In this document: in pieces, positions 1-42,440 of the stretch
Position numbering within the stretch: the first letter of the stretch is position 1
Layout of the letters: each line of letters starts with the position of its first letter
Position numbers and translations under genes: made by a program
Virus record (IMG/VR): IMGVR_UViG_3300032308_001111
Coordinates: 1 to 42,440 of that record
DNA length: 42,440 nucleotides
DNA from: a virus
Strand: one strand, 5' to 3'
The notes under the pieces: model-generated
What the model was told of the DNA's origin: nothing
Database searches by the model: none
What the model saw: only the letters and a program-made list of their open reading frames with translations

Positions 1-195
1 GAAGAAAATCATGGTATGTCACAAGATCGTGGTTATATACTAGGACAATATAATAATTTACAAAATAATCGTTGTAGCAGACTTGTATATGCAACTGATG
101 CTGGTGCAGTATTAGGTACAGCTATACAAGGTTCAGGTGAAGGAGAAGCTCCTCATACCGGAGCTTCATCTGGCCATGTTTTCTGGAGAGATTGA
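1..195 (+). CDS. C-terminal end of an unrecognised phage protein (partial)
   Basis: The reading frame is open from the first base to a TGA at 193-195, so only the last 64 residues are present. The piece is rich in Gly, Ser and Asn and ends in GHVFWRD. No family is recognisable. Its place before two phage genes and the neck-protein cluster fits a tail-fibre or baseplate gene, but that rests only on position in T4-like genomes. The start lies outside the window. Confidence 0.6.
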   Translation, partial: EENHGMSQDRGYILGQYNNLQNNRCSRLVYATDAGAVLGTAIQGSGEGEAPHTGASSGHVFWRD

Positions 196-251
196 TATAT
201 AGTATTATAACAATCTTAGATTTAGATAATATATTTGTTAAAGGATAAAAA

Positions 252-1163
252 ATGACTGATGTTGTAGAATACGGAAAATATAAGTACGAGAATTTCTTCC
301 CCAAAAAGAAAATTTCTACTGATGTTTCTCTACTTCCCCCAAAATCTCAAGAACTAATAGAATTTTCTTATAATAACTATTGGAGTACTCCAAAGTTCAA
401 GCTAAAGTGGTTTGTAGGAAATGCTGAATTTACACCATTTCATATTGTCAGACAATATTTGTTAGAACTTCGCGCGCGTGAAGATAGTATTGAAATGCAA
501 GAATATGAATTAAAGAAAATTGAGATTGAGCTCAAGATAGCTGAACGAGATCGCGATGCAGCAACAGATCCACTAATCAAAGAATTGTTAGAACTTGACG
601 TAAAACGAAAAACTAATGGAGTGGCTTCTACTAGGACTCGTGTGAAGGATCTTTATATTGAACGACAATTTTTCTTAGAACTTGTAGAAGAATTTTTAGC
701 TGGTCCAAACGGTAAAACCCCCGATGGTAGACCATTAACTGCAGTACTTGGTACCGAAGAAGAAGAACTGTATGAGCAAGAATACTGGACTGTACGTCTT
801 GCACGACAAGCTGCAATGGATTTATGTGCCTATGGTCGCATCGGTAATGGAAACTTAGATGCTATCATGCAACTAGGAGCTAAACAGAGAGAAGAATGTC
901 TTGCTCTTGCGCACACTGTAAACTTAGCAGTAGAACAACAACAGGTCGCTCTTCGTCAAGAAGCCGCTAAATCATTGCAGTTGACTAACGATGGTAAGAT
1001 GAACTATATTGGTTCTCTTGATCCGCAATTAATTAATAGCGCAATCAATGCAGACTTAGAATTAATTAATGCTGCTAGGGCAAAGTTAGAAAATAACAGC
1101 ACTTCGCCAAAAACGCCAGAAGTTACATTACCAAAAGAATTCCATGAAATATATAACACTTGA
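252..1163 (+). CDS. Hypothetical T4-like phage protein, helical/coiled-coil rich
   Basis: This is a 303-residue protein starting at an ATG with an AAGGA ribosome binding site about seven bases upstream. Residues about 68-120 are charged and heptad-like (many Glu, Lys and Leu), suggesting a coiled coil. A helical segment around residues 180-235 includes RLARQAAMDLCAYGRIGNGN. There is no signal peptide, membrane segment or catalytic motif. Its last 20 bases overlap the next gene, so the two are probably translationally coupled. It resembles hypothetical proteins of marine T4-like phages that lie near virion genes, so a structural or assembly role is possible but unproven. Confidence 0.75.
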   Translation: MTDVVEYGKYKYENFFPKKKISTDVSLLPPKSQELIEFSYNNYWSTPKFKLKWFVGNAEFTPFHIVRQYLLELRAREDSIEMQEYELKKIEIELKIAERDRDAATDPLIKELLELDVKRKTNGVASTRTRVKDLYIERQFFLELVEEFLAGPNGKTPDGRPLTAVLGTEEEELYEQEYWTVRLARQAAMDLCAYGRIGNGNLDAIMQLGAKQREECLALAHTVNLAVEQQQVALRQEAAKSLQLTNDGKMNYIGSLDPQLINSAINADLELINAARAKLENNSTSPKTPEVTLPKEFHEIYNT

Positions 1164-1869
1164 AAGAAGTGAGTATCACTTAAAACTTCTTCATCAATTA
1201 AATATATCAAGCGTTTTTTCGTTTTGGTTATACGATGTATATGAAATAGAAGAAGATACGCAGCTATGTCAAGAATTGCAAGATGTATTGGTAGAAATAC
1301 CTGAGCATGTAGCTAAAGGTTCATGTTTTTCAAAAATAAATTTTTCTAAAAGAAAAACATTAAATGTTAAAGTAGAATATAGAGTATTTGAATGGATAAA
1401 ACATTTACTTGATATTCCCAAAAATAAAATTTTACATCCTAGGGATAAATTTGTATATACTTTAACCGAAGAAGATGAAAAAAATTCTGTAATATATCTT
1501 AAGACTATTTTATTGCATTATGCAAAAAGACAATTTCATGTTCTTTCAGAGGGCAACAAGCTTAGATATAATAAAAAATATAATCGTTTAATTGATTCTA
1601 TAAATGCGTGTGAAAAAAATCATGAGTTACACGCAATAATGTACGAACATTATGGTCGTCCTATTCAGGAATATGATGATGAAGAAAATAAAACTGGAAC
1701 TGTAAAAATTTATGAAAAATGGGATGTGATAGTTCCATCACGAAAAAGAATTATAGTAGATCCTATTACACCTGAACACTTAGATGCTGGGCCTACTATA
1801 GATAATATTGATCCAAACGTTTTTGAGCTTAAATGGGAAATTGGTGATCCAATAGAAGTCAAGCTTTAA
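1144..1869 (+). CDS. Hypothetical phage protein
   Basis: This 241-residue protein is rich in Lys, Glu, Tyr and Ile. It starts at an ATG inside the 3' end of the preceding gene (20-base overlap), so it probably shares its mRNA. There is no signal peptide, membrane span or recognisable enzyme motif. The middle (residues about 70-170) looks alpha-helical and basic. The last 50 residues are acidic and Pro-containing (DPITPEHLDAGP, DPNVFELKWE). It is followed by a 26-base gap and then the accessory enzyme genes. No function is assigned. Confidence 0.75.
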   Translation: MKYITLERSEYHLKLLHQLNISSVFSFWLYDVYEIEEDTQLCQELQDVLVEIPEHVAKGSCFSKINFSKRKTLNVKVEYRVFEWIKHLLDIPKNKILHPRDKFVYTLTEEDEKNSVIYLKTILLHYAKRQFHVLSEGNKLRYNKKYNRLIDSINACEKNHELHAIMYEHYGRPIQEYDDEENKTGTVKIYEKWDVIVPSRKRIIVDPITPEHLDAGPTIDNIDPNVFELKWEIGDPIEVKL

Positions 1870-1895
1870 TATTTAATTTTTATAGGATGAAGTGA

Positions 1896-3575
1896 GTGAC
1901 TGCAAAAAAAATCTTTAGCATACCAATCAATCCTAAACTTTCGCAAGAAGAGTTTACGGCATTTTATCATTGGCTAGATCAGTATAAAGACTGGATAGCC
2001 GATGTTTATTTTACATCAAGAATAGACCCGTTTAAGCAAGATGCTATGGGCGAGATTATTATGTTTAACCAGGATAAGATTAATCTTATTGAAACTGGAT
2101 TAAACATTCAAAAATATCTTGGAATAAAAGCTTCGGCTACATTCAACAATATTCAAGTACCTCCAACTCAAACAAACTTAGATACGTTTATATTTAATTT
2201 TAAACCACTCTATGATGCTGGCATTCGAGTTGCAACTATCCCTCATACACATTGGATGGCTACTGGCCAAATTAAAGCTGCATTTCCAGAGTTATATGTT
2301 AAGAATACAATCCTAAGAAATGTTAGAAGACCTGCAGAAGTTGTTGCATTAGCACAAGCGGGATTCGATTACATAAATCTTGATAGAGATTTGATGCGCG
2401 ATAGAGATGGATTAGCACGCCTTAAAGAAGCTAAAGATTGGATAAAAATAAATCTTGGAAAAGATATACAATATAGCTTATTAGCAAATGAGGGGTGTTT
2501 GGGTGAATGTCCTATGATGGATGAGCACTTCGCGTATAACAATACTCGCGATGATAATAGCCCCACATATTTTAATTCTGCAATTAGCAGAGTGAGTTGT
2601 CCTAAATGGGATGTAGAAGATCCTGCTGTTTATCTAAAGACAGCAAATTTTTCTCCTTGGAAAAAAGATTGGGAAGAATATTTAGAATTGGGCATCGACG
2701 TATTTAAAATGCATGGTAGAGAAAGTATTAATCGACTAGCAGAGACTATGCGTAAAGTTGAAAGATACGTAGCAAATGAAGAAATATTAGATGACAACTT
2801 CAATAGCTTTATTCACAAAGCTCAACTATCTGGCAAGCCGATTAATGTATGGCGAGAAAAGATAAAAACTTGTAAATTTGATTGCTGGGAATGTCAATAC
2901 TGCGATAAGATCGAAGAGAAAAAAGATACTTATGATTACAGCGATATGACTAAACACGTCGTAGATTGTATTGCTAAGAGCGGTATTCCAAAAGTTAATA
3001 TTAATATTAGCGGATTAACTAGTTCACGAGTACAAACTCTATTAAATTCTTTAGCATCGAAATGCGGTGCATACTTAGAGATTGGTTCATATCTAGGAGC
3101 TACTGCTTCTGCAGTACTATATAACAATCCAATCAAAGCATATTTGATTGATAAGTGGGAAGAACAAATACAACCTGCTAGAGATGACATTCAAACTGAA
3201 GCAAATGACTACGACACATTTGTACATAATATATCTTCATATGTGAAGAATTCTGACGTAAGAATTTTTAAACAAGACATGTTGAGCGTTAACTTACATG
3301 AAATAGATGCTAAGATTGATATGTTTATGTATGATGGTCCGCATGATGCTAAATCTACTGCAGATGCAATCAAATATTATTGGCCAACATTAGCTAGAGA
3401 AGCAGTATTAGTGTTTGATGATGCTAATTGGGAAACGGTTATTGAAGGCGTTAGAAACGGTTTACAAGAAGTAGAAGCACAAGTAGTATATGAAAAGATG
3501 ATATTAAATTCTGAAGAGAATCCACGAGAATGGTGGAATGGATTATATATTTTGGTGATAAGAAAACATGATTAA
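1896..3575 (+). CDS. U32-like Fe-S protein fused to a class I (Methyltransf_24-type) methyltransferase
   Basis: This 559-residue protein starts at GTG after a TAGGATG-rich leader. Residues 1 to about 340 read like the peptidase-U32 / UbiU-UbiV / RNA-hydroxylase superfamily: a barrel-like alternation with INLDRDLMRD and then NEGCLGECPM (Cys201, Cys205), a further Cys235, and a Cys-rich segment with Cys326, 330, 333 and 336. In known U32 proteins such cysteines bind a [4Fe-4S] cluster. Residues about 380-555 look like an SAM-dependent methyltransferase: LEIGSYLGATAS for the glycine-rich loop near residue 395, then DMFMYDGPHD and AVLVFDDANW. Its 3' end overlaps the halogenase gene by 8 bases. 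U32 enzymes hydroxylate tRNA/rRNA or ubiquinone precursors, and O-methylation can follow. A two-step hydroxylase-methylase is therefore an attractive inference, but the substrate is unknown. The methyltransferase call is firmer than the U32 call. Confidence 0.65.
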   Translation: MTAKKIFSIPINPKLSQEEFTAFYHWLDQYKDWIADVYFTSRIDPFKQDAMGEIIMFNQDKINLIETGLNIQKYLGIKASATFNNIQVPPTQTNLDTFIFNFKPLYDAGIRVATIPHTHWMATGQIKAAFPELYVKNTILRNVRRPAEVVALAQAGFDYINLDRDLMRDRDGLARLKEAKDWIKINLGKDIQYSLLANEGCLGECPMMDEHFAYNNTRDDNSPTYFNSAISRVSCPKWDVEDPAVYLKTANFSPWKKDWEEYLELGIDVFKMHGRESINRLAETMRKVERYVANEEILDDNFNSFIHKAQLSGKPINVWREKIKTCKFDCWECQYCDKIEEKKDTYDYSDMTKHVVDCIAKSGIPKVNINISGLTSSRVQTLLNSLASKCGAYLEIGSYLGATASAVLYNNPIKAYLIDKWEEQIQPARDDIQTEANDYDTFVHNISSYVKNSDVRIFKQDMLSVNLHEIDAKIDMFMYDGPHDAKSTADAIKYYWPTLAREAVLVFDDANWETVIEGVRNGLQEVEAQVVYEKMILNSEENPREWWNGLYILVIRKHD

Positions 3576-5103
3576 GAAGATAAAAAATATTGTAATATTT
3601 GGAGGCGGAACTAGCGGTTGGTTAACAGCAGCTTATATGACTAATCGTTTAAACTTTCCATGTAATATTACTCTAATTGAGAGTAAGTCCATGGGACCTA
3701 TCGGCGTTGGAGAAGGTACACAACCTTTTACTTCTCGATTTTTACATGATGCAGGTTTACGACCAGATCAATGGATGAAACCATCTCAAGCTGCATTTAA
3801 ATACGGTGTTTTATTAAGCGGATGGAATAAAGAACCGTATTTCGTAGATAATGATTTCATAGAAAATCATATCATGGGTCCGAACCTTTATGCTCATGAT
3901 TATTTTATTCATAAGACAAACGAAGAGTGGGTAAAATGGCAACCTGCGTGTAGACTTGCTATGGCGAATAAGAGCCCTAAGCTTGGTGGTTACGATCACT
4001 CATTATCGCTTAGAGATTTTAACGATTGGGGAGCCGTACACTTTTCTGCATTTGATATATTAGATACTCTTCACGATCTTATCAAAGATAGGATTACTTA
4101 TTTTGATACAAAAATTACAGATATAAAAAGCAATGGTGAGGGTATTGAATACTTAGTAGATGAACAAGGAAGAAAACATACTGCAGATCTGTTCATTGAC
4201 TGCACAGGATTTGAAGCAAAATTAATTAATAAAGAATTAAAAGTGCCGTTCATTGACATATCATCTATCCTTCCATGTGATAGCGCTGTTGCTATGCCGA
4301 CTCAATTCAAAAATCCAACGGAGGAGTGTCATCCTTATACTAAAGCAACTACTATGACTTCTGGTTGGAGATGGACGATTCCAACATTTAAACAAATTGG
4401 TAATGGTTATGTGTATTCTTCTAAACACATTTCTGCTGAAGATGCAGAAAAAGAGCTAAGAGATACTATCGGTGAATATGATGCTAAAGCTAGGCATTTA
4501 AAAATGCGCTGTGGTTCATCTGAAAAGGTTGCATATAAAAATGTAATAGCAGTTGGTTTATCTGCAGGATTTGTTGAACCTTTAGAAGCAACTGGCATTA
4601 CATTCACTACTAAGATTGTTGAAGCCTTAACAAATGGGTTAAATCATCATAGCGGTATTTGGAATGATACCGTGATGGCTGCATTTAATGGTGCTTATAC
4701 TAATATGGTTGTAGAAATTATTGGATTTGTATGGGCCCATTATCATTATAGCGACAGAGATGATACGCCGTTTTGGAAAGAAATTAGAAGTCAAAAGATT
4801 GAAGATGCTCCTACATACATACAAGAGATGTTTAGTAATTTTTATCCTACATTACATCGAAGATTTTATTTAGATGACACAACTTCTGGCTTTCATACTG
4901 GACATTGGTTTAGCATGTTACACGCCAATGGAGTTTATGATAATGTTGAAAAGCCAAAGCTAAGTGAAAACGAATTAAAATATGCCGAATATTATCTTAA
5001 GACTAAGACGGCAGAAATAGATAATGCCATAGAATATTTCCCAAATCATTATGAATTTTTGAAGGATTGGTATGAGACAACCGATGACACTGTTCAAAGC
5101 TGA
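3568..5103 (+). CDS. Flavin-dependent halogenase, tryptophan-halogenase (PrnA/RebH) family
   Basis: This 511-residue protein is the usual size for the family. The FAD-binding GGGTSGW motif is at residues 12-18 and GVGEGTQP follows near residue 46. A lysine in the AAFKYG segment (Lys78) aligns with the catalytic Lys79 of PrnA/RebH. The diagnostic WxWxIP motif is present as WRWTIP at residues 267-272. FVEPLEATG places Glu340 at the position of the second catalytic residue. All key motifs of an active FADH2-dependent halogenase are therefore intact. Such enzymes chlorinate or brominate indoles, phenols or pyrroles, free or carrier-bound, and need a flavin reductase; none is seen here, so the host may supply it. 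The start overlaps the upstream gene by 8 bases and the end overlaps the next gene by 32. The substrate is unknown. Confidence 0.92.
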   Translation: MIKKIKNIVIFGGGTSGWLTAAYMTNRLNFPCNITLIESKSMGPIGVGEGTQPFTSRFLHDAGLRPDQWMKPSQAAFKYGVLLSGWNKEPYFVDNDFIENHIMGPNLYAHDYFIHKTNEEWVKWQPACRLAMANKSPKLGGYDHSLSLRDFNDWGAVHFSAFDILDTLHDLIKDRITYFDTKITDIKSNGEGIEYLVDEQGRKHTADLFIDCTGFEAKLINKELKVPFIDISSILPCDSAVAMPTQFKNPTEECHPYTKATTMTSGWRWTIPTFKQIGNGYVYSSKHISAEDAEKELRDTIGEYDAKARHLKMRCGSSEKVAYKNVIAVGLSAGFVEPLEATGITFTTKIVEALTNGLNHHSGIWNDTVMAAFNGAYTNMVVEIIGFVWAHYHYSDRDDTPFWKEIRSQKIEDAPTYIQEMFSNFYPTLHRRFYLDDTTSGFHTGHWFSMLHANGVYDNVEKPKLSENELKYAEYYLKTKTAEIDNAIEYFPNHYEFLKDWYETTDDTVQS

Positions 5104-5680
5104 CCTATTTAGTTATGCTAACGTTGGCACGCCCGAACAACGCCAAGAATTAATAGATCGTTTATTGCAAATAAAAGCTTCTGGCGCAAAAGATATAAAT
5201 GATTTAACGAACAATGAAGGGTGTTGGAGATATTCATATCCAATTAAAGACTGCGAATGGTTAAACCAAGTTGTATCAACCATTATTGAAGAAGCATTTG
5301 AATATTACGCAAATGATCCGGCAAGCAGGATTGCTTTACCTTCAGAAGATATGAAAATTGAAGTTAATAGTTGGTGTAATATTAATGAAAAATATGCAAG
5401 AAATGTATATCATTCTCACAAGACCAAAATATTTTCTATAGTATATTATTTACAGGCTACTAATACTGGTAAACTAATCTTGACAAACCCTGCTAATATA
5501 TTAAATGATTGTAGTGATTTTGCTCCATATACTAGAGACTTTTTATTTTTACCAAAAGACGGAGATCTAATATTGTGGCCAGCTTGGATCCCGCATGAAG
5601 TAGAACCCAATATGTCTGATAGGCAAAGAATTAATATAGTGTTCGATGTAGATATCCCGTATGTTTACAAGCCATACTGA
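5072..5680 (+). CDS. Putative 2-oxoglutarate/Fe(II)-dependent oxygenase (TIGR02466-like)
   Basis: This is a 202-residue jelly-roll-type protein. The chosen ATG lies 5 bases after an AAGGA site inside the halogenase gene; an ATG at 5087 is an alternative. It matches phage 2OG-Fe(II) oxygenases of the TIGR02466 type. HSH at residues 114-116 supplies the first metal histidines, with HxH in place of the usual HxD. GDLILWPAWIPHEVEPN supplies His175, and RQRINIVFD supplies Arg186 for binding 2-oxoglutarate. It would hydroxylate an unknown substrate using O2, Fe(II) and 2-oxoglutarate. The overlap with the halogenase gene and the next cupin-type gene suggests a shared pathway or target. Confidence 0.8.
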   Translation: MRQPMTLFKADLFSYANVGTPEQRQELIDRLLQIKASGAKDINDLTNNEGCWRYSYPIKDCEWLNQVVSTIIEEAFEYYANDPASRIALPSEDMKIEVNSWCNINEKYARNVYHSHKTKIFSIVYYLQATNTGKLILTNPANILNDCSDFAPYTRDFLFLPKDGDLILWPAWIPHEVEPNMSDRQRINIVFDVDIPYVYKPY

Positions 5681-6149
5681 AGTATTATTTTCAGCTGAAA
5701 TATCTTATGGAACGATAGATCTTTCTGATAAAACCGTAAATGATTTTACAAAGTGGTTAGAAATACAAAAACTACTTGAAGAAGATGTAAGTGCTGGAAG
5801 CACAACTGTAGATGGTTGGCAATATGCTTTTAAACCTGGAGATATTCAACCATTATGGCATGCAAATATCGTCTCTCAATTTAATTTCCAAGAACAGTGT
5901 CAAAGTAGTTGGATAGTTGACTATGAAATAGGAGGATATCAAACACCTCATTTTCATAGAAATAGTAAATCAACATTGATAGTTAATATCATCGGCAAAG
6001 GTGATTTATCACTATTCGATTCGGATTGGAATGAATCGTCTAGAACTTTAACTCCTGGAGATTGGATATATATTCCAGGTTGGTTGATGCATGCTAGTCA
6101 ACCGTGTGAAGAAAAGCGAAGTGTATTTGTGATTGATTATAAAAAATGA
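5661..6149 (+). CDS. Cupin-fold / second putative Fe(II)-dependent oxygenase
   Basis: This 162-residue protein overlaps the preceding oxygenase gene by 20 bases and the following gene by 4. Residues 83-158 form a compact double-stranded beta-helix pattern: GGYQTPHFHR (His97, His99), a Gly-Asp-Leu-Ser-Leu strand, and PGDWIYIPGWLMHASQP (His144). The H-x-H...H arrangement fits a metal-binding cupin or a small 2OG-Fe(II) oxygenase, and the GDW-IPGW-H layout parallels that of its neighbour. The arginine that binds 2-oxoglutarate is less clear; EEKRSVFVIDY near the C-terminus is a candidate. It could be a catalytic partner or a diverged paralogue. The reaction is unknown. Confidence 0.65.
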   Translation: MFTSHTEVLFSAEISYGTIDLSDKTVNDFTKWLEIQKLLEEDVSAGSTTVDGWQYAFKPGDIQPLWHANIVSQFNFQEQCQSSWIVDYEIGGYQTPHFHRNSKSTLIVNIIGKGDLSLFDSDWNESSRTLTPGDWIYIPGWLMHASQPCEEKRSVFVIDYKK

Positions 6150-6919
6150 AGATTGAATTTTTTTCTAGTATTGAAGGAGTTGCAGAATCTACTCCTATTT
6201 TAGAAGCTAAACATTTTAAACAGTCGTGGTTTGCGTCATCTCGCGATGATTTTGTTAAACGTTTAAATGAAGCCAATGGAGGAACCATTGCTCATGCGCA
6301 TAGATGTCCAGGTATATTTGACTTATATAAAAATGGATTCTTTATTACTGCTTGGTGTGATATAATAATTGAAACCAATGGAGATCCAAACTATTATAAG
6401 TGGACTTTACCTAATGTAACTCTAGCTGAGATGATGGATAAAGCAGAAGATGCTCCTATCGTACAAGATCATTCTTTTAATGGAGTAGCTAAACATATAC
6501 CTATTCCCCCAAACACATTAAGATCTATAATAAAAATTAATACGCCTTGGCATATAGTTGCTCCTAAAGGTGTTAAATTTATGATGCTTCCAGTGCCATA
6601 TTCTGACGACTTTACATTTACACAGTCTACTGGAATATTAGATCCTTCCATATCAGATGCAATTAATTTACAGCTTTATTGGCATAAATTAAATGGTTCA
6701 CACATGATAAAAGCTGGTACACCATTAGCATATATGATACCATTGACAGAGAATAAATATAAGTTTATTTGTAGAGATAAAAATGCTTATGACGATTTAT
6801 GGTTAAGAAAGAAGAAGTTTTTACAGAATTTTACGTTTACAAATAAGCATTCTAAAATGAAAGAAATTTACGTGAAGCATAATGAATCGAAGTGTCCTTT
6901 TCATAGGTGGTTTAAATAA
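6146..6919 (+). CDS. Phage protein of unknown function, DUF6065-like
   Basis: This 257-residue protein overlaps both neighbours (ATGA at the 5' end, TAATG at the 3' end), so it belongs to the oxygenase operon. The layout recalls DUF6065-like proteins seen in marine phages: an N-terminal CPGIFDLYKNGF segment, a central INTPWHIVAPKGVKFMMLP segment, ILDPSISDAINLQLYW, and an AGTPLAYMIPL strand. It ends in KCPFHRWFK, which could bind metal. There is no membrane segment or known catalytic motif. Proteins of this kind often sit beside hydroxylase genes, so a role in the same modification pathway is plausible. The family assignment is from memory and uncertain. Confidence 0.6.
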   Translation: MKIEFFSSIEGVAESTPILEAKHFKQSWFASSRDDFVKRLNEANGGTIAHAHRCPGIFDLYKNGFFITAWCDIIIETNGDPNYYKWTLPNVTLAEMMDKAEDAPIVQDHSFNGVAKHIPIPPNTLRSIIKINTPWHIVAPKGVKFMMLPVPYSDDFTFTQSTGILDPSISDAINLQLYWHKLNGSHMIKAGTPLAYMIPLTENKYKFICRDKNAYDDLWLRKKKFLQNFTFTNKHSKMKEIYVKHNESKCPFHRWFK

Positions 6920-7269
6920 TGACAATTTATCAAACATTAATCGCATGTTTTATAACGTGCGTTTTACTTTTTATAGTTTATAGACACACTGGGTTTATAG
7001 CTATAAAAGACTGCTATGCGATGTGGTTCACTAGAAAGTATTGGACCAATTATAACATAGTAGAGGCTCTTAGTTGGGCCACAAAGGCGATCATCATCGT
7101 CCCAGGTTTAATCTTTGGGATTCAAATTTGGTGGTTATATTTCTTAACGTTATTGACAAGTCTTACATTGATTTGGGCAAGCAATAAGAAACTATTACCT
7201 ACCTTAGTTGCATTCAATAGTCTTTGGACTTGGATTAGCGTGATGGTTATAATTAAAAACGTAGTTTAA
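6919..7269 (+). CDS. Small integral membrane protein, about four helices
   Basis: This 116-residue, very hydrophobic protein starts at the TAATG junction with the previous gene. Hydrophobic stretches lie at about residues 5-22, 50-68, 70-88 and 92-113, separated by short charged loops (FTRKYW, ASNKK). No family is recognised. It ends 10 bases before the DUF401-like permease gene and sits in the same transcription unit. It could be a small subunit or partner of that permease, but position is the only evidence. A holin is unlikely given four predicted spans and the location. Confidence 0.7.
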   Translation: MTIYQTLIACFITCVLLFIVYRHTGFIAIKDCYAMWFTRKYWTNYNIVEALSWATKAIIIVPGLIFGIQIWWLYFLTLLTSLTLIWASNKKLLPTLVAFNSLWTWISVMVIIKNVV

Positions 7270-7279
7270 GAGGTAAATC

Positions 7280-8320
7280 ATGGACTTTGTATTTGATGTT
7301 CTATTAAAGAACATATCATACCTCTGGATGATATTCTTCATCATGATCACTGCTGGATTAGCAAAAGAGCATAACCTTTTTGTCCCAGCTTTTGCATATG
7401 TAAGAAACACTTTCAGAAGTAACAAGTTTGTTGTTGTACTCCTAAGCGCAATCGGAGGTATTCTCCCTATCGAAGGTAGAGTTACTGTATCTGCTGGTTT
7501 ATTAGATACCGTAGCACCTAAGGAAGGTCATGGTCGAGAAAAGTTGGGGATTGTTGATTATCTAGCGACACACCATTATTATTTTTGGAGTCCGCTAGAA
7601 AAAACAGTTATCTTACCTATCGCCGCATTTGGTCTAACTTATACCGCTTGGTTGGGAATGGTTGCGCCGTTGTTGATTGTTAGTTTGGCTTTCATCACTT
7701 GGTATATTTGGTATCAGGTTCATGAAGAACAAATTACAATTGCTCCAGGAAACTTTAAGCTTTCTGCCGTATTACGAAATGTCATACCGATGTTTATAGC
7801 TATTGGTATGTACATCTATAATTCAGCGTGGATGGTTGGATGTTTTGGTTTCTTGACTTTATATTATATGTTAATAACCCAAGAATGGAATTTTAAGAAG
7901 TTGTTAAATTACATTCGATGGGATGTGCTAATAATAGTTGGTATTGTCATCATGCTAGGAAACTGGCTGAAGACATATGACGGTCAATTTCAAGAGATAA
8001 TTAAATCTAGTGTACTCAATCCTGAAGTATTCACTGGAATGTTACTTATTTCTATAATTGGCTTTGTAATTAGTTTCTTAATGGGTAGTAGCGGAAAGTT
8101 TATAGCGATCGCCGTATTAATGGCTCAAGTATTTGGTATTGAGTATTTCTTATGGTTTTTTGCAGTAGATTTTTGTGGTTACCTATTAAGTCCTACTCAT
8201 AAGTGTGTGATGGTGGGTCACAAGTATTTTAATACTCCACTCGGAATATACTATAAAGCTTTAGGAACTTGGGGACTATTACTATTAACTACAGCAGGCA
8301 TAGTAACATTTATCTTATAA
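7280..8320 (+). CDS. DUF401-like multi-spanning membrane permease
   Basis: This 346-residue protein has roughly nine or ten hydrophobic segments and few charges between them. A GGILPIEGRVTVSAGLLDT loop in the N-terminal half and CGYLLSPTHKCVMVGHKYF near the C-terminus resemble the two conserved polar loops of the DUF401 family, which is placed, as I recall, in the ion-transporter superfamily. That two-fold layout suggests an inner-membrane transporter for an organic anion or ion; the substrate is unknown. A ribosome site (AGAGGT) precedes the ATG. The gene is followed by a hairpin and then the TonB-dependent receptor gene, so outer- and inner-membrane transport genes are adjacent. Permeases are very unusual in phage genomes. 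Confidence 0.7.
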   Translation: MDFVFDVLLKNISYLWMIFFIMITAGLAKEHNLFVPAFAYVRNTFRSNKFVVVLLSAIGGILPIEGRVTVSAGLLDTVAPKEGHGREKLGIVDYLATHHYYFWSPLEKTVILPIAAFGLTYTAWLGMVAPLLIVSLAFITWYIWYQVHEEQITIAPGNFKLSAVLRNVIPMFIAIGMYIYNSAWMVGCFGFLTLYYMLITQEWNFKKLLNYIRWDVLIIVGIVIMLGNWLKTYDGQFQEIIKSSVLNPEVFTGMLLISIIGFVISFLMGSSGKFIAIAVLMAQVFGIEYFLWFFAVDFCGYLLSPTHKCVMVGHKYFNTPLGIYYKALGTWGLLLLTTAGIVTFIL

Positions 8321-8331
8321 AATAGCATTGC

Positions 8332-8360
8332 GAACGGTTGGGATAGACCGACCGTTCTTT
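8332..8360 (+). terminator. Hairpin between permease and TonB-receptor genes
   Basis: A 10-bp stem (8332-8341 with 8348-8357, including one G-T pair) has a 6-base loop and is followed by only TTTAA. The T-run is short, so it may be a weak terminator or attenuator, or an mRNA-stability element separating expression of the permease and the receptor. Confidence 0.55.
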
Positions 8361-8382
8361 AACAAACAACAGGGAAATAAAG

Positions 8383-10149
8383 ATGAAAAAGGCATTTATT
8401 GCCGCAGTTGTTGGTATGACTGCGGCAATTTCTCATGCAGAAAATAACAAAGAAGATCTTCTGCAATTAGCACCAGTTATTGTAACCACAACAGGTTATA
8501 CTAACTATCAAGTTCAAAGACAAGAAAGACCAGAAGTATACAATCAATCGGCGCATATCCAGGAAACTGCTCCAGGATTAAAAAGCCCATACATTGGTGC
8601 ATTTACTGGTAATCAAGTAGCACAGACAGTTGACGGAATTAAGTTTAGTAATAGCTTATTCCGTACAGGACCTAATCAATATTATAGTTGGATTCCAGAT
8701 TCTTTTGTACAACAAATTTCTGTTTCTGATGGTGGTAATATTGGTGGTACTATCAACCGCAATCTAGGTATTGCACCAAGTCATGTAGGTGCATCATATA
8801 ATAGTTCTTTAGGGTTTACTGAAACTGCTTCTTATAAAGAAGGTAAGTTTGGTTTTGCTTTAAGCAATATAGATTTTGGCAACGTGAAAACTGCTGATGG
8901 TAGAATTCCAAACTCTTCATATAACCAACAAGCCGCTATGTTTCAAGCAGATTGGTCAGATACTCAAAAGACTACATTTATGATGACACATAGTGGTGAT
9001 CTAAATCGTACTGATAAATGGAATGGAGGATATCGCTCTACTGGATATCAAGCTCCGTCCATCTACACGTGGGATTCACAAGATTATACATTATTGAAAC
9101 ATGAAGCAAGATTCAATAATTTTAAGCTTGCTGCAGCGTATCAAAACTTTGAAGAAAAGATCACTGATGGTACAAAACCAATTCATTCAAACGTTGATTC
9201 ATATTCGATTAATGGTGAATACTTCTTAAAAAATGGATTCAGTTTATATTCTACAAACAATCTAGAACAAATCATGTATGATAACGGCGTTGCTGTTAGT
9301 TCTTCAAATCCTATTAAGGTTGATAAGGATACTTGGGGAACGTATAAACAAGGCGTTCGTTGGTATGGTGATGTTGGACCGTTAGATGTTATTGCTTCAG
9401 TTGGTTACAAAGAGGTTAAAGCAGGAAATACTCGCTTTGATAATCCAGAAGGTTCATTGATTGTTGGTAAGAACGGATATTTTGCATCGTATGATAGAAG
9501 TACTAATACTCCTTCTTATTTTAGTTTAAGACAATCAATTACTTCAGGCAGAGGTGAACAGTTAGCTAATTCTGGTTTAAAGGAAGAATACGCTGATACA
9601 TTTCGTTTAGGTTATAAAACAAATGGGTTATACTTTGATGTTTATAAAAAGCATCTAAGTGATGCCATTCAAACTAGGACTGTTAGCACAAGTCCTTATG
9701 TGTATCAACCATATAACGGCGGAACCATAGATGTATATGGTAGCACATTTGGTTATAAAAATAAATCTGTCATGAATAGTAAGTGGGGGATTGATACGCG
9801 GTTAGAGTATGCTTATGGTGAAAGCAATCCTCCAACCGGAGTAACTCAACCCACCAATAAAACGACTCCATTCATAGCTTATGCAAAAGTAAACTATGAT
9901 AAAGCGTGGATTGAGTATATGGGACAGACTAAACAAAATCGACTATCTACTGATGATTTAGCAGATGTTCGTGTATATGGTCATAATGGTGGTTATAGCG
10001 TGTTTAATATAGGTTATACTGATAGCTATAAAAAATTAGACTATACCGTTACTTTAGTTAATGCATTTGATAACGGAGGCCGTGTTTTAGGTTCATCAGT
10101 AGATGTTCCTGCACGAGGAGTATTTTTATCAGGCAAGTATAATTTCTAA
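8383..10149 (+). CDS. TonB-dependent outer-membrane receptor
   Basis: This 588-residue protein carries a signal peptide: KK, a hydrophobic stretch to residue 16, then SHA with probable cleavage after Ala19. LAPVIVTTTGY at about residues 29-39 resembles the region after a TonB box. The plug domain has VDGIKFSN (Asp84), SLFRTGPNQYYSW and ISVSDGGNIGGTIN, like haem/siderophore/vitamin receptors. From about residue 150 the sequence is made of alternating Tyr/Phe/Trp-rich strands with Asn-rich loops, and it ends in KYNF with the terminal Phe of outer-membrane barrels. It is somewhat short for the family but looks intact. An AGGG ribosome site precedes the ATG. Such receptors import iron chelates, B12 or other ligands using host TonB-ExbBD. 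A receptor gene in a lytic-phage genome is very unusual; nutrient capture, receptor replacement or masking are possible roles. The ligand is unknown. Confidence 0.88.
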   Translation: MKKAFIAAVVGMTAAISHAENNKEDLLQLAPVIVTTTGYTNYQVQRQERPEVYNQSAHIQETAPGLKSPYIGAFTGNQVAQTVDGIKFSNSLFRTGPNQYYSWIPDSFVQQISVSDGGNIGGTINRNLGIAPSHVGASYNSSLGFTETASYKEGKFGFALSNIDFGNVKTADGRIPNSSYNQQAAMFQADWSDTQKTTFMMTHSGDLNRTDKWNGGYRSTGYQAPSIYTWDSQDYTLLKHEARFNNFKLAAAYQNFEEKITDGTKPIHSNVDSYSINGEYFLKNGFSLYSTNNLEQIMYDNGVAVSSSNPIKVDKDTWGTYKQGVRWYGDVGPLDVIASVGYKEVKAGNTRFDNPEGSLIVGKNGYFASYDRSTNTPSYFSLRQSITSGRGEQLANSGLKEEYADTFRLGYKTNGLYFDVYKKHLSDAIQTRTVSTSPYVYQPYNGGTIDVYGSTFGYKNKSVMNSKWGIDTRLEYAYGESNPPTGVTQPTNKTTPFIAYAKVNYDKAWIEYMGQTKQNRLSTDDLADVRVYGHNGGYSVFNIGYTDSYKKLDYTVTLVNAFDNGGRVLGSSVDVPARGVFLSGKYNF

Positions 10150-10170
10150 CAAATAACCTGTTTATGTTTT

Positions 10171-10200
10171 AATGGGGATCTTAATGATCCCCATTTTTTT
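10171..10200 (+). terminator. Strong rho-independent terminator after TonB receptor
   Basis: A perfect 10-bp stem (AATGGGGATC, 10171-10180, with 10186-10195), a TTAAT loop and a run of T to 10200. It closes the accessory island just before the late virion genes. Confidence 0.92.
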
Positions 10201-10207
10201 ATAAATA
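10200..10207 (+). promoter_or_regulatory. T4-type late promoter (TATAAATA) upstream of dps
   Basis: An exact match to the T4 late -10 element TATAAATA lies in the gap, 36 bases before the dps ATG and directly after a terminator. Gp55, the late sigma factor that reads this element in T4, is encoded at 29233. It probably drives dps, gp13, gp14 and downstream genes. Confidence 0.75.
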
Positions 10208-10243
10208 GAATTAGCTATATATCGAACACAAGGAAATTTCCCC

Positions 10244-10681
10244 ATGAATAAGCTAGTTGAACAACTCCGCAAAGTCCTAACGTCTAACTTTGCTCTTTAC
10301 CTAAAAACCCACATGTTCCATTGGAACGTAGAGGGCCCAAACTTCAGCGATTACCACGCATTCTTTGCCACAGTATATGAAGATTTGTTTGATCAATCAG
10401 ATGTTCTTGCAGAGTTTATTAGACAATTGGGCGAAAAAGCTCCAGGTTCTTTATCAGTCTATGCTCAACAAAGCTTGATTAAAGATGAAGAAGGTTTCCC
10501 ATCAGCAACTGAAATGTTTGAAAAGCTTTTAGCTGATACTCAAACTATGTTAACGCTTTATCAACAATTATACGATGCAGCTGAAGAGGTTAATGAGCAC
10601 CAAATTTCAAACTATGCAGCTGATCGCTTAGCTGCTCATAAGAAAACCGCATGGATGGTTCGTTCTATCCTAAAAAAATAA
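10244..10681 (+). CDS. dps: Dps-like ferritin-family DNA-protection protein
   Basis: This 145-residue four-helix protein has the Dps signature HMFHWNVEGPNF. His26, His38, Asp53 and Glu57 align with the inter-subunit ferroxidase ligands of Dps. The position of the other conserved Asp (H-x11-H-x3-D) is Ala42, so the iron site is altered. Dps dodecamers bind DNA, oxidise Fe(II) with peroxide and store ferric iron. The gene is read from a TATAAATA late promoter and stands 10 bases before gp13, so it is made with virion proteins; protection of phage DNA or incorporation into particles are possibilities. Related proteins occur in marine T4-like phages. Confidence 0.88.
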   Translation: MNKLVEQLRKVLTSNFALYLKTHMFHWNVEGPNFSDYHAFFATVYEDLFDQSDVLAEFIRQLGEKAPGSLSVYAQQSLIKDEEGFPSATEMFEKLLADTQTMLTLYQQLYDAAEEVNEHQISNYAADRLAAHKKTAWMVRSILKK

Positions 10682-10691
10682 GAGATATTAA

Positions 10692-11429
10692 ATGGCAACC
10701 CCAACCAATAGAGCAGAATTAAAAGAATATTGTCTTAGAGCATTGGGTCAGCCGGTGCTTGAAGTAAATATCGACGAAGATCAATTAGACGATCGTATTG
10801 ACGAAGCACTTCAAAAATACTATGATTATCACTACGACGCACAACGAAGAGTTTATATCCCGCACCTAGTTACTAATATTAATATAGCTAATGGTTATTT
10901 GGAGTTAAGTGATGATGTAATATCTGTCACTCGCATATTACCATTGACTTCTGCATGGTCAGGTATGAACATGTTTAATATGAAGTATCAGATGTATTTA
11001 AATGACTTCTATGCATTATATAGAGCAGACTCAATGCAATACTTTGTTGAGATGCAGCAGTATCTCTCAACACTAGATTCTCTATTGAACGGTGTTCAAA
11101 CAGTACAATATCAAAGACATGGAAATAGATTGTATATTGAAACTAAGTGGAGTGAGAAGATTCAACCTGGACAATACATCATGGTTGAAGCATACGGAAG
11201 AGTGACGAGTGATGAGATTTGGAATGACTTCTGGTTAAAGAGATATGCTACTGCATTGATTCAATTTCAATGGGGTGCAAACTTAGCTAAGTTCGACGGT
11301 ATGCAATTACCAGGTGGAGTTACAATTAACGCACGTCAATATATCGATGACGCTGAGAATGATATTAGATTATTAGAGGAAGAACTACGCAATACGCACG
11401 AATTACCAGTTGACTTTTTCTGTGGATAA
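10692..11429 (+). CDS. gp13: Neck protein gp13
   Basis: This 245-residue protein begins with the helical gp13 pattern of marine T4-like phages (LKEYCLRALGQPVLEVNIDE, then DDRIDEALQKYYDYHYD). Gp13 forms the head-neck ring that completes packaged heads and joins them to tails. It starts 10 bases after dps and ends 4 bases before gp14, matching the conserved 13-14 gene order. Confidence 0.93.
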   Translation: MATPTNRAELKEYCLRALGQPVLEVNIDEDQLDDRIDEALQKYYDYHYDAQRRVYIPHLVTNINIANGYLELSDDVISVTRILPLTSAWSGMNMFNMKYQMYLNDFYALYRADSMQYFVEMQQYLSTLDSLLNGVQTVQYQRHGNRLYIETKWSEKIQPGQYIMVEAYGRVTSDEIWNDFWLKRYATALIQFQWGANLAKFDGMQLPGGVTINARQYIDDAENDIRLLEEELRNTHELPVDFFCG

Positions 11430-11433
11430 TTAA

Positions 11434-12471
11434 ATGCCAACCAATGTGTACTTTAATCCCGGGGTCTTATCCGAACAAAGACTTTATGAGGATATGATCG
11501 AAGAGTCCTTAAGGATCTATGGACAGGATATTTACTATATCCCTAGAAACCTTAAGAACTTAGACAGCGTAATGAATGATGCTATAGCATCTGAATTCAA
11601 TCAAGCTTACTTCATTGAAATGTATATCGATGAAGGCGGATATACTGGTGAAGGTACAATCATGTCTAAGTTTGGTTTAGAGATTCGAGACCAAGCATCA
11701 TTTGTTGTATCACGCAGAAGATGGGAAAACTTCATCGGTCGAGAAAATACTACCATGATCGGTGGTCGTCCAAACGAAGGTGATCTACTATACATACCTT
11801 TGTCAGGTACGTTTATGGAAATCAAGTTCGTTGAACACGAAGCTGCTTTCTATCAATTAGCTAACATCTTCGTATACGAATTACACTGTGAAACGTTCGA
11901 ATACTCTGGTGAGAAGTTTAATACTGGCTATGAGATCATTGACGGCATTGAAAATACATTCGCTGCAGCTCAAACATTAAACTTAGGTTCTGGTAATAAT
12001 ATACCATTTATTCAAAATGAAGAGGTACAACAGTTCTTAGGATATGACACTGATAATAAACCAATCTTTGTATATGGAAACTTAGCTTCTGTTGATTTTG
12101 CTGGTGGTGTTGCTGCAGCTATTACGGTAAATCAAATAAGATCTACTGATAAAAAACCAAGGTATTTCCAAGAATCTGGTATTGGTGATGCAGCGACAGA
12201 GAGACGACTGATTGGTATGACATCTGGCGCAACGTTCTTGATTACTACAGCTGGTAGTGGTCTTGAATTGCCAAATGATCCTAATGCACAGAATAAAAAC
12301 TTCGAAGACTTTGGAGATACTATACTTGATTTCTCAGAAACAAATCCGTTTGGAGAACCAGGTGGAGCATATGAACAACTTACATTATCACAATATGAAC
12401 CTTCAGCAATTTCAATGGATAACAACATCTTACGCTTTGACGAAAATACGGCAACGTGGGATGCAAGATAA
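11434..12471 (+). CDS. gp14: Neck protein gp14
   Basis: This 345-residue protein has the gp14 N-terminus (LYEDMIEESLRIYGQDIYYI) and the central MSKFGLEIRDQASFVVSRRRW segment. Gp14 sits with gp13 and gp15 at the head-tail joining site. It is somewhat longer than T4 gp14, with an extended acidic C-terminal half (NLGSGNNIPF onward), as in marine T4-like relatives. It follows gp13 by 4 bases. Confidence 0.92.
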   Translation: MPTNVYFNPGVLSEQRLYEDMIEESLRIYGQDIYYIPRNLKNLDSVMNDAIASEFNQAYFIEMYIDEGGYTGEGTIMSKFGLEIRDQASFVVSRRRWENFIGRENTTMIGGRPNEGDLLYIPLSGTFMEIKFVEHEAAFYQLANIFVYELHCETFEYSGEKFNTGYEIIDGIENTFAAAQTLNLGSGNNIPFIQNEEVQQFLGYDTDNKPIFVYGNLASVDFAGGVAAAITVNQIRSTDKKPRYFQESGIGDAATERRLIGMTSGATFLITTAGSGLELPNDPNAQNKNFEDFGDTILDFSETNPFGEPGGAYEQLTLSQYEPSAISMDNNILRFDENTATWDAR

Positions 12472-12492
12472 AAGAATTTAATAGGAAAAATT

Positions 12493-14577
12493 ATGGGAAA
12501 ACTAGTACTTAACGCAGGTAGTGCAAATAACGATAAGACCGGTGATACACTACGAGCTGGTGCATTAAAGATCAAAGCTAACTTTGAAGAGATATATGCT
12601 GCACTAGCTACTGATGGTGTGAACATCTCCGGAGGTAACGTATTAAAGACTGGCAACTATCAAGACTTATCTAATAAACCAGTGTTTGCAACCGTTGCGA
12701 CATCTGGAGACTTCTATGATTTAACCGATAGACCAGATATCGGCATCTTCGTTGGTGTTCCAGGTAATTCTGCTGGTTCTGATGGTCACGTTGCTGGTAA
12801 CTTAGCATTCGATGGTAATAATTTTTATGTATGTCGTGAAGACTATATTGAAACTGAAGAATTTGGAAGTTTTAATTTCTTAAGAGCAGACGGCGATGTG
12901 GCATATACTTTACAAGCTAGGTTTGCAAATACTGGCGCTGAGATTGCGTTTAACAAAAATGAAGCTGCAGCTCCTATAGCTCCAGAAGTTGACTGGACAG
13001 TTACTAATGGAACTACTACTCGCACTATTACATCTGTGAGTGAAGAGTTAGACGGTGATGTAGTATATTATCTTTGTACGTTAGACGGTGCATTTACTAG
13101 TGTAGCTGGAACATCTTATACTTTATCGTTTCCTCTTGCGACTGGACAATATGCATTTTATTCTACGTGGAACATAGCATATCAAAACTTGATCGATGCT
13201 CATGCTACGAATCTACCAATTCGTCTTTTTGTGACATATGACGGCTATGGTCGTGTTGTTAATCATGTGGCTCGTAACTCTATAACAAATGAGATTGTTA
13301 TAACATATACTGCTGGTAGTGAGATTGCAGACTATGAAGGGTTGACTGTTAAGATCGATCAACCTTCTATTTGGAAATCTATTCCTTGGGCACCGTATGG
13401 TAATCCATTCCCAGGAGGTGGAGGTGGATCTACTGGTGCTTGGACTTGGGAAGATGAGGAAGCAACGCAAGCACTACTTGGTGGTACACAAGGTTCTTAT
13501 ATTGATGGCCAATCTCCAGGCGGTTTGTTGATTCACAACGATAATATTGTTACGTTGCAAGCCGGTGACAAAGGTTTATCTTACGATGATACTGGTGTTT
13601 TACAATTTCAAGAAGGTAGTACTATAACTGAAACACCTACTACGTTAGTTCTAACTCCTCCAACAGCATTGACTGGTCAAGGTTTAGTTATTAGAACAAC
13701 TGTAGGTGGTGGTTTATCTACTATTGATACATTTACTCCTGGTTCACCAGTGACAGTAACATTTACTGATAATGGATCACATCTCAGTACAGGTGGATAT
13801 GTAGATCAATCAGAAAGTAATACTTGGGCTTATACCATTACAGGAATTTCAGAAGAAGATTTAGGTAGTCCACTTACCGGATCATTCTTAGCAGAAAATT
13901 GGGGCACGCCGAATATTAATCAAAACGTTATAACTTTTAATATTCCTGCTGAGAGCCAAGGTACTGGGTTTACCATCACCCTAGATAAAATAATTACTGA
14001 ACCTCCTTATTATCTTCAAGATATTTTTGGTATAAATGAAGATGGCCGCATTTACCTCACTGTTGGTGAGGTTATAACTACTGAAGTAAGTCACGTACAC
14101 TTAACTACTGCTGATCCAACCACGGTTGATTTATATCTAGGTGACGATAATCAATATGTTAAGATTGAAAAAGATGGAGGCGATGTTGTTATTGGTACTA
14201 ACACAAACACTCATCGTTGGAGATTTGATACCAATGGTGCATTAACATTCCCAGATGCATCTGTACAAACTACTGGTATACCTCAAGGTCAACAGTTATT
14301 TTTAATGGATGGGACTAATGCTGTCACTTACCTTACCGATGTAAATTTCAGCCTATTATTGGCAGTTCCAGCTGTAGGGTATATGGGAAATGATACACAC
14401 GTGATAACACTTCCAGATGGAGCTCCAGGTCAAAGATTAGTTGTTGTAAATAACGCTTCATTGTGTAATCTTGAAATTGTACCACACACTGTTCCAGCCG
14501 GAGGTAGAGCAGAGTTTGTATACACTAGCGGCACCTTTGGTGATGGTTGGACCCCATTATATGGTACAGCAATCTAA
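12493..14577 (+). CDS. Large virion structural / fibre-like protein between gp14 and gp15
   Basis: This 694-residue protein opens with NAGSANNDKTGDTLRAGALK and KANFEEIYAAL, an N-terminal motif common to phage fibre-type virion proteins. The body is Gly/Thr/Ser-rich beta sequence, with a pure Gly linker around residue 308 (FPGGGGGSTGAW) that separates two halves. A segment near residue 570 (HRWRFDTNGALTFPD) is a motif repeated in marine phage fibres. The C-terminal 90 residues form another beta domain. Its stop codon overlaps the gp15 start. The position inside the neck operon suggests a neck whisker/fibre or other head-neck decoration; T4 has no homologue here. Confidence 0.8.
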   Translation: MGKLVLNAGSANNDKTGDTLRAGALKIKANFEEIYAALATDGVNISGGNVLKTGNYQDLSNKPVFATVATSGDFYDLTDRPDIGIFVGVPGNSAGSDGHVAGNLAFDGNNFYVCREDYIETEEFGSFNFLRADGDVAYTLQARFANTGAEIAFNKNEAAAPIAPEVDWTVTNGTTTRTITSVSEELDGDVVYYLCTLDGAFTSVAGTSYTLSFPLATGQYAFYSTWNIAYQNLIDAHATNLPIRLFVTYDGYGRVVNHVARNSITNEIVITYTAGSEIADYEGLTVKIDQPSIWKSIPWAPYGNPFPGGGGGSTGAWTWEDEEATQALLGGTQGSYIDGQSPGGLLIHNDNIVTLQAGDKGLSYDDTGVLQFQEGSTITETPTTLVLTPPTALTGQGLVIRTTVGGGLSTIDTFTPGSPVTVTFTDNGSHLSTGGYVDQSESNTWAYTITGISEEDLGSPLTGSFLAENWGTPNINQNVITFNIPAESQGTGFTITLDKIITEPPYYLQDIFGINEDGRIYLTVGEVITTEVSHVHLTTADPTTVDLYLGDDNQYVKIEKDGGDVVIGTNTNTHRWRFDTNGALTFPDASVQTTGIPQGQQLFLMDGTNAVTYLTDVNFSLLLAVPAVGYMGNDTHVITLPDGAPGQRLVVVNNASLCNLEIVPHTVPAGGRAEFVYTSGTFGDGWTPLYGTAI

Positions 14578-15350
14578 TGTTCGGTCAATACTTTTATAAT
14601 CAACATCTGCGTAAGAGCGTAGCTATCTTTGGTACGCTTTTCAACAATATTACGACTGTTAAGCGTGATCAGATGGGTAATGTGTTAAGCACTGTTAAAG
14701 TACCATTAGCATATGGTCCAAAACAAAAGTTCTTAGCACGCCTAAAGGAAGAACCGGATCTATTGGCTCCTGAAGTTGCTCTTCGTTTACCGCGTATGTC
14801 ATTTGAAATAACTTCTGTTTCATATGATACTATGGCAAAGGTTAATAGGAATATAAAGTTACAAACTCCTTCTATTCATGGAGTTAATACGATTTATACT
14901 GCTGCTCCATATAATTTGTCGGTGCAATTAAATATCATTGGTAAAACTCAAGACGAAGTTTTACAGATCACTGAACAGATTTTGCCATATTTTAATCCAG
15001 AATATATAGTTACAGTAAAAGAAATACCTGAAATTGATTTAATTAGGGATGTGCCCATTACTTTACAATCATTAACTATGAGTGATGACTATGAAGGTGA
15101 GTTCGAACAACGTAGAGCATTAATCTATACATTAGATTTTAATATGAAAATTGCATTTTATGGACCAATACAAAAAGATATTGGTGTTATCAAAGACTCT
15201 ACTGTTAATATTAGAAATCAAGATACGTTGAAAAAGGTATCTACTATAAACAATCAGGTTTCTCCATTGAATGTTGGTCCTGGTGATCCACATGATATTA
15301 TTGAAACGATTATTAATTATGACCAAGATTTCGGTTTTGTGGAAAGCTAA
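14577..15350 (+). CDS. gp15: Tail completion / sheath terminator gp15
   Basis: The ATG at 14577 (TAATG overlap with the previous stop) gives MFGQYFYNQHLRKSVAIFG, the expected gp15 N-terminus; an in-frame start 30 bases upstream would run inside the previous gene and is less likely. The 257-residue product matches gp15, the hexameric ring that caps the tail tube and sheath and binds the neck. It is followed directly by gp16. Confidence 0.92.
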   Translation: MFGQYFYNQHLRKSVAIFGTLFNNITTVKRDQMGNVLSTVKVPLAYGPKQKFLARLKEEPDLLAPEVALRLPRMSFEITSVSYDTMAKVNRNIKLQTPSIHGVNTIYTAAPYNLSVQLNIIGKTQDEVLQITEQILPYFNPEYIVTVKEIPEIDLIRDVPITLQSLTMSDDYEGEFEQRRALIYTLDFNMKIAFYGPIQKDIGVIKDSTVNIRNQDTLKKVSTINNQVSPLNVGPGDPHDIIETIINYDQDFGFVES

Positions 15351-15818
15351 GTGAATTATATGAAAGATATAGATACTATTGAAAGCAAAAAAGAGAAGAT
15401 AGCAAAAGCCCTTAGTAAGAATATGCCGATATCGGCACCACTGGAATCTTCGCCACCGGTCGACGACCTGCAGGTTGACTATGATGTGTCGAGAGAGACA
15501 TATAAAGAGCTTATTGATAAGGGTAACGTAGCTATCGACCTCATGATGGAACTTGCAAAAGATTCGCAACATCCTCGCGCTTTCGAAGTATTAGCAGGTT
15601 TACTAAAAACACAAGCTGATAATACTGATAAGCTTGCTGATCTCCAGAAAAAGCTTCAAAACCTTCGCAATGGGCCGAAGGCTAAATCTACTCCCGAACA
15701 AATAACTAATAATAATGTATTTGTAGGATCTACAACAGACCTACAACGTTTTATTCTTGATCAACAAAAGAATAAGAATGATGTGATCGATGTCAACACT
15801 AACACACCTAACCAATAA
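15351..15818 (+). CDS. gp16: Small terminase subunit gp16
   Basis: This 155-residue protein starts at GTG next to the gp15 stop; an ATG three codons on is an alternative. It has the central helical DVSRETYKELIDKGN and LAKDSQHPRAFEVLAGLLKT segments of T4-like gp16, which recognises DNA and regulates the packaging motor. The C-terminus is Asn- and Gln-rich. It overlaps gp17 by 29 bases, as is usual for this pair. Confidence 0.93.
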   Translation: MNYMKDIDTIESKKEKIAKALSKNMPISAPLESSPPVDDLQVDYDVSRETYKELIDKGNVAIDLMMELAKDSQHPRAFEVLAGLLKTQADNTDKLADLQKKLQNLRNGPKAKSTPEQITNNNVFVGSTTDLQRFILDQQKNKNDVIDVNTNTPNQ

Positions 15819-17439
15819 CGAGTACGGGTATCTAGGGAACCCGCTCGTTAAACGAGACGGTGTTCAACAGACTTTCTCCCAAGACGAACTATCAGAATAC
15901 ATTAAGTGTATGAATGATGCTGCGTACTTTGCAAATAAGTACATTAAGATCATTAACCTTGATGATGGTTTAGTTCCGTTTAGTCTTTATCCGTATCAAC
16001 AAAACATGTTCGATCATTTTAATGATAATCGATTTTCTATTGTTTTGGCATGTCGACAATCGGGTAAGTCTATCTCATCTGTTGTATACATTCTTTGGTA
16101 TGCGATCTTTAAACCAGAACAAACTATTGCTATCTTAGCAAATAAAGGCGCGACTGCACAAGAGATGTTGGGGCGTGTTACACTTGCATTAGAAAACCTA
16201 CCATTCTTTTTACAACCTGGTTGTAAGACGCTCAATAAGAAATCCATAGAGTTCTCAAACAACTCGCGTATCGTTGCAGCAGCAACGTCTGGCAACTCTA
16301 TTCGAGGTATGTCAGTTAACTTATTGTTCCTTGACGAGTTTGCATTCGTTGAAAATGATGGTACATTTTATACATCTACATATCCTGTAATTACTTCAGG
16401 TAAAACTACTCGTGTTATTATTACATCAACAGCGAATGGTTTAGGTAATACTTTCCACAAATTGTGGGAAGGTGCAGTACAAAATACTAATGACTTTAAA
16501 GCATTCCGCGTGGATTGGTGGGATGTGCCAGGTCGTGATGATGAATGGAAGCGTCAGACTATTGCCAACACGTCTGAACTTCAGTTCGACCAAGAATTTG
16601 GTAATAACTTCCATGGTACAGGTAATACACTAATTAATGCTAATGCGCTATTGTCTTTAAAATCTAAAGAACCGTTGTATTCGATGAATAGTGTAAACGT
16701 TTACGAAGTGCCTGTGAAGAAAGATAAGGAAGATCCAGAATCTAAAGATCATAACTATATTATATTGGTTGACGTAGCAAAGGGTAGAGGACAAGATTAT
16801 TCAACGTTTAATATTATAGATGTCAGCACTAACCCGTTTAGACAGGTTGCCACATTTAGAGACAACAATATCTCTCCGCTATTGTTTCCAGATGTCATTT
16901 ATAAATATGCTAACATGTATAATAAAGCATTAGTTGTCATAGAAAACAACGATGCTGGTCAAGTCGTATGTAATGGTTTATTTTATGACTTAGAATATGA
17001 AAATACCTACACGTCTAATGGTGTTAAAGCTGATGCCATTGGTGTTTATATGGATAAGCGGACCAAGAAGATTGGCTGTTCGCATATTAAAGATTTGGTG
17101 GAGCAGAAAAAGATTCAGATCGTGGATGCTGAAACTATCGTAGAGATGTCCACATTCGTTTCTAAAGGTCAATCATATGAAGCTATGACTGGTATGCATG
17201 ACGATTTGATGATGAACCTGGTAATGTTCGGTTGGTTTGCAGCTACTCCAATGTTTGCAGAATCAATAGACAGCGGCATGAGAGAATACATCTATGCACA
17301 ACAGATGAAACAGATAGAAGATGAAGTATTACCGTTTGGATTTAATGATGATGGTAGAGAAGAAATAAATCCAACTCATATAGACAACGAAGGGCAGGTT
17401 TGGCGAGAATTTAATTGGCCAGAAGATCCACAACCATGA
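15790..17439 (+). CDS. gp17: Large terminase subunit gp17 (packaging ATPase-nuclease)
   Basis: This 549-residue protein has both catalytic domains. The ATPase has Walker A CRQSGKS (Lys93), Walker B LLFLDEFAF (Asp182, Glu183) and the coupling motif ITSTANG. The C-terminal RNase-H-like nuclease has ILVDVAKGRGQDYS, VVIENNDAG and MHDDLMMNLV acidic residues. Gp17 powers DNA translocation into the head and cuts the concatemer. The stop overlaps the next start (ATGA). Confidence 0.97.
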   Translation: MSTLTHLTNNEYGYLGNPLVKRDGVQQTFSQDELSEYIKCMNDAAYFANKYIKIINLDDGLVPFSLYPYQQNMFDHFNDNRFSIVLACRQSGKSISSVVYILWYAIFKPEQTIAILANKGATAQEMLGRVTLALENLPFFLQPGCKTLNKKSIEFSNNSRIVAAATSGNSIRGMSVNLLFLDEFAFVENDGTFYTSTYPVITSGKTTRVIITSTANGLGNTFHKLWEGAVQNTNDFKAFRVDWWDVPGRDDEWKRQTIANTSELQFDQEFGNNFHGTGNTLINANALLSLKSKEPLYSMNSVNVYEVPVKKDKEDPESKDHNYIILVDVAKGRGQDYSTFNIIDVSTNPFRQVATFRDNNISPLLFPDVIYKYANMYNKALVVIENNDAGQVVCNGLFYDLEYENTYTSNGVKADAIGVYMDKRTKKIGCSHIKDLVEQKKIQIVDAETIVEMSTFVSKGQSYEAMTGMHDDLMMNLVMFGWFAATPMFAESIDSGMREYIYAQQMKQIEDEVLPFGFNDDGREEINPTHIDNEGQVWREFNWPEDPQP

Positions 17440-18458
17440 ATTTTACACTAATACTATTTGCATCAGCGTTCGCGATATCCTCTGTCGCAGCGTATTATTC
17501 TGTAGCAGGATTAGTTGCTATATTTTCTGGCGAACCGATCGCAGCTATTATAATGGGTGTAGCTTTAGAAATAGCTAAGCTTGTTGCAGCTTCATGGATA
17601 TATCGTAATTGGCAAACTACTGCTAGATTACTAAAATACTATTTTACAATTGCAGTACTAATACTTTCATTGATAACTTCGATGGGTATTTTTGGTTACT
17701 TGTCTAAATCACACTTAGAACATAATGTTGTTTCTGGTGGTGTATCATCTCAAGTACAGTTGATCGATGAAAAGATATCGACTGAAAAAGATAATATAAG
17801 TACAGCAAGGAAAGCTTTAAAACAATTAGACGAGTCAGTAGACCAAACGATGGCTAGATCTACTGATGAGAAAGGTGCAGAAAGAGCTGCGTCTTTAAGA
17901 CGTTCACAGCAAAAAGAACGTCGTACACTTTTAGCCTCGATTGATGAGTCACAAAAGACAATTGAAAAACTTAATGCAGAGAAGGCACCTATTGCTGGTG
18001 ATCTGAGAAAGATCGAAGCAGAAGTTGGCCCGATAAAATACGTTGCTGAGTTGATCTATAGTGATTCGTCAGTTGAGGTTATTGATAAAGCAGTTAGGTT
18101 AGTAATTATACTAATCATCTGCGTATTTGATCCATTGGCTATTTTACTGTTGATAGCTGCAAATATGGAAATGAGGAAAGGTACTCCTCGTGTAAGTACC
18201 ACAACAGAACAGAAGGAGGAAAAGCTCGTGGAAAAACGACCCTCTGGAACATCGAGAACTTTACCTATAAAACCTAAAAAGCCTAAAAAGCCAAGTCTTC
18301 CCAAAAGGACAGCGCCTACGGTGCCAAAAAAGAAACCGAAACCAGTTCCTAAGAAAAAACCAGTTCGTAAACCCAAGAAAAGTACTGTTGGTGCCACACC
18401 TGGATTAGACGATGTTATCACGATTAAAAAGAGCACAGTATACCGCTTCGATGGCTAG
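17436..18458 (+). CDS. Membrane protein with coiled coil and Lys/Pro-rich tail
   Basis: The ATG at 17436 forms an ATGA overlap with the gp17 stop, giving 340 residues; a start 21 bases upstream is less likely. Three membrane helices lie in the first 90 residues, followed by about 100 residues of charged heptad-like sequence (ISTEKDNISTARKALKQLDE and on). A fourth helix follows (VIILIICVFDPLAILLLIAA). The last 90 residues are extremely basic and Pro-rich, with repeated KPKKP and PKKKP units like a histone-H1 tail. The family is not recognised beyond similar membrane/coiled-coil proteins in marine phages. Its place between terminase and tail sheath suggests late expression. A membrane-anchored structure holding DNA or RNA through the basic tail is conceivable. 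Confidence 0.75.
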   Translation: MNFTLILFASAFAISSVAAYYSVAGLVAIFSGEPIAAIIMGVALEIAKLVAASWIYRNWQTTARLLKYYFTIAVLILSLITSMGIFGYLSKSHLEHNVVSGGVSSQVQLIDEKISTEKDNISTARKALKQLDESVDQTMARSTDEKGAERAASLRRSQQKERRTLLASIDESQKTIEKLNAEKAPIAGDLRKIEAEVGPIKYVAELIYSDSSVEVIDKAVRLVIILIICVFDPLAILLLIAANMEMRKGTPRVSTTTEQKEEKLVEKRPSGTSRTLPIKPKKPKKPSLPKRTAPTVPKKKPKPVPKKKPVRKPKKSTVGATPGLDDVITIKKSTVYRFDG

Positions 18459-18470
18459 AAATCCTGAAGT

Positions 18471-18478
18471 TATAAATA
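18471..18478 (+). promoter_or_regulatory. T4-type late promoter (TATAAATA) upstream of gp18
   Basis: An exact TATAAATA lies in the 102-base gap between the preceding gene and gp18, 82 bases before the gp18 ATG. It would give a leader of about 75 bases for the highly expressed sheath and tube genes. Confidence 0.7.
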
Positions 18479-18560
18479 TATGCAGAAGTGATAAATTCTT
18501 ATTATGACACATATTATGCTCTCAACAATCCATATTAACTTAAAATCGAGGTAGAGAAAA

Positions 18561-20252
18561 ATGGCTTTTCAAGTTTCTCCTGGCGTAGCAATACGCGAAA
18601 TCGATCTTACTAACGTTGTACCTGCAGTCTCTACTTCAATTGGAGCTACTGTAATTACAGCATTAAAAGGTCCGATAGAGGAGATTATAACCATTACTTC
18701 AGAGAAAGAATTAGCAGATACGTTTGGTGTGCCAACAGATGACACAGCCGCGTATTTCTTTAATGCTGCAGCTTTTCTAAAGTACGGTAATAATCTTAAG
18801 GTGGTCCGTGTCGCTGGCTCTGGTGCATTAAATGCAACAGCTGGAGTATCAACTGCAGGCACTGGACTTTTAATTAAAAATAAAGATCACTACGAAACCA
18901 ATTACGAAAACGGTTCAGCAACTCAAGGTTGTTTTGCTGCCCGTGATGCTGGTGATCTAGGTAATTCAATTGGCGTTGAATTCGTAACTAATGCTACAGG
19001 TTTTGCAGCATGGACAGATTGGAAAGATCAATTTGATTCTGCTCCAGGTACATCTGATTATGCATTAGCTAAAGGTGGTAGTGCAGACGAAATGCACATC
19101 ATCGTTTACGACAGAACAGGTTATATTAGCGGTGTTGCTGATACAGTATTAGAAAAATTTGCCTATGTATCACAAGCACGTGATGCCAAAAAATTCGATG
19201 GCACATCTAATTACTACAAAGAAGTTATCAATGCAACATCAAAATATATTTGGTGGTTAGATCATTTATCTACATTAACAAATGCTGGTTCATTAGCTTC
19301 AGAAAACTTTGCAACTATCGATACTGTATACAGTAAAGGTCTTGCTGGTGGAGATGATGGTTCTACAGTTGATGAAGGCGATATCGACGATGGCTTCCAA
19401 GTATTCAACGATGCAGAAACTGTTGACGTCAACCTATTAATTGGTGCACCAACTCTTGCTTCTACAGCAGGCGAAACTCAAGCAGCTAACTTAATCGCGA
19501 TTGCAGAAAATCGTAAAGATTTAATCGCGTTTGTCTCTCCTCCAATCAGTGCAACGGCAGCATCAACATCACAGAAACAAGATGTTATTGACTTCGTTGA
19601 CGCATTAACATCAACGTCTTATGCAGTTGTAGATTCTTCAGCTTTGAAAATCTATGACAAGTATAACGACGTATATCGCTGGATTCCAGCCGCTGGCCAT
19701 ATGGCTGGTCTTTGTGCTAATACAGACGAAGTTGCTGACGCTTGGTTCTCACCAGGTGGCTTCACACGTGGTCAATTATTGGGCGTAACAAAGATTGCTT
19801 TCAATCCTAAGAAAGCTGAACGAGACGATTTATACAAACGACGTATAAACCCAATCGTATCTTTCCCCGGTGAAGGTACAGTATTATTTGGCGATAAGAC
19901 TCTTCTAAGTAAACCTTCTGCGTTTGATCGTATCAACGTACGTCGTTTGTTTATCATCTTAGAAAAAGCTATCTCAACTGCTGCTAAGTATCAGTTGTTC
20001 GAGCTTAACGACGAATTCACTCGTGCTATGTTCCGTAACATGACAGAACCTTTCCTAAGGGAAATTCAAGGTCGTCGTGGTATTACAGACTTTAAAGTAG
20101 TTTGTGACGAGACAAACAACACCGGTGAGATCATCGACAGCAACCAGTTTGTTGCAGATATCTACATCAAGCCAGCACGTTCTATTAACTTTATTACTCT
20201 GAACTTCATCGCTACTCGTACAGGCGTTGACTTTGCAGAGATCGGAGGTTAA
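18561..20252 (+). CDS. gp18: Tail sheath protein gp18
   Basis: This 563-residue protein begins FQVSPGVAIREIDLTNVVP, the standard sheath N-terminus. The C-terminal domain has RRLFIILEKAIS, FELNDEFTRAMFRNMTEPFL and GRRGITDFKVVCDETNNT, the conserved sheath core. Gp18 polymerises around the gp19 tube and contracts on infection. A GGTAGAG ribosome site precedes the ATG. Confidence 0.97.
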   Translation: MAFQVSPGVAIREIDLTNVVPAVSTSIGATVITALKGPIEEIITITSEKELADTFGVPTDDTAAYFFNAAAFLKYGNNLKVVRVAGSGALNATAGVSTAGTGLLIKNKDHYETNYENGSATQGCFAARDAGDLGNSIGVEFVTNATGFAAWTDWKDQFDSAPGTSDYALAKGGSADEMHIIVYDRTGYISGVADTVLEKFAYVSQARDAKKFDGTSNYYKEVINATSKYIWWLDHLSTLTNAGSLASENFATIDTVYSKGLAGGDDGSTVDEGDIDDGFQVFNDAETVDVNLLIGAPTLASTAGETQAANLIAIAENRKDLIAFVSPPISATAASTSQKQDVIDFVDALTSTSYAVVDSSALKIYDKYNDVYRWIPAAGHMAGLCANTDEVADAWFSPGGFTRGQLLGVTKIAFNPKKAERDDLYKRRINPIVSFPGEGTVLFGDKTLLSKPSAFDRINVRRLFIILEKAISTAAKYQLFELNDEFTRAMFRNMTEPFLREIQGRRGITDFKVVCDETNNTGEIIDSNQFVADIYIKPARSINFITLNFIATRTGVDFAEIGG

Positions 20253-20254
20253 TC

Positions 20255-20782
20255 ATGGCTATTTTAGGCGTAGATGATTTTAAATCAAAACTAGTTGGCG
20301 GCGGTGCACGTCCCAATCTGTTCAAGGCAACAGTTAACTTTCCAGCTTACGCTGGTGGTGAAGTTGAATTGACAAGCTTTATGATTAAAGCTGCTCAATT
20401 ACCAGCATCTGTTGTTGGCACAGTATTGGTTCCTTTCCGCGGTCGTCAATTAAAGATTGCCGGAGATCGTACATTCGATCCATGGACAATCACAGTAATC
20501 AATGATACCGACTTTAAAGTGCGTAATGCATTTGAACGTTGGATGAACGGCATCAATCAGCATCGTAACAATACAGGTTTAACAAATCCTATTGATTATC
20601 AAGCTGACATGCAAGTTGCTCAATTAGATAAAGCAGGAAATGAAGTGAAGGTGTATAACTTCCGCTCAACATTCCCAACAGCTGTATCTGCAATTGAGTT
20701 ATCATATGATTCAGTAGACGTAATTGAAGAATTCCAAGTAGAACTTCAAGTTCAATACTGGGAATCTGATACAACGTCTTAA
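20255..20782 (+). CDS. gp19: Tail tube protein gp19
   Basis: This 175-residue protein follows gp18 by two bases, the T4 order. The pattern (FKATVNFP, SFMIKAAQLPASVVG, VPFRGRQLKIAGDRTFDPW, NAFERWMNGINQHRN, VDVIEEFQVELQVQYWE) is the gp19 tube fold. It forms the hexameric inner tube through which DNA is ejected. A hairpin follows. Confidence 0.96.
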   Translation: MAILGVDDFKSKLVGGGARPNLFKATVNFPAYAGGEVELTSFMIKAAQLPASVVGTVLVPFRGRQLKIAGDRTFDPWTITVINDTDFKVRNAFERWMNGINQHRNNTGLTNPIDYQADMQVAQLDKAGNEVKVYNFRSTFPTAVSAIELSYDSVDVIEEFQVELQVQYWESDTTS

Positions 20783-20802
20783 TTAAACGTTGGTAAATAG
20801 AA

Positions 20803-20822
20803 GGAGAGGGGAAACCCTCTCC
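20803..20822 (+). terminator. Hairpin after gp19
   Basis: A perfect 8-bp stem, GGAGAGGG (20803-20810) with CCCTCTCC (20815-20822), is closed by a GAAA tetraloop. The tail after it (CTCACTTTGTT) has only a short T stretch, so it may partly terminate or protect the gp18-gp19 mRNA 3' end. Confidence 0.65.
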
Positions 20823-20850
20823 CTCACTTTGTTATTATAAAGGCATAAAA

Positions 20851-22452
20851 ATGGAATTATTCGGCTTCGAAATATCACGTAAAAAGCAAGAAGAAGAACA
20901 AGCGAAGAAACAGTCGTTTGTTGCACCTGACATTGATGACGGCGCGACCGTTGTTTCTGAGGGTGGGTACTATGGTCAATACGTAGATATCGAGGGCACT
21001 AAGGCTAAAGATGACTCGGACTTAATTAAAAAGTACCGTGAGATCTCTCTTTACCCTGAGTGTGATGCAGCTATCACGGATATCGTTAATGAGGCTATTG
21101 TAGCCGATGATGATGTTCAACCCGTTGATATTATTACTGATGATATTAAATATCCAGACACAATTAAAAAACTAGTTAAACAAGAGTTTGATAATGTAGT
21201 TAAATTATTAAAGTTTAATTATCAATCTCATGATATATTCCGCAAATGGTATGTCGATGGTAGAATATACTATCACATGATCATCGATGAAAAAAATCCT
21301 AAAGCAGGTATTTTAGAATTACGTCCTATCGATTCCATCAAGATTCGTAAAGTTCGTTCAGTCATTGAAGATAAAGATCCAAAAACTGGCGCCAAGCTAG
21401 TAAAAGGCTTTAATGAATTTTACATCTATAACGATTCATTGATGGGCAATTACGCAAATCCAGGTGGATTTGGCGGTCCTCGTACACAAGGTCTTAAGAT
21501 CGCTAAAGACTCTATCGTTCATGTTCCATCTGGTCTGATCGATAGTACTTCGAAGAAAATGCTTTCATATCTTTATAAAGCATTAAAACCTGTAAATCAA
21601 CTGCGTATGATGGAAGATTCACTTGTCATCTATCGTATGTCTCGTGCACCAGAACGTCGCATATTCTATATTGACGTAGGTAATTTGCCAAAGGGTAAAG
21701 CTGAAGCATATCTTCGCGATATCATGGCAAGATATAAAAACAAGATTGTTTACGATGCTACTACTGGTGAGATTAGAGATGATCGTAAACACATGGCTAT
21801 GTTGGAAGATTTTTGGTTACCACGTCGCGAAGGCGGTAAGGGTACTGAGATCTCTACATTACCAGGCGGTGAAAATCTTGGACAGATTGAAGATATTATC
21901 TACTTCCAAAAGAAACTATATCGTTCACTAAACGTACCGATGTCTCGTATGGAGACAGAAAATACAGGCTTCTCTCTTGGACGTTCTAATGAGATATCAA
22001 GAGATGAGTTAAAATTTCATAAGTTTGTAAGTCGTCTTCGTAAGAAGTTTGCTGACTTGTTTATGCAAGTCTTAAAGTCACAATTGATCTTAAAAGGCGT
22101 TATCTCAAGAGAAGATTGGGAAGGCATTAAAGAAGACCTAATCATTGACTTCAAGAAAGATAACTATTTTGCAGAACTTAAGAATAGCGAGATCTTAAGA
22201 GAGCGTATGCAGACACTAGCATTGGTTGATCCTTTTGCTGGCAAATACTATTCACAGATGTGGATCCGTAAACATATCCTTCAACAGTCTGACCAAGATA
22301 TTGAAGAGATGGATGCTCAGATGGAACAAGAACCTCCATCACAACAAGAGTTAATGATGATGCAACAACAGCAGGCTGAAGCGCCTACTGAACCAACCCC
22401 CGATCAACCTGCTAACCCTTTGTTGGCGGCTGATCAAAATACTAACGCGTGA
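20851..22452 (+). CDS. gp20: Portal vertex protein gp20
   Basis: This 533-residue protein has the gp20 hallmarks: KYREISLYPECDAAITDIVN, FRKWYVDGRIYYH, RMMEDSLVIYRMSRAPERRI, PRREGGKGTEISTLPGG and DIIYFQKKLYRSLNVP. It forms the dodecameric portal, the docking point of gp17 and the prohead initiator. The C-terminus is Gln/Pro-rich and low-complexity, longer than needed for the core fold. Confidence 0.97.
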   Translation: MELFGFEISRKKQEEEQAKKQSFVAPDIDDGATVVSEGGYYGQYVDIEGTKAKDDSDLIKKYREISLYPECDAAITDIVNEAIVADDDVQPVDIITDDIKYPDTIKKLVKQEFDNVVKLLKFNYQSHDIFRKWYVDGRIYYHMIIDEKNPKAGILELRPIDSIKIRKVRSVIEDKDPKTGAKLVKGFNEFYIYNDSLMGNYANPGGFGGPRTQGLKIAKDSIVHVPSGLIDSTSKKMLSYLYKALKPVNQLRMMEDSLVIYRMSRAPERRIFYIDVGNLPKGKAEAYLRDIMARYKNKIVYDATTGEIRDDRKHMAMLEDFWLPRREGGKGTEISTLPGGENLGQIEDIIYFQKKLYRSLNVPMSRMETENTGFSLGRSNEISRDELKFHKFVSRLRKKFADLFMQVLKSQLILKGVISREDWEGIKEDLIIDFKKDNYFAELKNSEILRERMQTLALVDPFAGKYYSQMWIRKHILQQSDQDIEEMDAQMEQEPPSQQELMMMQQQQAEAPTEPTPDQPANPLLAADQNTNA

Positions 22453-22465
22453 AAGCGCAATATTT

Positions 22466-22473
22466 TATAAATA
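22466..22473 (+). promoter_or_regulatory. T4-type late promoter (TATAAATA) before the prohead genes
   Basis: An exact TATAAATA lies in the 39-base gap after gp20. The expected start site leaves a leader of only about 10-15 bases, including the GAAGG ribosome site, before the gp67-like gene. Confidence 0.7.
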
Positions 22474-22491
22474 TATTGAAAGAAGGCAATG

Positions 22492-22746
22492 ATGAGTGAA
22501 TTAGCAAATGATTTGTTAGACGCTATCGCATCTGGTAACCAAGAACAAATGCGTGCTAGATTTGATGGTGTTATGAATAATAAGATTAATGATGCCCTTC
22601 AAGCTAGGAAGATAGAACTTGCCCAAAGCATTTATGGTCAGGTGCAAGCGAACGCTGAACAAGAAGAAGCTCTTCCAGTTGATGATGCTGAAGTAGAAGA
22701 ACAACCCGAAACGGTAGCATCTGAAGATGGAACTAAAGAAGCTTAA
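22492..22746 (+). CDS. gp67: Prohead core protein, gp67-like
   Basis: This is an 84-residue protein; of two adjacent ATG codons the second (22492) has better spacing from the GAAGG site. The N-terminal half is helical (ELANDLLDAIASGNQEQMRA, then ALQARKIELAQSIYGQ) and the C-terminal third is very acidic. This is the form of the T4-like gp67 core/scaffold protein and the order gp20-67-21-22-23 is conserved. It overlaps the next gene by 20 bases. Confidence 0.75.
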   Translation: MSELANDLLDAIASGNQEQMRARFDGVMNNKINDALQARKIELAQSIYGQVQANAEQEEALPVDDAEVEEQPETVASEDGTKEA

Positions 22747-22927
22747 GGATATTCGTGAAAGCGGAAAGATCTTATTAAGTCTTCCTGCTGGCACAGATAA
22801 GGTCGAGGTCAAAGAGACTCTCGGCGTGTATTACATTTATATAAACGACCAAAAGGTGGAAACCTTTAGGACTAAAGAAACGGCTTTAGAAGTTGCTAAC
22901 GAAGCAGCTCAAGCTTTAGGGACATAA
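22727..22927 (+). CDS. Small conserved phage protein in the gp68 position
   Basis: This 66-residue protein overlaps the gp67-like gene by 20 bases and ends two bases before gp21. It has a short helix, then a beta hairpin (GVYYIYINDQKVETFRTKET) and a C-terminal Ala-rich helix. The position corresponds to gp68 of T4, but the protein is half that length and the similarity is not clear. A role in the prohead core is inferred from context only. Confidence 0.7.
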   Translation: MELKKLKDIRESGKILLSLPAGTDKVEVKETLGVYYIYINDQKVETFRTKETALEVANEAAQALGT

Positions 22928-22929
22928 GA

Positions 22930-23577
22930 ATGAAACTAATTACAGAACAAATTGATTCAGACATTCAGGTTATAACTGAAGCTAAACAAAATGGATCTAA
23001 AGACTTCTTTATTGAAGGCATCTTTATGATGGCTGATTCAAAAAATCGTAATGGTCGTGTATATGAATCCAAGATTTTAAAACCTGCTGTTGAAAAATAT
23101 ATTCAAGAGCAAGTTAAACAAGGTAGAGCTGTTGGTGAACTTAACCATCCTGATGGCCCAACAATTAACCTTGACAAAGTTTCTCACCTAATTACAGACC
23201 TTCGCTTTGAAGGTAATAATGTAGTAGGTAAGGCAAAAATCCTAAACACACCTATGGGTCAAATCGTAAAAGGTTTGCTTGAAGGCGGTGTAAAATTAGG
23301 AGTATCATCTCGTGGTATGGGTAGTCTTGAGGAAAGAAACGGTTCTAACTATGTGAAAGATGATTTTCACTTAGCTACCGTTGATATCGTTCAAGACCCA
23401 TCTGCGCCTGCTGCTTTCGTTAACGGAATCATGGAAGGTGTAGAATGGGTTGTAGAGAACGGTATTTTTAAACCTCAAGAAATTGAAAAGATTGAGACTG
23501 AAATTAAGAGAACGCCAAAGGCTCAGCTAGCTGAAGCTCAAGTACGTGTTTTCCAACATTTCCTCTCTAAACTTTAA
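22930..23577 (+). CDS. gp21: Prohead protease gp21
   Basis: This 215-residue serine protease of the herpesvirus-assemblin type has GELNHPDGP with catalytic His73 and LGVSSRGMG with the catalytic Ser at 126 or 127. It matures inside the prohead and cleaves the core and capsid proteins, mostly at (I/L)xE sites. It is followed by gp22 and gp23, its substrates. Confidence 0.95.
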   Translation: MKLITEQIDSDIQVITEAKQNGSKDFFIEGIFMMADSKNRNGRVYESKILKPAVEKYIQEQVKQGRAVGELNHPDGPTINLDKVSHLITDLRFEGNNVVGKAKILNTPMGQIVKGLLEGGVKLGVSSRGMGSLEERNGSNYVKDDFHLATVDIVQDPSAPAAFVNGIMEGVEWVVENGIFKPQEIEKIETEIKRTPKAQLAEAQVRVFQHFLSKL

Positions 23578-23595
23578 CACTAAGGAGTGATTTGA

Positions 23596-24666
23596 ATGTC
23601 ACAACAAGATCTTAATAAAGATCAACTAGACGACGTAAAGCTTAGTGATGAACAACTCGTTGAAGTTTCTGAGGAACTAGCTGAAGATGCAGCAGCAACC
23701 ATTGATCCAAAGGGAGACGCTAAGTCTGCCAAATTTGGTCAAGATGCTGACTTCCAAGACGACAAGGCTAAAACCCTTGCTGATCTAGGTGCTACTAAGA
23801 CAGCTGAAGCCCCTAAAACTAAATCGGGTATCATTGCTGCAACAGTTGAAAAATTGTCTAGCTTGAAAAAAGAAGATCTTCAAGTTATCTACGGTAAACT
23901 TTTCTCTGAAGAGTCTACTGAAGAAGTTAAAGAAGCTGTGGTTGAAATCGATGTTACAGAAGAACTAAAAGCTCTTACTGAAGCCGATGCTAACTTATCA
24001 GAAGAATTCAAAGAGAAATCTGCGGTTCTTTTCCAAGCTGCTTTGACATCTCGCGTAGCTGTAGAAAAAAATAAACTTGAAGAGCAGTATCAATCTAACT
24101 TAGACGAAGCTGTAGAAGGCATTCGTTCAGAACTCGTTGAGAAGATCGACGGTTACTTGAACTATGTTGTAGAACAGTGGATGGAAGAAAATGAACTTGC
24201 TGTCGAGACTGGCCTCCGTGCTGAGATCGCAGAAAGCTTTATTGACTCTCTAAAAACTGTATTCGTTGAACACTACATTGATGTTCCAGAAGGTAAAGTC
24301 GATCTAGTCGACGGTTTAGCAGAACAAGTTGAAGAACTTGAAGGTCAATTACAAGCTCACACTGAAAAAGCTGTTGCGCTTGCACAGAAAGTTGAAGAAC
24401 TTTCACGTGAAAAGATTGTCCGTGAAGCTACTGAAGGTATGATCGCGACTGACGCTGAAAAGCTTAAGTCACTCGTTGAAGGTATTGACTTTGATGACGC
24501 TGAATCTTTCTCTAAGAAAGTTATCATCGTTAAAGAAGCTCACTTCAAGGGTACAGCACCTACAACAATCAGTGAAGTATCAGACGAGCAACCTGCAGAA
24601 CAAACTACTGCTTCTCCAAGTATGGCAGATTATCTAAGCGCTATATCCCGTACTACTAAAAAATAA
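23596..24666 (+). CDS. gp22: Prohead scaffolding core protein gp22
   Basis: This 356-residue, strongly acidic protein is almost wholly helical (long runs of Glu, Lys, Ala and Leu), with the core-protein signature SKKVIIVKEAHF near the C-terminus. Gp22 forms the internal scaffold around which gp23 assembles, and gp21 then degrades it. An AAGGAGTGA ribosome site lies before the ATG, as expected for an abundant protein. Confidence 0.93.
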   Translation: MSQQDLNKDQLDDVKLSDEQLVEVSEELAEDAAATIDPKGDAKSAKFGQDADFQDDKAKTLADLGATKTAEAPKTKSGIIAATVEKLSSLKKEDLQVIYGKLFSEESTEEVKEAVVEIDVTEELKALTEADANLSEEFKEKSAVLFQAALTSRVAVEKNKLEEQYQSNLDEAVEGIRSELVEKIDGYLNYVVEQWMEENELAVETGLRAEIAESFIDSLKTVFVEHYIDVPEGKVDLVDGLAEQVEELEGQLQAHTEKAVALAQKVEELSREKIVREATEGMIATDAEKLKSLVEGIDFDDAESFSKKVIIVKEAHFKGTAPTTISEVSDEQPAEQTTASPSMADYLSAISRTTKK

Positions 24667-24680
24667 AGAGGAAACATAAC

Positions 24681-26069
24681 ATGTTTTTAGCTGAACAAGC
24701 ACAACAAAAATGGGCTGAAGTCTTAGATCACTCAGATCTTCCAGCGATTAAAGACCCATACAAACGCGCAGTTACTGCCGTTATTTTAGAAAACCAAGAG
24801 AAGGCACTTGCTGAAGAGCGTGCACAATCTTCTTACGGTTCATTAAACGAAGCTGCTCCAACAAACGCAACTGGTGGCAGCATTGCAAACTTTGACCCAA
24901 TCTTAATCAGCTTGGTTCGTCGTTCAATGCCTAACCTTATCGCTTATGACATCGCTGGTGTACAACCAATGTCAGGTCCAACTGGTTTGATCTTCGCGAT
25001 GAAATCACGTTACACATCACAAAGCGGTACAGAAGCACTTTACAACGAAGCTGATACAGACTTCTCATCATCATCATTCTCTGGTTCTACACCAACTAAC
25101 AAGAATGGTACACACGGTGGTACATCTGACGGCTTGCCAGGTACAGACACGACAGTTAACGCTGGTGGTGCTGGTACATCTGGTACTTCTGCTGCTGATA
25201 CAATCGCTGATAACTTCGGCGTTGGTGGTGGTATGACTACAGCTGAGTCTGAAGCTTTAGGTGATTCTTCAACTAATTCTTTCGCTCAAATGGCATTCAG
25301 CATTGAAAAAGCAACAGTGACTGCAAAGACACGTGCTTTAAAAGCTGAATACACAATGGAATTAGCACAAGACTTGAAAGCAGTTCATGGTCTTGACGCT
25401 GAAACAGAATTAGCGAACATCCTTTCAGCTGAAATCTTGGCTGAAATCAACCGCGAAGTTATCCGTACAATCAACGTTAAAGCTAAGTTAGGTGCTCAAA
25501 CAGCTAACTGCACAAGCGCTGGTACATTTAACTTAGTGACTGATGCTGATGGTCGTTGGTCAGTTGAAAAATTCAAAGGTCTTCTAGTTCAGATCGACCG
25601 CGAAGCTAACCAAATCGCCAAAGAAACACGTCGTGGTAAAGGCAACTTCATCGTTTGTTCATCAGACGTTGCAACAGCTTTAGCCGCTTCTGGCATGTTA
25701 GTTTACAACCCAGCTATGTCAACAGACTTAGCAGTTGACGACACTGGCAATACATTTGCTGGTGTATTAAACGGCAAGATGAAAGTGTACATCGATCCAT
25801 ATGCTACACAAGACTACGTAACTGTTGGTTACCGTGGTACAAACCCATATGACGCTGGTTTATTCTACGCTCCATATGTACCACTCACAATGGTTCGTGC
25901 TGTTGATCAAGGTTCTTTCCAACCTAAGATCGGTTTCAAAACACGTTATGGCATGATTGCTAACCCATTCTCAAATCCAGGTTCAGCACCTGTAAATGAT
26001 ACTGGTTTAAATCGTACTAACGTTTACTTCCGTATCTTCAAGGTAACAGGCCTTTTAGACAACGCTTAA
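24681..26069 (+). CDS. gp23: Major capsid protein gp23
   Basis: This 462-residue protein has the T4-like HK97-fold signature: VRRSMPNLIAYDIAGVQPMS, GPTGLIFAMKSRY, FSIEKATVTAKTRALKAEY, ILAEINREVIRTI and FKTRYGMIANPF. A probable gp21 cleavage site (LNE, after Glu57) would remove an N-terminal peptide of 57 residues. A Gly/Ser/Thr-rich insert at about residues 130-180 probably lies on the capsid surface. AGAGGA precedes the ATG. Codon use looks biased towards a few preferred codons (many GCT, ACA and GAA), consistent with high expression. A strong terminator follows. Confidence 0.97.
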   Translation: MFLAEQAQQKWAEVLDHSDLPAIKDPYKRAVTAVILENQEKALAEERAQSSYGSLNEAAPTNATGGSIANFDPILISLVRRSMPNLIAYDIAGVQPMSGPTGLIFAMKSRYTSQSGTEALYNEADTDFSSSSFSGSTPTNKNGTHGGTSDGLPGTDTTVNAGGAGTSGTSAADTIADNFGVGGGMTTAESEALGDSSTNSFAQMAFSIEKATVTAKTRALKAEYTMELAQDLKAVHGLDAETELANILSAEILAEINREVIRTINVKAKLGAQTANCTSAGTFNLVTDADGRWSVEKFKGLLVQIDREANQIAKETRRGKGNFIVCSSDVATALAASGMLVYNPAMSTDLAVDDTGNTFAGVLNGKMKVYIDPYATQDYVTVGYRGTNPYDAGLFYAPYVPLTMVRAVDQGSFQPKIGFKTRYGMIANPFSNPGSAPVNDTGLNRTNVYFRIFKVTGLLDNA

Positions 26070-26110
26070 TCTATACAAGCTTAAGAATTACAATAAGTAT
26101 AGAACTCTAA

Positions 26111-26137
26111 GAGGGAACTTCGGTTCCCTCTTTTTTT
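26111..26137 (+). terminator. Strong terminator after gp23
   Basis: A GAGGGAAC / GTTCCCTC 8-bp stem (26111-26118 with 26123-26130) has a TTCG tetraloop and seven Ts. This is a textbook rho-independent terminator at the end of the head-gene transcript. Confidence 0.95.
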
Positions 26138-26149
26138 ATCTGGTGCCGA

Positions 26150-26157
26150 TATAAATA
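26150..26157 (+). promoter_or_regulatory. T4-type late promoter (TATAAATA) upstream of the gp19-like gene
   Basis: An exact TATAAATA stands 13 bases after the gp23 terminator and 26 bases before the next ATG. It gives this structural gene its own late transcript. Confidence 0.75.
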
Positions 26158-26183
26158 GATAATATTGCGGAGATATATTAAAA

Positions 26184-26687
26184 ATGGCAAACAAAAATTA
26201 CGATATAGGTCTTGAACCAGGATCGGTAACAGCAAATAAAAATCCACTTGTCACAGCAGATGGGTTTAGGTTTATATTTGCTCGAGCACCTAACGTTCAA
26301 TACTTTGCACAAAGCATCAGTATTCCATCAGTCACTGTACCAGAGGTTGCAATCCCTCGTGGTAAACAAACCGCGTTTGTACCAGGTGATCATATTCAAT
26401 ATGATCCTTTAACCATTACTATGTTAGTTTCTGAAGACATGAATAACTTCAAAGAAATCTATGATTGGTTAAATCGCAGTATCAATATGGCGAAATATGA
26501 AGATAAGTTTGATGACTTAACGATCTATGTTTTAACGAGCAAAAATAATCCTAACAAGAAAATATTTTTCCGCAACGTATTCCCTACCAGCATAGGAAAC
26601 GTTTCATTTTCAGTACAAGAAGCAGACGTTGTTTATGGTACTGTCGATGTAACTTTCCGCTACGACTATTTCACGTTCGAAAATTAA
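26184..26687 (+). CDS. gp19-fold tail protein paralogue (position of cyanophage gp3)
   Basis: This 167-residue protein resembles the tail tube family: ADGFRFIFARAPNVQYFAQS, SIPSVTVPEVAIPRG, VPGDHIQYDPLTITMLVSED, IYDWLNRS, FRNVFPTSIGNVSFS. It is clearly distinct from the gp19 at 20255. Marine T4-like phages keep a structural gene here, often labelled gp3 (tail completion). A second tube-like ring at one end of the tail is likely; whether it is proximal or baseplate-proximal cannot be read. It has its own late promoter. Confidence 0.75.
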   Translation: MANKNYDIGLEPGSVTANKNPLVTADGFRFIFARAPNVQYFAQSISIPSVTVPEVAIPRGKQTAFVPGDHIQYDPLTITMLVSEDMNNFKEIYDWLNRSINMAKYEDKFDDLTIYVLTSKNNPNKKIFFRNVFPTSIGNVSFSVQEADVVYGTVDVTFRYDYFTFEN

Positions 26688-26689
26688 CT

Positions 26690-26719
26690 GTTTACTTTCC
26701 CTTAAAAATGTGGTATAAT
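26690..26719 (+). promoter_or_regulatory. Early/middle sigma70-like promoter upstream of uvsY
   Basis: GTTTAC (26690-26695), an 18-base spacer ending in TGG, and TATAAT (26714-26719). This is the same layout as five other promoters in the window. It opens the recombination gene block 30 bases before uvsY. Confidence 0.8.
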
Positions 26720-26748
26720 GGGGTATAAAATAACCCTAAGGTTTTAAC

Positions 26749-27198
26749 ATGCTAACACTTGAACAAATACTAGATAATTGGAAAGTCGATTGCCAGATCG
26801 ACGACGTTGAATTGGATAAATCCTCCAAAGATACACCTAAACTACATGCTAAATATGTAGAGCTTCTTTCATTGGCTAAACTTCAAAAACATCGTAAAGA
26901 GATGGAGTTTAAAAAATTATTGAAAGATAAATTCATGTGGTACAACGGTAAGATGGATAAAACCACTATAGATGAAAAGGGTTGGGACTACGATCCATTC
27001 GATGGGTTAAGTAAACCTATGAAAAGCGATATGGATTACTTTTATGAAAGCGATGACCAAATTCAAACACTTCAATCACAAATTGAATATTGGAAAACTG
27101 TAGTAGATACGCTATCTGATATAGTTTCTAATATTACTTGGCGTCATCAGACGATCGGTAATATGATTAAGTGGAGACAGTTTACATCCGGTGTATAA
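26749..27198 (+). CDS. uvsY: Recombination mediator UvsY
   Basis: This 149-residue, helical, charged protein carries the UvsY pattern (LEQILDNWKVDCQIDDVELD, KLHAKYVELLSLAKLQKH, WRHQTIGNMIKWRQF). UvsY loads the UvsX recombinase onto gp32-coated single strands; UvsX itself is not in the window. It is followed, with a one-base TAATG overlap, by uvsW. Confidence 0.93.
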   Translation: MLTLEQILDNWKVDCQIDDVELDKSSKDTPKLHAKYVELLSLAKLQKHRKEMEFKKLLKDKFMWYNGKMDKTTIDEKGWDYDPFDGLSKPMKSDMDYFYESDDQIQTLQSQIEYWKTVVDTLSDIVSNITWRHQTIGNMIKWRQFTSGV

Positions 27199-28676
27199 TG
27201 GACAAGATAGTAGTCAGCAAAATTAATGATGTGCACCTAAGAGTAGAGTGCGACGGTGGTGTTAAACAAGAATTAGCAGACTACTTTACATTCTATGTTC
27301 CTGGCTATAAATTCATGCCAGCGTTTAAGAATAAAATGTGGGATGGAAAGATTAGACTATATGATCTAAGGTCAAAAACATTATACGTAGGTCTATTAAA
27401 TTATATCATTAAGTTTGCAGAAGAACGTGGATACGAAGTTGAAGTTAACGTTCCAAACCAAATAACAAAAGTCAACGAAGAAGACTTACAAACCTTCGTC
27501 AATAAATTTCTAAAGCTTCCATTCGAACCTCGTGGCTATCAATATCAAGCTGCTGTATATGGTTTGAGGAATAAGCGAGCATTACTCGTATCGCCTACCG
27601 CATCTGGTAAATCCCTCATAATCTATATCATCATACGCTTTTATTTAAATGTATTAAAGCAACAAAGATTATTATTAATCGTTCCAACTACTAGCTTAGT
27701 TGAACAGATGAGATCTGACTTTTTAACATATGCACAAAATGATGATTCGTTTGATGAGTCAATGATGCATATAATCTACAGCGGAAAAGAAAAAGATACA
27801 TCAGCACCAATCGTTATTACTACATGGCAATCTGTTTATAAGTTGCCGAAAGATTGGTTCGCACCGTTTAGAATGGTTATTGGTGACGAAGCACATACAT
27901 TCCAAGCAAAATCATTATCATCTATCATGGAAAAGTTGATAGATTGTCCGTATCGTTTTGGTCTAACTGGAACTTTAGATGGTACACTGACACATAAGTT
28001 AGTATTAGAAGGTTTATTTGGACAAGTTTATCAAGTCACTACTACTAAAGCTCTGATGGATGCAGATCAACTTGCTAAACTAGATATTAAATGTTTAGTG
28101 ATGAAATATTCTGATGAAGAGTGCAAGATAGTTAAAGATAAAACTTATGCAGAGGAAATCGACTTTATCATCGCACATCAGAAGCGTAATAATTTTATTA
28201 AGAACCTAACGTTAGATCAACAGGGTAATACGCTTGTATTGTTTAATCGTGTTGATAAGCATGGTAAACCGTTGTTTAAGTTAATCAGAGATAATGCTTC
28301 TGAAGATAGAAAAGTATTTTATGTGTCTGGCGAAACAGATGTTGCAGATAGAGAAACAGTTCGCGCTATAACAGAGAAAGAGAAGAATGCCGTTATCGTA
28401 GCATCATTGGGTACATTCTCAACAGGTATTAATATTAAGAATTTGCACAATATCATATTCGCATCTCCTTCTAAATCACAAATTAAAGTATTACAATCTA
28501 TTGGCCGTGGTCTAAGAAAGGCTGATGACGGCAGAGATACAACATTATATGATATATCAGATGACTTGCATTGGAAGACAAAGAAGAACTTTACGCTCAT
28601 CCATGCTGGAATTCGGATTCAAATATATAGTAAAGAGCAATTCAATTATAAGATCCACGAGGTCAAGCTAACATGA
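27198..28676 (+). CDS. uvsW: Recombination helicase UvsW
   Basis: The ATG at 27198 overlaps the uvsY stop; starts further upstream would lie inside uvsY. The 492-residue superfamily 2 helicase has SPTASGKS (Walker A), IGDEAHTFQ (DEAH box), GLTGTLDG (motif III) and SIGRGLRKADDG (motif VI). The N-terminal 100 residues (FMPAFKNKMWDGKIRLYDL) form the UvsW DNA-binding domain. It regresses forks, branch-migrates Holliday junctions and ends origin-dependent initiation. Confidence 0.96.
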   Translation: MDKIVVSKINDVHLRVECDGGVKQELADYFTFYVPGYKFMPAFKNKMWDGKIRLYDLRSKTLYVGLLNYIIKFAEERGYEVEVNVPNQITKVNEEDLQTFVNKFLKLPFEPRGYQYQAAVYGLRNKRALLVSPTASGKSLIIYIIIRFYLNVLKQQRLLLIVPTTSLVEQMRSDFLTYAQNDDSFDESMMHIIYSGKEKDTSAPIVITTWQSVYKLPKDWFAPFRMVIGDEAHTFQAKSLSSIMEKLIDCPYRFGLTGTLDGTLTHKLVLEGLFGQVYQVTTTKALMDADQLAKLDIKCLVMKYSDEECKIVKDKTYAEEIDFIIAHQKRNNFIKNLTLDQQGNTLVLFNRVDKHGKPLFKLIRDNASEDRKVFYVSGETDVADRETVRAITEKEKNAVIVASLGTFSTGINIKNLHNIIFASPSKSQIKVLQSIGRGLRKADDGRDTTLYDISDDLHWKTKKNFTLIHAGIRIQIYSKEQFNYKIHEVKLT

Positions 28677-29077
28677 TTAGTAGAGATATAAGACAACTAA
28701 AACTTACTAATGGTGATGAGATCCTAACAGAAGTGGTTGGAGAGGATCGCGAAGAAGTATTGATTAGAGGTCCATTGAAGGTATACAGAGAACGAATTGA
28801 ATTAGGTACCATCGCCAGAGAAGCTAACATGTTTACTCGTTGGATGGGATTCTGTGATGAAGATGAACATATCATCGCTAAGTCTAACATACTTGCTATG
28901 GCTCTCGTTAACGATGCCGTTGCAATGTATTATGTTAAGATGATGGTCAATGTAGAACAAGATGCTGTCACACCTATAACAGATGCGTCTCAAGCTCGTG
29001 TTCCTGAAGTAGCACAGCATCAAGCTTCTTTCCAGATCTTAGAAGAAGATGACGGTATACCGCCAACTTATCACTAA
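28673..29077 (+). CDS. Sm-like (LSm/SH3-barrel) phage protein
   Basis: This 134-residue protein starts inside the uvsW stop (ATGA). The N-terminal 50 residues (LKLTNGDEILTEVVGE, VLIRGPLKVYRE) have the small beta-barrel look of Sm/Hfq-like proteins. A middle segment follows (NMFTRWMGFCDEDEHIIAKS), then an acidic C-terminal tail. A second protein of this style is encoded at 41806. Marine T4-like phages carry similar unnamed genes. RNA binding is an inference; no biochemical role is known to me. Confidence 0.6.
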   Translation: MISRDIRQLKLTNGDEILTEVVGEDREEVLIRGPLKVYRERIELGTIAREANMFTRWMGFCDEDEHIIAKSNILAMALVNDAVAMYYVKMMVNVEQDAVTPITDASQARVPEVAQHQASFQILEEDDGIPPTYH

Positions 29078-29166
29078 TCCTTATACTGCTGGCCCCTGGG
29101 GGTAGATATATTATATACTGTAAATATCCTGTTGTACATAGGCCCCCGAAAATAAATTTTAAATAG

Positions 29167-29196
29167 TTGTACATTTTGTTATTTTTATGGTATAAT
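29167..29196 (+). promoter_or_regulatory. Early/middle sigma70-like promoter upstream of gp55
   Basis: TTGTAC (29167-29172), an 18-base spacer ending in TATGG, and TATAAT (29191-29196). An 11-base palindrome, GGTATAATACC (29189-29199), spans the -10. A second GTTGTACA lies 35 bases upstream at 29131. The transcript would begin the gp55-gp47-gp46-def block. Confidence 0.8.
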
Positions 29197-29232
29197 ACCG
29201 ATATGTGTCCCATTAATTGGAGTGAATGAAAC

Positions 29233-29850
29233 ATGTCTGAAGTAAAGGCTCGTCCGCATTATGTGGACAACAAAAAATTCGGCAAAGCGTTAGTTGATTA
29301 TGCAGCAGCAGTCAACCAAGCAAAGACCGATGGAACAACAATCCCGATAGTACCTAACTATATAGCTGAATGCTTTCTTAAGATCGCAGAAGGTTTATCG
29401 CATAAAGTAAATTTTATTCGATACACTTATCGAGAAGAGATGGTCATGGACGCAGTAGAGAATTGCTTACGCGCAATAACTAACTATAATCCTAATGCTG
29501 AGACAAGAACTGGTACACAAAACGCATTCTCATACTTTACTCAAATTTGCTTTTTTGCATTCTTAAGACGCATTGAAAAAGAGAAGAAACAGCAAGACAT
29601 CAAATTTAAGTTTATAGAGCAATCAGGTATAGAAGAGTTTATTGCTAGTGTTGAAGGTGATGACACACATGGTGAACAAGCATTCATCGACTCTTTAAGA
29701 GAACGCATTGGTCGAATCAAAGAAAAAGACTCACAGATCAAAGAGTTTGCAAAGAAAGAAAAGAAAAACAAATCTTTAGAACTATTCATGACCGACTCAA
29801 TGGTTGATGAATTAGAATCTTTTATTGCTGAAAACACTGAGGCTGCTTAA
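29233..29850 (+). CDS. gp55: Late-transcription sigma factor gp55
   Basis: This 205-residue protein matches T4-like gp55: FIRYTYREEMVMDAVENCLR and AFSYFTQICFFAFLRRIEKE form the sigma region-2-like core that binds RNA polymerase and the TATAAATA late promoter. The C-terminal tail ends in MVDELESFIAENTEAA; in T4 the C-terminal end contacts the gp45 clamp. It is preceded by GGAGTG and a dedicated promoter. The four intergenic TATAAATA sites are its expected targets. Confidence 0.95.
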   Translation: MSEVKARPHYVDNKKFGKALVDYAAAVNQAKTDGTTIPIVPNYIAECFLKIAEGLSHKVNFIRYTYREEMVMDAVENCLRAITNYNPNAETRTGTQNAFSYFTQICFFAFLRRIEKEKKQQDIKFKFIEQSGIEEFIASVEGDDTHGEQAFIDSLRERIGRIKEKDSQIKEFAKKEKKNKSLELFMTDSMVDELESFIAENTEAA

Positions 29851-30912
29851 TTGAAGATCGCTATATTAAACGACACCCACTGTGGTGCACGTAACTCATC
29901 TGATATTTTCATGGACTACCAAGAAAAATTCTACACAGATGTGTTTTTCCCATACTTACTAGAAAATAAGATCGACAAGATCATACATCTTGGAGATTAC
30001 TACGAGCACCGAAAATACGTTAACTTTAAAGCGCTCGAACACAATCGTCGTATCTTCTTAGATAAGTTACGAGAATATAATATTACTATGGATATTATTC
30101 CAGGTAATCATGATGTGTTTTATAAAAATACCAATGAACTGTGTTCTCTTAAAGAACTCATGGGCCATTACATGGACTGTGTTAAGATCTATATGGATAA
30201 TGTGGTGGTTGAGTATGATGGTTTGAAAATAGCATTGGTCCCTTGGATCAACGTAGAAAATTATGCTGATACTATGGAATTCATCAAGACATGTTCAGCA
30301 GATATTGTAGGAGGTCATTTTGAATTCTCTGGTTTTGAAATGTATAAAGGTATTCCAAATCCCCATGGAATGGAAACAAAAGAGTTTAGTCGCTTTGAGA
30401 TGGTGTTGTCTGGCCACTTTCATACTAAGTCTAGTAGGGATAATGTTCATTATCTTGGTTCCCAAATGGAGTTTACTTGGGGTGATTGTGATGATCCTAA
30501 ATATTTTCATGTGCTTGATACTAACACGCGAGAGATAACACCCGTTCGTAATCCATATACACTTCATACAAAACTGGTGTACAACGACGAAAAAACAGAT
30601 TATAATACTATAGATGTATCTCATATGGATAATCAATTTGTTAAAGTCGTCGTAGAAAGAAAGCAAGATTTTTTTGGCTTTGATAGACTTATTGATCGTA
30701 TTACACAACGACCAATACATGAACTTAAGATAGCAGAATCTTTTACAGAATATATGGGTTCAAACGTAGAAGACGAAGAGATTAAGTTAGATGACACTCA
30801 AGTCTTATTAGATTCATATGTTGATGCAGTTGAGACTGAAGCTAATAAAGATAAATTAAAAACTCTATTGCGTGGGTTATATGTTGAAGCGCAAACTACA
30901 GAAACGGTATAA
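29851..30912 (+). CDS. gp47: Recombination nuclease subunit gp47 (Mre11-like)
   Basis: This 353-residue protein starts at TTG directly after the gp55 stop, with GAGG eight bases upstream. It has all phosphoesterase motifs: NDTHCG, GDYYEHRK, PGNHDVF and LSGHFHTKS. With gp46 it forms the Mre11-Rad50-type complex that resects DNA ends for recombination-dependent replication and host DNA breakdown. gp46 follows with no gap. Confidence 0.96.
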   Translation: MKIAILNDTHCGARNSSDIFMDYQEKFYTDVFFPYLLENKIDKIIHLGDYYEHRKYVNFKALEHNRRIFLDKLREYNITMDIIPGNHDVFYKNTNELCSLKELMGHYMDCVKIYMDNVVVEYDGLKIALVPWINVENYADTMEFIKTCSADIVGGHFEFSGFEMYKGIPNPHGMETKEFSRFEMVLSGHFHTKSSRDNVHYLGSQMEFTWGDCDDPKYFHVLDTNTREITPVRNPYTLHTKLVYNDEKTDYNTIDVSHMDNQFVKVVVERKQDFFGFDRLIDRITQRPIHELKIAESFTEYMGSNVEDEEIKLDDTQVLLDSYVDAVETEANKDKLKTLLRGLYVEAQTTETV

Positions 30913-32628
30913 ATGGCAGCAATCATTTTTAAGACAGTACGCTGGAAAAACTTCTTAAGTACTGGTGACAAATTTACAGAGATTGAATTAAATCGTAATG
31001 ATAGCACTTTGATCATAGGTCAAAACGGTGCAGGTAAATCTACGTTGTTAGATGCATTATCATTCGGTTTATTTGGTAAACCATTTAGAAATATTTTAAA
31101 GCCTCAATTATTAAACTCAATTAATAATAAGAATGCAGTAGTTGAAGTCGAGTTCTCTGTTGGCGCAGCAGAATTTAAGATAGTTCGAGGAATTAAACCA
31201 AACACATTTGAGATATACCAAAATGGTAACTTAATCAATCAAGAAGCAAACTCAAGAGACTATCAAGCATTCTTAGAGCAGAACGTATTAAAATTAAATC
31301 ACAAGTCGTTCCATCAAGTAGTAGTAATTGGATCAGCATCATTCACTCCTTTTATGCAGTTACCTCCGGGTCAACGAAGAACGATCATAGAAGAATTACT
31401 TGATATCCAAGTTTTTTCTAGAATGAATCAAATTCTGAAAGAAAAAATAGCACGAACTAAGGAACAGATCAATGACGTCAATAATCAACTCGAGATCATA
31501 TCGGAAAAAGTCAGACTTCAAAATAAATACATTGTTGATGTCGAATCACTTGCAAAGGATCAGGTTCGAGATAAGCAGAAAGCCATCACGGACAACCAAG
31601 TATCGATCAAGGATCTACAATCCAAAAATGCTGGCCTATCCGAGAGATTGGCACAATTGGTTACAAAACAAAAATCCCTTAAATCAATTGAGACCAAGAA
31701 AAATAAACTCTTATCATTTGGTGATAAGTTTAATACTACCATTAAGAGTCTACAAGAAAACAGAACTTTCTTTGTGGAATCAACTGCGTGCCCAACCTGT
31801 TCTCAAGAAATATCTGCCGACACACGGCAAGAGCACGTGCATAGGTGCGATAGCAAGATCGGGGAAGTTAATAAGCATATTGAAGAGTTAGAAGAAGAAC
31901 TCATACTTATTGAAGCTGAAGAGATGATTCTATTAGAAGAAGTAGAATCTTTTCAAAATGCTCAGATGGATATAGTAGCAAACAATGCATCTATCACAGC
32001 ACTACAAAATCAAATAGACAAACTGGAATCAGAAGTCTTAAAGATAGAAGGAACCGAAGGGGATGTTGGAGCTGCAATGGCAGATCTAAAAACTTTACAG
32101 GTTGAAAAAGAATCCTTAGCTGAATTAAAACTATCTCACATCGACGGTCAAAACTATAACATGATTGCGAGTGAGATGCTTAAAGATACTGGTATCAAGA
32201 CCAAGATCGTTAAGCAATATCTTCCAGTCATTAATAAATTAGTCAATCAATACCTACAGATCTTGGACTTCTTCGTATTGTTTAACTTAGACGAATCCTT
32301 CAATGAGACGATCAAATCTCGTTATAGAGACGAGTTTACATATGCAAGTTTCTCTGAAGGCGAGAAGCAACGAATTGACTTAAGTCTTCTGTTTACTTGG
32401 CGTCAGATCGCTAAGATGAAGAACTCAGCTAATACAAACTTATTGATCTTAGATGAGACATTCGATTCATCATTAGATACTGATGGTATCGACAATCTTA
32501 TGAAGATACTTGGATCTGTGCAAGATACCAACGTGTTTGTCATCTCGCATAAAGGAGATGTACTTGATTCTAAATTTAGAAACAAGATTGAATTTGTTAA
32601 AGAAAGAAATTTTTCAAGGATTAAATAA
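30913..32628 (+). CDS. gp46: Recombination ATPase subunit gp46 (Rad50-like)
   Basis: This 571-residue SMC-type ATPase has Walker A GQNGAGKST (Lys42), a coiled-coil middle with the zinc-hook CPTC at residues 293-296, the signature SFSEGEKQRIDLSL and Walker B NLLILDETFDSSLD. It is the partner of gp47. The stop overlaps the next gene by one base (TAATG). Confidence 0.97.
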   Translation: MAAIIFKTVRWKNFLSTGDKFTEIELNRNDSTLIIGQNGAGKSTLLDALSFGLFGKPFRNILKPQLLNSINNKNAVVEVEFSVGAAEFKIVRGIKPNTFEIYQNGNLINQEANSRDYQAFLEQNVLKLNHKSFHQVVVIGSASFTPFMQLPPGQRRTIIEELLDIQVFSRMNQILKEKIARTKEQINDVNNQLEIISEKVRLQNKYIVDVESLAKDQVRDKQKAITDNQVSIKDLQSKNAGLSERLAQLVTKQKSLKSIETKKNKLLSFGDKFNTTIKSLQENRTFFVESTACPTCSQEISADTRQEHVHRCDSKIGEVNKHIEELEEELILIEAEEMILLEEVESFQNAQMDIVANNASITALQNQIDKLESEVLKIEGTEGDVGAAMADLKTLQVEKESLAELKLSHIDGQNYNMIASEMLKDTGIKTKIVKQYLPVINKLVNQYLQILDFFVLFNLDESFNETIKSRYRDEFTYASFSEGEKQRIDLSLLFTWRQIAKMKNSANTNLLILDETFDSSLDTDGIDNLMKILGSVQDTNVFVISHKGDVLDSKFRNKIEFVKERNFSRIK

Positions 32629-33113
32629 TGGAACTAAACTATCAACTCATCCCGTATGACGATCCACTGTTGACTAAATCTCTAGAATATAAAGAGGTTG
32701 AAGATAAGAAGAAGTTTGCAGAGCAATTGGTAAATGCATGTAAGTTCTTTAAAGGAATCGGCTTATCAGCCAATCAAGTTGGTATTGATAATAGGATATT
32801 CTGTATCACATTCAATGATTTCTCAGAGACGTTCTTTGATCCAAAGATCGTGGAATATTCTAAAGAAGAGACTTTATTTGAAGAAGGTTGCTTATCACAA
32901 CCCGGCGTATTCATCAACCTTAAACGACCTAAGACAGTTAAGATTGAATACACAAATCGAGAAGGTGAACGCATCACCGCAGATTTCTCAGGTATCACGG
33001 CTCGTATCATTCAACACGAATATGACCACATGGAAGGTACAAACTTTTTAGAAAAGGCATCTCCGCTGAAACGAGCTTTGGCATTAAAACATGCTAAGCA
33101 GAAAAAACGCTAA
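32628..33113 (+). CDS. def: Peptide deformylase
   Basis: This 161-residue protein has all three deformylase motifs: GIGLSANQVG, EEGCLSQPG (metal Cys88) and QHEYDHMEG (His130, Glu131, His134). It removes the formyl group from new proteins and usually uses Fe(II). It is slightly shorter than bacterial enzymes, as is typical of phage forms; marine phages carry such genes. It overlaps gp46 by one base and is the last gene of the gp55 block. Confidence 0.95.
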   Translation: MELNYQLIPYDDPLLTKSLEYKEVEDKKKFAEQLVNACKFFKGIGLSANQVGIDNRIFCITFNDFSETFFDPKIVEYSKEETLFEEGCLSQPGVFINLKRPKTVKIEYTNREGERITADFSGITARIIQHEYDHMEGTNFLEKASPLKRALALKHAKQKKR

Positions 33114-33132
33114 TAAAATCAATGACTTGTAA

Positions 33133-33179
33133 GGGCTATGTACTGCAGGATATTATTATGGTATAATATACCTATATTA
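33133..33179 (+). repeat. Promoter repeat, copy 1 (before cobT-like gene)
   Basis: A 47-base segment that recurs almost unchanged at 35438-35485. It covers the -35, spacer, -10 and the bases after the -10 (CCTATATTA). The copies differ by one inserted base and a few bases in the spacer. Confidence 0.85.
33138..33167 (+). promoter_or_regulatory. Early/middle promoter upstream of cobT-like gene
   Basis: ATGTAC (33138-33143), an 18-base spacer ending in TATGG, and TATAAT (33162-33167). The -10 sits inside the perfect 13-base palindrome GGTATAATATACC (33160-33172), a possible operator. Confidence 0.82.
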
Positions 33180-33209
33180 AGTAATAAATAACATGTAAAA
33201 GGTGTCCAA

Positions 33210-35438
33210 ATGCCAGTCGAAAATATAGCAATAAATTTTAATCAGCAATCTACTCTAGCTAAACTTCTAGCTAAAGAGAACATCAACGTTATTCACGGAT
33301 CTTATAAGACTGCATGGTTCGATCCACAACGCAGAGTCTTAGCTTTACCAGTTTGGAAAAATAAAGGTAAAGCTGTCTATGATCTACTCACAGGTCATGA
33401 AGTAGGTCATGCGCTCTATACACCATCAGTTGGTTGGCACGATGCCGTTGATGATGTCGACGGTGCACCTAAAGCATATCTCAATGTGTTAGAAGATGTA
33501 CGTATTGAACGCAAAGTTCAAGACAAGTATCCTGGTCTTCGTTCACAATTTCAAAAAGCATACAAACAATTATCAACTGAAGATTTCTTTGGGTTAGAAT
33601 CTCAAGGCATCGACGTTGATAGTATTCGTGTCATTGATAAAATCAATCTTAAGTCTAAGCTTGGTCCAAACATAGAAGTTCAGTTCGATAACATCGAGCG
33701 TGGATTTTACAATGCATCGTTTAAGACTGAAACCTTTGAAGAAGTCGTCAAGCTTGCTAAAGACATCTATGCATATCAAAAAGCTTTAGAAGAAACTGCT
33801 CCAAGAGAATCAAAGCAAACGATGGTTACTCAATCTCTTGATGATCTTCAAGAAGATGACGGTGGTACTAGCGAAAATGACTATGAGAAACCAGATCAAA
33901 GTGCTGCTGATGGAGAATCTGAAGAAACAGAGAAGGATGCTAAAGGTCAAACTGGTAAAGGTCACGATGGAGAAAACGAAGGACTGTCTGAAGATGACGT
34001 CACAAAAGGACCATCTGGAAAATCTCAAGACGAACAACCAGCTTCTGCAGAAGCTTTGACAGATAAAGCTTTCCGTGATCGCGAGAAAGAATTAGTGGTT
34101 GCAGATATGCAAGAAAACGTCTTCACGATCAACAGAGTTCGTCAACCGAACATTGTGATCGACTACAAAGATTATTTTGCAGAATGGGAAAAGCATCTTC
34201 GCTTTGAAAATCCAGATCAAGATCATTTAATATCCCGTATCGCTGAGCAAAAAGAATTGCTAAAAGACAAGTATCGTAAATTTAAAAACGAGACTGAGAT
34301 GGCTGCAGCATATATGGCTAAAGAATTTGAACTTCGTAAAGCTGCATTCCAATATTCTAGGTCTAAATTGGAAAAAACTGGTATCATCAATACGAATAAG
34401 TTGCATGCCTACAAATATTCAGAAGACATCTTCTTAAAATCTACAAAGCTTGCAAATTATAAGAATCACGGCATGATGATGTTCATCGACTTTAGCGGTT
34501 CTATGCAGGAGAATTTGGGACCAACTATTCGTCAGCTATTGAACTTGACTTTGTTCTGTCGTATGGTTCAAATACCATATGAAGTATATGCGTTTACAAC
34601 ACGTGTACGTGACGATGCAGATGATCGCAATCAAAAATGGGAAGACTTCTCTGACAACGAGATCATCCCAGAAAAATTCAACTTGCTTAATTTAATGTCT
34701 TCACGTATGACTCGTGCAGAATATAATAAAGCACAAGAGATGTTATGGACACTATCTCAAGCTTGGGACGGTGGTATTTCACAGTGGTATATCAATTCAT
34801 GGAATCAACTCCATAGCACCCCACTGAATACATGTATCGTCGTTGCTAATGACATGATTAAAAAATTCAAGCTTCAACACAAGATTGAAAACATGACTGC
34901 AATGTTTTTATCTGATGGTGAATCTGATAACTTCCAAGTTCGCATGACAGAGGAAGGCGAGAAACACAGAACGCAAGCAACTGGATATTACTATCGTTCT
35001 AGAAAATGTTATGTTAGAATTGATGGCAAGACTTTAGAATTGGACTCAGCAGTCGGCAGCGCTATGACTGAGGGACTATTAAAGTTCTTAAAAGAATCTA
35101 CTAATAGTAATGTGCTAGGTTTCTTTATCTCGCAATATCGTAATCAAGCAATCAATAAAGTGTTACACGAAGTTGGATCTGCAAACTATATCAAGAATAA
35201 GGAAAAATATACCACGCAGATGACTAAGAATCGTGCTATCATTGAAGACAAGATCTTTGGCTATGATCGTTATTTTGGTCTATGTACAAAATATATGGAC
35301 ATAGTTGAAGATGAGTTTGGAGAGCTTGTGGAAGACGGAGCAAGCAAAGGTAAGATTAAAACAGCATTTGCAAAGATGACAAAGGCTAAGCGAGTTAATC
35401 GTGTATTATTGAATGCTTTCGTAGACTCTATTGCATAG
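33210..35438 (+). CDS. cobT: CobT-like protein: metallopeptidase-type N-terminus and C-terminal vWA domain
   Basis: This 742-residue protein has a zincin-type HEVGH motif (His63, Glu64, His67), an acidic low-complexity linker at about residues 210-290 and a von Willebrand A domain. The vWA domain has the MIDAS motif DFSGS starting at Asp427 and later DGESD. Marine T4-like phages carry this gene, usually labelled CobT, next to the AAA+ gene cobS. In bacteria CobS-CobT form the chelatase that inserts cobalt for B12. No cobalamin pathway genes are present and the phage protein is probably an AAA+/vWA remodelling partner with a protease-like domain. It has its own promoter; the leader (AAGGTGTCCA before the ATG) recurs before cobS. 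Confidence 0.85.
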   Translation: MPVENIAINFNQQSTLAKLLAKENINVIHGSYKTAWFDPQRRVLALPVWKNKGKAVYDLLTGHEVGHALYTPSVGWHDAVDDVDGAPKAYLNVLEDVRIERKVQDKYPGLRSQFQKAYKQLSTEDFFGLESQGIDVDSIRVIDKINLKSKLGPNIEVQFDNIERGFYNASFKTETFEEVVKLAKDIYAYQKALEETAPRESKQTMVTQSLDDLQEDDGGTSENDYEKPDQSAADGESEETEKDAKGQTGKGHDGENEGLSEDDVTKGPSGKSQDEQPASAEALTDKAFRDREKELVVADMQENVFTINRVRQPNIVIDYKDYFAEWEKHLRFENPDQDHLISRIAEQKELLKDKYRKFKNETEMAAAYMAKEFELRKAAFQYSRSKLEKTGIINTNKLHAYKYSEDIFLKSTKLANYKNHGMMMFIDFSGSMQENLGPTIRQLLNLTLFCRMVQIPYEVYAFTTRVRDDADDRNQKWEDFSDNEIIPEKFNLLNLMSSRMTRAEYNKAQEMLWTLSQAWDGGISQWYINSWNQLHSTPLNTCIVVANDMIKKFKLQHKIENMTAMFLSDGESDNFQVRMTEEGEKHRTQATGYYYRSRKCYVRIDGKTLELDSAVGSAMTEGLLKFLKESTNSNVLGFFISQYRNQAINKVLHEVGSANYIKNKEKYTTQMTKNRAIIEDKIFGYDRYFGLCTKYMDIVEDEFGELVEDGASKGKIKTAFAKMTKAKRVNRVLLNAFVDSIA

Positions 35439-35485
35439 GGCCTATGTACTGCAGGATATTTATATGGTATAATATACCTATATTA
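35438..35485 (+). repeat. Promoter repeat, copy 2 (before cobS-like gene)
   Basis: The second copy of the 47-48-base promoter segment at 33133-33179. It begins at the last base of the cobT-like stop codon. The shared palindrome and flanking bases imply common control of both genes. Confidence 0.85.
35444..35473 (+). promoter_or_regulatory. Early/middle promoter upstream of cobS-like gene
   Basis: ATGTAC (35444-35449), an 18-base spacer ending in TATGG, and TATAAT (35468-35473), inside the palindrome GGTATAATATACC (35466-35478). Confidence 0.82.
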
Positions 35486-35522
35486 TGTAGTTTTATTATG
35501 TTAAAAGTGAAAGGTGTCCAGT

Positions 35523-36680
35523 ATGAAATCAGAAATTAAACAAGCATTTGTCAAAACCTTAGGCGACAAGTTTCCAGGTCGTTCAGTGTTTGATGTACAA
35601 GAATTAGTAGACCACGCTCGTGATATGGGATTGGGATATCCTAATTTTATCACAAAGCCAGAAAATCGAGTAGGTCGAGGTCGTTATCAAGTAGAAATGT
35701 TGGCAGCAGTATTGCCTCTTAAAAAACCTGAAGCGCAAGTTGCAGATCAACCAACAGAAAAAATTACACAGAAAGTATTTCAACAAGTGCAAATCGAAGT
35801 ACCAGAAAAAGATTCAATGTATGTTTCATGGGGATTCTTCCGTGATGTAAAACAAATCGTCGAGTCTAATGCGTTCTATCCTCTATTCATTTCAGGTCTC
35901 TCGGGTAACGGTAAGACTATGATGGTTGAACAAGCATGTGCTCAATCTAAACGCAAGTATGTGCGTGTAAACATTACAGAAGAAACTGACGAAGACGATC
36001 TAATCGGTGGTTTCCGTCTAGTTAACGGTGAGACTGTATGGTGTGATGGTCCTGTACCACAAGCCATGAAACAAGGCGCGATCTGCTTGATTGACGAGAT
36101 CGATCGTGGATCCAATAAGCTTATGTGTTTGCAAGCCATCTTAGAAGGCAAGCCACTATACATCAAGAAAACTGGCGTAGTAATTAAACCTGCAGACGGT
36201 TTTAATGTCATCGCAACGGCTAATACTAAAGGTCGTGGTTCTGAAGACGGTCGTTTTACAGGTGCTCGTATCCTTGACGAAGCTTTCCTAGAAAGGTTTG
36301 TTGCAACGCTTGAGCAGCCATATCCTTCTATTGCAGTAGAAAAGAAAATTATTCTTAATGCAATGGAAACTTATGGAAAACTTGATGGAGAATTTGCCGA
36401 TAACCTAACTACATGGGCAGATATTATTCGACAAACATACAAAGATGGTGGAGTAGACGACCTCATCTCTACTCGTCGTCTAGTACATATCGCACGTAGC
36501 TATGGCATTTTCGCAGACCGTGCTAAAGCAATTGAATTGTGTATCTCTCGCTTTGACGAAGATACTAAAGTAGCTTTCTTGGATCTATACACTAAAGTAG
36601 ATTCTAAGGCAGTGGTAGCACCACAGACAGAAGAGAATCAGTTTGTTGAGTCACCGGAGAATAATACATCTACGGTTTAA
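35523..36680 (+). CDS. cobS: CobS-like MoxR-type AAA+ ATPase
   Basis: The ATG at 35523 is preferred over an in-frame GTG nine bases upstream, because the same AAAGGTGTCCA leader precedes the cobT-like start. The 385-residue protein has Walker A GLSGNGKT (Lys131), TEETDEDDLIGGFRLVNGET, Walker B AICLIDEIDRG and the sensor ATANTKGRGSEDGRF. The N-terminal 80 residues form a small extra domain (FDVQELVDHARDMG, FITKPENRVGRG). It pairs with the vWA protein upstream. CobS-like genes are common in marine T4-like phages; the target is not established. Confidence 0.92.
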   Translation: MKSEIKQAFVKTLGDKFPGRSVFDVQELVDHARDMGLGYPNFITKPENRVGRGRYQVEMLAAVLPLKKPEAQVADQPTEKITQKVFQQVQIEVPEKDSMYVSWGFFRDVKQIVESNAFYPLFISGLSGNGKTMMVEQACAQSKRKYVRVNITEETDEDDLIGGFRLVNGETVWCDGPVPQAMKQGAICLIDEIDRGSNKLMCLQAILEGKPLYIKKTGVVIKPADGFNVIATANTKGRGSEDGRFTGARILDEAFLERFVATLEQPYPSIAVEKKIILNAMETYGKLDGEFADNLTTWADIIRQTYKDGGVDDLISTRRLVHIARSYGIFADRAKAIELCISRFDEDTKVAFLDLYTKVDSKAVVAPQTEENQFVESPENNTSTV

Positions 36681-36690
36681 AGAACACCTT

Positions 36691-36717
36691 CGGAAAGGAT
36701 TTCACGCTCCCTTTCCG
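36691..36717 (+). terminator. Hairpin after cobS-like gene
   Basis: An 8-bp stem, CGGAAAGG (36691-36698) with CCTTTCCG (36710-36717), has an 11-base loop. No T-run follows, so it is more likely an RNA-stability or partial termination element than a strong terminator. Confidence 0.45.
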
Positions 36718-36760
36718 GTCAATAGGTGAATTTGAGTGTGTATATTATGGAGCTTTAATA

Positions 36761-36997
36761 ATGAAGAGCAAACAAAGCCGTCTTTTAGCGGCATTTCAAA
36801 AAGGCCAAAATTTTACGGCCGGTCAAATCGGTTCTCGATTTGGCATCAAGAACGTAACTGCTACTGTTAGCAACTTACGTTCACAAGGTTTTTGCATCTA
36901 TGCAAATAAAACCAATGGCATGACAACTTATCGTTTAGGTACACCTACACGTTCAGTTATTGCTGCTGGTATTCGTGCCCTCCGCGGAACGATTTAA
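36761..36997 (+). CDS. Small winged-helix DNA-binding protein
   Basis: This 78-residue basic protein has a clear winged-helix layout: SRLLAAFQKGQNFTAGQIGS, then a recognition helix (NVTATVSNLRSQGF) and a wing (CIYANKTNGMTTYRLG). Similar small HTH proteins occur in marine T4-like phages. It could be a transcription regulator of the early/middle promoters. It is preceded by TATTATGGAG and followed by a hairpin, and appears to be a single-gene unit. Confidence 0.8.
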   Translation: MKSKQSRLLAAFQKGQNFTAGQIGSRFGIKNVTATVSNLRSQGFCIYANKTNGMTTYRLGTPTRSVIAAGIRALRGTI

Positions 36998-37027
36998 CCT
37001 TGTTGCCTAATATTGTTTAGGCATTTT

Positions 37028-37066
37028 GAAGAGAGAGGGGAGATTGGACACCGACCCTCTCTTCTT
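37028..37066 (+). terminator. Terminator-like hairpin after the wHTH gene
   Basis: GAGAGGG (37033-37039) pairs with CCCTCTC (37055-37061), extended by purine-rich GAAGA against TTCTTC with imperfect pairing. A T-rich stretch (TTCATTTCTTATTTTA) follows. It probably ends the wHTH transcript. Confidence 0.65.
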
Positions 37067-37090
37067 CATTTCTTATTTTAGGATTATATT

Positions 37091-37192
37091 ATGGATATTT
37101 GGAAAAACATTGTAAACCAGATTGCTGGTTATTCACCTACAAAATTAACTCTCCGTGAGAAATTTAAATTATGGCTAGCAAGAAAGATCTAA
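37091..37192 (+). CDS. Small basic peptide gene
   Basis: ATG to TAA gives 33 residues (MDIWKNIVNQIAGYSPTKLT and a basic REKFKLWLARKI end). A TTAGGAT ribosome-site-like sequence lies about 8 bases upstream. The 3' end overlaps the next gene by 22 bases, typical of coupled phage genes here. It is too short for homology, so the call rests on start context and overlap. Confidence 0.45.
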   Translation: MDIWKNIVNQIAGYSPTKLTLREKFKLWLARKI

Positions 37193-37533
37193 ATGATATT
37201 GTGAAAGCCAGTCAAAACGCAACGACTGGCGGACGAAAGTTTGATGGTAACAAAGCTCAATATGGTTTGTTACCACCTTTGGCATTAAGAGCCACAGCAG
37301 AAATCTTAACATTTGGTGCAGAGAAATACGAACCAGATAATTGGAAATATGTACCAGATTCTAAACGCAGATACTTCGATGCACTACAACGACATGTGTG
37401 GGCATGGAAAGAAGGCGAACAAAACGACCCCGAATCGGGCAAGAATCACTTAGCACATGCTTTATGTTGTCTCATGTTTTTATATGAACACGACGTAAAA
37501 TATAGTGTACAAGATGAGAAAAATGTGGTATAA
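37171..37533 (+). CDS. dATP/dGTP diphosphohydrolase-like protein (DUF5664 type)
   Basis: This 120-residue protein contains the family pattern KFDGNKAQYGLLPPLALRAT, LTFGAEKYEPDNWK, YFDALQRHVWAWKEGE and DPESGKNHLAHALCCLMFL. This matches the dATP/dGTP diphosphohydrolase N-terminal family, MazG-like all-alpha enzymes that hydrolyse dNTPs. It would trim nucleotide pools during replication. The promoter of gp45 overlaps its 3' end. Confidence 0.75.
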   Translation: MASKKDLNDIVKASQNATTGGRKFDGNKAQYGLLPPLALRATAEILTFGAEKYEPDNWKYVPDSKRRYFDALQRHVWAWKEGEQNDPESGKNHLAHALCCLMFLYEHDVKYSVQDEKNVV

Positions 37534-37534
37534 T
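37505..37534 (+). promoter_or_regulatory. Early/middle promoter upstream of gp45
   Basis: GTGTAC (37505-37510), an 18-base spacer ending in TGTGG, and TATAAT (37529-37534), embedded in the last codons of the preceding gene. It opens the gp45-dsbA-gp44 block. Confidence 0.82.
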
Positions 37535-37560
37535 TATATTATTAATCGTGAGGAATCAAT

Positions 37561-38235
37561 ATGAAGTTATCTAAAGAGACGATTGCAATCTTAAAGAATT
37601 TTGCAACCATTCAACCAAACCTTATGTTCAAGGCAGGATCTGAACTAAAAACCATTGCTGAAGCTAAGAACATCGTAGCTAAAGCAGCAATTACAGAACA
37701 AATCCCTCAAGATTTCGGCATCTATGATGTAAACGATTTCTTGTCATCGCTATCTTTATTCAATGATCCAACATTTGCTTTTAATGCAGATGGTAAATCA
37801 GCACATATCGAAGAAGGTAAATCATCGATGACTTACTTCTTCTCCGATGAAGCTTCATTGACATTCCCACAAAAAGACGTTTCGATGCCCGCAACTGATG
37901 TATCATTTGTACTAACAGATGCTACGTTAAGCTCATTGAAACGTGCAACATCTCTACTATCTGTATCAACAGTTGCTGTTGAAGATGCTGGTAGTGGAAT
38001 GGTAATCAGAGTTAAGGATGCTAAGAATAATACATCTAACTCATATGGTACTGAGGTGGAAGGTTCCAACGGTAATCACAAATTTAAATTTCACTTCGAT
38101 ATCAGCAATTTTAAGATTTTACCCGGTGATTATGATGTATCGATCTCAGGTAAATTAATCTCTCATTTCAAACACAAGACACTACCTATTGAGTATTGGA
38201 TTGCACTTGAAAAATCATCAACTTACGAGGCATAA
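37561..38235 (+). CDS. gp45: Sliding clamp gp45
   Basis: This 224-residue protein has the T4-like clamp pattern (LSKETIAILKNFATIQPNLM, PQDFGIYDVNDFLSSLSLF, FHFDISNFKILPGDYDVSIS, IEYWIALEKSSTY). The trimer tethers gp43 polymerase and, in T4, activates late transcription through gp55. GAGGA precedes the ATG. Confidence 0.96.
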   Translation: MKLSKETIAILKNFATIQPNLMFKAGSELKTIAEAKNIVAKAAITEQIPQDFGIYDVNDFLSSLSLFNDPTFAFNADGKSAHIEEGKSSMTYFFSDEASLTFPQKDVSMPATDVSFVLTDATLSSLKRATSLLSVSTVAVEDAGSGMVIRVKDAKNNTSNSYGTEVEGSNGNHKFKFHFDISNFKILPGDYDVSISGKLISHFKHKTLPIEYWIALEKSSTYEA

Positions 38236-38237
38236 TT

Positions 38238-38447
38238 ATGAAGTTAACAGACTTACAATTAGTAGTACAGATCATTGATCTAGCATCTGAAAAAGGTGTA
38301 TTTAAAGGTGCTGACCTTAAGACAGTCGGCGAAGTTCGTGAACGCATCATTGAATTTGTAAAAGCGAATGCACAGCCAGTAGAAGGTAATACACAACCAG
38401 CAGCAGAAGGAGCACCAGTAAATGAGCCTAACACAGAGACTAAGTAA
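38238..38447 (+). CDS. Small phage protein between clamp and DsbA
   Basis: This 69-residue protein starts two bases after gp45 and overlaps dsbA by 26 bases. The first 45 residues are helical (LQLVVQIIDLASEKG, VGEVRERIIEFVKANA) and the rest is a Pro/Glu/Asn-rich tail. No family is recognised. Its place among clamp and late-transcription genes suggests an accessory role there. Confidence 0.7.
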   Translation: MKLTDLQLVVQIIDLASEKGVFKGADLKTVGEVRERIIEFVKANAQPVEGNTQPAAEGAPVNEPNTETK

Positions 38448-38682
38448 TCCGTCAGATCGTAAAGCTGTTTATGATGCGATCGTAGAGATATCTAATTCTA
38501 TGACTCGTATGGAAGCAGAACGCGATCTTATTCGAGAGACATTAAAAGATGTGGCAACTAAGTATGAGTTACCACAAAAGTATACTCGAACATTGGCAAA
38601 GATCTATCACAAGCAAAACTTTAATGAGTTTAAAGCTGAGCAATCAGAAGTAGAAGATCTCTACGAATCTATCAGCGCTTAA
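38422..38682 (+). CDS. dsbA: DsbA-like double-stranded DNA-binding late transcription protein
   Basis: This 86-residue helical protein resembles T4 DsbA (about 89 residues). Its C-terminal half (YTRTLAKIYHKQNFNEFKAE, EVEDLYESI) lines up with the T4 segment FNRLLALYHKDNRDVFEAE and its ending. T4 DsbA binds double-stranded DNA near late promoters and stimulates late transcription. Its position between gp45 and gp44 fits. Confidence 0.8.
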   Translation: MSLTQRLSNPSDRKAVYDAIVEISNSMTRMEAERDLIRETLKDVATKYELPQKYTRTLAKIYHKQNFNEFKAEQSEVEDLYESISA

Positions 38683-38713
38683 TTGTTGTACTATTATATT
38701 ATGGAGTTTTTGA

Positions 38714-39652
38714 ATGCAAGATCAATTTTTATGGGTAGAAAAGTATCGTCCTAAAACTATCGACCAATGTATCCTTCCAAAGGCTCTTAAGGACACATTT
38801 CAAACCATAGTCAAGAATGGTGAATTGCCAAACCTAATGTTCTCAGGAACTGCAGGTCTTGGCAAGACCACTGTAGCACGTGCCTTATGTGAACAACTTG
38901 GCATTGACTATATCATCATCAACGGATCTGAAGAAGGTAACATCGACACCCTTCGCACAAAGATTCGTCAATTTGCTTCAACGGTATCACTACAAGGCGG
39001 TTATAAATGTGTGATCCTAGACGAGGCAGATTATCTAAATCCACAGTCAACTCAACCAGCTCTTCGCGGCTTCATTGAAGAGTTTGCTGATAACTGTCGT
39101 TTCATCCTAACCTGTAACTTTAAGAACCGCATCATTGAACCACTCCACTCTCGGTGTGGTGTTATCGACTTTAAGTTCGATAAGAAACAACTTGCTGGAC
39201 TCTGTGGTCAGTTCCTGACACGCCTTAAAGATATCCTTACAACAGAAAGTGTAACATTCGAAGAAGCTACACTCGCTGAACTCATCATGAAACATGCTCC
39301 CGATTGGAGACGTGTACTTAATGAAGCTCAACGTTATTCTGTTGGTGGTACTATCGATGCAGGTATCCTTGTAACACTCAATGATAAGTCGATCAAAGAT
39401 TTGATGGATGCTTTAAAAGCTAAGAACTTCAAATCAATGCGCGAATGGGTTGTCAACAATATTGATACCGAACCACATGCCATCTTCCGAAAAGTTTATG
39501 ATGTTCTTAGCGAACACCTCCAACCGCAATCAATTCCACAAGTGATTCTTATACTTGCTGATTATCAATATAAGAATGCCTTCGTTGCTGATCATGAACT
39601 AAACGTAGTTGCTTGTATGACTGAAGTTATGGCTACGGCGGAGTGGAAATAA
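38714..39652 (+). CDS. gp44: Clamp loader large subunit gp44
   Basis: This 312-residue AAA+ ATPase has WVEKYRPKTIDQCILPK, Walker A GTAGLGKTT (Lys51), Walker B VILDEADYL and HSRC with the arginine finger. With gp62 it loads gp45 at primer ends. GGAG precedes the ATG. The stop overlaps the next small gene (TAATG). Confidence 0.96.
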   Translation: MQDQFLWVEKYRPKTIDQCILPKALKDTFQTIVKNGELPNLMFSGTAGLGKTTVARALCEQLGIDYIIINGSEEGNIDTLRTKIRQFASTVSLQGGYKCVILDEADYLNPQSTQPALRGFIEEFADNCRFILTCNFKNRIIEPLHSRCGVIDFKFDKKQLAGLCGQFLTRLKDILTTESVTFEEATLAELIMKHAPDWRRVLNEAQRYSVGGTIDAGILVTLNDKSIKDLMDALKAKNFKSMREWVVNNIDTEPHAIFRKVYDVLSEHLQPQSIPQVILILADYQYKNAFVADHELNVVACMTEVMATAEWK

Positions 39653-39828
39653 TGTTAGCTAAAATATATCCTAAAGAAGAGTTTTGGTTTGTAGAATATA
39701 TAGATGATGACGATGCTGCTCCAGCTACTGGAGTTTTTATAGATTTACAAGAAGCAAGACAATCAGCAATTGAGTGGTGCAAAGGAGTCGTAGAAAATGT
39801 GGCGATTATGGGCAAAAGCAATCGGTAG
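39652..39828 (+). CDS. Small phage protein after gp44
   Basis: The ATG at 39652 overlaps the gp44 stop, giving 58 residues. It has a beta hairpin (EFWFVEYIDDDDAAPATGVF) and a C-terminal helix (QEARQSAIEWCKGVVE), resembling small DUF2188-like folds. It lies between the two clamp-loader subunit genes. Function unknown. Confidence 0.65.
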   Translation: MLAKIYPKEEFWFVEYIDDDDAAPATGVFIDLQEARQSAIEWCKGVVENVAIMGKSNR

Positions 39829-39946
39829 TAAAGGGAGTTCTAATAATTCCGAAGCCGATAAAATAGCTATTATTAGAACACTCATCCTTTGCAGTTATAT
39901 TATAACTAACCTGTTCATTATTTCAGGTGTAATACATCATTGGTAA
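39797..39946 (+). CDS. Small conserved phage membrane protein
   Basis: ATG to TAA gives 49 residues: an amphipathic basic start (MWRLWAKAIGSKGSS) and a single hydrophobic helix at about residues 24-46. It overlaps the previous gene by 32 bases and is followed by gp62 after three bases. I recall very similar short membrane proteins at this place in marine T4-like phages, which supports it as real. Function unknown. Confidence 0.7.
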   Translation: MWRLWAKAIGSKGSSNNSEADKIAIIRTLILCSYIITNLFIISGVIHHW

Positions 39947-39949
39947 TAT

Positions 39950-40324
39950 ATGAATCCTTTTGAATATGTAAATGCCATATGCGATACTAAACAAAACCTT
40001 ATCGTAGATGAGCTAAGTGAGAAAAATTATAATCCTTTCATGGTGAATAGATCTTTGTCCTATCACTATGACACTGTCCTGCTGGCTAATGAAATGAACC
40101 AGCGCCATTTCCTAGATAAGAAGCTTCAAAACGAGTTTCTTATAAATACAATCAGGAAGAAAAAAAGGTTTGCCAAATGGATTAAACCTATCTCTTCTGA
40201 TGATTTGGAAGTGGTTAAAGAGTATTATGGCTATAGCAATGAGAAGGCTCGTCAAGTTCTGCCTCTGCTTAGCGATGATCAAATGGGACAATTGAGACAA
40301 AGGATTTTTAAAGGTGGAAAATAA
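39950..40324 (+). CDS. gp62: Clamp loader small subunit gp62
   Basis: This 124-residue protein has the marine T4-like gp62 sequence: NPFEYVNAICDTKQN, YNPFMVNRSLSYHYDTV, LDKKLQNEFLINTIRKKKRF and EYYGYSNEKARQVLPLLSDD. It is shorter than T4 gp62 (187 residues), as usual in this branch. It is separated from gp44 by two small genes and overlaps regA by 11 bases. Confidence 0.93.
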   Translation: MNPFEYVNAICDTKQNLIVDELSEKNYNPFMVNRSLSYHYDTVLLANEMNQRHFLDKKLQNEFLINTIRKKKRFAKWIKPISSDDLEVVKEYYGYSNEKARQVLPLLSDDQMGQLRQRIFKGGK

Positions 40325-40739
40325 CGAAAAGAGCGTCGAGTGGACACCAGCTTCTATGTTGGAAGTTACACTAAACGAGCCGGACGATTTCCTAAAAGTA
40401 CGTGAAACTCTAACTAGAATCGGAGTAGCGTCACGTAAGGATAAGAAGCTATATCAATCTTGCCATATTTTACACAAGCAAGGTAGATACTTCATCGTTC
40501 ATTTTAAAGAATTATTTGTATTGGATGGCAAGCCGTCAACCATTACAGAAAACGATATTCAAAGACGAAATACAATCGCGGTATTATTATCGGATTGGGG
40601 TCTTGTGACTATAAATAATGTAGAACAGTCCAAGGATCGGGCTCCTCTAAGACAGATCAAAGTATTGTCATTTAAAGAGCGCGATGAATGGGAGTTGTGT
40701 CCTAAATATAATATAGGTAACACACGAAAAGAATTCTGA
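40314..40739 (+). CDS. regA: Translational repressor RegA
   Basis: This 141-residue protein starts at GTG within the end of gp62 (11-base overlap). It has VEWTPASMLEVTLNEPDDFL, VRETLTRIGVASRKDKKLYQ, CHILHKQGRYFIVHFKE and WGLVTINN, matching RegA, which binds start-codon regions of early phage mRNAs and represses translation. The gp44-62-regA order is that of T4. Confidence 0.95.
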   Translation: MENNEKSVEWTPASMLEVTLNEPDDFLKVRETLTRIGVASRKDKKLYQSCHILHKQGRYFIVHFKELFVLDGKPSTITENDIQRRNTIAVLLSDWGLVTINNVEQSKDRAPLRQIKVLSFKERDEWELCPKYNIGNTRKEF

Positions 40740-40756
40740 TCCCCTCGGGATGGGAA

Positions 40757-40775
40757 CATGGCGGCAGCAACCATG
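40757..40775 (+). promoter_or_regulatory. Small hairpin in the hsp20 leader region
   Basis: CATGG (40757-40761) pairs with CCATG (40771-40775) around a 9-base loop, shortly after the regA stop. The stem is short. It may be part of a structured region with the terminator-like hairpin that follows. Confidence 0.3.
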
Positions 40776-40790
40776 TAAATAACTGTCATC

Positions 40791-40817
40791 CTCACGCCCA
40801 TTTTGGGGTGAGATTTT
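40791..40817 (+). terminator. Terminator-like hairpin after regA
   Basis: CTCACGCCC (40791-40799) pairs with GGGGTGAG (40805-40812) with one bulged G, followed by ATTTTAA. It separates regA from hsp20. The T-run is short. Confidence 0.6.
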
Positions 40818-40848
40818 AATAAACTTAACTCGCTTAATAGGAGCTATT

Positions 40849-41352
40849 ATGAACGCATTAGTAAAACAATTATTCGAAAAACCTTTCGATGTCTTAAACG
40901 TTTCCTCAAAAGATTTTGACAAATTTTTTGTGGGTTTCGACAAGCAATTTGACGAAATGGCCAAGCTCGGTCAAGAGCTAGCAAAAAACGTACCAAACTA
41001 TCCTCCATTCAATATCAAAAAAGTATCTGATAACAAGTATACTATTGAAATTGCAGTTGCTGGATTCTCTCAATCTGATGTAGATATTACACTAGAAGGC
41101 AACAAGCTTGTTGTATCTGGTAAGACTACAGACGACGCTGATAACCAAGAATTCTTGTTTAAAGGTATTGCAAACCGTGCATTCACCCGCACATTTGCAT
41201 TAGCCGACAAGATCGAAGTTCAATCGGCTGAGATCGTTAATGGTATGTTAAAGATTGCATTAGACAAGATGGTTGAAGTACAACCAATTCGTAAGATTGA
41301 AGTAAAAGGTGAAAAGAAGTCTAAAAAAGAACTCTTGAACGAGAGTGAATAA
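40849..41352 (+). CDS. hsp20: Small heat-shock protein, Hsp20 family
   Basis: This 167-residue protein carries an alpha-crystallin domain at about residues 50-150: NYPPFNIKKVSDNKYTIEIA, VAGFSQSDVDITLEGNKLVV and FTRTFALADKIEVQSAEIVN. A Phe-rich N-terminal arm and a charged tail complete it. Like IbpA-type chaperones it should hold unfolded proteins, and such genes are a hallmark of marine T4-like phages. TAGGAG precedes the ATG. A PIR motif in the C-terminal tail resembles an IxI anchor. Confidence 0.94.
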   Translation: MNALVKQLFEKPFDVLNVSSKDFDKFFVGFDKQFDEMAKLGQELAKNVPNYPPFNIKKVSDNKYTIEIAVAGFSQSDVDITLEGNKLVVSGKTTDDADNQEFLFKGIANRAFTRTFALADKIEVQSAEIVNGMLKIALDKMVEVQPIRKIEVKGEKKSKKELLNESE

Positions 41353-41353
41353 A

Positions 41354-41488
41354 ATGAAAAATTTTTTTAGACAGATTTGGATCATCTTAAAAGGTTTTGG
41401 TTATGCACGTGCTGCAGCAGAAAAAGCAAGAATGGGCGATCGTCAAGGTGCAGTCGCTCTGATGCAGGAGTATGAAAAGTGCAAGTAA
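41354..41488 (+). CDS. Small basic phage peptide
   Basis: ATG to TAA gives 44 residues: an amphipathic helix (FFRQIWIILKGFGYARAAAE) and a charged end. It starts one base after the hsp20 stop and overlaps the next tiny gene by 10 bases, consistent with a coupled operon. Function unknown. Confidence 0.6.
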   Translation: MKNFFRQIWIILKGFGYARAAAEKARMGDRQGAVALMQEYEKCK

Positions 41489-41562
41489 ATAACTGGATCC
41501 CAATGACTGAAGATGATTGGGATTGGGTTAACGGCATACCACCTAAAAAACCTCAGTCGTAA
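41479..41562 (+). CDS. Tiny acidic/Trp-rich peptide gene
   Basis: A GTG start eight bases after AGGAG gives 27 residues containing WIPMTEDDWDWVNGIPPKK; starting at the internal ATG gives 19. The ribosome site, the overlap with the previous gene and the terminator directly after the stop support it. Too short for homology. Confidence 0.5.
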   Translation: MQVNNWIPMTEDDWDWVNGIPPKKPQS

Positions 41563-41567
41563 AAAGC

Positions 41568-41596
41568 GGGAGGCCTCAGTGCCTCCCATCTCTTTT
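41568..41596 (+). terminator. Terminator after the hsp20 block
   Basis: A GGGAGGC / GCCTCCC 7-bp perfect stem (41568-41574 with 41581-41587), a 6-base loop, then ATCTCTTTT. It probably ends the hsp20 transcript. Confidence 0.85.
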
Positions 41597-41608
41597 ATAG
41601 ATAATACT

Positions 41609-41809
41609 ATGAAAGAGAAAACAAACCATTTAGTCTCGATGGAGACGGTCCGATTAGGTGATTGGTATATAAAAGCCAGTCAGATGAAAGGATATGTTTT
41701 ATTAACTATGATAAACTTTTACAATGGTAAGTTCGTACTACAGCATGTTGATGATGTGCACAAGGCAAACTTAATCGTTGAATATGTTATTGAAAAAGGT
41801 GATTTATGA
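41609..41809 (+). CDS. Small phage protein of unknown function
   Basis: The ATG at 41609 is chosen because in-frame starts upstream run through the terminator; it gives 66 residues. The pattern (VRLGDWYIKASQMKGYVLLT, NFYNGKFVLQHVDDVHKANL) looks like a small alpha/beta fold. No clear ribosome site is seen. It overlaps the next gene by 4 bases (ATGA). Confidence 0.6.
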   Translation: MKEKTNHLVSMETVRLGDWYIKASQMKGYVLLTMINFYNGKFVLQHVDDVHKANLIVEYVIEKGDL

Positions 41810-42096
41810 TTAAAGTACTTCAATTAGTAACTGCACAAGAAATTATCGGTGAAGTTACAGACCACACAGATACATTTACTGTTAAAAATCCTGCGACAAT
41901 CCACATGGTACCACAACAAAACGGCGGTTCGTTTGGAATAGGATTGATTCCGTTTATGCCATATTTGGATGGTTCAGAAGTTAGTATCAACAAAGACAAA
42001 GTAGTAATTACTGCAGAACCTTCAGTGGAGATGCGAAACAACTACAACAAAATGTTTGGGAGTGGTATCCAAATAGCCAATGTAATGCCAAAATAA
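41806..42096 (+). CDS. Second Sm-like small beta-barrel phage protein
   Basis: This 96-residue protein starts in the previous stop (ATGA). The start (VLQLVTAQEIIGEVTD, DTFTVKNPATIHM) parallels the N-terminus of the protein at 28673, and a second beta half follows (GIGLIPFMPYLDG, VSINKDKVVIT). It then has a short helical end (MRNNYNKMFGSGI). This suggests a distant paralogue with an Sm/Hfq-like barrel. RNA binding is an inference. It precedes the gp43 promoter. Confidence 0.6.
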   Translation: MIKVLQLVTAQEIIGEVTDHTDTFTVKNPATIHMVPQQNGGSFGIGLIPFMPYLDGSEVSINKDKVVITAEPSVEMRNNYNKMFGSGIQIANVMPK

Positions 42097-42107
42097 GATC
42101 TAAAGGT

Positions 42108-42137
42108 ATGTACTTTTTTATCTCGTTATGGTATAAT
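42108..42137 (+). promoter_or_regulatory. Early/middle promoter at the gp43 start
   Basis: ATGTAC (42108-42113), an 18-base spacer ending in TATGG, and TATAAT (42132-42137). The -10 ends only 7 bases before the gp43 ATG, so a transcript from it would have almost no leader. Confidence 0.78.
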
Positions 42138-42144
42138 AGGCTAT

Positions 42145-42440
42145 ATGGAATTCTACACAAATATTTCTCGCTACGGCAATCAACTTCTCTACCGCGGTTA
42201 CAAAGATGGTAGACGAATTCAAACAAAAATCCCGTTCTCTCCTACGCTCTATGTTCCAGTAGAAAAATCTACTGCATGGAAAGCGTTAGATGGTAAGTCG
42301 GTCGAACCTGTCCGACTCGAAACCATGCGTGAAGCCAAAGAATTCCTTGAACGATATAAAGATGTATCGAACTTCGAGATCTATGGCAATACAAATTACA
42401 TTGCACAGTTCGTTGCAGAGAAGTTCCCAAACGAAATCAA
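42145..42440 (+). CDS. gp43: DNA polymerase gp43, N-terminal part (partial)
   Basis: The frame is open from ATG 42145 to the window end (98 codons). The N-terminus EFYTNISRYGNQLLYRGY followed by a Lys/Ile-rich segment and SPTLYVPVEK matches family B phage polymerases of the T4 type. The homology with the T4 start (FYISIETVGN) fixes this ATG. Exonuclease and polymerase motifs lie beyond the window. No room remains for a separate Shine-Dalgarno leader, only AGG at 42138-42140. Confidence 0.93.
   Translation, partial: MEFYTNISRYGNQLLYRGYKDGRRIQTKIPFSPTLYVPVEKSTAWKALDGKSVEPVRLETMREAKEFLERYKDVSNFEIYGNTNYIAQFVAEKFPNEI

Follow-up and report, generated by a model that had tools for sequence, protein, structure and literature searches.

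Most of the nutrient genes so far known from phages work in the periplasm, at the inner membrane or in the cytoplasm. The phosphorus AMGs catalogued from phages (pstS, phoA, phoD, ugpQ, pit, and yjbB), which are thought to raise the phosphorus supply, are periplasmic, inner-membrane, enzymatic or regulatory genes, and the word “TonB” does not occur in the main text of the catalogue (PMC10987575). For the outer membrane, a phage-encoded SusC-type TonB-dependent receptor (TBDR) has been reported from the marine megaphage Mar_Mega_1 and proposed to take up nutrients during infection (PMC9723777). On the cellular side, TBDTs and PusCD systems of Flavobacterium are induced by depletion of Pi and co-located with phosphatases, and tie TonB-dependent outer-membrane transport to phosphorus scavenging (PMC8115612). 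A phrase search of the literature for phage-encoded TBDRs found none among open-licence papers.

Here we analyzed a 42,440-nucleotide stretch of viral DNA (IMG/VR record IMGVR_UViG_3300032308_001111, positions 1 to 42,440; hereafter the window), in which an earlier note made from the letters alone had reported a complete TBDR gene of a T4-like phage. Like the receptor of Mar_Mega_1 it is phage-encoded and a candidate for nutrient uptake in infection, whereas the latter is of the SusC type and the passage describing it makes no mention of an inner-membrane partner. The window's receptor gene is flanked by genes for a DUF401 permease and a Dps-like protein, and no SusD-like lipoprotein gene lies alongside it. 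The BFVD library of viral structures yielded one SusC-type match (“TonB-dependent receptor SusC [uncultured marine phage]”, 805 aa) with 13% identity over the structural alignment. The Flavobacterium systems are likened to the receptor for their TonB-dependent transport and its tie to phosphatases, and differ in being cellular and Pi-depletion-induced. Both TBDR folds and AMGs of phages are known in kind; what look new are the phage receptors with a reduced plug and their DUF401 partner described below.

The Receptor Gene and Its Predicted Structure

The receptor gene corresponds exactly to an intact open reading frame of 588 codons with an ATG start (Table 1). The receptor protein on its own matched no Pfam, PHROG or NCBIfam model at threshold: the Pfam Plug model reached only E = 0.05, no NCBIfam model including TonB-hemin (TIGR01785), TonB-siderophor (TIGR01783), and BtuB (TIGR01779) matched up to E = 1, and a phmmer search of the single protein against the PDB sequences was without a match. 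Its relatives match those NCBIfam TBDR models below the cut-off only. The family assignment, which the earlier note had called firm, was thus not firm from the start as far as standard models go, and it is only through remote homologs and structure prediction that the gene can firmly be classed as a complete TBDR.

Structure prediction with AlphaFold2 from a 54-row alignment of phage and cellular relatives gave a model with a pLDDT of 88.3 and a pTM of 0.86 (an earlier model built from five near-identical sequences had a pLDDT of 25 and was discarded). In this model the N-terminus is disordered at residues 11–41, the plug is ordered at residues 45–128 (block pLDDT mostly >85) and aligns with the plug-containing Cir and BtuB, and barrel strands extend from residue 134 to 587, the count of 22 strands taking 416–426/429–436 and 439–445/448–460 each as one bulged strand. 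The plug and 22-strand barrel on which the earlier note had made its assignment depend are accordingly both present in the model, and Foldseek comparison to the PDB retrieved TBDRs, with Cir as the best match (3.7e-22) along with ChuA, BtuB, ShuA, and ZnuD (TM-scores about 0.7); FrpB and PqqU were also among the matches. Fold similarity among TBDRs does not identify the substrate. The profile of the 54-row alignment matched PhuR (1.3e-77) and Cir (3.1e-56) in the PDB, which shows that the wider set consists of TBDRs, since the alignment includes cellular ones; a phage-only profile still matched PhuR at 1.5e-6, and the Pfam barrel model matches four of the eight members of that profile (best 9.1e-13).

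Sequence motifs agree with the earlier description of a signal peptide, a plug with DGI and GGTIN segments, and a barrel ending in Phe: the N-terminus is signal-peptide-like, DGI, FRTGPNQY, and GGTIN were all found in the plug, and the C-terminal residue is Phe. An N-terminal segment resembling MKKAFIAAVVGMTAAISHA was also recognized by inspection in the aligned homologs. At the position of the TonB-box-like segment homologs have PVTVTAT, PVVVSVT, PVVVTAT or EVVVVGG, and the segment is degenerate in some (L015, L133).

Table 1. Positions of the receptor gene, its predicted parts, and neighboring features in the window.
Feature	Positions	Strand	Basis or remark
Upstream cassette: flavin halogenase, 2OG-Fe(II) oxygenase, cupin-like protein, phrog_7084, 116-aa membrane protein	3568..7269	+	Domain/PHROG matches
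DUF401/TIGR00529-type inner-membrane permease, 346 aa, proposed receptor partner	7280..8320	+	PF04165, 1.9e-9
Hairpin, 10 bp, between permease and receptor	8332..8357	+	z -5.3 in the window
TonB-dependent receptor (TBDR), 588 aa, reduced-plug phage family	8383..10149	+	ORF, AlphaFold2, Foldseek, homologs, selection
Signal-peptide-like segment, residues 1–19, MKKAFIAAVVGMTAAISHA	8383..8439	+	By inspection; predicted only; helix with low confidence in the model
TonB-box-like segment PVIVTTT, residues 31–37	8473..8493	+	Homologs; disordered in the model, as a TonB box should be
Plug domain, residues 45–128, without RGP..YGSDA loop	8515..8766	+	Model; motif count
Family signature FRTGPNQYYSW, residues 93–103	8659..8691	+	FRxGPNQY invariant in two homolog alignments; signature scans
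22-strand beta-barrel ending in Phe588, residues 134–588	8782..10146	+	AlphaFold2 model
Intrinsic terminator after receptor	10171..10202	+	10-bp stem at 10171–10195 plus T-run; also in receptor-less alleles
TATAAATA, T4-type late-promoter-like site before the Dps gene	10200..10207	+	Sequence match only
Dps/ferritin-like protein	10244..10681	+	PF00210, 9.3e-27

Phage Context of the Locus

The genes to the right of the receptor encode neck, terminase, sheath, portal, and capsid proteins of the T4-like type, in agreement with the phage origin that had been claimed. The capsid protein is 58–64% identical to those of phages of SAR11, Methylophilales, Stenotrophomonas, and Synechococcus, which is too distant for a host to be called. 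A scan of viral sequences with the receptor protein retrieved four IMG/VR contigs with receptors 100, 95, 89, and 83% identical to the query, on which the neighboring genes are those of the window wherever the contig covers them. The receptor is under purifying selection (dN/dS 0.07–0.14 among the window, L002, L003, and L007). These independent syntenic contigs and the purifying selection exclude a misassembly of phage and host contigs, which the earlier note had named among the things that would overturn its reading.

The strong terminator noted 3′ of the receptor was confirmed. The hairpin between permease and receptor may be a terminator, an mRNA stabilizer or a cassette border; L002 and L003 have a hairpin of the same shape whose stem differs in sequence. 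The upstream cassette is kept in L002, L003, and L135–L141 and is missing around most other receptors of the family, and two halogenase-like ORFs occur at four other DUF401 loci (L178, L179, L184, L210). Further upstream (1896–3575) lies a gene for a 559-aa protein that ends in a methyltransferase domain (PF13578; phrog_1458). This protein matches two separate adjacent genes in the L115–L134 phages and therefore appears to be a fused version in the window. An ATPase-like gene at 35514–36680 matches phrog_249, labeled porphyrin biosynthesis.

Distribution and Phylogeny of the Receptor Family

A scan of viral contigs in IMG/VR with the FRxGPNQY signature gave 33 matches, 31 of them relatives of the receptor, and the family is present on more than 30 IMG/VR contigs. 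Isolated phages (INPHARED, 50,697 records) searched by tblastn with the receptor gave no match, and as far as these collections go the family is therefore known from metagenomic viruses only. The statement that lytic phages rarely carry such receptors thus holds for sequenced isolates, to be set against the IMG/VR contigs just counted. Viral contigs are fragments, and several of the counts given here include related sequences.

In a whole-genome scan 503 cellular relatives carry the signature, and only two of them have strong full-length similarity to the receptor: those of Sulfurimonas MAG313 (L022; E = 6e-54) and of a Sulfuricurvum bin (L023; E = 2e-52), the next match being at 1e-17. These two are 27–29% identical to the receptor and relatives from Bacteroidota about 20–23%; among 298 Campylobacterota genomes searched, one contains the receptor. 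The maximum likelihood tree unites 18 phage sequences, L022, and L023 in one group with 100/100 support against 22 other cellular receptors. Monophyly of the phage sequences was rejected (p-AU 0.0175), because both Campylobacterota members nest among phages, and receptor genes have therefore probably moved between phages and cells.

The RGP..YGSDA plug loop is, by simple pattern match, absent from all 21 members of the phage family and present in 68 of the 69 other (cellular) relatives, and the phage family has a shorter segment separating the TonB box from the plug core. Owing to the missing loop the family was filed as a sister to the cellular FRxGPNQY subfamily; it is a mostly viral TBDR family with a reduced plug. 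Cellular FRxGPNQY receptors (Bacteroidota, Planctomycetota, Acidobacteriota, and Myxococcota) share with it the plug signature, full-length homology, and a C-terminal GS.V...R pattern but differ in having the loop and a longer N-terminal plug, and a 100/100 branch lies between. The mini-TBDRs of Sulfurimonas and Sulfuricurvum resemble the phage receptors in clade, shortened plug, and GPNQYFS motif but are cellular, with adjoining phosphatase genes and, in Sulfurimonas, also ExbB/ExbD/TonB.

Pairing with DUF401 and Exchange of the Outer-Membrane Gene

The earlier note had overlooked both the DUF401 gene upstream of the receptor and the exchangeable nature of the receptor gene. The permease matches PF04165 with 37.8 bits (gathering cut-off 24) and TIGR00529 below its cut-off, and has a dN/dS of 0.06–0.10. 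Receptor and DUF401 genes adjoin each other directly in 24 of the 31 viral loci, in both gene orders and with gaps from -20 to +110 bp; these 24 loci represent about five receptor clusters, mutually at most about 50% identical, and are not independent. DUF401 comes first in the relatives of the window, L007, L015, L133, and L134, and the receptor comes first in L115–L131, with gaps of one to two bases or 4-base overlaps (the latter in the L123–L131 group). No DUF401 gene lies beside the receptor in the remaining seven family loci, one of which is ended by a contig edge. Three divergent TBDR records, one of a jumbo phage (281 kb) and two of low GC, have a non-adjacent DUF401 gene.

IMG/VR contains at least 560 confirmed DUF401 matches, and a recognizable relative was found in nine of the 50,697 records of isolated phages, all of them cyanophages. 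No solved relative was found in the PDB, and a literature search on DUF401 revealed no known substrate or role. In aligned phage DUF401 proteins four basic residues (R67, K108, K273, and K308) are invariant and belong to two motif pairs of similar placement (GR/SPLEK and SSGK/SPTHK); the sequence suggests that they would suit an anion of any kind.

To follow the permease beyond the receptor family, we used the 80 DUF401 loci closest to that of the window, which are not a random sample. In 39 of the 78 other DUF401 loci, a gene directly adjoining DUF401 belongs to one of four further outer-membrane families: a 182–240-aa barrel in 26, a barrel of about 290 aa in nine, a 717-aa siderophore-type TBDR in three, and a TorF-like porin in one. 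Conversely, the same contigs contain 40 members of the four families, and 39 adjoin DUF401. A control independent of the families gave the same picture, a signal-peptide pattern combined with an OMP-like C-terminus being found in 32 of 109 DUF401-adjacent genes vs. three of 890 other genes on the same contigs; the contrast is large, and its Fisher value overstates the significance as the loci are related.

Exchange at a single site is seen directly in close relatives. Two loci (L135, L136) have a 99% identical DUF401, the same halogenase cassette upstream, and Dps downstream, with the barrel of about 290 aa in the place of the receptor. Four others (L177, L193, L197, L206) have no outer-membrane gene at the site and keep the terminator and the late-promoter-like site; in the last three of them DUF401 leads straight into a near-identical GGGG..CCCC terminator followed by the TATAAATA site. 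Since receptor-less alleles keep both elements, the terminator after the receptor is read as the end of the operon, with Dps behind its own late-promoter-like site. The receptor gene is hence an outer-membrane cassette that closes a permease operon and is exchangeable, and Dps is a fixed neighbor of the site and not specific to the receptor, being present with the receptor, with the OMP of about 290 aa or at the empty site.

Putative Function and Substrate

We propose that two adjoining phage genes would yield a working TonB-dependent transporter in the outer membrane and a DUF401 permease in the inner membrane. Driven by the TonB-ExbB-ExbD of the host, the receptor would form with the permease an extra route across both membranes of the infected Gram-negative cell, by which a scarce anionic nutrient could enter during infection. 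We consider it probable on balance that the phage carries the two as an import module spanning both membranes, of which the outer-membrane part is exchangeable. Observed are the TBDR fold, conservation, purifying selection, the TonB-box-like N-terminus, the pairing with DUF401, the cassette exchange, and the phosphorus-gene neighborhoods around the closest cellular receptors; from these we infer expression, outer-membrane insertion, import direction, joint action, and substrate. If true, an outer-membrane gate brought by a phage together with an inner-membrane partner would change the view of what limits infection, and the DUF401 permease would gain a likely function class in solute transport from the outer to the inner membrane. 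Receptor and permease are a directly testable gene pair.

Clues to the substrate come from the genes around cellular relatives. The Sulfurimonas gene directly follows a PhoX gene and is near genes for DUF3450, two ExbB-like proteins, ExbD, TonB, and a TPR protein, and genes for a PF04185 phosphoesterase and PhoD come after the Sulfuricurvum gene. A PF04185-type protein is beside or near nine of 13 Bacteroidota relatives (Pfam-confirmed on five proteins), and some have a purple acid phosphatase and GDPD (L097) or PhnZ (L063; TIGR03276 5.6e-62, PDB PhnZ 1.9e-48). The neighborhoods in Planctomycetota, Acidobacteriota, and Myxococcota gave no common substrate hint when compared by eye, and PstS (PF12849) was not found in 17 TBDR phage records. 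DUF401 was likewise not found in the Campylobacterota genomes searched, which included that of Sulfurimonas, nor in the genomes of four other relatives, and the link to phosphorus is therefore drawn from the receptor and not from its partner. Because both closest cellular relatives and most of those from Bacteroidota adjoin phosphatase or phosphonate genes, we tentatively favor phosphate or an organophosphorus compound as the likeliest single kind of substrate, at somewhat less than even chances. The substrates suggested before (iron, haem, and B12) are not supported over phosphorus, given the PhoX, PhoD, phosphoesterase, purple acid phosphatase, GDPD, and PhnZ genes that adjoin the nearest cellular relatives.

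Import of iron or haem, by which a ferric chelate or haem would serve the infected cell, the Fe(II)/2OG oxygenases and Dps of the phage or the iron of the virion, draws on the Dps-like gene downstream and the 2OG-Fe(II) oxygenase upstream, on the siderophore-receptor similarity of the 717-aa DUF401-paired TBDR of other phages (TIGR01783, 2.4e-58), on TonB-hemin being the best, although sub-cut-off, NCBIfam match of the Bacteroidota relatives, and on ChuA, ShuA, and FrpB being among the best folds. The argument from Dps is weakened, however, because loci in which the receptor is replaced or missing still have Dps; more distant receptors of the family have no Dps beside them, and phosphatases adjoin the nearest cellular relatives, so that we regard iron or haem as rather unlikely, though a serious rival. 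Some other solute taking the same two-membrane route (an anionic sugar, cobalamin, PQQ or a metal) is unlikely too: the invariant basic residues of the phage DUF401 proteins fit any anion, KdgM, of an anionic oligosaccharide porin family, is matched by three of the 29 small OMP partners, and BtuB, PqqU, and ZnuD are among the folds, but no neighboring gene in phages or cells speaks for such a solute and the cellular neighborhoods point to phosphorus.

Superinfection exclusion, in which the phage OMP would mask, replace or compete with the receptor of other phages as the Lc porin of the lambdoid phage PA-2 does by precedent, was likewise among the roles suggested before. Outer-membrane partners that differ between close phages, such as L135 with its near-identical DUF401, are what phage–phage conflict predicts, yet this role would explain neither why divergent phages keep the gene linked to an inner-membrane permease nor the retained TonB-box-like segment and ordered plug, and we hold it to be improbable. 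Feeding of the infected cell, also proposed in the earlier note, is the best fit among these roles, given that an inner-membrane permease accompanies the receptor. A recent passenger from a host or an assembly artifact, of no function for the phage, would find its one support in the missing matches to standard models; with syntenic independent contigs, intact ORFs, purifying selection, and a 20-member clade that is almost all viral on a fully supported branch, its probability is negligible and it is already refuted for practical purposes.

Beyond the two-membrane import module of the window, we give about even odds to the view that many phages infecting Gram-negative bacteria carry a compact module of DUF401 and an interchangeable outer-membrane gate, a class of nutrient acquisition so far undescribed in which the virus would supply both membrane steps. 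The gates of this wider module would comprise the reduced-plug TBDR, the siderophore-type TBDR, the TorF-like porin, the small barrel, and the plugless barrel of about 290 aa with a TonB-box-like tail. The siderophore-type receptor (L180:8176–10329, L181, and L191) is a second, distinct phage TBDR beside DUF401 and has a full plug. The barrel partner of about 290 aa (L135:4327–5196, L137:11101–11967, L160:9202–9999) is unusual in combining a TonB-box-like start (PPVVVTD, DTFTVTG) with a length that would not accommodate both a plug and a 22-strand barrel.
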